Virus record (IMG/VR): IMGVR_UViG_3300009130_000061
Location: 1 to 40,642 of that record
DNA length: 40,642 nucleotides
Direction: 5' to 3' (one strand)
DNA from: a virus
Shown here one piece after another: positions 1-40,642 of this stretch. Both the position numbers and the translations under genes were made by a program. Below the pieces are notes generated by a model that did no database searches, was not told the DNA's origin, and worked only from the letters and a program-made list of their open reading frames with translations. Within the stretch, counting starts at the first letter, position 1. Each line of letters opens with the position of its first letter.

Positions 1-129
1 CCACAACAGATGGCAAAAACCGATGATAAACCTGTTACTGTTGTAATTAATATTGACGGCAGAGAGTTTGTACGACAAACAGTGTTTCCTGTACTCAACA
101 AGGAATTTAATTTACAAGGAATAGGATAA
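1..129 (+). CDS. C-terminal end of a tail protein (possibly tape measure), partial
   Basis: An open frame enters from the left edge and stops with TAA at 127-129, giving the last 42 residues of a larger protein. The tail reads INIDGREFVRQTVFPVL, a hydrophobic strand followed by DGREF and a helix. This resembles the extreme C-terminus of many phage tail tape-measure proteins, and the next genes are tail/baseplate genes, which fits. The stop is 1 nt before the next ATG. The family call is an inference from a short tail and from position; the open frame itself is clear. Confidence 0.6.
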   Translation, partial: PQQMAKTDDKPVTVVINIDGREFVRQTVFPVLNKEFNLQGIG

Positions 130-130
130 G

Positions 131-988
131 ATGGCTAAGAAAACTCCCGACATATTTAACCCCTACTACAACCCTAATAATAGTCGCAATTTTAAAGATG
201 GCGATGACGGATCGGATAACTTAGCCAACAACCATTTTCAATTTCTTGAATTCTTTCACCTTCCATCTGCATATTTCGTCGCATTTAAGGCTTATTTAGA
301 GAACTTTACTGATGATTATTCATCTGACTGGAAAGAAGAACAAGTGTATGGACGTATGGATCCTATTGCAACTTTCCAACGCACAACACGCAAAATTAAT
401 TGCGGGTTTAAGGTCGTAGCATCAACAGTCCAAGAAGCAGAGGCAAACATGAGAAGAATTTCTTTACTTTTGCAAATGTTATATCCCTCTTATGAGACAG
501 CCGAAGGTGCTAGCTTATTTACATTTCAGAAAAATGAGCCTATCTCAACGATTAAAGGATCTCCGTTGTTTAAAGTTAAATTTTTGAACTGGATTTCAAA
601 TTCCAATACCCCTGGTGCTTCTTCAGCCGAAGAAGGCGGACTCTTAGGTTATATAAAAGGTTTTTCCTTTAAACCCAACCTAGACGGTGGTACATTTCAA
701 GTTGGAACGGATTTATATCCCAAATATGTAGACCTTAATTTCTCCTTGAGTGTTATTCACGAACATTCTCTTGGGTGGGATGTTTCCCGAACTCTTGGTG
801 GTCGTGCCTCACAAGCACTCCTCGGCGGAAAAGGATCTTTTCAATCGAGCCCTGCGGCTCCAGGCTTTCCATATGGGAAAGACATAACACAGAGGAACAA
901 GTCCAAACGAAACAGCATGTCAAAAGAACAGCAAGCCAAATTTAAAGAACTGGCTGCTGCATCCAAAAAACTTATTGGAGGAAATTAG
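131..988 (+). CDS. Putative baseplate / tail-tube-associated protein
   Basis: A 285-aa protein starting at an ATG with AAGGA upstream (about 115-119). It contains YGRMDPI near residue 75, then a strand-rich segment (TTRKINCGFKVVA) and a long helix with NMRRISLLLQMLYPSY around residues 105-120. This arrangement is common in myovirus baseplate or tail-tube-cap proteins encoded beside LysM baseplate proteins. The C-terminal 50 residues are polar, lysine-rich and probably disordered. It lies between the end of a tail gene and a LysM gene, 3 nt upstream of the latter, so it is probably co-transcribed with the tail block. The exact equivalent (T4 gp48/gp54-like or other) cannot be set from sequence alone. 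Confidence 0.55.
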   Translation: MAKKTPDIFNPYYNPNNSRNFKDGDDGSDNLANNHFQFLEFFHLPSAYFVAFKAYLENFTDDYSSDWKEEQVYGRMDPIATFQRTTRKINCGFKVVASTVQEAEANMRRISLLLQMLYPSYETAEGASLFTFQKNEPISTIKGSPLFKVKFLNWISNSNTPGASSAEEGGLLGYIKGFSFKPNLDGGTFQVGTDLYPKYVDLNFSLSVIHEHSLGWDVSRTLGGRASQALLGGKGSFQSSPAAPGFPYGKDITQRNKSKRNSMSKEQQAKFKELAAASKKLIGGN

Positions 989-991
989 ATC

Positions 992-1330
992 ATGGTAAGT
1001 CGATATGATTCACGTCAAATGTTTCTGAACGTTGAAGAAAAATATGAAAACCTAATGGAGAAAAGAAATACCAAATCAATCCTTCAGTATGCAACCGCAA
1101 ATCTTACACACCCTACTTCTAATGAGATTGCTAACCTAAGCACGGTTAATCATGTGTGGTCTGAAGGTGATCGGTTTTGGAAATTGGCTGATCAATATTA
1201 TAATCAATCAGAGTTGTGGTGGATTATTGCATGGTTTAATCGTATGCCCACAGAAGGCCAGGTAAAATTAGGAGACATAGTGGTTGTCCCGCTTCCCCTT
1301 TCAAAAATTCTTGATTATTTGGACTTATAA
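992..1330 (+). CDS. LysM-domain baseplate protein (T4 gp53-like role)
   Basis: A 112-aa protein with a strong GGAGG site about 10 nt before the ATG. Residues ~50-105 form a LysM-like module: VWSEGDRFWKLADQYY, then LWWIIAWFNRM, then LGDIVVVPLP. This is the pattern of a LysM repeat (start motif, helix, and the 'GD.I.VP' end strand). Small LysM proteins in tail operons act in baseplate wedge or tail-tube assembly (T4 gp53, P2 gpX types). Here the module probably binds a partner protein rather than peptidoglycan. It is followed 3 nt later by the large baseplate gene. The LysM fold is well supported; the gp53 equivalence is inference. Confidence 0.7.
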   Translation: MVSRYDSRQMFLNVEEKYENLMEKRNTKSILQYATANLTHPTSNEIANLSTVNHVWSEGDRFWKLADQYYNQSELWWIIAWFNRMPTEGQVKLGDIVVVPLPLSKILDYLDL

Positions 1331-1333
1331 GCT

Positions 1334-4333
1334 ATGGAGGGGAAGCGGGGCAATCTTACAAATTTCGAAGTGCTACCTGATGGAACTGCACGGGGTTCGA
1401 CAGCTCACCAATCCATCCCCCTCAAGCCAGTTCCTGGTCGCGGTCGGAAACTGTATATTGATGACTATGGCAATACATATGACAACAAAGGAGCCCTAGT
1501 TAGACACGGTGATGGCGACCCTACCTCCACACCACAAGCAGCTATATCTTCAGAAGAAGCGGCACTAATGAGTGTACCCAAACAGTCAGACACAACCCCC
1601 GGAACCGCTAAATCGAAAGCAAAAAATCTCAAAAGCACAGGTAAGGGCGTACTCAAAAAAGGTTCCAGGGGTGCCCGAGTACGAAAACTTCAACAAGATC
1701 TAAAAGACGCAGGATATGACGTTGAAGTCGATGGCATATTTGGAAAAGGTACAGATAAAGCCGTTAGAGAATTCCAAAAAGCTAATGGTTTGACGGTCGA
1801 TGGCGTAGTAGGAACGAATACACGGAAAAAAATATCTTTAGCAAAAGACCTTAATATTGATTTTGATGACCAATCTTTTTTATGGGATCACTTGGATGAA
1901 TTTAAAAACGAAAAAGTTGGGGACTTCCAAAAAGAAGCCTCACCAACACCAACTCGTGCGGAAGCGAGCGCGAGGGGGACGGACGACTTCGAACGCATCA
2001 GTATAGGGTCAATGTTCAGCCTTTCTCCAGTGTTATATAAAAACTTTCTTCAAATTGAAGATGACGATCCCGTTACCACTACTAATCTTTTGTTTGCCGA
2101 TGGGATTGATTCTTTAAACAATATTACCACTGCACAACTATCGTCGATTGTGCCTTATTTTAAGCTCCTCAAAGTTTTGCCACAACAGCCCGGTTCAACA
2201 AAGCGTAAACGTTTAGAGTTTCCTTTTAACAAGTACACTACGATGTCATCGATTTTAGAATCCCGAGAAAATCGAGGCACAGATGTAGGTTTAAAAAACG
2301 TGTCTTGGGAAGATACCGGCGCGAACCCAGGTAATACTGGTTTAGCCTTCAAAGGCGATATGACCTTACATTTTCAAAGTTTTGAAGGTATTTTTAAGAC
2401 CCGTCGCGTTGATGGCGAAAATATCCGCTTTGCAGATATTATGGTGATTGAAAGTTTGACTGGCCGATCTGCCAAAAAAAATCCTAGTTCTCAGATGGCA
2501 GAACAAGCTAATGATACTAATGTTAATTGCAATACTGTTACCGAAATTCACATGGAATGTGGTTGGACACTACCTCCACACGGATTAAAAGGCACACGAC
2601 AGTTCCGCAAAGAACTAGAAAAGTTAAGGCGAACTTATATTCTTACACCCATTGATCAGGAAATCTCTGTTACAGACAACGGTGCTGTTGATATGAAAGT
2701 GACATTCTGTGCGGCCCAAGAAGGCCGCGCCTTCGGTGCAGCTTCTGATTTGCTAAATATCAGTGACATTGATCCCAAGAGCACCACAGGCTATTTTGCG
2801 GGGAGGTCGCAGAGCGCAATCGATAAGGCGAGGACCACTCTCAAAGACACTAGAAAGGCCCAAATAGAAAATAAAAACCGATCCAAGAATCAGAAAAAAA
2901 AGGATCAAGACGAAATAAAAGAGCTACAAAAAAAATTGGGAGAAGCCCGCGCAAATTTAAGAAGTATTCAATATCAACGATTCTTAACAGTGTTGCGTCA
3001 AGGTGTGGCGTCGAGAGGATCCACTAAACTAGAATCTCGGATATTTTATGCAAGCATTACTAAAGAAGTAATGAATCGGTATAAAGAATATCTTAGGGAT
3101 AGTGCGATGGCATATGAATTGCGTACAGAAGCTAAGGAGAAGGAAGACAAAGAAGATGCCCGTGAAGCATTTGAATATTATCGTTCCACTTACCAAAAGT
3201 TTATGGCGGCCCAATACTTCTCGACTTCCAATCAAGCTGGAAATATTTATGATTTGGGAAATGTCGAAGTAGATGAGGAAGGTAATCGTAAAAAAGCCAA
3301 GTCACAAGCCGATGAATCCGGAAGATATAGGTTGCATTACATATATTTGGGTGATATTATCGAAGCTGCGATGAGTATTTTATACGATAATCCTTACTTA
3401 GAGGAGGGAAAAATAGTAGGAACAGATAAACCAGCATGTCCGGTTGTTAAAAATACCGTAAGAGTCCTGATGGGTTCACTTTCCTTTCTAGATCCAAGCA
3501 CTGGTAATTCTAAAAGTATTGCATTGGCTGATGTGCCTGTGGCTTTTAATTATTTTAATGCTTGGTGGCACGATAATGTTGTAAAGAGAAATCTGAGCAG
3601 TTATCCCTTGCGGCGGTTTCTGTCGGATTTGTGTGGAAAACTACTCAATAATGTAATGTCGCCTAAGCGTTATGGTGGAATGCCGGGGAAAAAGATGAGG
3701 TGTACTGTGCAATCAGTATGGACAAAGGACGGACACCCACTTGATACAGAATGGTCGCGGTCAGGTGATGTGCCTAAAAAACGGATTAATGCTAAGGAGG
3801 TTTTCAAGAACCGCACCAAAGGTAAGGCCCATGTATATTCCCAGTGGCTCTATGTATCCATCGCTGGTGGTCAGACACAAAATTCAAAATTGAAGGGAAA
3901 AATTGATGACGACGAAGAAAAGAATATTCCTCATTATTTTGTGGGAGCTGATACTGGTGTGGTTAAAGGCATTAGTTTCTCTAAAACCAAAATACCTGGA
4001 AAGCGAGAATCCTTGATCGCTCGCAGTAAAGTAAATGGTACTGCCGCCGACAATCTTTTATTTTCCGACCGCTATGATGCCAACATTAGGGTCATCGGCA
4101 ACCCAGTATTCAAGCCGGGTATGTTGGTTTATGTAGATCCTCGCTCAATGGGTTTGGGAATTAGTGATATTAATCCAGCTGAATATATGTCATCCTTGGG
4201 CATTGGAGGATATTACCGCGTTGTAAGGGTGAATAGCAAACTCGACTCTAACACCTTTGAAACAGAAATTAAAACGATTTCAGAATTTTCTTCACGCGAA
4301 ATCGCCAGAAATAAAAAGGGGGAAGCTAAATGA
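1334..4333 (+). CDS. Large baseplate/hub-like tail protein with a peptidoglycan-binding domain
   Basis: A 999-aa protein. Residues ~108-170 are a type-1 peptidoglycan-binding domain: KKGSRGARVRKLQQDL, then DGIFGKGTDKAVREFQKANG and DGVVGTNTRKKI. The preceding ~100 residues are low-complexity and charged. The rest is a long mixed alpha/beta protein with a Lys/Glu-rich coiled-coil stretch around residues 500-545. The C-terminal part (PVFKPGMLVYVDP, YRVVRVNSKLD) looks like the beta-rich end of a tail hub protein. A wall-binding module in a tail protein suggests contact with murein during DNA injection. No lytic catalytic domain was recognised. The start has no clear Shine-Dalgarno but is only 3 nt after the previous stop. 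The next gene overlaps by ATGA. The hub assignment is inference. Confidence 0.6.
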   Translation: MEGKRGNLTNFEVLPDGTARGSTAHQSIPLKPVPGRGRKLYIDDYGNTYDNKGALVRHGDGDPTSTPQAAISSEEAALMSVPKQSDTTPGTAKSKAKNLKSTGKGVLKKGSRGARVRKLQQDLKDAGYDVEVDGIFGKGTDKAVREFQKANGLTVDGVVGTNTRKKISLAKDLNIDFDDQSFLWDHLDEFKNEKVGDFQKEASPTPTRAEASARGTDDFERISIGSMFSLSPVLYKNFLQIEDDDPVTTTNLLFADGIDSLNNITTAQLSSIVPYFKLLKVLPQQPGSTKRKRLEFPFNKYTTMSSILESRENRGTDVGLKNVSWEDTGANPGNTGLAFKGDMTLHFQSFEGIFKTRRVDGENIRFADIMVIESLTGRSAKKNPSSQMAEQANDTNVNCNTVTEIHMECGWTLPPHGLKGTRQFRKELEKLRRTYILTPIDQEISVTDNGAVDMKVTFCAAQEGRAFGAASDLLNISDIDPKSTTGYFAGRSQSAIDKARTTLKDTRKAQIENKNRSKNQKKKDQDEIKELQKKLGEARANLRSIQYQRFLTVLRQGVASRGSTKLESRIFYASITKEVMNRYKEYLRDSAMAYELRTEAKEKEDKEDAREAFEYYRSTYQKFMAAQYFSTSNQAGNIYDLGNVEVDEEGNRKKAKSQADESGRYRLHYIYLGDIIEAAMSILYDNPYLEEGKIVGTDKPACPVVKNTVRVLMGSLSFLDPSTGNSKSIALADVPVAFNYFNAWWHDNVVKRNLSSYPLRRFLSDLCGKLLNNVMSPKRYGGMPGKKMRCTVQSVWTKDGHPLDTEWSRSGDVPKKRINAKEVFKNRTKGKAHVYSQWLYVSIAGGQTQNSKLKGKIDDDEEKNIPHYFVGADTGVVKGISFSKTKIPGKRESLIARSKVNGTAADNLLFSDRYDANIRVIGNPVFKPGMLVYVDPRSMGLGISDINPAEYMSSLGIGGYYRVVRVNSKLDSNTFETEIKTISEFSSREIARNKKGEAK

Positions 4334-6396
4334 ATGATGACGACTATGATCCAGATCCCACAAACGAATTTGTAATTCCTAGAGGCAACAATGATCTCTC
4401 CGCTTATGCAATGTTTACACAGCGTAAATATTATAGCACACAAGTTTATCCTAATAAATTTTGGGCACCTTCCCCTTTTGATTTGTGGTATAGCCGTCCA
4501 TTGTTTGGTAAGGTAAACCTAGATGGCGATCCTGTTTTCGCCCCATCTACAGTTTTAAAACAAGTGGAGAGCAATGTCTTTGTATTAGATTTTGTGGCCG
4601 ATGCTTTTAATGATTTCAAAACTGAGTTTCTTTTCTTAAACAAAAACATTGTTGAGGGAACTCCTTATGCTCTTTTGACACCCAGCAGGGGTTGGGATTC
4701 TGCTTTAGATCTTTATGACACTTATTTGGATGGAGTTTATGATAACTTTATCTCATTTTGGGAACAAACTAAGAACACACACCATTTGCTAGACTTTGAT
4801 GAGTTTATGGATGTGTTTTATAATTTTATAAACAATATGTCACCAGCTATCCCCATTACTTTAGGGCAATTTATATTGTCTAAATTTTGTCCACCTACAA
4901 TAAGTGGTTTAATGTTGGATCTTTCAACTGATGGTCATGGAAATGACATAGATAAATTTAACCATTTCTTAAATGATGAGAGTTTCTTGTGTTTTGCCGA
5001 ATCAGCCCAACGCTTTGGGTTCAAGGTGGATAAGAATTATCCTGGTCGATTGATCGCAGATATTAACTCTCCAGTTATGAATCGAAATGGTGATCCCTTG
5101 GTGGCACCATCGCAAGGCGGCATGGGATATATGTTGCGTTACCCTCAAGCCCCTTCAACACCCAAAGATTTTTATGCTGTTCAACCCACACCGCCCCAGC
5201 GCAAGGTTGTGCCCCGACCAGATGAACACCCTTCTGTGCCTTTTGAAGTAGGTGACAGAATTTCGCTTGCTGTCGTGCGAGGAGAGAAGACCAATGGTTT
5301 TACTTATACCATACTCAAAGATCACACGACTTTAATAAATCGCCAGAGCGAACCGGGATACAGAGCTAAAAGGTATAAACAAAAAAATGTTCTTAATTTT
5401 CTCAAAAATAAAGTCTTGGCATCAAAAACTAATGGGTTCTTTCTTCCAATTTATGGACACCTCATCTCTCTAAGTACAAATTCCAATTTTCAAAATATTT
5501 CTACATCGATTTTTGGAGCCTCTTATACCCCTCCCAACGAGGATGTCGCTATCATTGATATGAAAAATTTAGAAGGCACCTTGGGCACTTCCCCCCATGG
5601 CATTTGGATGGGTAATGATGAAAAAATATATGCCGTGCAAGCCGATGAGAATGTAGAAAATATTATAGATGATGGAAGAGAATATAGATTTACTACGGGC
5701 TTTTGGCCCGACCATATGTATGTTGAAGTACCATTGTCTGCCTTACACTTAAAAGATGATGTGACACCTTTTACAATTAAACGATTTAAAGAGCGTGTAG
5801 ATTATCCTACAAAGTTACAAAAATATACTCAACAACAACAAGCAGAAGATAAGAAATATTCGACTCAACAGCAGCACTATGAGAATGAAACCCTTCCGCA
5901 GTGGAACTTAGAGAAATCTGAAAGTGAAAAAGAGTGGGCTTATTTTGAAAACCCTAGCAATAGATTAACTTTAAGTAATTTATTTACTCGCAGATTTGGA
6001 AGAACATCCTTGGCCGGGGTTGAGTTATTAAAAGAGGTGTGTATGCAATTTTATTATTCTTTTGCCCAAGTAAATCCAACCTCTACACAAACCAGCGTGG
6101 TTCCTTGTGGTCACGATTCCTATATCACCAAAAGTCAAATTGTGAAAAGAGAAAAAATTACTAAAACATTAATAAAAGAAAAGTATCCTGAGACTTATTG
6201 GATAAAGCAATACATTCTTTTTTGTAATGCCCAGTCACAAAATAAATATGGCATTAATAAACTTAAATTAATACGTCAGCGAGCGATGGAGATTTACCAT
6301 ACAAAAGGTACAGTATCTTCTATAACATATGTGCATAAACAAATGCTACCAACCCAGGAAGTCGTTTCACTCCCCTCTACTGTTTTTAAAAAATAG
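4330..6396 (+). CDS. Large tail/baseplate-region protein of unknown function
   Basis: A 688-aa protein whose ATG overlaps the upstream stop (ATGA), so translation is probably coupled. It is rich in aromatic residues (many Phe, Tyr, Trp) with no signal peptide or catalytic motif I recognise. Around residues 495-545 is a Gln/Glu/Lys-rich helix (QKYTQQQQAEDKKYSTQQQ) that probably forms a coiled coil. It is the last gene of the tail block; the next gene is a DNA polymerase with its own promoter. Position and size suggest a virion or baseplate component, which is inference only. Confidence 0.5.
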   Translation: MNDDDYDPDPTNEFVIPRGNNDLSAYAMFTQRKYYSTQVYPNKFWAPSPFDLWYSRPLFGKVNLDGDPVFAPSTVLKQVESNVFVLDFVADAFNDFKTEFLFLNKNIVEGTPYALLTPSRGWDSALDLYDTYLDGVYDNFISFWEQTKNTHHLLDFDEFMDVFYNFINNMSPAIPITLGQFILSKFCPPTISGLMLDLSTDGHGNDIDKFNHFLNDESFLCFAESAQRFGFKVDKNYPGRLIADINSPVMNRNGDPLVAPSQGGMGYMLRYPQAPSTPKDFYAVQPTPPQRKVVPRPDEHPSVPFEVGDRISLAVVRGEKTNGFTYTILKDHTTLINRQSEPGYRAKRYKQKNVLNFLKNKVLASKTNGFFLPIYGHLISLSTNSNFQNISTSIFGASYTPPNEDVAIIDMKNLEGTLGTSPHGIWMGNDEKIYAVQADENVENIIDDGREYRFTTGFWPDHMYVEVPLSALHLKDDVTPFTIKRFKERVDYPTKLQKYTQQQQAEDKKYSTQQQHYENETLPQWNLEKSESEKEWAYFENPSNRLTLSNLFTRRFGRTSLAGVELLKEVCMQFYYSFAQVNPTSTQTSVVPCGHDSYITKSQIVKREKITKTLIKEKYPETYWIKQYILFCNAQSQNKYGINKLKLIRQRAMEIYHTKGTVSSITYVHKQMLPTQEVVSLPSTVFKK

Positions 6397-6399
6397 ATC

Positions 6400-6428
6400 T
6401 TGACCGCATTCAAAAAATGTGATACGAT
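6400..6428 (+). promoter_or_regulatory. Sigma70-type promoter for the family-A polymerase gene
   Basis: A -35 box TTGACC (6400-6405), a 17-bp spacer and a -10 box TACGAT (6423-6428). The ATG at 6435 begins 6 nt after the -10 box, where the transcript itself should start. No Shine-Dalgarno fits between, so a leaderless mRNA is predicted. Confidence 0.75.
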
Positions 6429-6434
6429 CTGAAT

Positions 6435-7637
6435 ATGTTATTTCAAATAATAGATAACAAACAAGTATGTCCGAGTATATACTCAAATAGACAAATTATT
6501 AATGATCCTCAATATGAAACCTTAACCAAAACATGGTCATATAATTCTTCTCTAAAAGATTATGATATTGATTATGCATCTTTATATGTTGGTGGGAAAT
6601 CATTGGACGAATGTTGTCCTGACATTTTAAAAGATAAATGGGAAAAAGTCAAACAAAAACATTTGGCACTTCTTAAGAGTTTTGAGATTGGTAAGGTTAA
6701 TTATAATGATTATTGTTTTTATGATCTTGTTCCAGAATCTTTTGTGATGGAATATTTTGAAGCCAAGTCTCAAATCACTGATCATGTTCTTAGTACACAG
6801 GAAAAGCCATCAAATTATGATTTCATGGTAGAGTTGTCTGAATTGGTTAATGATATAGCAAAGAATAAATTAACCTTAAACACATCAGGATTAGATGAAT
6901 CCCTACATCAATTGAGAACAAGAAAGTTCAAAGACAAACTTCACAGGATAAGTCCTTATGTTAAGTATAATGTCTTTGGAACAATCACAGGACGACTAAC
7001 CACAAAGAAGGATTCATTTCCAATTCTTACAATGGACAAAAATTATAGAAAGATAATTCAACCAAAGAATGATTGGTTTATTGAATTGGATTTTAACGCA
7101 GCAGAACTAAGGTGCTTGCTGGCACTAAACGGAGTTGATCAACCAGAGATGGACATCCATGAATGGAATGGGAAAATCTTAAATAAATTATTTGATCATA
7201 TAATGGACAGAGATGAAATTAAACGTAAGATCTTTAGCTGGCTTTATGGGCCGCCAAATGCTTCTCTTGGTATCCCTGAAATTGAGGGATATTATAATAA
7301 AAAAGAGGTGCAAAAGAAATATTGGAACGGTACACAGATAGAAAATCCTTTTGGTCGGATCATTGAGGCCGATGAATTCCACGCTTTAAACGCAATCATT
7401 CAAAGCACCACATCAGACACATTTTTAAGGCGAGCAATCGCAGTAAATAAAATGTTAAAGAATAGAAAGTCCTTTACAATGGGGCTTATTCATGATAGTA
7501 TGGTGATTGACTATGACCGTAATGACAAAGATTTATTGGAAGATTTAATAAAAGAATTTGGTAACACCGAGTTGGGTAAATTCAAAGTAAATGCTAGCTT
7601 GGGAACAAATTTTGGTAACATGAGGAAGTTTCGATGA
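6435..7637 (+). CDS. Short family-A DNA polymerase (no exonuclease domain)
   Basis: A 400-aa protein with all three family-A polymerase motifs. Motif A is ELDFNAAELR (~residue 217, metal-binding Asp plus E and R). Motif B matches R-x3-K-x3-F-x3-YG exactly (RDEIKRKIFSWLYG, ~258-271). Motif C is LIHDS (~351). The template-binding FGTITGRLTT lies before motif A. Motif C carries Ser where most family-A enzymes have Glu (HDE); the essential Asp is kept. At 400 residues only thumb, palm and fingers fit; no 3'-5' exonuclease motifs are visible in the N-terminal 150 residues. It could replicate DNA or act in repair or primer processing, since a full DnaE lies at 25.8 kb. The start is fixed by the promoter and overlaps no other gene; the next gene overlaps by ATGA. 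Confidence 0.9.
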   Translation: MLFQIIDNKQVCPSIYSNRQIINDPQYETLTKTWSYNSSLKDYDIDYASLYVGGKSLDECCPDILKDKWEKVKQKHLALLKSFEIGKVNYNDYCFYDLVPESFVMEYFEAKSQITDHVLSTQEKPSNYDFMVELSELVNDIAKNKLTLNTSGLDESLHQLRTRKFKDKLHRISPYVKYNVFGTITGRLTTKKDSFPILTMDKNYRKIIQPKNDWFIELDFNAAELRCLLALNGVDQPEMDIHEWNGKILNKLFDHIMDRDEIKRKIFSWLYGPPNASLGIPEIEGYYNKKEVQKKYWNGTQIENPFGRIIEADEFHALNAIIQSTTSDTFLRRAIAVNKMLKNRKSFTMGLIHDSMVIDYDRNDKDLLEDLIKEFGNTELGKFKVNASLGTNFGNMRKFR

Positions 7638-7945
7638 GCACCAAACAATTTAATAAGCTTGTAAGGGATCGCATTCCCGAAATTATTAAAGAAAAGGGTA
7701 AGAGCTGCAAATTCAGAATCGCAGACACTAAAGAATATCGCCGGAAGTTAATGGAAAAACTCCAAGAAGAAACGTCAGAATTCATTGAAACTCCCTGTGT
7801 TGAAGAATTGGCAGATATTCAGGAAGTCATTGATGCTCTTTTGAAGGAGTATAGGTGGACTGGCCTGAAAGCGGTGACAGAATTTAAAAAAATAACACGC
7901 GGTGCTTTTCGTGACAAGATTATTCTTGAGGAGGTTTCAGAATAG
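7634..7945 (+). CDS. MazG-like nucleoside triphosphate pyrophosphohydrolase
   Basis: A 103-aa protein beginning with FNKLVRDRIPEII, the hallmark of small all-alpha NTP pyrophosphohydrolases related to MazG and HisE (COG4997-type). Acidic residues expected to bind Mg2+ are seen in EKLQEETSEF (~42-51) and VEELADIQEVIDAL (~56-69), which form the E..E...E..D pattern. Such enzymes hydrolyse NTPs to NMP and pyrophosphate, clearing damaged nucleotides or, in some phages, altering the (p)ppGpp response. The ATG overlaps the polymerase stop and its own TAG overlaps the next GTG start, so the three genes look translationally coupled. The substrate is not predictable from sequence. Confidence 0.8.
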   Translation: MSTKQFNKLVRDRIPEIIKEKGKSCKFRIADTKEYRRKLMEKLQEETSEFIETPCVEELADIQEVIDALLKEYRWTGLKAVTEFKKITRGAFRDKIILEEVSE

Positions 7946-8778
7946 TGGACACCATCATCGGTCTTGGAAACGCCGGTTGCAATATAGCAGACGAGTTTGC
8001 CAAATATTCCCAGTATTCTATCAAAAAAATCGATGTTGGTCTTGAGAAGACCAAGACCACCTTCCCCATAAAAGAGTGTGAAAAGATTGAAGATTACGAA
8101 GAAAAACTGCCCACACTTCAGCATTTTTTCAGGGGTATCCATGGTGATATCCTCTTTGTCGTCGGTGGTGGTGGAAAAATATCATCAGCCTCCCTAGCCA
8201 CCTTACGTTATTTAAAAAATAAATGCAAAATTAATGTTTTATATATCCGACCAGAGTTATCTTTACTAAATGAAACCCAATCAAAACTAGAAAGATTGGT
8301 TTACAACGTTTTTCAAGAGTATGCAAGATCCGGTGTGTTTGAAAGACTCTATTTGGTATCAAATGAAGAAGTCGAAGCGGTCCTCGGAGGCGTCTCTATT
8401 AAAGATTACTATAATAAAATTAATCAAATGGTTGTTTCCACAATTCATATGATTAATGTTTATAATAACAACGAATCATTAACAAATACCTTTAGTGATC
8501 TGCCCGTGGGGGCAAGGATTACATCCATAGGCATGAGCGATTTAGAAAAAAATGAGGATAATATGTTTTTTTCTCTTGACAGCGTGTCTGATATCGTGTA
8601 TTATTACACACACAATAAAACAAAGATTGAAACGGATCCAGAATTAATGAGCAAAATAAGAAAATCAATATCGACTCATAAGGAAGAAGGTTATAGAGTT
8701 ACTTATGGAATTTACGAAACGGATTACGATCAAGATTATATTTATTGTTTAAATCACACTTCGGTGATACAAAAATAA
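7945..8778 (+). CDS. Divergent FtsZ/tubulin-superfamily protein
   Basis: A 277-aa protein with a GTG start overlapping the upstream stop and a strong GAGGAGG site at about 7929. The order of motifs follows FtsZ: nucleotide-binding GLGNAGCN (6-13), then GDILFVVGGGGKISSAS (67-83) where FtsZ has the GGGTGTG phosphate loop, then a strand VLYIRPEL. Next come LYLVSNEEVEAVLGG (135-149), matching FtsZ 'ITIPNDKLLKVLG', and a helix. After that comes TNTFSDL (180-186), roughly where FtsZ has NxDFxD. The tubulin signature is altered (K-I-S-S replaces T-G-T-G) and the first catalytic Asp of NxDxxD is missing, so GTP hydrolysis may be weak or absent. There is no C-terminal tail for FtsA/ZipA binding. It could form a phage filament (PhuZ-like), or poison host FtsZ. 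The fold is inferred from motif order only. Confidence 0.7.
   Translation: MDTIIGLGNAGCNIADEFAKYSQYSIKKIDVGLEKTKTTFPIKECEKIEDYEEKLPTLQHFFRGIHGDILFVVGGGGKISSASLATLRYLKNKCKINVLYIRPELSLLNETQSKLERLVYNVFQEYARSGVFERLYLVSNEEVEAVLGGVSIKDYYNKINQMVVSTIHMINVYNNNESLTNTFSDLPVGARITSIGMSDLEKNEDNMFFSLDSVSDIVYYYTHNKTKIETDPELMSKIRKSISTHKEEGYRVTYGIYETDYDQDYIYCLNHTSVIQK
8576..8604 (+). promoter_or_regulatory. Intragenic sigma70-type promoter for the SSB gene
   Basis: Inside the 3' part of the FtsZ-like gene: TTGACA (8576-8581), exactly 17 bp, then TATTAT (8599-8604). The -35 box is a perfect consensus. The expected start is near 8611, giving a leader of about 220 nt before the SSB ATG. The leader contains the hairpins described at 8785-8825. 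A weaker extended -10 (TGATACAAA, 8765-8773) is also present closer to SSB. Confidence 0.6.
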
Positions 8779-8784
8779 AAATTG

Positions 8785-8825
8785 GGGGGTTGGGAGATTT
8801 GCCAACCTCACCTTAAAATGAGGAG
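8785..8825 (+). promoter_or_regulatory. Structured SSB mRNA leader that could mask the ribosome-binding site
   Basis: Two stems share bases. Stem 1 pairs GGTTGG (8788-8793) with CCAACC (8802-8807). Stem 2 pairs CCTCA (8806-8810) with TGAGG (8819-8823), which includes part of the Shine-Dalgarno AGGAG (8821-8825). The shared CC at 8806-8807 means the stems compete at their edge. T4 gene 32 mRNA is autoregulated through leader structure, so a similar translational operator is plausible here, but this is inference. Confidence 0.45.
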
Positions 8826-8834
8826 AAATAAAAT

Positions 8835-9566
8835 ATGGCGTTAGATTTAGCTAAAATGAAGGCTAAACTCCAAGAGTCAGAATCTGGAGGGAAGTCAAGA
8901 TCAGATAATGTGTGGTGGAAACCACAAGAGGGGGATCAAGAAATTCGCTTGGTTCCAACTGAAGATGGTGATCCATTTAAGGTTTATCACTTTCATTATA
9001 ATTTGGGTGATGGTGCCCGTGGTGGTGTTCTTTGTCCCAAACGACAATTTGGTGACAACTGTCCAATTTGTGATTTTGCTTCAAAACTGTGGCAAGAAGG
9101 CACTGACGATAGTAAGAAAATGGCTAAGTCGCTTTTCGTTCGCCAACGATTTTTCTCTCCTGTGATGGTGAGAGGTGAAGAAGAAACGGGAGTACGTGTT
9201 TGGGGTTATGGCAAGACCATTTATGAGACATTGTTGGGTCTTGTTCTTAATCCTGATTATGGTGATATCACTCACGTAGACACAGGCGTTGATTTTACAT
9301 TGACGTATACACTCCCAAAAACAAAGGGTGCATTTCCGCAAACCAATCTGGTTCCAAAGCGTAAATCATCTGCACTTGCAAAAACAAAGAGTGGGATTAA
9401 AGAAATCCTAGAATCCATTCCCGAAATTGATTCATTGTTTCAACGCAAGTCACCAGCCGACGTAAAAGCAATCTTGGAGTCGTTCCTAAACCCGATTGAT
9501 GGTCCAATGGTTGAAGATGTTGGAGTAAGCAGTGTTGACGAAGCCATTCGTGAACTATCTGCGTAG
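8835..9566 (+). CDS. Single-stranded DNA-binding protein (T4 gp32-like)
   Basis: A 243-aa protein with a clear AGGAG site 10 nt upstream. The N-terminal basic helix (LDLAKMKAKL) resembles the gp32 cooperativity region. The core has a gp32-type zinc site: His52/His54 followed by Cys67, Cys76 and Cys79 (CPKRQFGDNCPIC). After the core is VWGYGKTIYETLLGLV, also typical of gp32. The C-terminus is acidic and ends in an SVDEAIRELSA helix, the region that contacts replication partners in T4. It coats ssDNA during replication and recombination and works with the RecA/UvsX encoded next. Its own promoter, structured leader and strong terminator make it an independently controlled transcript, as expected for a protein needed in large amounts. 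Confidence 0.9.
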   Translation: MALDLAKMKAKLQESESGGKSRSDNVWWKPQEGDQEIRLVPTEDGDPFKVYHFHYNLGDGARGGVLCPKRQFGDNCPICDFASKLWQEGTDDSKKMAKSLFVRQRFFSPVMVRGEEETGVRVWGYGKTIYETLLGLVLNPDYGDITHVDTGVDFTLTYTLPKTKGAFPQTNLVPKRKSSALAKTKSGIKEILESIPEIDSLFQRKSPADVKAILESFLNPIDGPMVEDVGVSSVDEAIRELSA

Positions 9567-9591
9567 TAATTAAAAACATATATAGTTTTTG

Positions 9592-9635
9592 GAAGCTGCC
9601 GTTGTATTAAATATCGACGGCAGCTTCTTTTTCTT
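9592..9635 (+). terminator. Strong intrinsic terminator after SSB
   Basis: A perfect 11-bp inverted repeat GAAGCTGCCGT (9592-9602) / ACGGCAGCTTC (9617-9627), extendable to 13 bp with one G-U pair and a 10-nt loop. TTTTTCTT follows directly. The next ATG (RecA/UvsX) is only 17 nt beyond the stem, so RecA expression must depend on read-through. Confidence 0.93.
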
Positions 9636-9644
9636 GGGAAATTT

Positions 9645-10769
9645 ATGAGTAACGGAAAATTATCATCAGTAGATATATTAAAGATGATCAATAAAAAGGC
9701 TGGCAGAACCGTCGCCTTTGCAGGTGATCAAGAAAACCCGGCAGACATTAAAGATTGGATCCCCACCGGATCACGATGGCTCGATTCCATCATTTGTCGC
9801 GGTCAGTTAGCAGGCATACCAGTTGGACGCTGCACAGAGATCGCAGGTCTTGAGAGTTCAGGCAAGTCTTATATGGCTGGTCAAATCGCTCGTGAAGGCC
9901 AGAAGAAAGGTATTAAAGTGTTATATTTTGATTCTGAAGCCACAATGACAAGCGAGTTCTTGGAGAAGCTAGGGTGTGATATGGATAGTGACAACCAAAT
10001 TGTTATAATCCAACCAGAAGACGTTGAAATGGTTCTAGAAACTATGGAAATGTGTATGGCAAATGACCCAGATAATCGTTATTTATTTATTTTGGACTCA
10101 CTGGCTATGACTCCGTGTCGTGCAGACTTAGAAAAAGATTTTAATCCACAATCATCAATGGCACAAATGCCACGGGTATTGTCGATTGGTATGAAGAAGC
10201 TCACAGTTTCGCTGTCCAAAACACAATCAACATTTCTTGTCCTTAATCAACTAAAAACAAATATTAATGTTAACAATCCTATGATGATGTTATCGCAGCC
10301 TTGGTTCACTCCTGGTGGCAAAGCAATCATTTATTCTTATTCATTACGATTGTGGCTGACAGGGTTAAAGGGTAAGAAGACTTTTATTGAAGACGATAAT
10401 GGTTATCGAATTGGTTCTGAAGTTAAAACAAAATTAGAGAAATCTAAATTCGGAACTCAAGGACGCATTTGTAACTTTAAGATTTTGTGGGGGGGCGATG
10501 AAGTGGGAATTATGAATGATGAATCTCTCTTGATGGCTATCAAACCATCTGAGAGGCTTAAAAATTCGGGTGCGTGGTTTACGTTGGAAGGTTATGAAAA
10601 GAAATTCCAAACAGCCACGTTCCCTAAACTTATGAAAAGCGATCCAAAGTTCGCAAAGCTCGTCTATGATATTATGGATGAAGAAGTCATCCGAAAGTTT
10701 GAAAACAAAACAGGAAAAGCAGAAGATTTTTATGATCTAGAAGAACAAACTCTAGAACAGGAGAAGTAG
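9645..10769 (+). CDS. uvsX: RecA/UvsX-type recombinase
   Basis: A 374-aa protein. Walker A is GLESSGKS (~68-75) and Walker B ends LFILDS (~147-152). The loop QLKTNI (~203) matches the RecA/UvsX DNA-binding region that follows 'VLNQ'. The N-terminal PTGSRWLDSIICRG is the typical start of the RecA core. It catalyses ATP-dependent strand exchange and starts recombination-dependent replication with SSB and the helicase. UvsX rather than bacterial RecA is preferred because of the phage context and divergence, but the two are one family. It lies just after the SSB terminator with only a weak ribosome-binding site, so its level is probably kept below that of SSB. The next ATG directly follows its stop. 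Confidence 0.88.
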   Translation: MSNGKLSSVDILKMINKKAGRTVAFAGDQENPADIKDWIPTGSRWLDSIICRGQLAGIPVGRCTEIAGLESSGKSYMAGQIAREGQKKGIKVLYFDSEATMTSEFLEKLGCDMDSDNQIVIIQPEDVEMVLETMEMCMANDPDNRYLFILDSLAMTPCRADLEKDFNPQSSMAQMPRVLSIGMKKLTVSLSKTQSTFLVLNQLKTNINVNNPMMMLSQPWFTPGGKAIIYSYSLRLWLTGLKGKKTFIEDDNGYRIGSEVKTKLEKSKFGTQGRICNFKILWGGDEVGIMNDESLLMAIKPSERLKNSGAWFTLEGYEKKFQTATFPKLMKSDPKFAKLVYDIMDEEVIRKFENKTGKAEDFYDLEEQTLEQEK

Positions 10770-11564
10770 ATGAAATCGGTTGTTTTGTTTGATATGGATG
10801 GAACGATAACGCCCGCAAGAAAACCTATTGAACCTAAAATGGAAGAAGCATTAAGAAATCTTCAGACAATATCAGAAGTTGGCATTGTTACAGGCAGCGA
10901 ATTTGATTATGTTATGGAGCAGTGCGGTTCGTTTTTAAATTCAGATGAAGATTTCTCTAATCTAACGATTTTGCCTTGCAACGGAACACAAAAATATATC
11001 TTTAAAGATGGCGAATGGTCAAAAGAATCGTCACTTAATATGCGAGAGCATTTGGGTGAAAAGATATTCCGCAGATTAATGTTTATGCTTTCTGAAAGAA
11101 TATATATTACTCATCTTTGCAATGCAAGTTGGGAAATTCCCTTGTCTGGACAATTCATTTCTTATCGCGATTCGTTAATTAATTGGTGCCCCATCGGACG
11201 CAAGGCCACAGCCGATGATCGCAAGCGTTTTATTGAAAGGGACAAAGAACATGGAATAAGAGAACACAATTTGGAAGTTTTTAAAAGAGGAGATCTAAAG
11301 GAAGCAGTTGAGTTTGCCCTCGGCGGCAATACCTCCATTGACGTTTATCCAATAGGTTGGGACAAGACTTATGCCTTAAATCATTATGAAGATTATGATC
11401 ACTGGTTTGTTGGCGACAGGTGTACGCTTCCAATGGGAAATGACAAACCACTTTATGATAAAATTAGAGAAACAAAGCCTGATCAAGCATTTGAAGTTAA
11501 GACAACTAACGATACTCTTGAAATCATCAACAACATTATAGCACATATTAATACAGAGGAATAA
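10770..11564 (+). CDS. Eukaryotic-type phosphomannomutase-like HAD phosphotransferase
   Basis: A 264-aa HAD-superfamily protein. The catalytic motif I is LFDMDGT (Asp8 nucleophile, Asp10). Motif II is represented by IVTGSEFD. Further signature blocks are LPCNGTQKY, SIDVYPIGWDKTYAL (~190-204) and HWFVGDRC (~210-217) followed by MGNDKPLYD. The GWDK and GND segments are characteristic of eukaryotic-type phosphomannomutase (PMM1/2 family), which converts mannose-6-phosphate to mannose-1-phosphate. The length is close to the usual ~250 aa. It has a good AGGAG site and directly follows recA. A general sugar-phosphate phosphatase is the main alternative. With the cupin at 17.2 kb and the nucleotidyltransferase-like gene at 18.8 kb it could form a GDP-mannose route. 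Confidence 0.78.
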   Translation: MKSVVLFDMDGTITPARKPIEPKMEEALRNLQTISEVGIVTGSEFDYVMEQCGSFLNSDEDFSNLTILPCNGTQKYIFKDGEWSKESSLNMREHLGEKIFRRLMFMLSERIYITHLCNASWEIPLSGQFISYRDSLINWCPIGRKATADDRKRFIERDKEHGIREHNLEVFKRGDLKEAVEFALGGNTSIDVYPIGWDKTYALNHYEDYDHWFVGDRCTLPMGNDKPLYDKIRETKPDQAFEVKTTNDTLEIINNIIAHINTEE

Positions 11565-11565
11565 A

Positions 11566-12531
11566 ATGTCTCAAAAAATATTAATCATTGACGCGATGAA
11601 CATGTTCATAAGATCTTATGTCATGAACCCAAGCCTTGGAGCAAATGGTGCGCCCATTGGAGGAACAAAGGGTTTCTTGATGTCTCTACAAAAAATGACA
11701 AGAGATATACAGCCAGACAATGTTGTGGTTGTGTGGGATGGTGGTGGCGGAAGTGCGAAAAGACGCACAATTGTTAAGGAATATAAAGAAGGGCGCAAAC
11801 CTCTTAAGCTCAATCGTGCATATAAAGGAATGTCAGCACTTGAGGAATCCCAAAACCGCTACGATCAAATGAGAAAGACCATTGAATATCTTAATGAAAT
11901 GCCAGTGGCTCAATTGATGGTGGAAGACATAGAAGCAGATGATGTAATCGCCTATATCTGTCAAATGCCCTCGTTAAAAGAGGATGTTAAAATTATTGTA
12001 TCAATGGATAAAGATTTTTATCAGTTGTGTGATGACAAGACAATGATTTATAGCCCAGTGAAAGATGAATTCTTAAACAAAAAGAGAATCATCGAACAAT
12101 TTTCTATTCATCCCAACAATTTTGCGATGGCCCGCGCCATAGATGGTGACAAATCTGACAACTTAGAAGGGATCAAAGGAGCAGGACTCAAGACGATTGC
12201 TAATAAGTTTTCCTTTCTTGCTGAAGAAAAATCATATACTCTTGATGACTTGTTTAATCATTGTCGGAGAGACGAGTCGGGATTAAAGTTGTATAAAAAT
12301 ATTTTATCAGAAAAAAATAAAGTTGAGCTAAATTATAAATTAATGCAACTCTATTCGCCCTACATTTCAACCCAAAGTTCCCAACATATTAAAACTACTG
12401 TTGAAAATTTCAAGCCGTCATTTAACCGAACTGAAGTTCTAAAGATGATGTCACTTGATGGCATTCACGAGTTCAACTGGAACTCACTTTTTCAAAAATT
12501 TAGATCGATTATTGACGACGCTCGCGACTAA
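11566..12531 (+). CDS. 5'-3' exonuclease / flap endonuclease (T4 RNase H-like)
   Basis: A 321-aa protein with a GAGGA site before the ATG. It opens with ILIIDAMNMFIRSY (metal-binding Asp) and carries VVVWDGGGG, then VEDIEADDVIAY (~118-129, acidic cluster), then SMDKDFYQL (~145-153) and DGDKSDNLEGIKGAG (~193-207, helix-hairpin-helix with catalytic Asp residues). These are the motifs of the FEN/PIN 5' nuclease family (T4 RNase H, PolA N-domain, T5 FEN). It removes RNA primers and 5' flaps on the lagging strand. Because the phage PolA-type enzyme lacks a 5' nuclease domain, this protein supplies that activity separately. It belongs to the run starting with recA and ends before the helicase promoter. 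Confidence 0.9.
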   Translation: MSQKILIIDAMNMFIRSYVMNPSLGANGAPIGGTKGFLMSLQKMTRDIQPDNVVVVWDGGGGSAKRRTIVKEYKEGRKPLKLNRAYKGMSALEESQNRYDQMRKTIEYLNEMPVAQLMVEDIEADDVIAYICQMPSLKEDVKIIVSMDKDFYQLCDDKTMIYSPVKDEFLNKKRIIEQFSIHPNNFAMARAIDGDKSDNLEGIKGAGLKTIANKFSFLAEEKSYTLDDLFNHCRRDESGLKLYKNILSEKNKVELNYKLMQLYSPYISTQSSQHIKTTVENFKPSFNRTEVLKMMSLDGIHEFNWNSLFQKFRSIIDDARD

Positions 12532-12555
12532 TTACAATATCCCCTCACAAAGAGC

Positions 12556-12584
12556 TTGACAAAGTTTTTTGATTGAGGTATGAT
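12556..12584 (+). promoter_or_regulatory. Sigma70-type promoter for the helicase gene
   Basis: TTGACA (12556-12561), 17-bp spacer, TATGAT (12579-12584). The start site is expected near 12591, giving a ~24-nt leader with CGAGG at about 12605 before the ATG at 12615. The TTG at 12573 lies within this promoter and is not a usable start. Confidence 0.85.
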
Positions 12585-12614
12585 CTAGAAACACATCAGG
12601 CACACGAGGTTACA

Positions 12615-13991
12615 ATGTCCACAAATGATAAAATTTCTTTCTCTAAATATGGTAAAATTTTTCAAGAAAAGCTCGCTTTTATTATCTTAGATGATCGTGT
12701 TTTTGCTGATCGAATGATGGAAGTTTTAAATATTGAATTCCTAGAATACAAGTATCTTCAAGCATTTACAGAAAAAGTCTTCCAATATAAAAGAAAATAT
12801 GGATCGCAACCATCTCACGATACGATGAAGACAATCATTAAGTCCGGTCTGGATGATCTTAATGAAGCGTTACAGAAACAACTTCGGGAGTATTATGCTC
12901 GCGCACTTACAAATATTAACATACTTGAATCGTGTGAATATATTAAGGATACAGCACTGGATTTCTGTCGCAAACAGAAGTTACGAGAGGCGATGATGAA
13001 GTCGTCTACACTCCTTCAAAAGTGCTCATTTGACGAGATTTCTGTACTCATTAACAACGCCCTTAAAGCAGGTGCCGACGCAGACTTTGGGTACGATTAT
13101 ATCAAAGATTTTGATAAAAGATTCGAGTTCTCTGGTCGTGATACCATCACTACTGGCTGGCGACGAATGGATGAAATCACTGGTGGTGGGGGAGGTCGCA
13201 AAGAGTTAGGAGTTGTGATTGCTCCAACTGGTGTGGGTAAATCAATGGTGCTTGTCCACCTGGGAGCAACCGCAGTTAAAGCAGGGATGACCGTGGTTCA
13301 TTATACTTTGGAATTGCGCGATACAGTTATTGCCAATCGTTATGATTCGTGTATCACTGGTATTCCTCTGGATGAATTGATGGATCGCAAGCCCGAGATT
13401 AGGGAAATGATTAATGATTGCGATGGCACCCTTATTGTTAAAGAATACCCTACCAAAACTGCCACAACAAACACAATTCGAGCACACATAGAAAAATTAA
13501 AACAACAAGGAATAATCCCAGACATGATCATCGTGGATTATGCTGATCTTTTACGCACCCTATCAACCCGACGCGAAAAACGAGAAGAACTTGAATCCAT
13601 CTATGAAGAACTCCGAGCCATTATGATGGAAAATAATGTAGTTGGCTGGACAGCATCTCAAACAAATCGAACAGGACTGCAAGCAGAAATTATTACTATG
13701 CAGTCAATTTCAGAGGCATTTAACAAGTGTTTTGTTGCCGACCTTATCTTTTCGGTATCAAGAACAACAGAAGATAAACAAAAGAATGGTGGAAGAATTT
13801 ATATTGCGAAGAATCGTAACGGTCAAGATGGTCTAGTGTTTTCAATCTTTATGGACACAGCAAATATTGATATTAAAGTGTTGGAGAGGTATGATCCCAA
13901 CCAAGCAACAGGTCCAAGTCTTTCTCAAGAAGAACAACAAAAATTTATGTTAAACAAATATAAGAAACTAATGAAGGGAGCGACTATGTAA
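12615..13991 (+). CDS. DnaB/gp41-type replicative DNA helicase
   Basis: A 458-aa protein. The ATG at 12615 is chosen because a CGAGG site precedes it and the further-upstream in-frame TTG lies inside the promoter. The C-terminal RecA-like core begins at TTGWRRMDEITGGG. Walker A is APTGVGKSM (~203-211). The H2-like block is VVHYTLELRD. Walker B is MIIVDYADLL (~303-312) and the H3-like block is GWTASQTNR (~346). The N-terminal ~150 residues are helical, as in DnaB/gp41. It unwinds the replication fork as a hexamer. No primase domain is fused and none was seen in the window. The stop overlaps the ATG of the ribonucleotide reductase gene. Confidence 0.9.
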   Translation: MSTNDKISFSKYGKIFQEKLAFIILDDRVFADRMMEVLNIEFLEYKYLQAFTEKVFQYKRKYGSQPSHDTMKTIIKSGLDDLNEALQKQLREYYARALTNINILESCEYIKDTALDFCRKQKLREAMMKSSTLLQKCSFDEISVLINNALKAGADADFGYDYIKDFDKRFEFSGRDTITTGWRRMDEITGGGGGRKELGVVIAPTGVGKSMVLVHLGATAVKAGMTVVHYTLELRDTVIANRYDSCITGIPLDELMDRKPEIREMINDCDGTLIVKEYPTKTATTNTIRAHIEKLKQQGIIPDMIIVDYADLLRTLSTRREKREELESIYEELRAIMMENNVVGWTASQTNRTGLQAEIITMQSISEAFNKCFVADLIFSVSRTTEDKQKNGGRIYIAKNRNGQDGLVFSIFMDTANIDIKVLERYDPNQATGPSLSQEEQQKFMLNKYKKLMKGATM

Positions 13992-15853
13992 TGGAACTAT
14001 CAAGTAAAATTCTATCTGATATTACTGTGTTTATGAAATATGCCAAATACCGAGAGGATTTGGGAAGAAGGGAAACGTGGGGAGAGTTAGTCACACGGAA
14101 CAAGGAGATGCACATTAAGAAATTTCCTTTTATGAAAAGAGAAATCGAGGGTGCATATAAATTAGTTTATGATAAGAAAATATTACCGTCAATGCGCTCG
14201 CTACAATTCGGAGGGAAACCTATTGAGATTAGCCCAAACCGTGTTTATAATTGTGGCTTCTTGCCTGTTGATGACTACCGAGCTTTTAATGAAATTCTAT
14301 TCCTCCTTTTAGGTGGAACAGGCATAGGGTTTTCTGTGCAAAAACATCATGTTGAAAAATTACCAGAGATCCGCCATCCTCGTGCAGATCGGAAGCGTCG
14401 TTTTTTGATTGGTGATTCAATTGAGGGCTGGGCCGATTCGGTTAAGGTACTAATGCGTTCTTATTTTGAAGGAACGTCAACTATTGATTTTGATTTTTCT
14501 GATATCCGTGCTAAAGGGGCAAAGCTGGTCACATCGGGCGGTAAAGCCCCAGGCCCAGAGCCACTTAAGATATGTATTCGTCAGATTAAGTCTATCTTAA
14601 ATGAGAAAGAGGAGGGATCTCAACTTGAACCTATTGAGGTACATGATATTGTTTGTCATATTGCTGATGCCGTTCTCGCTGGTGGGATTCGCCGCGCTGC
14701 ACTTATTTCGCTATTTTCGGCAGATGATCAAGAAATGATTGCCAGTAAAGCAGGCAATTGGTGGGAGAAAAACCCACAAAGAGCGAGAGCAAACAACAGT
14801 GCTGTGTTAGTTCGGCATCGTGTAGAAAAAGAATTCTTTGATGAAGTCTGGGATCGTATTGAACACTCCAATTCGGGAGAACCAGGCATCTACTTCACCA
14901 ACGATAAAGATTGGGGCACAAATCCGTGTTGTGAGATTGGGTTAAGACCCTTTCAGTTTTGCAATTTGTGTGAAGTGAATGTGGCTAATGTGGAATCCCA
15001 AGAAGATTTAAATGAGCGCGTGCGCTGTGCTGCTTTTATTGGAACACTTCAAGCATCTTACACAGATTTTCATTACTTACGTTCGATCTGGCAACGCACC
15101 ACTGAGAAAGAAGCTCTTTTGGGCGTGGGATTAACTGGTGTGGGATCTGGATTGGCTCAAAAATTAGACATGAAAGCAGCATCTAAGATTGCTAAAGAAG
15201 AAAATTTAAAAATTTCTGGTTTATTGGGTATCAAGCCCGCAGCAAGAGTCACAACCATCAAACCTAGTGGAACGTCCTCTATGGTGTTAGGTTGCTCTAG
15301 TGGGATTCATGCATGGCACAATGATTATTATATTCGTCGCATTCGAGTGGGCAAGAATGAAGACATTTATCATTACTTGGCAATCAACCATCCCGAGTTA
15401 GTTGAAGATGAATATTTTAGACCACATGACACAGCAGTCATTTCAGTACCACAAAAAGCACCAGAAGGCGCAATTCTTCGCCACGAAACTGCACTAGAAC
15501 TATTAGAGAGGGTGAAATGGTTTTCCCAAAATTGGATCAAGCCCGGTCATCATCGAGGAAATAATACTCACAATATTTCAGCCACAGTTTCTATGCAGGA
15601 AGGTGAATGGCAAGCCGTTGGTGAATGGATGTGGGAAAACCGCAAATTTTATAATGGTTTAAGTGTTCTTCCCTACAGTGGAGGTGCCTACAAGCAACCT
15701 CCTTTTGAAGACTGTGATGAACTTACTTATAAAACAATGATGAACTCTCTGCAAGAAATTGATTTAACAATGATTGCGGAAATAGACGACAACACCAACC
15801 TGGCAGGCGAGGTCGCTTGTGCTGGTGGTGCTTGCGAAATAAAATACATTTAA
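13991..15853 (+). CDS. Monomeric adenosylcobalamin-dependent (class II) ribonucleotide reductase
   Basis: A 620-aa protein of the RTPR type (Lactobacillus leichmannii style). NRVYNCGFL (~83-91) gives the first active-site Cys and GGTGIGFS (~110) the substrate-loop region. TNPCCEIGL (~310) and CNLCEVN (~323-329) carry the catalytic Cys-x-Glu pair. PSGTSSMVLG follows, as in RTPR. The C-terminal CAGGACEIKY contains the swinging Cys pair that re-reduces the active site. It converts ribonucleoside triphosphates to dNTPs without oxygen or a second subunit, and needs host cobalamin. This supplies dNTPs for replication and fits the MazG-like and dUTPase genes nearby. The protein is shorter than the bacterial enzyme (~740 aa), but all key motifs are present. 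Its ATG overlaps the helicase stop. Confidence 0.92.
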   Translation: MELSSKILSDITVFMKYAKYREDLGRRETWGELVTRNKEMHIKKFPFMKREIEGAYKLVYDKKILPSMRSLQFGGKPIEISPNRVYNCGFLPVDDYRAFNEILFLLLGGTGIGFSVQKHHVEKLPEIRHPRADRKRRFLIGDSIEGWADSVKVLMRSYFEGTSTIDFDFSDIRAKGAKLVTSGGKAPGPEPLKICIRQIKSILNEKEEGSQLEPIEVHDIVCHIADAVLAGGIRRAALISLFSADDQEMIASKAGNWWEKNPQRARANNSAVLVRHRVEKEFFDEVWDRIEHSNSGEPGIYFTNDKDWGTNPCCEIGLRPFQFCNLCEVNVANVESQEDLNERVRCAAFIGTLQASYTDFHYLRSIWQRTTEKEALLGVGLTGVGSGLAQKLDMKAASKIAKEENLKISGLLGIKPAARVTTIKPSGTSSMVLGCSSGIHAWHNDYYIRRIRVGKNEDIYHYLAINHPELVEDEYFRPHDTAVISVPQKAPEGAILRHETALELLERVKWFSQNWIKPGHHRGNNTHNISATVSMQEGEWQAVGEWMWENRKFYNGLSVLPYSGGAYKQPPFEDCDELTYKTMMNSLQEIDLTMIAEIDDNTNLAGEVACAGGACEIKYI

Positions 15854-15863
15854 AGGAAAGAAA

Positions 15864-16124
15864 ATGGCAACAATATCAATCACAGAAGAAAAGAAAAGGC
15901 ACGTAATTAATTTAATCAAATCGTTCCGTGCCATTGATGGTGCAATCCAGCCCTATCAAGATCAACGAAAGGAGCTTCGCTCAGAATACATTGAGAATCA
16001 ATGGTTAACTAATAATGAAATTTCTTTGGTTAAAAGAGCATACAATGCTGTCAAAACTAAGGTAGATTTAGATGACCTATCTTCCTTTGTTGATATCGTA
16101 AAGGGCGAGATCCCAAATGTGTAA
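15864..16124 (+). CDS. Small helical protein of unknown function
   Basis: An 86-aa protein with AAAGGAAAG 5-13 nt before the ATG. It is mostly helical and charged (KRHVINLIKSFRAIDGAI, LVKRAYNAVKTKVDLDDL) with no cysteines, signal peptide or membrane segment. It follows the ribonucleotide reductase gene by 10 nt and overlaps the GroES-like gene by 8 nt, so the three are probably co-transcribed. I do not recognise a family. Confidence 0.7.
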   Translation: MATISITEEKKRHVINLIKSFRAIDGAIQPYQDQRKELRSEYIENQWLTNNEISLVKRAYNAVKTKVDLDDLSSFVDIVKGEIPNV

Positions 16125-16482
16125 ATTCAAACCGTTTAATAAACACGTCTTGGTCCAAAAAACCGCCGAGAAAAAATCTCCAGATTTGAGTCCTGTGTTA
16201 ATTCCAGAAGACGCAAAATTAGAGAATAAAGAACGGTACGGTTTGGTGGAGTTTATATGTGCTGCCACGGATTGTGAAGGTTTTTTGAAAGGATTAAACC
16301 CAGAACAACCAACATGGGCAACACAAACAGGAACTATGGATGATGTTTTTACTACTTCGGCCAAAGCCAATGGACATACCAATTTGGTTGTAGATCAAAG
16401 AATGGTTGAAGAAATAAAAATAAACGATAGATTATTCCACGTTGTCCATCAAAATTATATTGTTGGAATTGTTGACGAATAA
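16117..16482 (+). CDS. GroES-like co-chaperonin (T4 gp31 role)
   Basis: A 121-aa protein. It begins FKPFNKHVLVQK, matching the first strand of GroES (IRPLHDRVIVK). A flexible segment with SPVLIPEDAK follows where GroES has the mobile loop ending in its hydrophobic IVL. It ends RLFHVVHQNYIVGIVDE, matching the last strands of GroES (DEVLIMSESDILAIVEA). Between these is a ~45-residue segment longer than in GroES (LKGLNPEQPTWATQ...), as often seen in phage co-chaperonins. It would cap a chaperonin during folding, either the phage GroEL encoded at 35.4 kb or the host one. The start overlaps the upstream gene and ATG is used. The fold call rests on both ends of the protein matching; the partner is inference. 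Confidence 0.72.
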   Translation: MCKFKPFNKHVLVQKTAEKKSPDLSPVLIPEDAKLENKERYGLVEFICAATDCEGFLKGLNPEQPTWATQTGTMDDVFTTSAKANGHTNLVVDQRMVEEIKINDRLFHVVHQNYIVGIVDE

Positions 16483-16492
16483 GGAAAAAGTT

Positions 16493-17185
16493 ATGAAAAT
16501 AAAAGATTTAAAGGTAATGATAAAAGAGGCGATGGACGAACCGCAAATCTTACTATCCAAACCAGGTCTAATTAAAGAAGCAAATTACGGTCGTGTAAAG
16601 CACCGGATTGAGCAAGATAAAATTCCTTTTGCTATGCTCACTGCGTTTCGTGGTGATTATAGTAATGAGGAAAATGCTTCTCGAAATGCAGAATTAAAAA
16701 TGTCCCTAGACACCGCTGGTTTCCCATATACCCAAATGCCCGGAAGTGGGTACAAAGAAGGCGGACCAACCGGCGATGTTGTGGTGGAAGATTCTCTTAT
16801 AGTATGGGATGAATCACGGGGTGATAAATTTCCCACGTCTGAAGAATTATTTAATCTTGCAAAAGACCTTGCAAAAGAGTTTGAGCAGGATTCCTTCATT
16901 TATGGTGGTCCACGTAAAGGAAAAGAAGATAATCCATACGCTATTCATCTTTATACCAATAGTGGTGAAATTATTGATGAAATTTGGGCCGGTGGTGACG
17001 AAGGGTATGAAGAATTATTTGTTGTCGATGACGCCGCAGAATATTGGAGTAAAATTGCAGGCCGAAAAACCCAATTTAAAGAAATTTATGATAAATGGAA
17101 TAACGCCAAGTCCACTTCTCGCCTCGAAGCGATGAAAAAACAATATTATTTAAATCTAGCTGAAAGCAAGATGAAAAATGGGTAA
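16493..17185 (+). CDS. DUF3293-like phage protein of unknown function
   Basis: A 230-aa protein; the ATG at 16493 has AAGGA 7-11 nt upstream and is preferred over an in-frame TTG at 16442 within the previous gene. It opens with a helical MKIKDLKVMIKEAMDE tail. From residue ~40, PFAMLTAFRGDYSNEENA, then RNAELKMSLDTAGF and GSGYKEG, resemble the DUF3293 family ('TA.NP...eeN...N..L...L...G......G....g'). The centre is acidic. No enzyme activity is known for this family to my knowledge. It lies between the GroES-like gene and the cupin gene. The family match is by eye and moderate. Confidence 0.6.
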   Translation: MKIKDLKVMIKEAMDEPQILLSKPGLIKEANYGRVKHRIEQDKIPFAMLTAFRGDYSNEENASRNAELKMSLDTAGFPYTQMPGSGYKEGGPTGDVVVEDSLIVWDESRGDKFPTSEELFNLAKDLAKEFEQDSFIYGGPRKGKEDNPYAIHLYTNSGEIIDEIWAGGDEGYEELFVVDDAAEYWSKIAGRKTQFKEIYDKWNNAKSTSRLEAMKKQYYLNLAESKMKNG

Positions 17186-17212
17186 GTTTATCTCTGACTA
17201 TTGATTAATAAT

Positions 17213-17566
17213 ATGAAAAAGAAAAAGATCAACGAAGTGCGCCCCTGGGGTTCATATGAAATCTTGGCGGATAGAAAACAATATAAATTAAAAGAAATAA
17301 TTGTTAATCCAAACCAAAGATTGAGCTATCAATCCCACCACAGAAGAACTGAAATTTGGGCAATTGTTCAGGGAGAAGGAATTGTTACCTTGGAAGGTCA
17401 GCAACTTGATTGTTACCCCGGACGTTCTTTTTTTATACCCAAAGAGCAACGCCATCGAATTGAGTGTACGGGCAAAAAGCCTTTAATATTTGTGGAAGTA
17501 CAGACGGGTGATTACTTCGGAGAAGACGATATAATTCGTTATGAGGATGATTATGGAAGGGAATGA
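17213..17566 (+). CDS. Mannose-6-phosphate isomerase-type cupin
   Basis: A 117-aa single-domain cupin. The typical opening EVRPWGSYEILAD is that of the cupin half of ManC/ManA type II enzymes. Cupin motif 1 is QSHHRRTEIWAIVQGEG, giving two metal-binding His and a Glu. Motif 2 is PGRSFFIPKEQRHRIE with a third His. It ends VEVQTGDYFGEDDIIRYEDDYGR, the classic C-terminus of mannose-6-phosphate isomerase cupins. The expected reaction is fructose-6-phosphate to mannose-6-phosphate. The ATG at 17213 is preferred to a TTG 12 nt upstream; neither has a clear ribosome-binding site. It could work with the phosphomannomutase (10.8 kb) and nucleotidyltransferase-like (18.8 kb) proteins. It overlaps the next gene by 26 nt. 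Confidence 0.85.
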   Translation: MKKKKINEVRPWGSYEILADRKQYKLKEIIVNPNQRLSYQSHHRRTEIWAIVQGEGIVTLEGQQLDCYPGRSFFIPKEQRHRIECTGKKPLIFVEVQTGDYFGEDDIIRYEDDYGRE

Positions 17567-17852
17567 TTTATTTATGTTTATGAAAGTCTGTGAAGACTTT
17601 GTAAAATCTAGCTTAGAGTTGCGCCAAGCAGCTGAATTATGTAAAGAGGATTCTATTAAAAGAGATATGATCTCGTTTGTAATTCCTGATTTTAATAAAA
17701 TGTGGGCAAAAAGCGAAGGAATTAAGATTCTTTTACAAGAAAAGAATTTCGCAGATAACCGAGCCTTCATCTTGTCAGAAATGCGTTCAGTTTCTCATAA
17801 AAATCGGGAAATAGCTAAAAAAATAAGAGATAAAATTGGATCCTTAGAGTGA
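17541..17852 (+). CDS. Small helical protein of unknown function
   Basis: A protein of up to 103 aa whose start lies within the end of the cupin gene; in-frame ATGs at 17541, 17547 and 17553 are all possible, and AGGATG-type purine stretches do not decide between them. It is almost wholly helical and charged (EDFVKSSLELRQAAELCKED, NREIAKKIRDKIGSLE), compatible with a coiled coil or a small binding protein. No known motif is recognised. Its TGA overlaps a possible tiny membrane-peptide ORF. Confidence 0.6.
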   Translation: MRMIMEGNDLFMFMKVCEDFVKSSLELRQAAELCKEDSIKRDMISFVIPDFNKMWAKSEGIKILLQEKNFADNRAFILSEMRSVSHKNREIAKKIRDKIGSLE

Positions 17853-17923
17853 GCTTTGAAATAAAACTATTTATTGCGCTTGTTGTTTGGATAATTGCCT
17901 GTGAAATTATTATCAGATATTGA
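17849..17923 (+). CDS. Possible 24-aa single-span membrane peptide
   Basis: A GTG at 17849 overlaps the upstream TGA (GTGA), and the frame runs to TGA at 17921-17923. It encodes 24 residues, core IKLFIALVVWIIACEIIIRY, which is just long enough to span a membrane. It overlaps the start of the next gene in another frame. Translational coupling makes it plausible, but so short a frame could be chance. Confidence 0.3.
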   Translation: MSFEIKLFIALVVWIIACEIIIRY

Positions 17924-18794
17924 ATTACATTCTAAAATTCGAGACATAAATATTGAACATGACGAAGTTGTAATTGGCTCCTCATTGGAAGCTCTAGTAT
18001 ATTGTGCCTTAAACAATGTTCCCCTCCTTTCCACAAGACTCTCTCCTCCTCCACATTTCGCCACTCACAATCTAGACTTAACTGTTCTGGGAATACAGAA
18101 CAATAATAACTCATCTCTATGGTTGTGGGAAAGATTATTCTTTTATTTATCAATGGCAGGACTTCTCCCATTAAGTAATAAAGCTATCTCGCTAAGAGCG
18201 AGTGATAATGTTATTAAAGCTGCCACTTCAAAAGCACGAATGGCAAAAATTACATTTAATAAATTGACTGTATTTGATGACTTCTCTGTTTCCGGTATTG
18301 GCACTCCATCAACCCCCACTGACCAGAAATGTACGGTTTATGACTGGTTTAATGTTAGAAGCGGAATGAAACATGATCATGACACACTTTACAGTGAAGA
18401 AGACTTTGTAAAACAAATAATATTTTATAAAACTCTAAGGTTGGATGGAAATCACCAATCCAAAGATGCCGTGGCCATCTCCTATTTAACACAAGAAGAA
18501 CTAGAACAATTCGAATATTCAGATATTAACGCTCGATTTAAAACGCTCTATTTAATGAAAGAGTCGGGTATTAGAGGTGCTCGTAATGGGCGAGATATGG
18601 AGGATAAAACAAAATATAAATACTATGCTGTTAAGATTGAAAATGCAAGCCGCGAGATTATTCCTCCAAGACCTCTCTATACTCCCTTTGATAACATTGA
18701 TTTTAATTATGACTCTTTAAATGATATAATGATAAATAACCCCTTAAAAACTTCTTATGTCCACGATCTTATCCAAAGAGCATGTAACGATTGA
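17901..18794 (+). CDS. Unknown phage protein with a nucleotide-binding-like N-terminus
   Basis: About 297 aa from a GTG at 17901; a TTG at 17895 is the alternative. Near residue 22 is DEVVIGSSLEALVYCALNN, a beta-loop-alpha unit like the start of a Rossmann or FAD-binding fold (V-x-G-x-S-x-E-A), but the rest shows no matching motif. The middle is mixed, with WLWERLFFYLSMAGLLPL (~74-91), a hydrophobic stretch that could be a buried helix. Position between the cupin and the nucleotidyltransferase-like gene (38-bp overlap with the latter) hints at a sugar-related role. I do not recognise the family; the flavoprotein-like reading is weak. Confidence 0.55.
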   Translation: MKLLSDIELHSKIRDINIEHDEVVIGSSLEALVYCALNNVPLLSTRLSPPPHFATHNLDLTVLGIQNNNNSSLWLWERLFFYLSMAGLLPLSNKAISLRASDNVIKAATSKARMAKITFNKLTVFDDFSVSGIGTPSTPTDQKCTVYDWFNVRSGMKHDHDTLYSEEDFVKQIIFYKTLRLDGNHQSKDAVAISYLTQEELEQFEYSDINARFKTLYLMKESGIRGARNGRDMEDKTKYKYYAVKIENASREIIPPRPLYTPFDNIDFNYDSLNDIMINNPLKTSYVHDLIQRACND

Positions 18795-19719
18795 TTCATT
18801 CCACTTAGCTGGAATCATTCCGGTTGCAGGCCAACCATTAGATTTTGAATTCCCATGGCACGACGCATTAGTTCCCATTTCTCAAAATTATCTGGCGATT
18901 GAGCGCACTGTTTTAGAGTGTGCCACCGCTGGTTGTGAAACAATTTGGATTGTCTGCCCCTCGGACATGCAACCCCTTTTAAAACATCGCTTGGGTGAAA
19001 TGGTTCAAGATCCTGTCTGGATTAGCCGGAAACACGACAATTTCCCTTCTGAATCCCGTAAAGATATTCCAATTTATTATGTAGAAGTGCATCCACGAGA
19101 TCAGGCAAAAAGAGATTCATTGGTCTGGAGCATTTTATATGGAGCAAAGGTTGCCAAAAAAGTGTGTAATGGATTAAGTCAATGGCTTGTTCCCAATAAA
19201 TATTATGTGGCTTTTCCTTATGCTGTTTATCCATCACAACATTTGCGGAAGTACAGAAAAGAAATATCCAATATGGGCAATTTTTATGTTTTAACAACTG
19301 AGGGCGAATCTGTGATGGATGGTCAATATGCGGGCTTTGCATTTGAAGCGAAACAATTAGGAAGATTAATTAAATATTTCTGGGATAAACAAACTGGCAA
19401 ATGGGACACATCACAACCGATTGAAGAACGACGAGAAGGTAAATATGTTACAAAGCCCCTCCCACTTGAAGAAAGATATTCAGGAAGATACTTTACAGTA
19501 GCGGAAATCTTTAATCAATTGGATGATTCTGAAAAAACATTTAAAATTGAGATGGAATGGTATTATGATATTAGCTCATGGGAAAATCTATGTAAGTATC
19601 TTGCGTCCGAAGAAAGCAAAAAAATGTTAAAGCCCAAATTGCCATTCCTAACCAACCGTACTTGGAATAAAATTGGTGAAGATGATGAACAAACTATTTA
19701 TAATAAAGAGGAAATTTAA
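18757..19719 (+). CDS. Nucleotidyltransferase-like (GT-A fold) protein, possible sugar-1-phosphate nucleotidyltransferase
   Basis: A 320-aa protein. Residues ~18-66 follow the opening of NTP-transferases: LAGIIPVAGQPL (the 'A.iLAAG.G.RL.P' strand and loop), HDALVPISQNYLAIERTV (the 'KPLlPi.g.plie..l' part), then CETIWIVCPSDM (the 'i.iv....' strand). The usual GxGxR loop is degenerate (GQPLDFEFP) and the catalytic Lys position is not obvious. PFAYAVYPSQ-like text near residue 150 (YYVAFPYAVYPSQ) fits the strand bearing the metal-binding Asp in these enzymes, but no Asp is seen there, so activity is uncertain. Mannose-1-phosphate guanylyltransferase would complete a GDP-mannose route with its neighbours; this is inference. 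It overlaps the upstream gene by 38 bp and has no clear ribosome-binding site. Confidence 0.6.
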   Translation: MSTILSKEHVTIDSFHLAGIIPVAGQPLDFEFPWHDALVPISQNYLAIERTVLECATAGCETIWIVCPSDMQPLLKHRLGEMVQDPVWISRKHDNFPSESRKDIPIYYVEVHPRDQAKRDSLVWSILYGAKVAKKVCNGLSQWLVPNKYYVAFPYAVYPSQHLRKYRKEISNMGNFYVLTTEGESVMDGQYAGFAFEAKQLGRLIKYFWDKQTGKWDTSQPIEERREGKYVTKPLPLEERYSGRYFTVAEIFNQLDDSEKTFKIEMEWYYDISSWENLCKYLASEESKKMLKPKLPFLTNRTWNKIGEDDEQTIYNKEEI

Positions 19720-19721
19720 AA

Positions 19722-20144
19722 TTGGCAAGACAATATTTTGATTATAGAGCAGGACTAGGTAATGTTGGTTCATATCAATCAAGCGGAAAACCTTTTCTGT
19801 CATCTTCAATCCCTGTTTCGGCAAGTAATGATGTCGTTAAGATAGATTTCGTTAATGTAACACGGTTTATAACTATTAAGAATACTGGACCCGATCAGAC
19901 TGATGAATGTGAAATTCGAGTCGGTTTCTCTGAGAACGGGGTGAACGGTGTAGAAGACAATAATTATTTTATTCTTAATAATCAAGAATCCTTTTCGGCA
20001 GATTGGAGGGTGAATGCGGTATATTTGCGGGTGGATCCAACCGGAGCAACAACAAACGCAACAGCTTCAGTGATTGCAGGTCTTACAACAATTGCCAGTC
20101 AAGAATTGTTTCACAACTGGACAGGTTCACAAGGAGTTGGATAA
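19722..20144 (+). CDS. Probable virion structural (decoration/fibre-associated) protein
   Basis: A 140-aa beta-rich protein starting at a TTG (19722) with AGAGGAAAT about 5-13 nt upstream; no ATG is in frame nearby. The sequence alternates polar and hydrophobic strands (FVNVTRFITIKNTG, EIRVGFSENGVNG, NYFILNNQESFSADWRV, VYLRVDPTGATT). This is typical of small virion or head/tail decoration proteins in T4-like marine phages. There are no cysteines or catalytic motifs. Its stop overlaps the next ATG (TAATG). The structural role is inferred from style and position only. Confidence 0.6.
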   Translation: MARQYFDYRAGLGNVGSYQSSGKPFLSSSIPVSASNDVVKIDFVNVTRFITIKNTGPDQTDECEIRVGFSENGVNGVEDNNYFILNNQESFSADWRVNAVYLRVDPTGATTNATASVIAGLTTIASQELFHNWTGSQGVG

Positions 20145-20431
20145 TGCCACAAGGCGGATTTAGTAGAGATTTTCAAAGGGCGGCACTTTTAAAAACAGAA
20201 GCCCAAAAAAGAAAAGATGAAAAAGAAAGACAATTAATAAGTAATCGTGTGGTGGATATGCTTAAGCCTCATGTAAAAGAAATCGAGGATAAATTAATTT
20301 TGAAACAAGATGAGATAGTAACAGAATTTATTCAAATGACATACGAGCGCAATAGATTGCTGAAGTTTTTATTGTGGACGAACGTCATCACATTGTTGGG
20401 ACTTTCATTTACATTAGGATATTTTCTATGA
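20144..20431 (+). CDS. Coiled-coil protein with a C-terminal membrane helix
   Basis: A 95-aa protein with AAGGAG about 12 nt before the ATG, which overlaps the upstream stop. Residues ~15-70 are a charged helix (KTEAQKRKDEKERQLISNRV, VKEIEDKLILKQDEIVTEF), probably a coiled coil. The C-terminal ~24 residues, LLKFLLWTNVITLLGLSFTL, form one membrane span. Such architecture occurs in phage lysis accessory, membrane-anchored and virion-attached proteins; no specific family is recognised. The next ATG overlaps its stop (ATGA). Confidence 0.65.
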   Translation: MPQGGFSRDFQRAALLKTEAQKRKDEKERQLISNRVVDMLKPHVKEIEDKLILKQDEIVTEFIQMTYERNRLLKFLLWTNVITLLGLSFTLGYFL

Positions 20432-20628
20432 GAGTGGATGAATTGATAGAAATCTTATCTAAAGAAAGACCTGACGAAGAAGTCGTGATTATTATGGATG
20501 ATAATCGTTCGGTGTATTTCAATATTGAACAGCGCCCCCTCCTTCATGCAGGCCCCATCCCGGTCATCGATCCCGATGGGTATCAACGCCATCGCAGTGT
20601 TGTAATGATTCCGGTAGTAAAAAAATAA
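20428..20628 (+). CDS. Small conserved-looking protein of unknown function
   Basis: A 66-aa protein, ATG overlapping the upstream TGA. It starts MRVDELIEILSKERPDEEVV, which is a pattern often seen in small phage and bacterial proteins where a helix is followed by a strand (VVIIMDD). It ends in a strand-rich tail HRSVVMIPVVKK. No metal-binding or catalytic residues are evident. It is the last + strand gene before the convergent fibre gene. Confidence 0.7.
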   Translation: MRVDELIEILSKERPDEEVVIIMDDNRSVYFNIEQRPLLHAGPIPVIDPDGYQRHRSVVMIPVVKK

Positions 20629-20643
20629 TATTAAAAAAGGCCA

Positions 20644-20666
20644 ATGCCCGGTCACAGACCGGACAT
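20644..20666. terminator. Hairpin between convergent genes
   Basis: CCGGTC (20648-20653) pairs with GACCGG (20657-20662) across a 3-nt loop, extended by ATG/CAT (20644-20646 / 20664-20666) after one mismatch. Read on the - strand it is followed about 6 nt later by TTTTTT. It therefore best fits a terminator for the - strand fibre gene; the + side lacks a T run. Confidence 0.55.
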
Positions 20667-20706
20667 CGACCCCGAATTGCGTCTAATCGCTAAAGAATAA
20701 TATCAA

Positions 20707-22908
20707 TTATTCCTCATCAACTAGAGTCATAGCCATTTTGAAGACTTGACCAGTCACATTATTTCTAATACGAATATGGTCAGATTCCTCGAAAAGTGTC
20801 CAATCACCACGCTCATTCTTCATGTGGAAATCACCTGTGTATAGATTGGTTGCATAGATATCCGTCACCGGAGCTGCATCTGTACCTATCTGTGTCACAC
20901 CCGTTAGTGTACCAACTGCCAATGAAGCCATCCCATCAGTTACCTCATCACCAGTAAGGGTGGTGAAAGTACCAGCAGCCTTAGAAGCTGCACCGATTAT
21001 TGTACCATCGATATTACCACCATCTAAATTAACACTATCACAATGCAATGAAGCAAGGTTAGCTGCACCAGATCCAGATAGGGTAGTGAAAGTACCAGCC
21101 GCCGCCGACGCCCCACCGATGGTCACACCATCAATATTACCACCATCAAGATTAACGCTGTCACAATGAACCGAAGCAAATTGAGCAGCACCTGAACCAC
21201 TAACAGTTGTACCAACTAGAGCAGCGAATGTACCAGCAGCAGCAGAAGCCGCCCCAATGGTTACACCATCGATATTACCACCATCAAGATTAACACTATC
21301 ACAATGAAGTGATGCAAGGTTAGCTGCACCAGAACCACTAAGTGTGGTTACTACCGCCGTTGAAGGACTAGCAGCGCCAATAGTTGTTCCATCAATTGAT
21401 CCACCATTAAGATCCATAGTTGTGACAGTACCCATATCGGCTACTGTACGACTAGCATTGGTCCAGTTGTTTGCCATTGATGCAATTCCAAGTGCGTTAA
21501 TAGTATCAACATCACGAGAGCCATCTAGAACAAGGGCTTTATTCGCAGCACCCGTACCATCAGTAATTCCATCAAGTTTTTCCAAATCAGTTTCATTAAG
21601 GTCCGCAGAACCGATGATAAAGCTACCACCAGCAGTTACAGAACCAGAAGTTACAACATTTGGCCCTTGAAGGTCAACAGATGCTGAAAAGAACGCTGTT
21701 GAAAGAGCAGCATATTTGGTTGAACCAAGGCTCAAATCCAAAGATGTACTATAATCAATAGTTGCTGAGTCTTCCCCAAGAGTAAACGAAGATGCACTTA
21801 CAAAACTAGAAGCAGAAAGCGAAGTCGCTGCTATAGTTGTTGCAGTAACCGCTGCCGCAGAAGCCGCACCGATAATTGTGCCATCAATGTTACCCCCATC
21901 TAAGTTAACACTATCACAATGAAGTGATGCAAGGTTAGCTGCACCAGAGCCAGTAAGTGTGGTTGCAGCAACAGCTGCAAACGTACCAGCCGCAGCCGAT
22001 GCCGCACCGATGGTCACGCCATCAATGTTGCCTCCATCTAAGTTAACACTATCACAATGAAGTGATGCAAGGTTAGCTGCACCAGAACCACTAATGGTAG
22101 TGGCAGTTACGACTCCCAAGGTTGATGTACCCGTCACCGTCATCGCATCAATGTGACCAGCGTCAGCATGAACTTCCGCCCATTGTTTAGTCGAAGAACC
22201 AAGATCGCTAGTTGAGTCATTAGCAGGGATAAAGTCTGTATCACAAAGCCCGTTGAACTCAATTACATTCCCAGAGTTAGTTCCCAACACGACATCACCG
22301 TTAGCAGTCATTTGGGTAAATGTAGCAGCGGCTGTTTCAGCTGCCCCAATTACTGTTCCATCGATATTACCACCATCAAGATTAACACTGTCACAATGAA
22401 TCGAAGCAAATTGCCCAGCACCTGAACCAGAAATAGCAGCACCTGCTATAGATCCGTCAACAGCTACAGAAGCACCCTGAAGTGCGCCCGAGCCAGAAAG
22501 TGCGCCAGCTACTTGAAAGCCTGCACCGCTTGCCAACATCGTAGCATAAACGCTACCACCTAATCTCAAGTCAAGATTAGCGCCGTCATAAAGAACCGCC
22601 GCTAATTCTGTAGCGGTAGCACTACCACCGATTTGAAGACCAACATCACTTGTCCCTTCAGTGCCACTTACCGCAGCGATAATTTTCTTATCTGAAACTT
22701 CCAGTGTACTTTCAGTTTGTTGAACACTGTTAATTGTATAAACATCAAGCTCAGTAATTTTTGCGTAAGACGCAGTTAAAGAGTTGATATTTTTAAGTTG
22801 AACACCCGATGCAGATGATGTCATAATTTGTGTCATCGTCTGTCCGTTGTGTCCAACTTGGATTTGTCCGAGGGAGCCTGTTTCTCCCTGAATACCCCAT
22901 TTAGCCAT
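20707..22908 (-). CDS. Repetitive tail-fibre protein
   Basis: A 733-aa protein on the opposite strand, with AGGAG just before its ATG. It is rich in Gly, Ala, Ser and Thr and has six copies of HCDSVNLDGGNIDG plus one degenerate copy, each followed by TIGAAS-like text. These repeats are typical of beta-helical fibre shafts in marine phages. The N-terminal region (TGSLGQIQVGHNGQTMTQIM) would attach to the virion. The C-terminal ~50 residues (LYTGDFHMKNERGDWT...) form a compact module shared with the fibre gene at 24.9-25.4 kb. No intramolecular chaperone peptidase domain is seen. It probably contributes to host adsorption. A divergent ~300-bp gap separates it from the LamG genes. Confidence 0.85.
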   Translation of the reverse strand: MAKWGIQGETGSLGQIQVGHNGQTMTQIMTSSASGVQLKNINSLTASYAKITELDVYTINSVQQTESTLEVSDKKIIAAVSGTEGTSDVGLQIGGSATATELAAVLYDGANLDLRLGGSVYATMLASGAGFQVAGALSGSGALQGASVAVDGSIAGAAISGSGAGQFASIHCDSVNLDGGNIDGTVIGAAETAAATFTQMTANGDVVLGTNSGNVIEFNGLCDTDFIPANDSTSDLGSSTKQWAEVHADAGHIDAMTVTGTSTLGVVTATTISGSGAANLASLHCDSVNLDGGNIDGVTIGAASAAAGTFAAVAATTLTGSGAANLASLHCDSVNLDGGNIDGTIIGAASAAAVTATTIAATSLSASSFVSASSFTLGEDSATIDYSTSLDLSLGSTKYAALSTAFFSASVDLQGPNVVTSGSVTAGGSFIIGSADLNETDLEKLDGITDGTGAANKALVLDGSRDVDTINALGIASMANNWTNASRTVADMGTVTTMDLNGGSIDGTTIGAASPSTAVVTTLSGSGAANLASLHCDSVNLDGGNIDGVTIGAASAAAGTFAALVGTTVSGSGAAQFASVHCDSVNLDGGNIDGVTIGGASAAAGTFTTLSGSGAANLASLHCDSVNLDGGNIDGTIIGAASKAAGTFTTLTGDEVTDGMASLAVGTLTGVTQIGTDAAPVTDIYATNLYTGDFHMKNERGDWTLFEESDHIRIRNNVTGQVFKMAMTLVDEE
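21004..22398 (-). repeat. Six near-identical 42-bp fibre repeats
   Basis: Each copy encodes HCDSVNLDGGNIDG, at 21004-21045, 21127-21168, 21265-21306, 21880-21921, 22018-22059 and 22357-22398. Spacing is always a multiple of three (123, 138, 615, 138, 339 bp), so recombination between copies would keep the frame and change fibre length. Confidence 0.9.
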
Positions 22909-23206
22909 ATTATATTTCTCCTCTTACTATATTTAAGTTATCTTAAATTGTGTAAGATTGTTTTTGAACGTTCCCAAAATTCCCGATTGAAAGTCATCGC
23001 GTCCGAGTTGTAAGTAGTGGGTGAGTTCGTCTTTTATTCTTGTTTTTTATGGTGTATACCCTAACTTCTGATTACTATTGCGGAATTTTTTTTATTTTCT
23101 TTTAAAAATTAATACTACTACTTAACTTTGCGTATATTGCGTTTTACCAGTGGTTTTAACGAATATTCACAATTTTGTGTATGCGTTAAGAAGGAGATAA
23201 AATAGC
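22909..23206. promoter_or_regulatory. Divergent intergenic region between fibre and LamG genes
   Basis: About 300 bp without a gene. It holds the Shine-Dalgarno of the - strand fibre gene (CTCCTC, 22919-22924 on +), AAGGAG at about 23191 for the LamG gene, and a short inverted repeat CACAA-TT-TTGTG (23168-23179). It is very AT-rich. No convincing sigma70 promoter was found; a late phage promoter is likely but its sequence cannot be fixed. On the - strand TTAAATATAG lies about 20-30 nt before the fibre ATG. Confidence 0.5.
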
Positions 23207-24025
23207 ATGGGAAGTTTAGTTTTTAGAATAGCAGGAGGTGGATCAAGCACATGTGCAGATGGTTCATGGGTAACAGGCAAAGTTGGCAGTTATGCCTTGC
23301 AGTTTGGAGGAGAGGATAGCGGTGATTATGTTGCAATACCAGTAGGGGCTTCGGCGACCGATGGACTCACTTCTTGGGCGTCATCGGGATCAGTTGCAGC
23401 GTGGATATATCCCACAAATTACGATAATGCCGAAACAATTTTCTTCCATGGCGATGATCAATGGGATGCGGATTGGTTGAGGTTTCTTCTCGACCCAACA
23501 GACGGTAGACTGAGATATGGTCACAAGGTTAACGGGGCGGCAACTTGGTACTATTCGTCGGACGCAGTTTCATTAAATCAATGGAGCCATGTGGCTATGA
23601 CAGCTAACGGTAATGGCGACGATCACCCAGCTTATGGAATCAAATTTTATATAAATGGAACACAATCGGCAACAACAGGAGGACGTACTGACTTCTCTAA
23701 TTGGATTAGCGATCTACATGGTTCTAAGGGTCATGCACTTTCTTCGATTGGGAGGCACGTAGCCAATCCGAGTGGATGGGGGACTACCCAAGCCGAATTT
23801 GCTGGTAAGATTGATGAATTTGGAATTTGGACCGAAGTGGTTAATTTGGGCGGAATGCAAGCTCTTTATAACGGTGGTTCGGGAGCTGCTTGCAGCACAG
23901 TCAGTTCATCTTATTTACAGGCACATTACAATATGGAAGAAGGTGCAGGGAATGGCACATTGACCGACCGAACAGGAAACGGTCACACAGGCACATTAAC
24001 AAACATGGACACAGGTTCGTGTTAA
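23207..24025 (+). CDS. LamG/concanavalin-like adsorption protein, copy 1
   Basis: A 272-aa protein with AAGGAG 10 nt upstream. It has the LamG-like jelly-roll pattern: YALQFGGEDSGDYVAIPVG, SVAAWIYPTN, NQWSHVAMTANG, IKFYINGTQ, AEFAGKIDEFGIWTEVV and ending YNMEEGAGNGTLTDRTGNG. Such domains bind carbohydrate or other ligands. A Cys near the N-terminus (TCADGSW) and the very last residue, also Cys (TNMDTGSC), could be joined. There is no signal peptide. Together with copy 2 it lies inside the fibre cassette, so a receptor-binding role is likely (inference). Confidence 0.82.
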   Translation: MGSLVFRIAGGGSSTCADGSWVTGKVGSYALQFGGEDSGDYVAIPVGASATDGLTSWASSGSVAAWIYPTNYDNAETIFFHGDDQWDADWLRFLLDPTDGRLRYGHKVNGAATWYYSSDAVSLNQWSHVAMTANGNGDDHPAYGIKFYINGTQSATTGGRTDFSNWISDLHGSKGHALSSIGRHVANPSGWGTTQAEFAGKIDEFGIWTEVVNLGGMQALYNGGSGAACSTVSSSYLQAHYNMEEGAGNGTLTDRTGNGHTGTLTNMDTGSC

Positions 24026-24041
24026 AAGGAGTTAAAATATC

Positions 24042-24878
24042 ATGGGAAGTATAGTTTTTAGAATAGCAGGATCAGGTGGTGGAGGTGGAACCTGTGCTGA
24101 CGGTTCCTGGGTGACAGGCAAGGTTGGCAGTTATGCCCTCGACTTTGACACAACCGACGATTATGTAACAATGGGTGCGGCAAACTCTACAGAAAGCAAC
24201 GCTCTTCAACCTTCTGCCGGAACTTATGCGGCGTGGGTAAAAATGGATGCACTGCGAAGTGGTTTCATATTGGGAGCAACAGAAAAAGGAAATACAGGAG
24301 GAGCGAACAAGAAAATGCATGGCTTGTTGGCTTGGAACCGCGCATCTAAATTAAATTTTTATGTAAACGCTGGAAAAGACACAGCATCAGGTAACACAAA
24401 ACTTGTATATAATGTTGCAACAAATAGTGATGCGGGATATAGCCTCAATACTTGGTATCATCTTGCTATGACTTGGCCAACTTCTATTTCCGCAGGTACA
24501 GATTTAAAATTTTATATTAATGGAGCCGATGTGACTGACACTTCTTCGCCTTCTTATTGGGGTGGCAGTTCTTTCAACGCCACATCAGATCGCGCAGACC
24601 GCGAATTTCTTTTAGGAATGGGAAATAGAGATGCGGCAACACCATCAATGTTTGGTGGTAAATTAGACGAAGTTGGAATTTGGGATGTTCAACTTGATAG
24701 TGGAGCAATTACAGAATTATACAATTCGGGCAATGGTTATGCGGCTAACAATGTAAGTTCGTCTAATCTTGTTGCTTATTACAGTTTTGAAGAAGGAGCA
24801 GGAAACAGTACACTAACCGACCGAGGTTCAAATGGTTATAATGGAACATTAACAAACATGGACACAGGTTCGTGTTAA
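24042..24878 (+). CDS. LamG/concanavalin-like adsorption protein, copy 2
   Basis: A 278-aa paralogue of the preceding gene, 16 nt downstream, with AAAGGAG before its ATG. The ends are nearly identical (start MGSIVFRIAG; TCADGSWVTGKVGSYAL; end LTNMDTGSC), whereas the middle differs strongly. The jelly-roll strands are again clear: TYAAWVKMDALRSGF, NTWYHLAMTWP, LKFYINGADV, GGKLDEVGIWDVQL, YYSFEEGAGN. Tandem duplication followed by divergence of the central ligand-facing part suggests two binding specificities. Its TAA directly abuts the stop of the convergent - strand gene at 24879. Confidence 0.82.
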   Translation: MGSIVFRIAGSGGGGGTCADGSWVTGKVGSYALDFDTTDDYVTMGAANSTESNALQPSAGTYAAWVKMDALRSGFILGATEKGNTGGANKKMHGLLAWNRASKLNFYVNAGKDTASGNTKLVYNVATNSDAGYSLNTWYHLAMTWPTSISAGTDLKFYINGADVTDTSSPSYWGGSSFNATSDRADREFLLGMGNRDAATPSMFGGKLDEVGIWDVQLDSGAITELYNSGNGYAANNVSSSNLVAYYSFEEGAGNSTLTDRGSNGYNGTLTNMDTGSC

Positions 24879-25418
24879 TTAATCTTCAATCTTTTCCATC
24901 GCGAGTTTAAAACGCTCACCAGTGAGATTATTTTGGGCAACCAAGGAATTACTTTCCTCAAAGATTGTCCAGTCACCTCGCTCATTTTTCATATGAAGAT
25001 CACCAGTGTAAAGGTTTGACGCATATACATCGGAAATTCTTTGATCATCAGCTCCAATATTATATTGTAAATTATCTTCGGGGATAATATTTCCAGAATG
25101 GTTAATTTGCCCTTTAACTGCAAAAGCTCCAGTCACTTGAAGACCAGTTGAATTGTGAAATTGTAAGTCATCCTCTCCTATAACCGAAGTTGATCCAGAG
25201 TGGAAGCGTAAAATCTGCCCGTGAGCACCGCTGACAACAGTCAAACCACCGCCCCCGCCGCCACCTGTTGTAAGGGTGACTTGACCACCACCATCATTAG
25301 TTAATGTTCCATTACTAACAACTATGGTCCTTACCTTCGTCACACCGGGAGAACCATCAGCTTCTTTCACTATGAGCCTAGGCTTCTTCGGCCCACTAAA
25401 TCCTCCACCAAAACCCAT
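24879..25418 (-). CDS. Short tail-fibre protein sharing its C-terminus with the large fibre
   Basis: A 179-aa protein. The N-terminal half is Gly/Val/Thr-rich with a poly-Gly run (TTGGGGGGGLTVV), then a beta-strand-rich middle (QILRFHSGSTSVIGEDDLQF). The last ~55 residues (ISDVYASNLYTGDLHMKNERGDWT...) closely match the end of the 733-aa fibre. This shared module is likely a trimerisation or attachment unit. A TATAAATA on the same strand (25465-25472) lies about 46 nt upstream and resembles a T4-type late promoter. No clear Shine-Dalgarno precedes the ATG. It faces the LamG genes tail to tail, stop against stop. Confidence 0.75.
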   Translation of the reverse strand: MGFGGGFSGPKKPRLIVKEADGSPGVTKVRTIVVSNGTLTNDGGGQVTLTTGGGGGGGLTVVSGAHGQILRFHSGSTSVIGEDDLQFHNSTGLQVTGAFAVKGQINHSGNIIPEDNLQYNIGADDQRISDVYASNLYTGDLHMKNERGDWTIFEESNSLVAQNNLTGERFKLAMEKIED

Positions 25419-25464
25419 TGTATCACTAAATAGTTTTTTAAAAGCAAAATGGAGTTGAAGGGCA

Positions 25465-25472
25465 TATTTATA
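25465..25472 (-). promoter_or_regulatory. Candidate T4-type late promoter box (TATAAATA)
   Basis: Read on the - strand, TATAAATA matches the T4 late promoter -10 consensus exactly and is followed by TG. It sits 46 nt before the short fibre ATG. One 8-mer in AT-rich DNA can occur by chance, so this is tentative. Confidence 0.4.
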
Positions 25473-25487
25473 TAAAAGGTAATAATA

Positions 25488-25745
25488 ATGGCAGTAACAA
25501 AAAAAGCACCCAAAAAATTAAAATCCCAATCAGCAACAACTTATGATAAAGAATATGCGGATAAATTAATAAAAAAAGGCTATGAGGATGGTCTTGAAAG
25601 TGGACAACAACAAGTCTATGCCGCGATGGTTAATTTCTTTCAGCAACGGATGAATACTTACTTTGAACTTCGCCAAGATGAACTGGCTAAAGAGTGTCGA
25701 GAAGTTTTATCATTAATTAAACCAAACCTTAAACAAAACACTTGA
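25488..25745 (+). CDS. Small basic/helical protein of unknown function
   Basis: An 85-aa protein with only a weak AAGG before the ATG. The first 20 residues are basic (KKAPKKLKSQS) and probably disordered. The rest is helical with ELRQDELAKECREVLSLI at the C-terminus. No family is recognised. Its stop overlaps the promoter of the DnaE gene by a few bases (TTGACA begins at 25742). Confidence 0.65.
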   Translation: MAVTKKAPKKLKSQSATTYDKEYADKLIKKGYEDGLESGQQQVYAAMVNFFQQRMNTYFELRQDELAKECREVLSLIKPNLKQNT

Positions 25746-25770
25746 CAGATCGTTCAAAATCGTGTAATAT
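25742..25770 (+). promoter_or_regulatory. Sigma70-type promoter for the DnaE gene
   Basis: Consensus TTGACA (25742-25747), 17-bp spacer, TAATAT (25765-25770). The ATG begins at 25777, 6 nt after the -10 box. No Shine-Dalgarno fits, so the transcript is predicted to be leaderless. Confidence 0.85.
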
Positions 25771-25776
25771 AACAAC

Positions 25777-28700
25777 ATGATTAAGTCTTCTATCCCATTC
25801 GTCGGTCTTCATGCACACTCCACTGCGGGTTCTCCCTTTGACGCGATAGGATACCCCCAACAACATATGGACTTTGCTTATGAAAATGGTTGTGATGCCT
25901 TGGCATTGACTGATCATGGTAACTGTAATGGTTTAGCCTATCAGGTTCTTCATGCAAAGTCAATGGAAAAAGAAGGCAAGAACTTTAAACCAATTTATGG
26001 CTGCGAAGCCTATTTTATTCCCTCCCTCAAAGAGTGGGAAGAAGTTTACAACCAAAGCAAAACAGACAAGAAGACAAAAAAAGACGCAACAAGCGGAGGC
26101 TTTACAGTAGAAGACGAATCAGAAACTAAATCAGTGAAAGACACTCTCAACCGTCGCCGACACTTGGTCCTCTTAGCCCAAAATCAAACAGGTCTTAATA
26201 ATATCTTTGAGTTAATTTCACAATCATATAAGCCAGGAAACTTTTATCGCTTCCCGAGAATTGATTATGATCTACTGCGAACCCATAGTGAAGGCATTAT
26301 CGCTTCTTCTGCCTGTTTGGGTGGAGTTTATGCAGGAGATTTGTGGGAAAACATGGACAATGGGGATGAGGCTGTCCTAAATGCTATGCGTAAAACTACT
26401 GAAAATATGCAAAGTATTTTGGGTGATCGATGGTATGCAGAACTACAATGGTTTAAACATCCAACCCAGATGAAATTAAATACCTTTATAGTTCAAATTG
26501 CTAAGGAATACGGGCTTGAGTTAATCTCAACTGCTGACAGTCATTACTTTAATCCTGATGTTTGGAAATCGCGAGAACTATACAAGCGATTCAGACCAGG
26601 AGCAACCGCATTTTTTGGTGAAATGGCTGAAGATTTGGATGAATATGGGATGGAGCTGTATCCCAAGAATGGCGATCAAATGTTTGCATCATATAAAAAG
26701 TATTCATCCGAATTAGGTTATAAATTTGATGATGAATTGGTTAAGGAATCAATTGCCAGAACACATCACATCGCGCACAATCGAATTGAAAAGTTTTATC
26801 CAGATAATACCGTTCGACTTCCGTCATTTGTTATTCCCGAAGGTATGACTGAAGATGAAGCATTGAGTACCGCATCGATTAATAATTTACAAGCCAAAGG
26901 GTTTACAGATCCAGTTTATGTTGATCGTCTTGAGCATGAATTACAGGTTATCAAAGGTCGTGGCTTCAGCCGCTACTTTTTAACAATGAAAGCAATTGCA
27001 GACAAAGCAACATCAATGCAAATTACAGGTCCATCACGCGGATCTGCCGGTGGTTCTCTGGTCGCGTATGTGCTTGGAATTACTCAAGTTGATCCAATTA
27101 AATATGGATTGCTCTTTTCTCGTTTTCTAAGATCGGACGCAAAAGATTATCCAGATATTGATTATGACGTTTCTGATCCAATGACACTAAAGGAATCATT
27201 AGTTAAAGAATGGGGGGAGGATAATGTCGTTCCTATTTCAAATTGGAATACACTTCAATTGCGGTCTTTGATTAAAGATCTATCAAAGTTTTATGATATT
27301 CCTTATCAAGAGGTTAATATCGTAACAAAGAAGATGGTCTTTGAAGCTATCGGTCCAGCCAAGAGAGAGCACGGAATAAAGGCGGGTGTCTACGAACCAA
27401 CGTTCGAAGAATTAATGAAATATAGCACAAGCCTTCAGGAATTTTTAAAGAAATACCCACAAGTCGAACCGCATGTTAGAACTCTAAAGGGGCAAGTACG
27501 ATCTCAATCCCGCCATGCTGGTGGTCTGGTTGTGGGAGAAGAATTAAATAAATATATGCCATTAATCTATTCAGGTGGAGTAAGACAAACCCCTTGGACC
27601 GAAGGTCAAAATGTTCGCCACCTCGAACCAATGGGATTTATTAAGTTTGACATTCTGGGCCTTGGGACTCTAAGGATGATCGAAGATGCAATCTTAAGAA
27701 TTCTTAAGAAAACTAATCCCAATCCTACATTTGAGAATGTAAAAACATTCTATGACCACAATCTTCATCCAGATGTATTAGACTTCAATAATAAAGAAGT
27801 ATATAAAAATATATTTCATAAAGGAAAGTGGGCGGGAGTATTTCAGTTTACAGAAACAGGCGCTCAAGCATTCTGTAAGCGAGCAAAGCCCACAAGTTTA
27901 ATCGATATTGCAGCGATTACTTCAATCTTTAGACCCGGACCACTAAGCGCAAAGGTCGATAAAGAATATGTTAAAGCAAAGCAAACTCCAGAAGACATTA
28001 AATACATTCATCCAATTGTTAAGGAAGTGACAGAAGAAACTTATGGTTTCTTAATCTTTCAAGAGCAGATTGCCCTCTTAGCTCATCGTTTGGGCAAAGA
28101 TATCTCGCTTGACGAAGGCAATCTATTACGCAAATTATTAACCAAGAAAGGAACTGGCAAAGGTGCAGAGGAAAAGCTTAAAATTTATAACAAATTCGTG
28201 GCAGGATGCACAGAAAAAGGAATTAAAAAGGAGCAGACAGAGACTCTTTGGAAAACTTTTGAGTATTTTAGTGGTTACGGCTTTAATAAGTCCCATGCTG
28301 TCGGTTATAGTATACTATCTTACCAGTGCGCTTGGCTATTAAATTACCACCCAACACAATGGTTAGCAGCTTTCTTAAATAAGGAACCCGAAACTCGTAA
28401 AGAAAGAGCAATTAACGTTGTAAAGAATTTGGGTTATGAAATCCAAGAAGTTAACATTAATTTATCTGGAAGAAACTGGGAAGTCTCACCAGAAGGCAAG
28501 CTGGTTCAACCCTTGACCTCGATCAAAGGCTTGGGTGATAAAGCGATGGATCAAATTCTTGAACATCGACCATTCAACACTATTGAGGAATTGTTATTTA
28601 ATGAGGAAATAAGTTATTCTAAACTTAATAAAAAATCTTTGGATGTCCTTGTGCGCTCTGGGGCATGTGATACGATTGTGGATGATCGGTTTAAACATTG

Positions 28701-29166
28701 TCGGCATTTATGGTTATCTATTATAGACAGCCGACCAAAAAATAAGAAGAAGTTAGACGAAAATATAAAGAATAATCTAAGCGAACCGGATTTTTCCGAA
28801 GAAGAAAAGATTGAAAATGTTGTAAGTTTAACAGGGATCTTTCCTTTTGAACTGGTCTTAGACAAAAAGGTTAAAGAAAGATTGGAACTTTTAAAGGTTC
28901 CCCCTTTGGCCGAATATGATAAAGATTTGCAATTGTGTTGGTTTATCCCACGAGAAATCATTCCTAAAAAAACTCGTAATGGTAAAACATTTTGGATTAT
29001 AAACGCAATTGACGAAACATGTCAAACAACAAATATTAAATGTTGGAATGTGCGACCCAATGAAGTGGTGCATGTGAATCGACCGTATGTGAGCAAACTG
29101 GAACATGATCCTCAATGGGGATTTTCTACTCGTTCCATTAAGTGGAATTTTAAATTAGTAGGTTAA
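25777..29166 (+). CDS. dnaE: DnaE-type (family C) replicative DNA polymerase
   Basis: A 1129-aa protein, close to bacterial DnaE (~1160 aa). The N-terminal PHP domain starts at FVGLHAHSTAGSPFD and includes LALTDHGN. The polymerase core has GPSRGSAGGSLVAYVLG (~418-434), the catalytic PDIDYD (~458-463) and the third Asp in KFDILGLGTL (~623). The SRHAGGLVVG block is present (~571). Near the C-terminus are a helix-hairpin-helix (LTSIKGLGDKAMDQIL) and an OB-like domain from ~1010. All catalytic Asp residues are present, so it should be active. Family-C polymerases are uncommon in phages, and this phage also carries a family-A one. Proofreading could come from the PHP domain or a separate exonuclease; none is seen here. 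The start agrees with the DnaE N-terminus. Confidence 0.93.
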   Translation: MIKSSIPFVGLHAHSTAGSPFDAIGYPQQHMDFAYENGCDALALTDHGNCNGLAYQVLHAKSMEKEGKNFKPIYGCEAYFIPSLKEWEEVYNQSKTDKKTKKDATSGGFTVEDESETKSVKDTLNRRRHLVLLAQNQTGLNNIFELISQSYKPGNFYRFPRIDYDLLRTHSEGIIASSACLGGVYAGDLWENMDNGDEAVLNAMRKTTENMQSILGDRWYAELQWFKHPTQMKLNTFIVQIAKEYGLELISTADSHYFNPDVWKSRELYKRFRPGATAFFGEMAEDLDEYGMELYPKNGDQMFASYKKYSSELGYKFDDELVKESIARTHHIAHNRIEKFYPDNTVRLPSFVIPEGMTEDEALSTASINNLQAKGFTDPVYVDRLEHELQVIKGRGFSRYFLTMKAIADKATSMQITGPSRGSAGGSLVAYVLGITQVDPIKYGLLFSRFLRSDAKDYPDIDYDVSDPMTLKESLVKEWGEDNVVPISNWNTLQLRSLIKDLSKFYDIPYQEVNIVTKKMVFEAIGPAKREHGIKAGVYEPTFEELMKYSTSLQEFLKKYPQVEPHVRTLKGQVRSQSRHAGGLVVGEELNKYMPLIYSGGVRQTPWTEGQNVRHLEPMGFIKFDILGLGTLRMIEDAILRILKKTNPNPTFENVKTFYDHNLHPDVLDFNNKEVYKNIFHKGKWAGVFQFTETGAQAFCKRAKPTSLIDIAAITSIFRPGPLSAKVDKEYVKAKQTPEDIKYIHPIVKEVTEETYGFLIFQEQIALLAHRLGKDISLDEGNLLRKLLTKKGTGKGAEEKLKIYNKFVAGCTEKGIKKEQTETLWKTFEYFSGYGFNKSHAVGYSILSYQCAWLLNYHPTQWLAAFLNKEPETRKERAINVVKNLGYEIQEVNINLSGRNWEVSPEGKLVQPLTSIKGLGDKAMDQILEHRPFNTIEELLFNEEISYSKLNKKSLDVLVRSGACDTIVDDRFKHCRHLWLSIIDSRPKNKKKLDENIKNNLSEPDFSEEEKIENVVSLTGIFPFELVLDKKVKERLELLKVPPLAEYDKDLQLCWFIPREIIPKKTRNGKTFWIINAIDETCQTTNIKCWNVRPNEVVHVNRPYVSKLEHDPQWGFSTRSIKWNFKLVG

Positions 29167-29169
29167 TAT

Positions 29170-29397
29170 ATGATAAGAGAGAACGAAGATACATTAGAAA
29201 TTTTTCAATTAATTGTGGCTCGCGATGAGGCTGAATGTGAGGCTTCCAGCACAATATCAGAATATCTTATGGAACGCGCTGCATATTATGGAAACAAGCT
29301 GGGGCGAGAAAAGAAAAAGATAAAAGATTTTGACATAGTAGAGGATCAATATTCGGGCGACTGGCGATTGGTGTTTTATTGTGAGAGGTGTTTTTAG
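29170..29397 (+). CDS. Small protein of unknown function
   Basis: A 75-aa acidic protein 3 nt after dnaE. The first half is a helix rich in Glu and Ala (EIFQLIVARDEAECEASSTI), followed by a Lys-rich turn and a strand WRLVFYCERCF with a CxxC at the extreme C-terminus. No family is recognised. The stop abuts the next ATG. Confidence 0.65.
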   Translation: MIRENEDTLEIFQLIVARDEAECEASSTISEYLMERAAYYGNKLGREKKKIKDFDIVEDQYSGDWRLVFYCERCF

Positions 29398-29703
29398 ATG
29401 GAAGATGATTATGAATTGTTTATAGATGATTATAAACCTGATAAGAATGAGATTCGTCGGTCAATAAATCAAACTATAAAGAATAACTTACCATCAACCA
29501 GAACGGCAAAAGGCTTAGAGATTGAGATATTATCTACATGGAGAGATGCTTTAAACAGTGATGCTTCAATTTTATATGATTACGAAAAAGCTGGCTGGAA
29601 AGTGATGTGGTATAACAAACATTCAGATGGCCCTGGGCGTGGGAAACTTTTGCGTTCATGGCTTAGTATAAAAGATACGAGATATCTTTCAAAGGAGAAA
29701 TAA
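29398..29703 (+). CDS. Small protein of unknown function
   Basis: A 101-aa protein with GAGAGG about 15 nt before the ATG. It starts acidic (MEDDYELFIDDYKPDKNEI) and contains an aromatic segment WKVMWYNKHSDGPGRGKL around residues 66-83. There is no membrane segment and no motif I recognise. It directly precedes dUTPase and is likely in the same transcript. Confidence 0.65.
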   Translation: MEDDYELFIDDYKPDKNEIRRSINQTIKNNLPSTRTAKGLEIEILSTWRDALNSDASILYDYEKAGWKVMWYNKHSDGPGRGKLLRSWLSIKDTRYLSKEK

Positions 29704-30189
29704 ATGATTATTGAATATACAAGATTAAGAAATGATGTGCGCCCACCCGAACGGGCTAACCCAAGTGATGCCGGATTAGATTTGTTTTTTAATCCAGAAC
29801 CCGTTGGGATTTTACCAAGCCCAAAACTTGACGCTATTACGATTAAACCTGGCGAAAGTAGATTGTTACCCACTGGTTATCGCTTTGGCATTCCGCATGG
29901 ATATATGTTGGAGATTAAGAACCGATCTGGGATTGCATCCAAGCGTTCACTAATTGTCGGTGCTTGTGTTGTTGATAGTGGATATGATGGCGAAGTTTTT
30001 ATTAACCTTCATAATGTGGGAAAAGAAACACAAATAATCGCACCGGGCACCAAAATTGCTCAAGCAGTCATGGTTCCTGTGGTTCATTTCCGCGCAGTTG
30101 AAACCCAAAATGGAGATCTATACAGTTGGTATCCGATCACTATTTCCGAGCGCGGTGAAGGTGCCTTGGGTTCGACCGATAAGAATTAA
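29704..30189 (+). CDS. dut: dUTPase
   Basis: A 161-aa protein with a strong AAGGAG. All five dUTPase motifs are present in order: PSDAGLDLF (motif 1), NRSGIASKRSLIV (motif 2), VVDSGYDGEVFINLHN (motif 3, catalytic Asp and Tyr), GTKIAQAVMVPV (motif 4) and RGEGALGST (motif 5, the P-loop-like C-terminal arm). It hydrolyses dUTP to dUMP and pyrophosphate, keeping uracil out of phage DNA and providing dUMP for thymidylate synthesis. A 12-15 residue insert between motifs 1 and 2 (NPEPVGILPSPKLDAI) is a little longer than usual. Confidence is high. Confidence 0.95.
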   Translation: MIIEYTRLRNDVRPPERANPSDAGLDLFFNPEPVGILPSPKLDAITIKPGESRLLPTGYRFGIPHGYMLEIKNRSGIASKRSLIVGACVVDSGYDGEVFINLHNVGKETQIIAPGTKIAQAVMVPVVHFRAVETQNGDLYSWYPITISERGEGALGSTDKN

Positions 30190-30191
30190 TT

Positions 30192-30464
30192 ATGGCAAGC
30201 CTCTCAAGAAAATTGCGTCGTAAAAAAGAAAATGACGCAAAGAAAGAATTACAAAAAAAGGTTGGACTTTTTAGCAAACTTGAAGATCACTGTTTGGTAT
30301 GTCAAAAAGACTTTGACAAAAAAGATAAAGAAATGGTGATGTCATGGAGCGTTGTCGTGAAGGAAGACAAAGTAAGACTATATTGTCCTGACTGTTGGTC
30401 AAGGGCAACACAATTAATAGACGAGATAAAAGATGGATACGAAAATTCAAAAACTAATGTTTAG
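30192..30464 (+). CDS. Small zinc-binding-like protein
   Basis: A 90-aa protein. The first 25 residues are very basic (SRKLRRKKENDAKKELQKK). Two CxxC pairs follow (CLVC ~36-39 and CPDC ~65-68), a treble-clef or zinc-ribbon-like arrangement that suits nucleic acid binding. Similar small proteins are common in phage replication regions. Function unknown. It overlaps the methyltransferase gene by 32 nt. Confidence 0.65.
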   Translation: MASLSRKLRRKKENDAKKELQKKVGLFSKLEDHCLVCQKDFDKKDKEMVMSWSVVVKEDKVRLYCPDCWSRATQLIDEIKDGYENSKTNV

Positions 30465-30927
30465 TTCAAAGTCTGATGTGTGGGGCACACCACCAGAATT
30501 TTTTAACAAATTAGATAAGATATATAAATTTACTTTAGATCCTTGTGCAACTTTTGAGAATCACAAGTGTGATAAATATTACACCCTTGAAGATGACGGG
30601 CTTTCTAAAAGTTGGGAAAATGAGGTAGTTTTTGTAAACCCTCCTTATAGTGATATTGGCCAGTGGGTTAAAAAAGCCCATTATGAAGCTACTTACAATT
30701 CTGCAACGGTCGTCATGTTAATTCCGGCACGCACGGATACTAAATATTGGCACAATTATATTATGAGTGACGCTAATAAAATTTATTTTATCAAGGGAAG
30801 GTTAAAATTTGCCAACCCTTTTACTTCTGTTTCCAATTCTGCCCCATTCCCATCAGCAGTTGTTGTGTTTCACCGCGTCAAGTCACCGTTTATTCATTAC
30901 CCTGTAATTGGCACAATGGAAAGATAA
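30433..30927 (+). CDS. Phage-type DNA N6-adenine methyltransferase (Dam family PF05869-like)
   Basis: A 164-aa protein with the family opening FSSKSDVWGTPPEFFNKLD, the FTLDPCAT block (S-adenosylmethionine side, ~33-40) and the catalytic NPPY (~69-72). HYEA, VVMLIPARTDT and IYFIKGRLKF follow as in phage Dam enzymes. It would methylate adenine, perhaps in GATC, to evade host restriction or to mark progeny DNA. The length matches the family (~170 aa). The start is within the preceding gene. Confidence 0.88.
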   Translation: MDTKIQKLMFSSKSDVWGTPPEFFNKLDKIYKFTLDPCATFENHKCDKYYTLEDDGLSKSWENEVVFVNPPYSDIGQWVKKAHYEATYNSATVVMLIPARTDTKYWHNYIMSDANKIYFIKGRLKFANPFTSVSNSAPFPSAVVVFHRVKSPFIHYPVIGTMER

Positions 30928-31248
30928 ATGGAAGACAAGAAAACAAAAGTTATGTTTACGGTATCACAACGAACCAAAGCAGATTTTAAGCTTCAGCTTC
31001 AATATGATAGTCTGACGCAAGTAAAGTTTTTTCGCTTATTGATGGAAGGGTATATTAATAAAGACCCAGATCTAATGGTGTATATCAATAAGTTTAAGAA
31101 AAAGATTTCAATCCAAAGCAACACCCAGCGTAAAAAAATAATGACCAATATTAAAGATGCTGGATCTGTTAGGAATAAGTTTGCTCTCGGCGATGAGGAA
31201 GTTGAGAATATTTTTGATATTCTAGAAAAGGAACATCCAGAATTATGA
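30928..31248 (+). CDS. Possible ribbon-helix-helix-like protein of unknown function
   Basis: A 106-aa protein directly after the methyltransferase. Residues ~6-45 (KVMFTVSQRTKADFKLQLQY, then TQVKFFRLLMEGYI) follow the strand-helix-helix pattern of ribbon-helix-helix DNA-binding proteins. The C-terminus is a charged helix ending DEEVENIFDILEKEHPEL. Regulation of DNA would fit but is inference. It overlaps the sigma-region-4-like gene by 4 nt. Confidence 0.55.
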   Translation: MEDKKTKVMFTVSQRTKADFKLQLQYDSLTQVKFFRLLMEGYINKDPDLMVYINKFKKKISIQSNTQRKKIMTNIKDAGSVRNKFALGDEEVENIFDILEKEHPEL

Positions 31249-31487
31249 GTTGTTATGATGATTGCAAAAAGCAAAAGAAATCTTGCAAACAAAAAGATTG
31301 CAGGTTGTGGATAGATTATCCAAAAGATTATAATTGTACTGAAATATCGGTTCAGAAAAACGATAAACTTGTCTTTCGTGAGATTGGTGATCGGCTAAAA
31401 TTAACACCATCGCGTGTCAAACAAATCGAAACCGGCGCACTTAAGAAGTTAAATACGCGATTGAAGTCTCTTTTCAACATTTTATAG
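31245..31487 (+). CDS. Small zinc-finger / sigma70 region 4-like protein
   Basis: An 80-aa protein. The N-terminal 31 residues contain five Cys (3, 7, 14, 19, 31), suggesting a bound zinc. The C-terminal half matches sigma70 region 4: LVFREIGDRLKLTPSRVKQI, then ALKKL. This is the helix-turn-helix that reads the -35 box and contacts the RNA polymerase beta flap. It lacks regions 1-3, so it cannot be a full sigma factor. It could redirect host polymerase, like small phage sigma-domain or late-transcription proteins (T4 gp33/gp55 act at the same site). Its stop lies within the -10 box of the next promoter. Confidence 0.78.
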   Translation: MSCYDDCKKQKKSCKQKDCRLWIDYPKDYNCTEISVQKNDKLVFREIGDRLKLTPSRVKQIETGALKKLNTRLKSLFNIL

Positions 31488-31488
31488 T
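31461..31488 (+). promoter_or_regulatory. Sigma70-type promoter for the acidic protein gene
   Basis: TTGAAG (31461-31466), 16-bp spacer, TATAGT (31483-31488), overlapping the end of the sigma-region-4-like gene. Transcription from here gives a ~65-nt leader with the hairpins at 31492-31539. Confidence 0.5.
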
Positions 31489-31491
31489 AGT

Positions 31492-31539
31492 CTTTTTGCG
31501 AATTTGCGTACTATTTATACGAGTAAGACTTGCAAAAAG
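31492..31539 (+). promoter_or_regulatory. Nested hairpins in the leader of the acidic protein gene
   Basis: Outer arms CTTTTTGC (31492-31499) and GCAAAAAG (31532-31539) enclose a second stem CGTA (31507-31510) / TACG (31518-31521) with a 7-nt loop. AAGGAG (31542-31547) follows 3 nt later. The structure could influence mRNA stability or ribosome access. Confidence 0.45.
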
Positions 31540-31558
31540 TTAAGGAGAAAACTGCAAA

Positions 31559-32335
31559 ATGGCAAAAAAACAAAAGCCCCTATTAAATGAAGCAACCGTC
31601 CGACGAATGATGAAGCTTGCTGACATGGACGTTCTTGGTGATGGATTCATTAGTGAGAAATATAATACCTTACAGGAAGAAAATCCATTTGGTGGTAATA
31701 AGGATGATCGCAAAAGGGGTGGCAAATATACTCACGAAGATGACGACACCCAAGAAGCTGAAGATAAATCTGACGATGAAAGGCCAACTTCTAAGAAAGG
31801 CAAAAAACGCCGCAAAAAAGCAGGCTTAGATGAAGAATGTTATCCGGGGGATCATCAGTGTGAGGAAAACGAAAGACTCGGCCAAGGTCGCAAACGCGCC
31901 CCAGGCTCCCTGGAAGAAGAAGACGAACTTGAATCCGAACTCCATGCCACCGAAGATGAATTAGGTCGAGAAGATAAAATCGCCGATGAAGAAGGTGCAG
32001 AACTGGAAGGTGAAGTAACCATTACTGATGAAGAAGCTCAAGATATCATTGACTTGGCTGACAAGTTAAAAGATGCTGTTGGCGAACCCGAAGTTGAAGC
32101 AGACATAGAAATTGAAGACGAGCTGCCAATGGGCGGTGAAGCCGAAGAAGAAATCGACTTAGAAGAACCTGGCAGTCGCATGTACGAAGAAGAATTGTAC
32201 GAAGCTGCCCTTAAGGGTCTAAACATCGATATAATTGATGACAAAGCTGAACAACGTAAGGCACTCGTTCAAGAAGCAAAGAAACGAATTTATGAACGTG
32301 TCGTTCGACGACTTCTTGCCGAAAGCAAAAAATAA
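31559..32335 (+). CDS. Highly acidic phage protein, possible prohead core/scaffold-like
   Basis: A 258-aa protein with AAGGAG 11 nt upstream. After NEATVRRMMKLADMDVL (~10-26) it is dominated by Glu and Asp, with one basic island SKKGKKRRKKAG (~78-89). The C-terminus is a basic helix (EAKKRIYERVVRRLLAESKK). Long acidic stretches with helical ends resemble prohead core or scaffolding proteins, and NEATVRR-type openings occur in virion proteins of marine myoviruses as I recall. It has no enzyme motif. It has its own promoter and structured leader. Function is inference. Confidence 0.55.
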   Translation: MAKKQKPLLNEATVRRMMKLADMDVLGDGFISEKYNTLQEENPFGGNKDDRKRGGKYTHEDDDTQEAEDKSDDERPTSKKGKKRRKKAGLDEECYPGDHQCEENERLGQGRKRAPGSLEEEDELESELHATEDELGREDKIADEEGAELEGEVTITDEEAQDIIDLADKLKDAVGEPEVEADIEIEDELPMGGEAEEEIDLEEPGSRMYEEELYEAALKGLNIDIIDDKAEQRKALVQEAKKRIYERVVRRLLAESKK

Positions 32336-32339
32336 TTTC

Positions 32340-32367
32340 TTGACTTTTTTATAGGCTATGTTATACT
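32340..32367 (+). promoter_or_regulatory. Sigma70-type promoter for the IscU gene
   Basis: TTGACT (32340-32345), 16-bp spacer, TATACT (32362-32367). The ATG at 32374 is 6 nt after the -10 box; a leaderless transcript is predicted. GTTATACTT is shared with the GroEL promoter. Confidence 0.85.
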
Positions 32368-32373
32368 TAAGAC

Positions 32374-32763
32374 ATGGCTTATAAAAAGAAAGTGCTAGAG
32401 CACTTTGAAAATCCCCAAAATATAGGAACCTTAGATAAGGCCGACGCCAACGTCGGCACTGGTCTTGTTGGGGCACCCGCATGTGGTGATGTTATGCGCC
32501 TCCAAATTAAAGTTAACGATAAAGGAATAATCGAAGATGCTAAGTTTAAAACTTTTGGGTGTGGCTCTGCTATTGCTAGTTCCTCTCTTGTTACTATGTG
32601 GGTCAAGTCCAAAACGGTTGAAGAAGCGGAAAAGATCACAAATAAAGAAATCGTGGAAGAATTATCGTTGCCGCCTGTAAAAGTCCACTGTTCTGTTCTT
32701 GCCGAAGATGCAATTAAAGCTGCCATAAAGGATTGGAGAGAGAAATGCAAGACCAAGAAGTAG
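32374..32763 (+). CDS. iscU: IscU-type iron-sulfur cluster scaffold
   Basis: A 129-aa protein. The three cluster-binding cysteines fall at residues 37, 63 and 106, with Asp39 beside the first, the same numbers as in E. coli IscU. The HscA-recognition motif LPPVK is also at 99-103. It begins MAYKKKVLEHFENPQNIG, the canonical IscU N-terminus, which confirms the start. It accepts sulfur from host IscS and builds 2Fe-2S or 4Fe-4S clusters, then hands them on via HscA/HscB. It is followed by an A-type carrier gene. No cysteine desulfurase is seen in the window, so host IscS would be needed. It overlaps the next gene by 19 nt. Confidence 0.95.
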   Translation: MAYKKKVLEHFENPQNIGTLDKADANVGTGLVGAPACGDVMRLQIKVNDKGIIEDAKFKTFGCGSAIASSSLVTMWVKSKTVEEAEKITNKEIVEELSLPPVKVHCSVLAEDAIKAAIKDWREKCKTKK

Positions 32764-33116
32764 AATTTACAGAATTCGATGTAGACGAATTACCCCCCCT
32801 GTCTTTCACCACTGAAGCAATCCAAGCCGCAAAAGATGCTGCTGATGCTGAAGGCTTAAAGCCTGGGGAAAACTTGAGAGTCATGATCAGGGGCGGCGGT
32901 TGCGCTGGCTTTTCTTATGTCCTTGATTTTACAGATCCAAGAGAAAATGATTTTGTTATGAATTTCGATGGGCTTGTTGTTTACCTCGACCCCATGTCCG
33001 CCATGCACTTGGAAGGAACTCAGATTGATTATGTAACAAGCTTGATGGGAATGGGTTTTAAATTTTCAAATCCCAACGCCAAAACTACATGTGGCTGTGG
33101 TTCAAGCTTTGGCTAA
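32745..33116 (+). CDS. A-type iron-sulfur carrier (IscA/ErpA-like)
   Basis: A 123-aa protein; the ATG at 32745 with GGAGAGAGAA just upstream is preferred over an in-frame TTG 12 nt earlier. The three conserved cysteines are present: Cys53 in RGGGCAGFSYVLDF and Cys116/Cys118 in NPNAKTTCGCGSSFG. This matches the IscA/ErpA family and the C-terminal CGCGxSF is diagnostic. It has a ~20-residue acidic N-terminal extension (EFTEFDVDELPPL). It would carry clusters from IscU to apo-proteins. The overlap with iscU suggests coupled translation and joint function. Confidence 0.93.
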   Translation: MQDQEVEFTEFDVDELPPLSFTTEAIQAAKDAADAEGLKPGENLRVMIRGGGCAGFSYVLDFTDPRENDFVMNFDGLVVYLDPMSAMHLEGTQIDYVTSLMGMGFKFSNPNAKTTCGCGSSFG

Positions 33117-33212
33117 AATAAGATTATCTAGATTAGTTTATTTTTCTTTTGGCTTCCAAGTTGGGGTATTTATTACATCCTTATTGTTTTTGCTATCTCT
33201 GCAAAATTGTTC

Positions 33213-33241
33213 TTGATTTCTTGCACAACTTGATATATACT
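33213..33241 (+). promoter_or_regulatory. Sigma70-type promoter for the membrane-protein gene
   Basis: TTGATT (33213-33218), 17-bp spacer, TATACT (33236-33241). The ATG at 33249 is 7 nt after the -10 box, again predicting a leaderless mRNA. The gap before it (33117-33212) shows no gene and no clear terminator. Confidence 0.75.
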
Positions 33242-33248
33242 AATAGGC

Positions 33249-33638
33249 ATGAATAATGATCTATTAACTGTTGCTGCTCTTGGATTTGTGGCGGGTTTTA
33301 TTGTAAAATCCATCATCCATGGATGGAAAGCATTTTCTGCAAGCGGCAGCTTTGTCCAAGCCATGGGATATAAAGTGTTAACACTTGTGGGGACGACTGT
33401 TTATAAAATGTCCTATGTTGATCAGTTATGTATAATGATGGCTCAAAGCGCGGGCGAAACCGAAGAAGCAAAAAAAATAAGAATCCAATATCAAGAAGAG
33501 TTTGAAGAGTGGAAAAAAGAAATTGTTGAGGATTTTATAAGCAATTACCCAGAAGAATACCGCTGGCAACTAGAATTTGAGGATTGGAAAGGGATGATGG
33601 AGGAGTTGACTCATATATATAAAGAGAACAAGGTATGA
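33249..33638 (+). CDS. Single-span membrane protein of unknown function
   Basis: A 129-aa protein. An N-terminal hydrophobic segment, LLTVAALGFVAGFIVKSII (~5-23), is a single membrane span or anchor. The rest (~55-129) is soluble, highly charged and rich in Trp, Glu and Lys (EEFEEWKKEIVEDFI, WQLEFEDWKGMMEEL). The long charged domain probably faces the cytoplasm. Promoter placement fixes the start. No family is recognised. It heads a run ending with the endolysin. Confidence 0.65.
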   Translation: MNNDLLTVAALGFVAGFIVKSIIHGWKAFSASGSFVQAMGYKVLTLVGTTVYKMSYVDQLCIMMAQSAGETEEAKKIRIQYQEEFEEWKKEIVEDFISNYPEEYRWQLEFEDWKGMMEELTHIYKENKV

Positions 33639-33641
33639 CCT

Positions 33642-33992
33642 ATGAGCAGCGAACAGGGCACAACTACTACCTCGGAAGATCAACGCCGAGAGTTTGTTTT
33701 AGATTTCATTAGACAGAAATCTTTAATAACAATAAAGGACAACCTCATCCTTTCAGAAAAGGTATTTGTTATTAATGCCGTTTTAAGGTGGTGCTACGAA
33801 AAAGCCCATCAAAAGCAAATGACTCCCGCTTTATGGGGGAAATATAAAAAAATGATCGCTCAATATGTCGCTGGTGTGGTGGATATCGAGTGGACAGATA
33901 ACAATTTTAAAATAATAGAGGTGCCAATTGAAAATGACAAGCCCAAACCAAGAAGAAGAAAACAAAGAACAAGACGAACCGATCCCGAATGA
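33642..33992 (+). CDS. Small basic-tailed protein of unknown function
   Basis: A 116-aa protein with AAGG 11 nt upstream. The core is helical (EFVLDFIRQKSLITI, VINAVLRWCYEKAH), and the last 20 residues are strongly basic (KPKPRRRKQRTRRTDPE), suggesting nucleic acid or membrane-phosphate contact. It overlaps the ClpP-like gene by 59 nt. No family recognised. Confidence 0.65.
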   Translation: MSSEQGTTTTSEDQRREFVLDFIRQKSLITIKDNLILSEKVFVINAVLRWCYEKAHQKQMTPALWGKYKKMIAQYVAGVVDIEWTDNNFKIIEVPIENDKPKPRRRKQRTRRTDPE

Positions 33993-34593
33993 TATCTTGT
34001 TTCTCCCTGAACTTTTCGGTTCTGAGCCTAAATCTCGTTTACTTGGTTTATATGGTGAAGTAAACGAAGATCGTTGCAAGACAGTCGCGTCGGGCTTGTA
34101 TTATTTCCGGGACACTGGCTTCACTGAAGAAACCATTGAATGCGAAGAAGACGAAGAATCCATCGTTAAAACCTCTTATCTCCCAATTGATTTCATGATT
34201 TCAACCGAGGGTGGCAGTGTTCCTGATATGTTCGCTTTATATGATTGTATGCGTGATGTGAGAAAAGACTGCCAGATTAATACCTTTGGCGTTGGCCGAG
34301 TGATGTCAGCAGGTGTTCTTATTTTGGCTGGCGGAACTAAGGGCAACCGCAAAATTGGAAGGCATTGTAGGTTAATGCTTCATGCAATAACTGGTGGCCA
34401 ATTTGGTTCCCTTAAGGAACTGGAAGTTGATCTTCGGGAAGTAAAATGGTATCAGGCTCAGTATGTTAAAGCATTAATGGAAGAAACGAATCTAACTGAG
34501 AAGCAGATAAGAACTATCTTTCGTAAGAAAACGGACACATATTTTGATGCAGAGCAAGCACTTAAGTGGGGAATCGTAGATGAAATTATTTAA
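33934..34593 (+). CDS. ClpP-like serine protease
   Basis: A 219-aa protein; ATG at 33934 with GAGGTG upstream is preferred over a TTG six nt earlier. The ClpP fold is visible: LLGLYGEVNED, FMISTEGGSVPDMFALYDCM (oxyanion region), GVGRVMSAGVLIL with the nucleophile Ser125, and RLMLHAITGG with His150. DTYFDAEQALKWGIVDEI follows, where ClpP has the catalytic Asp and 'EA..YGLVD'; an Asp is present near 199. A 10-15 residue acidic insert (ECEEDEESIVK, 69-79) precedes the GGS strand. It would degrade peptides, alone or with host ClpX/A; Clp-binding residues cannot be judged. Some phages use ClpP-like enzymes for maturation, but no maturation gene lies nearby. Confidence 0.85.
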   Translation: MTSPNQEEENKEQDEPIPNDILFLPELFGSEPKSRLLGLYGEVNEDRCKTVASGLYYFRDTGFTEETIECEEDEESIVKTSYLPIDFMISTEGGSVPDMFALYDCMRDVRKDCQINTFGVGRVMSAGVLILAGGTKGNRKIGRHCRLMLHAITGGQFGSLKELEVDLREVKWYQAQYVKALMEETNLTEKQIRTIFRKKTDTYFDAEQALKWGIVDEII

Positions 34594-35353
34594 TGATATC
34601 TGCGAGTTCTTAATTAAAGCAAAGCAAGATCCATCAGTCTATCGTCGCAAAGCCACTGAGCGAGAGGCAACCAAAACAACGGTCGATTCGGGTCAGTTTA
34701 TTATAGCCAACGGAGGAGAGCATCCTATCGACTGGGACAGAGTAGTCCCATTCACTCGACCAGAAGGACTTCTATTGCCCAAAAGTTGCTATAAAAGGGC
34801 AAAAAACGGAAGAAAACCCACAATGCTGGTGTCTCATTGGGATGTTTGCTTATCATCCAAAAGTTGCTTTAATATACTAAAAAAACGCAAGCTATCGGTC
34901 CATTTCTTAATTGATAACGATGGCACCATTTATCAATTAATGGACTGCAACAATATTGGTTTCCACGCCGGAAATAGAAAAGTTAATAATAACAGTATTG
35001 GTGTGGAAATATCCAATGCTTATTACCCCAAATATCAAAATATATATCGCTCCAGAGGTCATGGAGCCCGACCAATCTGGAAAGACGTTAAAGTCCACGA
35101 TCAAACGCTTGAACCATTTCTCGGATTTTATCCCGTACAGCAACAAGCATTCCAGGCACTCGCTAAAGCGTTGCACAAGGTGTATGACATTCCCCTTGTT
35201 ACACCCATGAAAGATGATGAACCTTCAAAGACTATAGTGCCAGCAGTATACAAGGGCACTTACAAAGGTGTTGTAAATCATTATCATGTTACAAAAAGAA
35301 AAATTGACTGCGCTGGCTTTGAGTTAGATAAACTTTTAAAAGAAATCGCTTGA
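34580..35353 (+). CDS. N-acetylmuramoyl-L-alanine amidase (endolysin)
   Basis: A 257-aa Amidase_2-type protein, overlapping the ClpP-like gene by 14 nt, with GGGGA before the ATG. Zinc ligands are expected at VSHWD (His86), at HYHVTKRKIDCAGF (~234-247; His and Cys as in T7 lysozyme), with HFLIDNDGTIYQLMD, GFHAGNR and SIGVEIS as family hallmarks. It cleaves the bond between MurNAc and L-Ala in peptidoglycan at lysis. No signal peptide or wall-binding domain is visible, so a holin or other release path is needed. A coiled-coil/TM protein at 37.0 kb is a candidate. Confidence 0.9.
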   Translation: MKLFNDICEFLIKAKQDPSVYRRKATEREATKTTVDSGQFIIANGGEHPIDWDRVVPFTRPEGLLLPKSCYKRAKNGRKPTMLVSHWDVCLSSKSCFNILKKRKLSVHFLIDNDGTIYQLMDCNNIGFHAGNRKVNNNSIGVEISNAYYPKYQNIYRSRGHGARPIWKDVKVHDQTLEPFLGFYPVQQQAFQALAKALHKVYDIPLVTPMKDDEPSKTIVPAVYKGTYKGVVNHYHVTKRKIDCAGFELDKLLKEIA

Positions 35354-35378
35354 CAAACCCATAAGTCGGTGTTATACT
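35350..35378 (+). promoter_or_regulatory. Sigma70-type promoter for GroEL
   Basis: Consensus TTGACA (35350-35355), 17-bp spacer, TATACT (35373-35378). The ATG at 35386 is 7 nt after the -10 box: leaderless mRNA predicted. No CIRCE-type inverted repeat or heat-shock sigma box is seen. Confidence 0.88.
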
Positions 35379-35385
35379 TCTACAT

Positions 35386-36954
35386 ATGAAACATTTTGAA
35401 TCTGGTCGCCAACTCAATGAAAAGATTATGGTTGGCGTAAATAAACTCGCCGACGCTGTGGGGGCTACTCTTGGTCCACGCGGACGCAACGTCATCCTTA
35501 AAGGCAACAATACCAAACCTATCATTACTAAAGATGGTGTGACTGTTGCAAAATTCTTCGATTTAGAAGATCCTATCGAGAATCTTGGAGTGCAAGTTAT
35601 AAAGCAAGCATCCGAATCGACCAACAATACGGCAGGAGATGGCACAACCACTTCAACGGTTCTCTCTCGTGCTATTCTAGAGAAAGCCCAGATGCATCTT
35701 TCAACAAATGTATCTCCTATCGAATTAAAACGAGGCATCGACACCGCAATTTTAACAATTATTGAGGAATTGAGAGAAAAGGCCAAACCTGTTTCAACCC
35801 AAGAGGAAATTGAACAAATTGCTACCATTTCTGCAAATGGTGACAAAGGTATTGGTAAACTAATCGGCGCAGCCGTAGATCAAGTCGGCAAAGATGGTGC
35901 AATTACAATTCAAGAAGCTAAGTCCAATGAAACTTCTTTAGAATTAACTGAAGGTTTTAGATTTGACTCTGGCCTATTAGCTAACGCCTTCATTACTGAT
36001 GAGCGACGTGGCGCGATGAGGCATGAAGACTGTCTTATCTTGGTTACAGATAAAAACATTACAACTATTGATGAAATCTTGCCAGTTCTTGAGATCGCCG
36101 CCCGTGATGGCCGACCACTTATCTTAATCGCCGAAGACATTTCAGGCCAAGCACTAGCAGCGATGATAATGAACGCGATGAAAGGAGCCATGAAAGTTGC
36201 AGGCATCAAAGCCCCACGCTATGGTGAAGAACGAAGAAACATTCTGTCGGACTTATCGATCTCTACCGGCGCAACGTTCATTTCTCGTGAAAGCGGAATA
36301 CAATTTCGTTCCGTTAAGTTGGAGCATTTTGGCACAGCCACCACCGTCGAGGCGGGCAAAGCATTTACCACCATTGTTGGCGGCAATCAAGATGACGAGG
36401 CAGTTGAAAAGCGAATTGAAGATCTTAAGTCTCAAATTGAATCCGAAGAAAGTTTAAATATATGCGAAAAGATTCAAGAAAGAATTACTCGGTTGGCATC
36501 TGCCATCGCAATCATTAAAGTCGGTGGCTTGACCGAGGTTGAGATGATTGAAAAGAAACATCGTGTTGAAGATGCGCTTGAGGCAGTTAGTTCCGCACAA
36601 CAAGAAGGGATTATACCCGGAGGTTCTTCTGCTCTATTACGAGTTGCCCGTAAAATAAATATTGAGACAGAAAACAAGGAACAACAACTCGGAGTAGAAA
36701 TTATAAAGGAAGCGATTAAAGCACCATTTAGAAAGATGGTGTTAAATGCTGGGCTGTCACCGGATATTTATTTAGAAAAAGTAGAAAACCATACCAATCC
36801 TGATTCTGGATTAAATGTGACCACTGGTGAGATTGTTAACATGTATTCTTATGGAATTATTGATCCATTTAAGGTCGTGCGTTGTGCTCTTGAAAATGCG
36901 GCGTCTGCTGCATCAACACTGCTTTTAACCGATCACGCGATTGTGGAGGAATAA
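35386..36954 (+). CDS. groEL: GroEL-type chaperonin (complete)
   Basis: A 522-aa protein close to full length (E. coli 548). ATP-binding LGPRGRN and GDGTTTSTVL (~85-94) match GroEL, as do RVEDALEAVSSAQQEGIIPGG (~390-411; the catalytic Asp of RVEDAL is present) and the end INMYSYGIIDPFK-like block TGEIVNMYSYGIIDPFKVV with LENAASAAS. The apical domain (~190-370) is present. The C-terminus stops at HAIVEE and lacks the GGM repeat tail that lines the GroEL cavity. It could fold phage virion or replication proteins. The GroES-like gene at 16.1 kb may be its lid. Phage-encoded GroEL is known but rare. Confidence 0.95.
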   Translation: MKHFESGRQLNEKIMVGVNKLADAVGATLGPRGRNVILKGNNTKPIITKDGVTVAKFFDLEDPIENLGVQVIKQASESTNNTAGDGTTTSTVLSRAILEKAQMHLSTNVSPIELKRGIDTAILTIIEELREKAKPVSTQEEIEQIATISANGDKGIGKLIGAAVDQVGKDGAITIQEAKSNETSLELTEGFRFDSGLLANAFITDERRGAMRHEDCLILVTDKNITTIDEILPVLEIAARDGRPLILIAEDISGQALAAMIMNAMKGAMKVAGIKAPRYGEERRNILSDLSISTGATFISRESGIQFRSVKLEHFGTATTVEAGKAFTTIVGGNQDDEAVEKRIEDLKSQIESEESLNICEKIQERITRLASAIAIIKVGGLTEVEMIEKKHRVEDALEAVSSAQQEGIIPGGSSALLRVARKINIETENKEQQLGVEIIKEAIKAPFRKMVLNAGLSPDIYLEKVENHTNPDSGLNVTTGEIVNMYSYGIIDPFKVVRCALENAASAASTLLLTDHAIVEE

Positions 36955-36979
36955 GGAATTTCCCCTACTACTTACTACC

Positions 36980-37261
36980 GTGAGTGCGCTTGAACAACAG
37001 ACTATTGCCGAATTATCTACACGAGTAGAATTTTTGGAAGACAAAATAATGGATGCTTTGGAGGTTGTTAAAGAAAATCAAGAGCGTATGTGTGTGGACA
37101 TCGCAAAAATCAAAGAAGCAGTATATAATCCAGATCAAGGACTTTATGCACGATTAAGAATTCTTGAAGAAGAAAGTAAAAGCAGGGCAAAATTTTTATG
37201 GATTCTCCTTTCAATGGGGATCGGTTCCATAGGCACTGCTCTTATGTCACATTTAAGTTAA
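36980..37261 (+). CDS. Coiled-coil protein with a C-terminal membrane helix (holin-like candidate)
   Basis: A ~93-aa protein from a GTG at 36980; a TTG at 36941 within groEL is an alternative, and neither has a strong ribosome-binding site. Residues ~5-45 form a charged coiled coil (STRVEFLEDKIMDALEVV), then YARLRILEEESKSR and one membrane span FLWILLSMGIGSIGTALM near the end. A helix followed by a terminal span resembles XhlA-type hemolysin/holin accessory proteins, which sit beside amidases in phages. Here the amidase is one gene away (groEL between). Function is inference. Confidence 0.6.
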   Translation: MSALEQQTIAELSTRVEFLEDKIMDALEVVKENQERMCVDIAKIKEAVYNPDQGLYARLRILEEESKSRAKFLWILLSMGIGSIGTALMSHLS

Positions 37262-37278
37262 TTAATAATTTATTTTGC

Positions 37279-37307
37279 TTGACACTTCCTTATCATTATG
37301 TTATTAT
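37279..37307 (+). promoter_or_regulatory. Sigma70-type promoter at 37.3 kb
   Basis: Consensus TTGACA (37279-37284), 17-bp spacer, TATTAT (37302-37307). Start expected near 37314, a short leader before GAGGG (37321-37325). Confidence 0.8.
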
Positions 37308-37336
37308 TATAAGCACAAATGAGGGAACCGTCAAAA

Positions 37337-37993
37337 ATGTCACAAGATTCATCTAGTAATTACCCTACACCTGAAACAAAACTTCAATTTAGAATAGAAA
37401 AAATCCTTAAAGAACCTCTTAATGAGAGCACCCGACAATTTCTTGAGTCGGTCTATGCTTACTATAAAAAGAGTGGCGACTTAACCGAAAAACAATTATC
37501 AGCATTTGAAAAGATAGAAAGTCGATTTTCCCCTCAAGAAAAGTTAAAATTTGAATCTTGGAAACAAGATTATGCGGAACATTACAAAGCCGATGCCCTT
37601 ATAATCGCTCAATATTATGCCAAAACTGGTTATTATGTAAGTCTTGCTGCTAAAATTATGGAAGATGAAACCTTTGTGCCCAACAAAAAAGATTTTATGC
37701 GTATGTATACCAACAAATATGCTCAAAAAGTCATCGTTGCAACTCACCAAACTCCTAAATTTGCTGTAGGAGACATGGTACAACTGCGAGCAACGATAGG
37801 AAAAGCTTGGCAAGACAAACACCAGAAAAAGCTAAAATTAAGAAAATGTTTTGTTCTGGAAAACGATCTTCTTGTGGTCAATGCAGTCAACGGAGCAAAA
37901 AGATATAGAGTGCTGCCCTTGGGTAGTTCTGATATACTTGAGATTGATGAAAGATTTTTAATGAAACCCGACAAAAGGGGAAGGAATTCATAA
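37337..37993 (+). CDS. Phage protein of unknown function
   Basis: About 218 aa from the ATG at 37337, chosen because GAGGG lies about 11 nt upstream; an in-frame ATG at 37319 is closer to the promoter but has no ribosome-binding site. The N-terminal ~80 residues are charged helices (FRIEKILKEPLNESTRQFL, LTEKQLSAFEKIESRF). The C-terminal ~80 (PKFAVGDMVQLRATIGKAW ... KCFVLENDLLVV) look like a small beta-barrel of an SH3/KOW type. No family is recognised. It starts the last block, before the MORC-like gene. Confidence 0.65.
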   Translation: MSQDSSSNYPTPETKLQFRIEKILKEPLNESTRQFLESVYAYYKKSGDLTEKQLSAFEKIESRFSPQEKLKFESWKQDYAEHYKADALIIAQYYAKTGYYVSLAAKIMEDETFVPNKKDFMRMYTNKYAQKVIVATHQTPKFAVGDMVQLRATIGKAWQDKHQKKLKLRKCFVLENDLLVVNAVNGAKRYRVLPLGSSDILEIDERFLMKPDKRGRNS

Positions 37994-38367
37994 TGAAAGT
38001 AGTAGTAAGTTATGCTTGTGACTTGGAAGACATTCCACAAAACGCAAGCGAATTGTTAAACAATTTAACGGAGCAGTTTTATACTGCGGAAAGAATTTTG
38101 GATGAAGCCATCGAACAATCATGCGACAATTCAGTTCCTGCCGCTATGGAAACTATCGATGATCTTCGTCAGATATTGGCAAAGATCGATTTGCGGTTGA
38201 TGGACTGCTCAAGTATTCTTGCGGGATATTCTAAAACAAATGCAGACATTAGACTCGGACATGTTCCAAATCAAGTGGCGCAAGGTACACAAGAAGTTGT
38301 TCCACAAGATATTCTAAGCGCAGTGGGAGATACACATGTTAATTCAGAAAAAAACCAAAATGATTAA
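37993..38367 (+). CDS. Small helical protein of unknown function
   Basis: A 124-aa protein with AAGGGGAAGGA before the ATG, which overlaps the upstream stop. The first ~90 residues are helical (ASELLNNLTEQFYTAERIL, IDDLRQILAKIDLRLMDCSS) and the last ~30 are polar. No motif recognised. The next gene overlaps it by 32 nt. Confidence 0.65.
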   Translation: MKVVVSYACDLEDIPQNASELLNNLTEQFYTAERILDEAIEQSCDNSVPAAMETIDDLRQILAKIDLRLMDCSSILAGYSKTNADIRLGHVPNQVAQGTQEVVPQDILSAVGDTHVNSEKNQND

Positions 38368-38614
38368 ATTAGTTGAAGTAGTTGAGAGTGATGGACATTA
38401 TAATCTCCGCGAGATTGTTTTAAACTCTGCTCACATTATTTCAATGGTTGGTGACAACTTCAGTGCAGGTCTTCACGCGAATGGCAAGCTACCAGAAGGG
38501 CTCCATGAGGCGCAACAATTTTCTAAAGTTGCTTTAGCAAACGGTAAAGAAATTACTGTTGTCGGTAGTCCTGATATGCTGGGGCAAAAAGTAAAAAATA
38601 TTCTTCATGGGTGA
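38336..38614 (+). CDS. Small beta-rich protein of unknown function
   Basis: A 92-aa protein; the ATG at 38336 has GGGAGA 5 nt upstream, so it is preferred to the ATG at 38360. From residue 9 it reads MIKLVEVVESDGHYNLREIV, then NSAHIISMVGDN, VALANGKEITVVG and a final helix. This is a small strand-rich fold distantly like FlbD-type proteins, a loose resemblance only. Function unknown. It ends about 10 nt before a promoter. Confidence 0.65.
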   Translation: MLIQKKTKMIKLVEVVESDGHYNLREIVLNSAHIISMVGDNFSAGLHANGKLPEGLHEAQQFSKVALANGKEITVVGSPDMLGQKVKNILHG

Positions 38615-38624
38615 TTTTTTTTGC

Positions 38625-38655
38625 TTGACATAAGGGTTTTTATATGAGATACTAT
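38625..38655 (+). promoter_or_regulatory. Sigma70-type promoter for the MORC-like gene
   Basis: Consensus TTGACA (38625-38630); the -10 is GATACT at 17 bp (38648-38653) or TACTAT at 19 bp (38650-38655). A leader of ~20 nt with AAGGAGAG precedes the ATG pair at 38679/38682. Confidence 0.7.
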
Positions 38656-38678
38656 ACACATCAAACAAAAGGAGAGTC

Positions 38679-40352
38679 ATGATGACCGCATTTAATACTT
38701 TTTCAACCACTTCTAAACCTATTGTGCCCTTGGTTCCGAGTTCTTTCCCGGTGCCAAACGTTGGGTTGTCCCCCAGTTATCAACTCCCTGATGCGCTGCG
38801 CCATAATCCACCAGGAGCCGATTTCGTCCGTTTTACTGATTGGATAGGAGATTATGACACGACCATGAAACAATTCTCAGCTACATACACTAACCCCATC
38901 GAGAGGTTCAGTGAATTAGGTGATAATGCTTATGACGCTGACGCAAAGAAGTTTTCTATAGATATAAAAATGATTAATGAAGAACCTATGTTGTGCTTCA
39001 CCGATAACGGTAAGGGCATGATGCCAGCAATCATGCAATTACGCTTCTTTCAGGCGCGAAATATTACACGGGAACAACGAGGCCAACATACTTTAGGAGC
39101 CAATGGGGTCGGCGCAAAGGGAGCACTATACGGTCTGGGTGACAAAGTTGATGTAATTAGTAAGCCTAACGGTGCCCCAGATTGTTTTGTTATAGGAAGA
39201 AATTATAAAGGGTTAGTCCGATGGGATTGTCCCGTATCTAAACTATTAAACCCTAGTCACGGAGAATTATATAGGCAAGTTAAAGCTATTTGGGATTCTT
39301 GCGGACCTCAAGCTGATCATGGCACTTTAATAATGGTTAGAGATTTACGCAAAGGTTTCCAGAATTTATATTCGTTTCCAGCAAATACCACGCACTTTCG
39401 TGATGCGGTAGCATCTGGACTAGGATTGGTTTATGACAGGTTGTTAAGCGACAAATTTCAAATCACTGTTTGTGATAAAACTATAAGTCGCGCCGATATT
39501 ACTAAAGGCGGAACTCATTTAACAGATTATGATGAAGAATTCGAGATAATAGATCCTGAGACAGATAAGAAGGTTGTGTTTAGAACTCAATTGTGGCAAT
39601 TCTCTACAAGGATTAAAGACGACCATAATCGCTTAATTTATTGGAGGAATAGCAGGTTTATAGGAAGTGGCATTCGCAGTATTTTTCGCACCAAAATTAA
39701 TAATCAGCAGGAATTTGAGAAAATACAACTCCATGTTTTTGTTAAAGATAATGCTGATGGGCTTTTAAATATTCAAACCAACAAAACAGTTGATGGTTCT
39801 AAACAGGCTCATAAGTCATTTCAGGCGGAAATCCGGAGTCGCTATAAAGCAGCATTTGATGAAATTGCGCCCACTGGCAAAAAAGATTCTGAAGAAGAAA
39901 GCTTACAAAAGGCATTAGCGCACAGCAACGAGGTAAAAGATACAGCACTTGCACAAGTGGTTAAAGGTTTTACCGGGTTTGCTCTTGACGGAGGAGTGGA
40001 GGATTTTACCAAACCGATACCCAAAAGACTGGGAGGAAGTGCTATTCAATATGATAAGCCCGATAAGGAATATAAGCCGAAAGATACGCCTTTTGAATTG
40101 AAGGTAGAATGCGCTTTCCTTGATCATTTACGCCCCGTCGAGTTTGACAAAAAGATTTTACGCGGAAATCGTCTAGAAGTGTCCATGACAATTAATCTGA
40201 GAGATCCTTTAAATCAAGAGATCTTTACGTCTAAAGTAAAGTATGTTAAGGGGAAATTGGCTACTCAACGCCGTGAAGAACTGTTACGTTGGCTTCTCTT
40301 AGAAGAAGACGAGGGTTGTGAGAAATTGGAAAAGTGCTGGGCACAAGAATAA
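38679..40352 (+). CDS. MORC-like GHKL ATPase
   Basis: A 557-aa protein. The N-terminal GHKL ATPase motifs follow MORC proteins: ERFSELGDNAYDAD (~75-88; Asn and Asp bind Mg-ATP), LCFTDNGKGMM (~104-114, N-box/G1-like) and TLGANGVGAKGALYGLGDKV (~139-158, ATP lid). Further on, DHNRLIYWRNSRFIGSGI (~307-324) resembles the MORC 'YhNnRlI' S5-domain segment. Residues ~385-460 are helical and charged. GHKL/MORC ATPases clamp DNA and compact it; prokaryotic relatives occur in restriction systems. MutL, gyrase B and Hsp90 are less likely because the 'DNA.DA' and lid forms fit MORC best. AAGGAG is 4 nt from the ATG at 38679 and 7 nt from that at 38682; the latter may be used. Confidence 0.82.
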   Translation: MMTAFNTFSTTSKPIVPLVPSSFPVPNVGLSPSYQLPDALRHNPPGADFVRFTDWIGDYDTTMKQFSATYTNPIERFSELGDNAYDADAKKFSIDIKMINEEPMLCFTDNGKGMMPAIMQLRFFQARNITREQRGQHTLGANGVGAKGALYGLGDKVDVISKPNGAPDCFVIGRNYKGLVRWDCPVSKLLNPSHGELYRQVKAIWDSCGPQADHGTLIMVRDLRKGFQNLYSFPANTTHFRDAVASGLGLVYDRLLSDKFQITVCDKTISRADITKGGTHLTDYDEEFEIIDPETDKKVVFRTQLWQFSTRIKDDHNRLIYWRNSRFIGSGIRSIFRTKINNQQEFEKIQLHVFVKDNADGLLNIQTNKTVDGSKQAHKSFQAEIRSRYKAAFDEIAPTGKKDSEEESLQKALAHSNEVKDTALAQVVKGFTGFALDGGVEDFTKPIPKRLGGSAIQYDKPDKEYKPKDTPFELKVECAFLDHLRPVEFDKKILRGNRLEVSMTINLRDPLNQEIFTSKVKYVKGKLATQRREELLRWLLLEEDEGCEKLEKCWAQE

Positions 40353-40356
40353 ATAC

Positions 40357-40383
40357 TTGACGCTCCAATAACGGTGTTTACAT
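40357..40383 (+). promoter_or_regulatory. Possible promoter for the Hsp20 gene
   Basis: TTGACG (40357-40362) followed by an extended -10-like TGTTTACAT (40375-40383) at a shorter 15-bp spacing. Weaker than the others. GGAGG at about 40394 precedes the ATG. Confidence 0.5.
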
Positions 40384-40405
40384 TACACTCACGGAGGAAA
40401 ATAAT

Positions 40406-40642
40406 ATGTCATCACTAATTCGTTTCAACAATAATCATTCAGATTTTATCGATAGATTCTTTGGGTTTGATGATCTTTTAACAAGACCACTGGTCAAGGA
40501 AACAAAAGATTACCATAAACCAATTGTCAAGAGTCTTGAAGATAAATATGAAATCTCTTTAATTGCTCCAGGTCTGGAGAAGAAAGATTTTAATATCACC
40601 CTTGAGGGAAACCAAATTACGATCAGTTACGACGCTAGCGAC
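40406..40642 (+). CDS. Hsp20 / alpha-crystallin small heat-shock protein, N-terminal part
   Basis: An ATG at 40406 with GGAGG 10 nt upstream opens a frame that runs off the right edge (79 residues visible). After a phage-like N-terminus with RFFGFDDLL (~17-25), residues ~38-76 are the beginning of the alpha-crystallin domain: PIVKSLEDKYEISLIAPGLE, then KKDFNITLEGNQITI. Small heat-shock proteins hold unfolding proteins and are known from T4-like cyanophages. With GroEL, the GroES-like protein and ClpP-like protease it forms a chaperone set. The C-terminal IxI motif is outside the window. Confidence 0.88.
   Translation, partial: MSSLIRFNNNHSDFIDRFFGFDDLLTRPLVKETKDYHKPIVKSLEDKYEISLIAPGLEKKDFNITLEGNQITISYDASD

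Follow-up and report, generated by a model that had tools for sequence, protein, structure and literature searches.

FtsZ1, a divergent FtsZ/tubulin-fold protein encoded in the replication cassette of a large uncultured tailed-phage lineage

Tubulin-family proteins are known as GTP-driven polymers. TubZ, the segregation tubulin of plasmids and phages, is a longer, tailed protein that works with a DNA-binding adaptor (TubR). PhuZ has a catalytic Asp in its T7 loop and a C-terminal tail serving assembly (PMC3678025), and GroEL has been linked with tubulin-bearing jumbo phages (PMC7824862). Among cellular relatives, FtsZl1 has changed T6, H7 and C-terminal elements and, if it assembles, was proposed to do so in a different way (Makarova and Koonin 2010; PMC2875224). 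Here we describe a further family, termed FtsZ1, on which no publication was found in the open-licence literature.

The FtsZ1 gene was analysed in a 40,642-nt stretch of viral DNA (IMG/VR record IMGVR_UViG_3300009130_000061, positions 1 to 40,642; hereafter the window), where it occupies 7945..8778 on the + strand and encodes 277 aa from a GTG start, just as an earlier note on this DNA had delimited it. Read directly from the sequence, a ribosome-binding site, GGAGG (7930-7934; whole start region 7930..7947), stands ten bases 5′ of the start, and the GTG shares one base with the stop codon of an upstream MazG-like gene (TAGTG, 7943-7947); translation of the two genes may be coupled. A terminator scan of the window gave results at chance level, and the promoter-like sites in it exceeded those of shuffled sequences, with none tied to the FtsZ1 start. 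A single-sequence search found 46 relatives, and an alignment search found relatives encoded in at least 590 stretches of viral contigs, some of these stretches being the same virus from several samples; the largest contigs of the group measure 130-205 kb. Since the dN/dS values against relatives are approximately 0.04-0.12, as low as those of gp32 and polA, and relatives are so numerous, FtsZ1 is a real gene under strong purifying selection rather than a chance reading frame. Five queries spanning the family had no match in 50,697 phage records. One relative (L131) was found in a WOR-3 metagenome-assembled genome (CP070664.1), where the phage cassette in the bacterial pseudo-chromosome either is probably a binning contaminant or hints at the host; taking WOR-3 as the host is unsafe, the piece concerned (2249311-2254350) lying between runs of 100 Ns in a scaffolded bin.

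Searches of the window FtsZ1 against Pfam, PHROGs and NCBIfam returned nothing over threshold. PF00091 did not match it and matched 4 of 28 family members at E 0.043 or worse. A PDB phmmer search placed an FtsZ below threshold (E 0.58) with residues 132-190 aligned in the correct place. One weak PHROG link, to phrog_24038 (function unknown), was present in one of four members (best E 7e-5). When the family profile was compared with a 25-member FtsZ set, a 6-member PhuZ set and six control families from the same phages, FtsZ was matched at E 3e-4 (probability 39%) and PhuZ at E 5e-4 (probability 30%), about a hundredfold better than the controls (E 0.06-0.61) yet low in absolute terms. An AlphaFold model built from a 28-member alignment had a pLDDT of 93.8 and a pTM of 0.91, and Foldseek returned 679 PDB matches to it at E≤1e-3, the best 50 of which were all FtsZ, TubZ or tubulin, headed by 7ojd (E 2.7e-12, TM 0.68/0.62). 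The same fold was recovered with a model of a second member (L043, 40% identical to the window FtsZ1). FtsZ1 is thus predicted to have the two-domain FtsZ/tubulin fold with the core helix H7, and the FtsZ/tubulin-like identity first proposed from motif order was borne out on both models. The Foldseek results on the two models ruled out an unrelated Rossmann fold, and identity as a defence-system protein was rejected, as PADLOC gave no match. Within the FtsZ/tubulin superfamily, FtsZ1 forms a new divergent family, one placed there by its predicted structure and only marginally by sequence.

All motifs quoted from the sequence before were located: GLGNAGCN at residues 6-13, VVGGGGKISSAS at 72-83, LYLVSNEEVEAVLGG at 135-149 and TNTFSDL at 180-186. 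The first, the T1 loop (7960..7983, + strand as are all elements below), is kept across the family. At the T4-equivalent loop, GGGGKISSAS (residues 74-83, 8164..8193) stands in place of GGGTGTG and, as aligned by profile, is shorter by two residues, the family consensus being GSGx[IV]S[GS] instead of GGGTG(S/T)G, and the T3 glycines are absent. TNTFSDL (8482..8502), the T7 equivalent, is among the least conserved stretches, with its residues ranking 134-255 of 277 for conservation; D or E occurs at residue 181 in 42/89 sequences and at 185 in 38/89, leaving no conserved acidic position. Between H7 and the following strand, FtsZ1 has approximately six residues fewer than E. coli FtsZ, and no helix H8 follows the loop in the AlphaFold model. 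FtsZ1 ends directly after the last strand with neither a linker nor a C-terminal partner-binding peptide, and 89 members span 274-299 aa. Therefore, the altered TGTG signature and missing tail that had been noted for this one protein are family-wide; the reported change of one catalytic Asp also holds, but understates the case, as no T7 acidic residue is conserved throughout the family.

Part of the nucleotide pocket is kept in FtsZ1, namely T1, P103, N140 and N160, and T5 and T6 are also conserved. Across 112 sequences the top positions were H168, M169, C12, Q124 and R128, of which H168, M169, Q124 and R128 rank 1, 2, 4 and 5 of 277; the T1 glycines, P103, N140 and N160 are strongly conserved as well. 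Q124, R128 and S129, identical in 112/112 sequences, belong to QEYARS (residues 124-129, 8314..8331), a family-specific extension at the C-terminal end of H5 before S6. In the core helix H7 (residues 152-174, 8398..8466), N160 lies towards the nucleotide and H168-M169-x-N171 towards the opposite, lower end. Because the strongest conservation falls on QExxRS at the end of H5 and on HMxN in lower H7, FtsZ1 likely carries a new interface; judged from fold topology, both elements would occupy the end farthest from the nucleotide.

Compared with FtsZ, FtsZ1 shares the fold and the T1, T5, T6 and H7 layout, but is only ~10% identical and lacks a conserved T7 Asp (NxDxxD), besides GGGTGTG, H8 and the C-terminal tail, and differs from bacterial FtsZ in sitting in a replication cassette. 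TubZ is matched in fold (2xka, E 1e-11, 15% identity), but FtsZ1 has no tail, and no DNA-binding adaptor of that kind was recognised beside it, its constant neighbours being polA, MazG-like and gp32 genes. With PhuZ it has in common a phage-encoded tubulin fold (BFVD matches at E 2e-6 to 5e-6) and the profile similarity given above, and GroEL is often present in FtsZ1 genomes; it differs in the absence of a conserved T7 Asp or tail, in its neighbours and in the lack of a multisubunit RNA polymerase. The closest viral structure in BFVD was A0A6J5RW92, labelled ‘FtsZ Cell division GTPase’, of an uncultured Caudovirales phage (TM 0.82 over the query, E 4.9e-12). At 452 aa and 16% identity, this protein, compared here by structure, may be an extended FtsZ1 relative or another family. 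The T1 segment IGFGQAGGKVVDKFVEY of CetZ resembles IGLGQAGCNIADEFAKY of several FtsZ1 members and CetZ2 was among the Foldseek matches of the L043 model, but the profile match to CetZ was limited to the first 20 residues (E 1.9). FtsZl1 retains GGGTG(S/T)G, bears coiled-coil extensions and is encoded in cellular vWA/membrane operons, whereas FtsZ1 keeps H7 and has lost the T4 signature.

The position of the gene next to a single-strand DNA-binding protein (SSB), remarked on from the window, proved constant across the lineage. The window cassette comprises, all on the + strand, a polA-like protein (family A DNA polymerase, 400 aa, 6435..7637), the MazG-like protein (103 aa, 7634..7945), FtsZ1, a gp32-type SSB (8835..9566), a UvsX/RecA-type recombinase (9645..10769), an exonuclease (phrog_107, 11566..12531) and a DnaB-like replicative helicase (12573..13991), and the same order was found wherever it was readable. 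The gp32 label is solid (E 7.6e-13); profile support for the MazG-like label is weak (PRA-PH E 0.19), and only some of the relatives have this gene. Among loci fetched by gp32 or polA that had room for it, FtsZ1 was present in 142/145, a proportion valid for the FtsZ1 lineage only, as the seed profiles were built on FtsZ1-bearing loci. In 134/134 loci carrying both, FtsZ1 precedes gp32 and shares its strand, most often at a distance of no more than 100 bases. The three FtsZ1-less loci (L202, L217 and L307) have other genes inserted or end early, and do not show true loss. FtsZ1 was absent from the related cassettes of Flavobacterium phage immuto, Microcystis phage Mel-JY01, a Lysinibacillus phage and a 484-kb phage, all of which have the SSB-RecA-exonuclease part, and the possibility of an FtsZ-like gene in the sister cassettes of cultured phages was rejected accordingly. 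Because these cultured phages lack it, FtsZ1 was gained in, or kept only by, its uncultured lineage, a large lineage of tailed phages whose replication-recombination cassette includes it as a core gene.

Several other genes in these genomes were recorded. In the Mel-JY01 locus, a protein similar to S-adenosylmethionine lyase (L128:6598-7884, Pfam E 4e-10) is encoded directly before the SSB. Only the C-terminal part of the family A domain was matched in the polA-like protein of the window, and the genome also encodes a 1129-aa DnaE-type replicative polymerase (25777-29166). A 733-aa protein of no clear family (20707-22908, − strand) is the sole long gene running against the direction of the others, and a 557-aa protein (38679-40352) is weakly similar to type II restriction enzymes (PADLOC E 2e-6).

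We favour, with a probability of roughly 45%, the reading that FtsZ1 serves as a scaffold or adaptor linked to replication and has a degenerate site that may still bind nucleotide. Such a protein would bind nucleotide weakly or as a structural cofactor and would run no GTPase-driven filament cycle; it would be made together with gp32 or another replisome protein and probably be bound to that protein, the contact being made by the conserved lower face of the N-terminal domain of FtsZ1. If it self-assembles at all, the assembly would be static, or else the partner or DNA would template it. This reading is supported by the fold, the fixed cassette, the probably coupled start, the low dN/dS, and the contrast between an unconserved catalytic loop and the conserved H168, M169, Q124 and R128. 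Against it, neighbouring genes may share expression timing only, and the conserved T1, T5, T6 and N160 leave room for nucleotide binding and hence for a regulated polymer. A canonical cytomotive GTPase role is unlikely. Of the replication-linked filament envisaged in the earlier note, the replication link is thus favoured by the fixed cassette, while the filament is doubtful because T7, the loop needed across a filament for a complete GTPase site, has been shortened and is not conserved.

The other function offered there, inhibition of host division, would make FtsZ1 a decoy subunit acting on host FtsZ filaments as a cap or a poison, its conserved lower face binding host FtsZ and its degenerate upper face not being extendable. 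By topology, the conserved residues do cluster at the end that normally meets the nucleotide face of the next subunit, and phages are known to target FtsZ with other proteins, such as T7 Gp0.4 and lambda Kil (PMC13423816). However, known FtsZ inhibitors are small unrelated proteins, and the interface residues of the T7 loop in canonical FtsZ are not kept in FtsZ1. Moreover, Gp0.4 is early and absent from many T7 relatives (PMC13423816), whereas FtsZ1 is a core gene at nearly every locus, and a core replication-cassette gene under purifying selection would be an unusual place for host takeover. We therefore judge a decoy unlikely, and weaker than the scaffold or adaptor.

It is also improbable that FtsZ1 forms a nucleotide-gated filament which positions or segregates phage DNA in the manner of PhuZ or TubZ, with an unusual interface replacing T7. 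The tubulin fold and the conserved pocket residues of T1, T5, T6 and H7 would suit such a filament, and GroEL (phrog_5725), with its jumbo-phage link (PMC7824862), is encoded at 35386-36954 of the window and in 9/13 large relatives. But FtsZ1 has no conserved T7 acidic residue, GGGTGTG, T3 glycines, H8 or tail. Further, PF00562, searched for multisubunit RNA polymerase, was found in none of the 13 large relatives, and a chimallin protein query had no match in 14 contigs, the latter a weak test run without a positive control; both results agree with the earlier view that this is not the PhuZ of a nucleus-forming phage.

A second FtsZ-like gene, FtsZ2 (344-409 aa), which differs from FtsZ1, was found with PF00091 in 2/13 large contigs. 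Its members include L331:5390-6481 and L330:5194-6213, both on the − strand, and loci L332-L411. At least 234 viral-contig stretches encode it, and one member searched against the cultured-phage collection had no match. In 31 non-redundant members the T4 GGGGGTGS and T7 QxFDSKDL are essentially invariant, T1 is intact too, and the FtsZ2 profile matches FtsZ at E 2.6e-10. The FtsZ1 and FtsZ2 profiles match each other at E 0.05, no closer than the controls, so that FtsZ1 as a recent duplicate of FtsZ2 was rejected. All six FtsZ2 contigs of ≥127 kb also carry FtsZ1, and wear of the nucleotide site is greatest in the FtsZ1 clade whose seven sampled members all have FtsZ2; yet FtsZ1 as a regulatory partner (cap or co-subunit) of the intact FtsZ2 is very improbable, given the control-level profile match, the absence of FtsZ2 from the window (albeit a fragment) and its absence from 14/16 FtsZ1 contigs tested, six of them of 155-192 kb, which shows that FtsZ1 is independent of FtsZ2. 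The same clade supports the scaffold or adaptor, as its nucleotide-site residues C12, D30 and G77 drift while Q124, R128, S129, H168, N171 and Q276 are kept.

More tentatively than the scaffold or adaptor role itself, FtsZ1 may be a pseudo-GTPase that has left the cytoskeleton to become a fixed replisome- or SSB-associated component, with some members keeping a second, intact FtsZ. These findings suggest that a cytoskeleton protein was turned into part of the DNA-replication equipment of a phage. Unseen by Pfam, NCBIfam and cultured-phage collections, the family is probably filed as hypothetical in hundreds of uncultured viruses. If the reading is true, FtsZ1 would be a test case for a cytoskeletal GTPase becoming something else, as a large SSB-linked phage family that conserves a non-catalytic face of the tubulin fold, and one that is testable through clear point mutants (R128 and H168) and a clear neighbour (gp32).

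Follow-up and report, generated by a model that had tools for sequence, protein, structure and literature searches.

MORC proteins are DNA-clamping proteins of gene silencing and bacterial defence; in animals and plants they act as gene silencers, and their ancestry probably lies in bacterial restriction-type systems. In GHKL-S5 ATPases, the lysine of the S5 domain touches the gamma-phosphate. MORC ATPases dimerise upon ATP (PMC5811534), and MORC2 both clamps and compacts DNA in an ATP-dependent manner (PMC12216690). An S5 motif, GhXhhpXXRhl, sets the MORCs apart from other GHKL proteins (Iyer et al. 2008; PMC2292703). Besides the MORC ATPase family, paraMORC3, a cargo gene in the P2-like phage PhiR44_1, and the phage protein RIIA are already known. 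RIIA has a known role in counter-defence (PMC11879866, PMC7824862) and, through experiments against RexAB (PMC11879866), provides the precedent for a phage GHKL-S5 ATPase acting in this way. The literature searched contained no free-standing, nuclease-free MORC-type protein carried by a phage as cargo.

The window analysed here is the 40,642-base IMG/VR virus record IMGVR_UViG_3300009130_000061. Its content is that of a large tailed phage, with genes for DNA polymerases, a single-strand-binding protein, UvsX, a DnaB helicase, ribonucleotide reductase, a ClpP-type protease, an amidase and GroEL, and the company of its group indicates that the phage is probably marine. The sole long minus-strand gene, 20707-22908, predicts a protein of 733 aa with no Pfam match and a marginal PHROG match. 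A plus-strand gene at 16442-17185 (247 aa) gives a borderline match to S-adenosylmethionine lyase (2.6e-6, 27.8 bits against a cut-off of 28) and possibly encodes a phage T3-type anti-restriction enzyme.

The ORF of interest is intact at the position and on the strand given in the preliminary description (Table 1). A second ATG at 38682 is better spaced from the GGAG at 38671 and may be the true start. The product matches Pfam HATPase_c_3 (3.7e-12, over the family cut-off), phrog_6203 (1.8e-10), PADLOC REase_II, the MORC3 entry in the PDB (1.2e-6 by phmmer) and NCBIfam BbrUII/HgiDII (5.8e-12, yet far under the 550-bit cut-off of that family). At the level of sequence, similarity to GHKL ATPases is far beyond chance, and the ORF encodes a GHKL ATPase that also has an S5/transducer domain.

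Table 1. Features of the MORC-type gene and its surroundings in the window.
Feature	Position	Strand	Remarks
MORC-type GHKL-S5 ATPase ORF	38679..40352	+	557 aa, ATG start, intact
Domain layout of the ORF product			N-terminal arm, residues 1-60; GHKL, 61-225; S5/transducer, 226-395; linker and C-terminal region, 396-557
Motif I (N-box) ELGDNAYDAD, residues 79-88	38913..38942	+	general base E79, Mg-binding N83
Motif II (G1 box) DNGKGM, residues 109-114	39003..39020	+	D109, G111, G113, M114
Motif III (G2 box, ATP lid end) LGANGVGAKGA, residues 139-149	39093..39125	+	G140, G143, G145, K147
Motif IV GTLIM, T216	39321..39335	+	invariant in alignment A5
MORC-specific S5 signature RLIYWRNSRFI, residues 318-328	39630..39662	+	published motif GhXhhpXXRhl
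K369 codon, S5 lysine	39783..39785	+	nearly invariant in alignment A7
Promoter of the MORC-type gene	38625..38653	+	sigma-70-like, TTGACA-17-GATACT, TG before the -10; from sequence
Ribosome-binding site AAGGAGA	38669..38675	+	upstream of ATG 38679/38682; from sequence
orf92, left neighbour	38336..38614	+	phage core gene, in most relatives
Promoter-like site of hsp20	40357..40384	+	in relatives directly after orf92
hsp20, small heat-shock gene, right neighbour	40406..40642	+	truncated by contig end
Promoters near gene starts	6400-6428, 32340-32367, 35350-35378, 37279-37307, 38625-38653	+	sigma-70-like, extended -10

All of the motifs quoted in the preliminary description were recovered, and the four GHKL ATP-binding motifs are intact. 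The residues by which human MORC2 handles ATP are Glu35, Asn39, Asp68, Gly70/72, Met73, Gly98/101/103, Lys105, Thr197 and Lys427 (PMC5811534). They correspond to E79 and N83 in motif I, D109, G111, G113 and M114 in motif II, G140/143/145 and K147 in motif III, T216 in motif IV and K369 in S5, with spacing within motifs I to III the same in both proteins. The S5 signature satisfies 7 of the 8 constrained positions of the published motif, the sole mismatch being R for the first G. Conservation of K369 among the aligned relatives and an S5 fold in the structural model indicate that the S5 domain with its catalytic lysine is present.

Distant relatives were gathered from viral contigs (12) and genomes (at least 8), and a MORC-type profile was built from 15 proteins, leaving the query out. 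This profile gives the query 83 bits over both domains (residues 78 to 405), whereas the paraMORC3 and paraMORC-kinase profiles give 40 and 32 bits, in both cases over the ATPase domain only. Controls run on the MORC profile gave 9 bits for T4 RIIA, 3 for GyrB, 32 for MutL and 28 for HtpG. Scored by itself, the S5 segment reaches 10-14 bits, with 1000 shuffles peaking at 3.5, but with a six-sequence profile it scores 8.8 bits against a shuffle maximum of 11.4. Because the margin vanishes with the smaller profile, we take the S5 evidence as genuine but of modest weight. Phmmer searches with the query gave 11-33 bits for MORC and paraMORC relatives and 2.7, -2.3 and -2.4 bits for MutL, gyrase B and Hsp90.

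The solved folds nearest to a full-length model, which is poor outside the ATPase module, are MORC3, MORC4, MORC2 and SMCHD1. For a trimmed model (pTM 0.72) MORC3, MORC2 and MORC4 rank first and Hsp90 next, and the match to MORC3, MORC4 and MORC2 reaches a TM-score of up to 0.68 by query length. Both models used the alignment of MORC-type relatives, so that this ranking is partly dependent on the sequence result. A maximum-likelihood tree, the comparison proposed in the preliminary description, placed MutL, GyrB, HtpG and RIIA elsewhere than the query, but could not position the query itself within the MORC clade, setting it on a very long branch and weakly beside the paraMORC3-like L105 (84/73). 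The best curated-family matches are also of the paraMORC3 type, namely BbrUII/HgiDII and phrog_6203, the family of the PhiR44_1 paraMORC3, and are made through the ATPase part.

The product is probably a divergent MORC-type ATPase, a reading to which the profile score over both domains, the S5 signature and the MORC3/4/2 fold all point; membership is only probable because of the long-branch tree and the paraMORC3-type curated matches. The preliminary description had preferred MORC to MutL or gyrase B. Its negative half holds, extends to Hsp90 and agrees with the profile scores, the phmmer results and the model; its positive half is supported by profile, signature and fold but not by the tree or the curated families. 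MutL, gyrase B and Hsp90 were rejected as identities, showing no specific similarity past the GHKL core.

Prokaryotic MORC and MzaB-type proteins share with the phage protein the GHKL and MORC-type S5 module, seen in the two-domain profile match, the S5 signature and the catalytic lysine. They differ in that the phage ORF stands alone, without helicase, endonuclease, Z1 or AIPR partners, in the general base, which is Glu in the phage protein and Asp in most of these relatives, and in their C-terminal region, which the phage ORF does not have in common with them. On the MzaB model the query scores 15.5 bits, compared with 52-114 for most of the MORC-type relatives tested and a cut-off of 850; with the Z1 and AIPR partners also missing, membership of an MZA system was rejected. 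The eukaryotic MORC3, MORC4 and MORC2 are the nearest solved structures by both sequence and fold and the catalytic residues are complete, but identity is only ∼17% and the phage ORF lacks the CW zinc finger and the histone-reading context.

Beyond residue 339 there were no Pfam, NCBIfam or PADLOC matches and no PD-(D/E)xK nuclease domain was detected; the C-terminal 150 residues match nothing. On inspection by eye, this region seemed as if it could be homologous to that of other prokaryotic MORCs, but the idea was dropped after a profile score of -0.4, which is under many shuffles. With a pI of about 5.7-6.0, the linker and C-terminal region are mildly acidic, unlike the expected DNA-binding tail. 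A very divergent nuclease or binding domain may be hidden here.

Such a domain bears on the idea that the protein serves superinfection exclusion or defence between phages, with the ATPase sensing competitor DNA and a C-terminal nuclease or toxin cutting or killing, as in paraMORC3 and Shedu. The ATPase domain does resemble those of paraMORC3, BbrUII-HgiDII and Shedu VcSduA (37-45 bits), the curated matches listed above are of this type, paraMORC3 is itself phage cargo, and VcSduA, which joins GHKL and nuclease domains, is an anti-phage system (PMC12137116). However, on the profiles the S5 domain does not match paraMORC3, and the nuclease that would cut is the domain that was not detected. Nor does a methylase adjoin the gene, whereas the plasmid paraMORC3 genes lie beside cytosine methylases in 4 of the 5 examined, and the window proteins that were scanned included no recognisable integrase. 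Membership of the paraMORC3/Shedu group was rejected, and we regard an exclusion role as unlikely.

RIIA offers a different comparison: it too is a GHKL ATPase borne by phages, and its C-terminus is variable. The protein could be a functional replacement for RIIA directed against membrane-based exclusion, given that the gross architecture is alike, that viral structure matches include many RIIA proteins and that phrog_2979, the RIIA family, has matches in 0 of 17 group records. Against this, no RIIA PHROG match or other family-level sequence match was found, T4 RIIA aligns over 24 residues only and at a non-corresponding place (E 0.008), no RIIB partner was recognised, and relatives without the MORC-type gene likewise lack a phrog_2979 RIIA. 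RIIA was rejected as the identity of the protein, and replacement of its function is very unlikely.

For comparison of the locus, 80 related phage loci were retrieved via GroEL. The gene order clpP-amidase-groEL-orf106-orf224-orf124-orf92-hsp20 is complete in the closest relatives, and a chaperone/protease block including ClpP-type, GroEL and Hsp20 genes (33928-40642) keeps its synteny across related phages. Immediately after groEL, 36941-37261 (+) encodes a small protein, conserved in most of the 80 loci, in which inspection by eye suggests a coiled coil and a membrane segment at the C-terminus; it lies near the amidase gene and is perhaps a lysis protein. In the four closest relatives, whose flanking proteins are 52-80% identical to those of the window, orf92 is followed by hsp20 after a gap of ∼55 nt with no MORC gene. 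The unit inserted between them in the window consists of promoter, ribosome-binding site and ORF. No nuclease, helicase or methylase partner lies beside the gene; the neighbours on both sides are phage core genes, in agreement with the earlier description of a free-standing, phage-borne protein.

Sigma-70-like promoters with an extended -10 occur at 8 sites on the plus strand of the window, where shuffles predict 1.16, and 5 of the 8 lie 7-26 nt ahead of gene starts, including groEL and the MORC-type gene. A search for a terminator after the MORC-type gene found none. From its sequence context, the gene is a single-gene, moron-like cargo with its own predicted promoter. As it stops only 290 bp short of the contig end, it might instead be an assembly chimera, a bacterial MORC gene fused to phage sequence. 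This is highly improbable: both flanks match one phage group alike (orf92 up to 79%, hsp20 up to 80%), GC content (0.407, phage 0.393 ± 0.031), composition and codon usage are in keeping with the phage, and the promoter resembles the others of this phage.

No close homologues were found by protein search in the phage, viral contig and genome contig collections, of which the last has incomplete genome coverage, or with two motif DNA patterns in the viral contigs. A plasmid search gave weak matches only, the majority of them covering the ATPase domain. When 28 larger records, to which the phage carrying L089 had been added as a known carrier, were searched with a profile, MORC-type ATPases turned up in two further GroEL-group phages (L114 and L115), while the same type of search in 40 mostly smaller records revealed none. 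With L089 and L115 as queries, 50,697 phage records yielded only three unannotated faecal scaffolds.

L115 (562 aa, in G007) sits in a collinear cluster between homologues of the window genes 6435-7637 and 7945-8778, surrounded by the single-strand-binding, UvsX and exonuclease genes of a replication cluster, and shows 23% alignment identity to the query. L114 (521 aa, in G018) lies among ClpX, thymidine kinase, Dam-like methylase and ClpP genes (named by sequence reading) and gives no BLAST alignment with the query. L089 is on a phage contig among apparent virion genes (by eye). Since very divergent MORC-type genes occupy different places in the group, they seem to have been acquired repeatedly, separate captures being the simplest reading.

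The gene might instead manage the phage's own DNA and have no part in defence, condensing it before packaging or silencing host or late phage genes. The compaction of DNA by MORC2 is compatible with this, as are the replication genes beside the G007 gene and the apparent virion genes around L089. However, the gene is absent at this place from the four closest relatives and is missing from most of the group, and therefore does not serve a core function; it was acquired at different places and the basic tail is missing. We consider such a role improbable.

The reading we prefer, though tentatively and with rather less than full conviction, is that the MORC-type cargo is an ATP-gated dimeric DNA clamp against host defence. 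A protective role is proposed because the gene is accessory, equipped with a promoter and without nuclease or partner. The phage would have taken up a free-standing MORC-family GHKL-S5 ATPase as single-gene cargo and would make the protein from its own host-type promoter; ATP would bring about dimerisation and closure around DNA, as in other MORC ATPases. The clamp could then shield phage DNA from host defence, or the protein could act as a decoy that pairs with and poisons host MORC-type defence ATPases, such as those of MZA and MORC restriction systems. The RIIA precedent and the borderline S-adenosylmethionine lyase in the same window favour counter-defence, while the unmatched C-terminus, the placement in the tree, the acidic tail, a right flank of just 290 bp and the single sequence without close homologues count against it. 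A broader proposal, that nuclease-free, free-standing MORC ATPases form a new counter-defence class repeatedly captured by large GroEL phages and acting as clamps or in inactive heterodimers, is possible but somewhat doubtful.

In a phage MORC without cutting partners the clamp is uncoupled from the weapon, and a lone phage protein of this kind is a small test system for the action of the MORC motor on DNA. Should it prove to block defences of the host, whether MORC-type or restriction, it would join RIIA as the second family of phage GHKL proteins in counter-defence.
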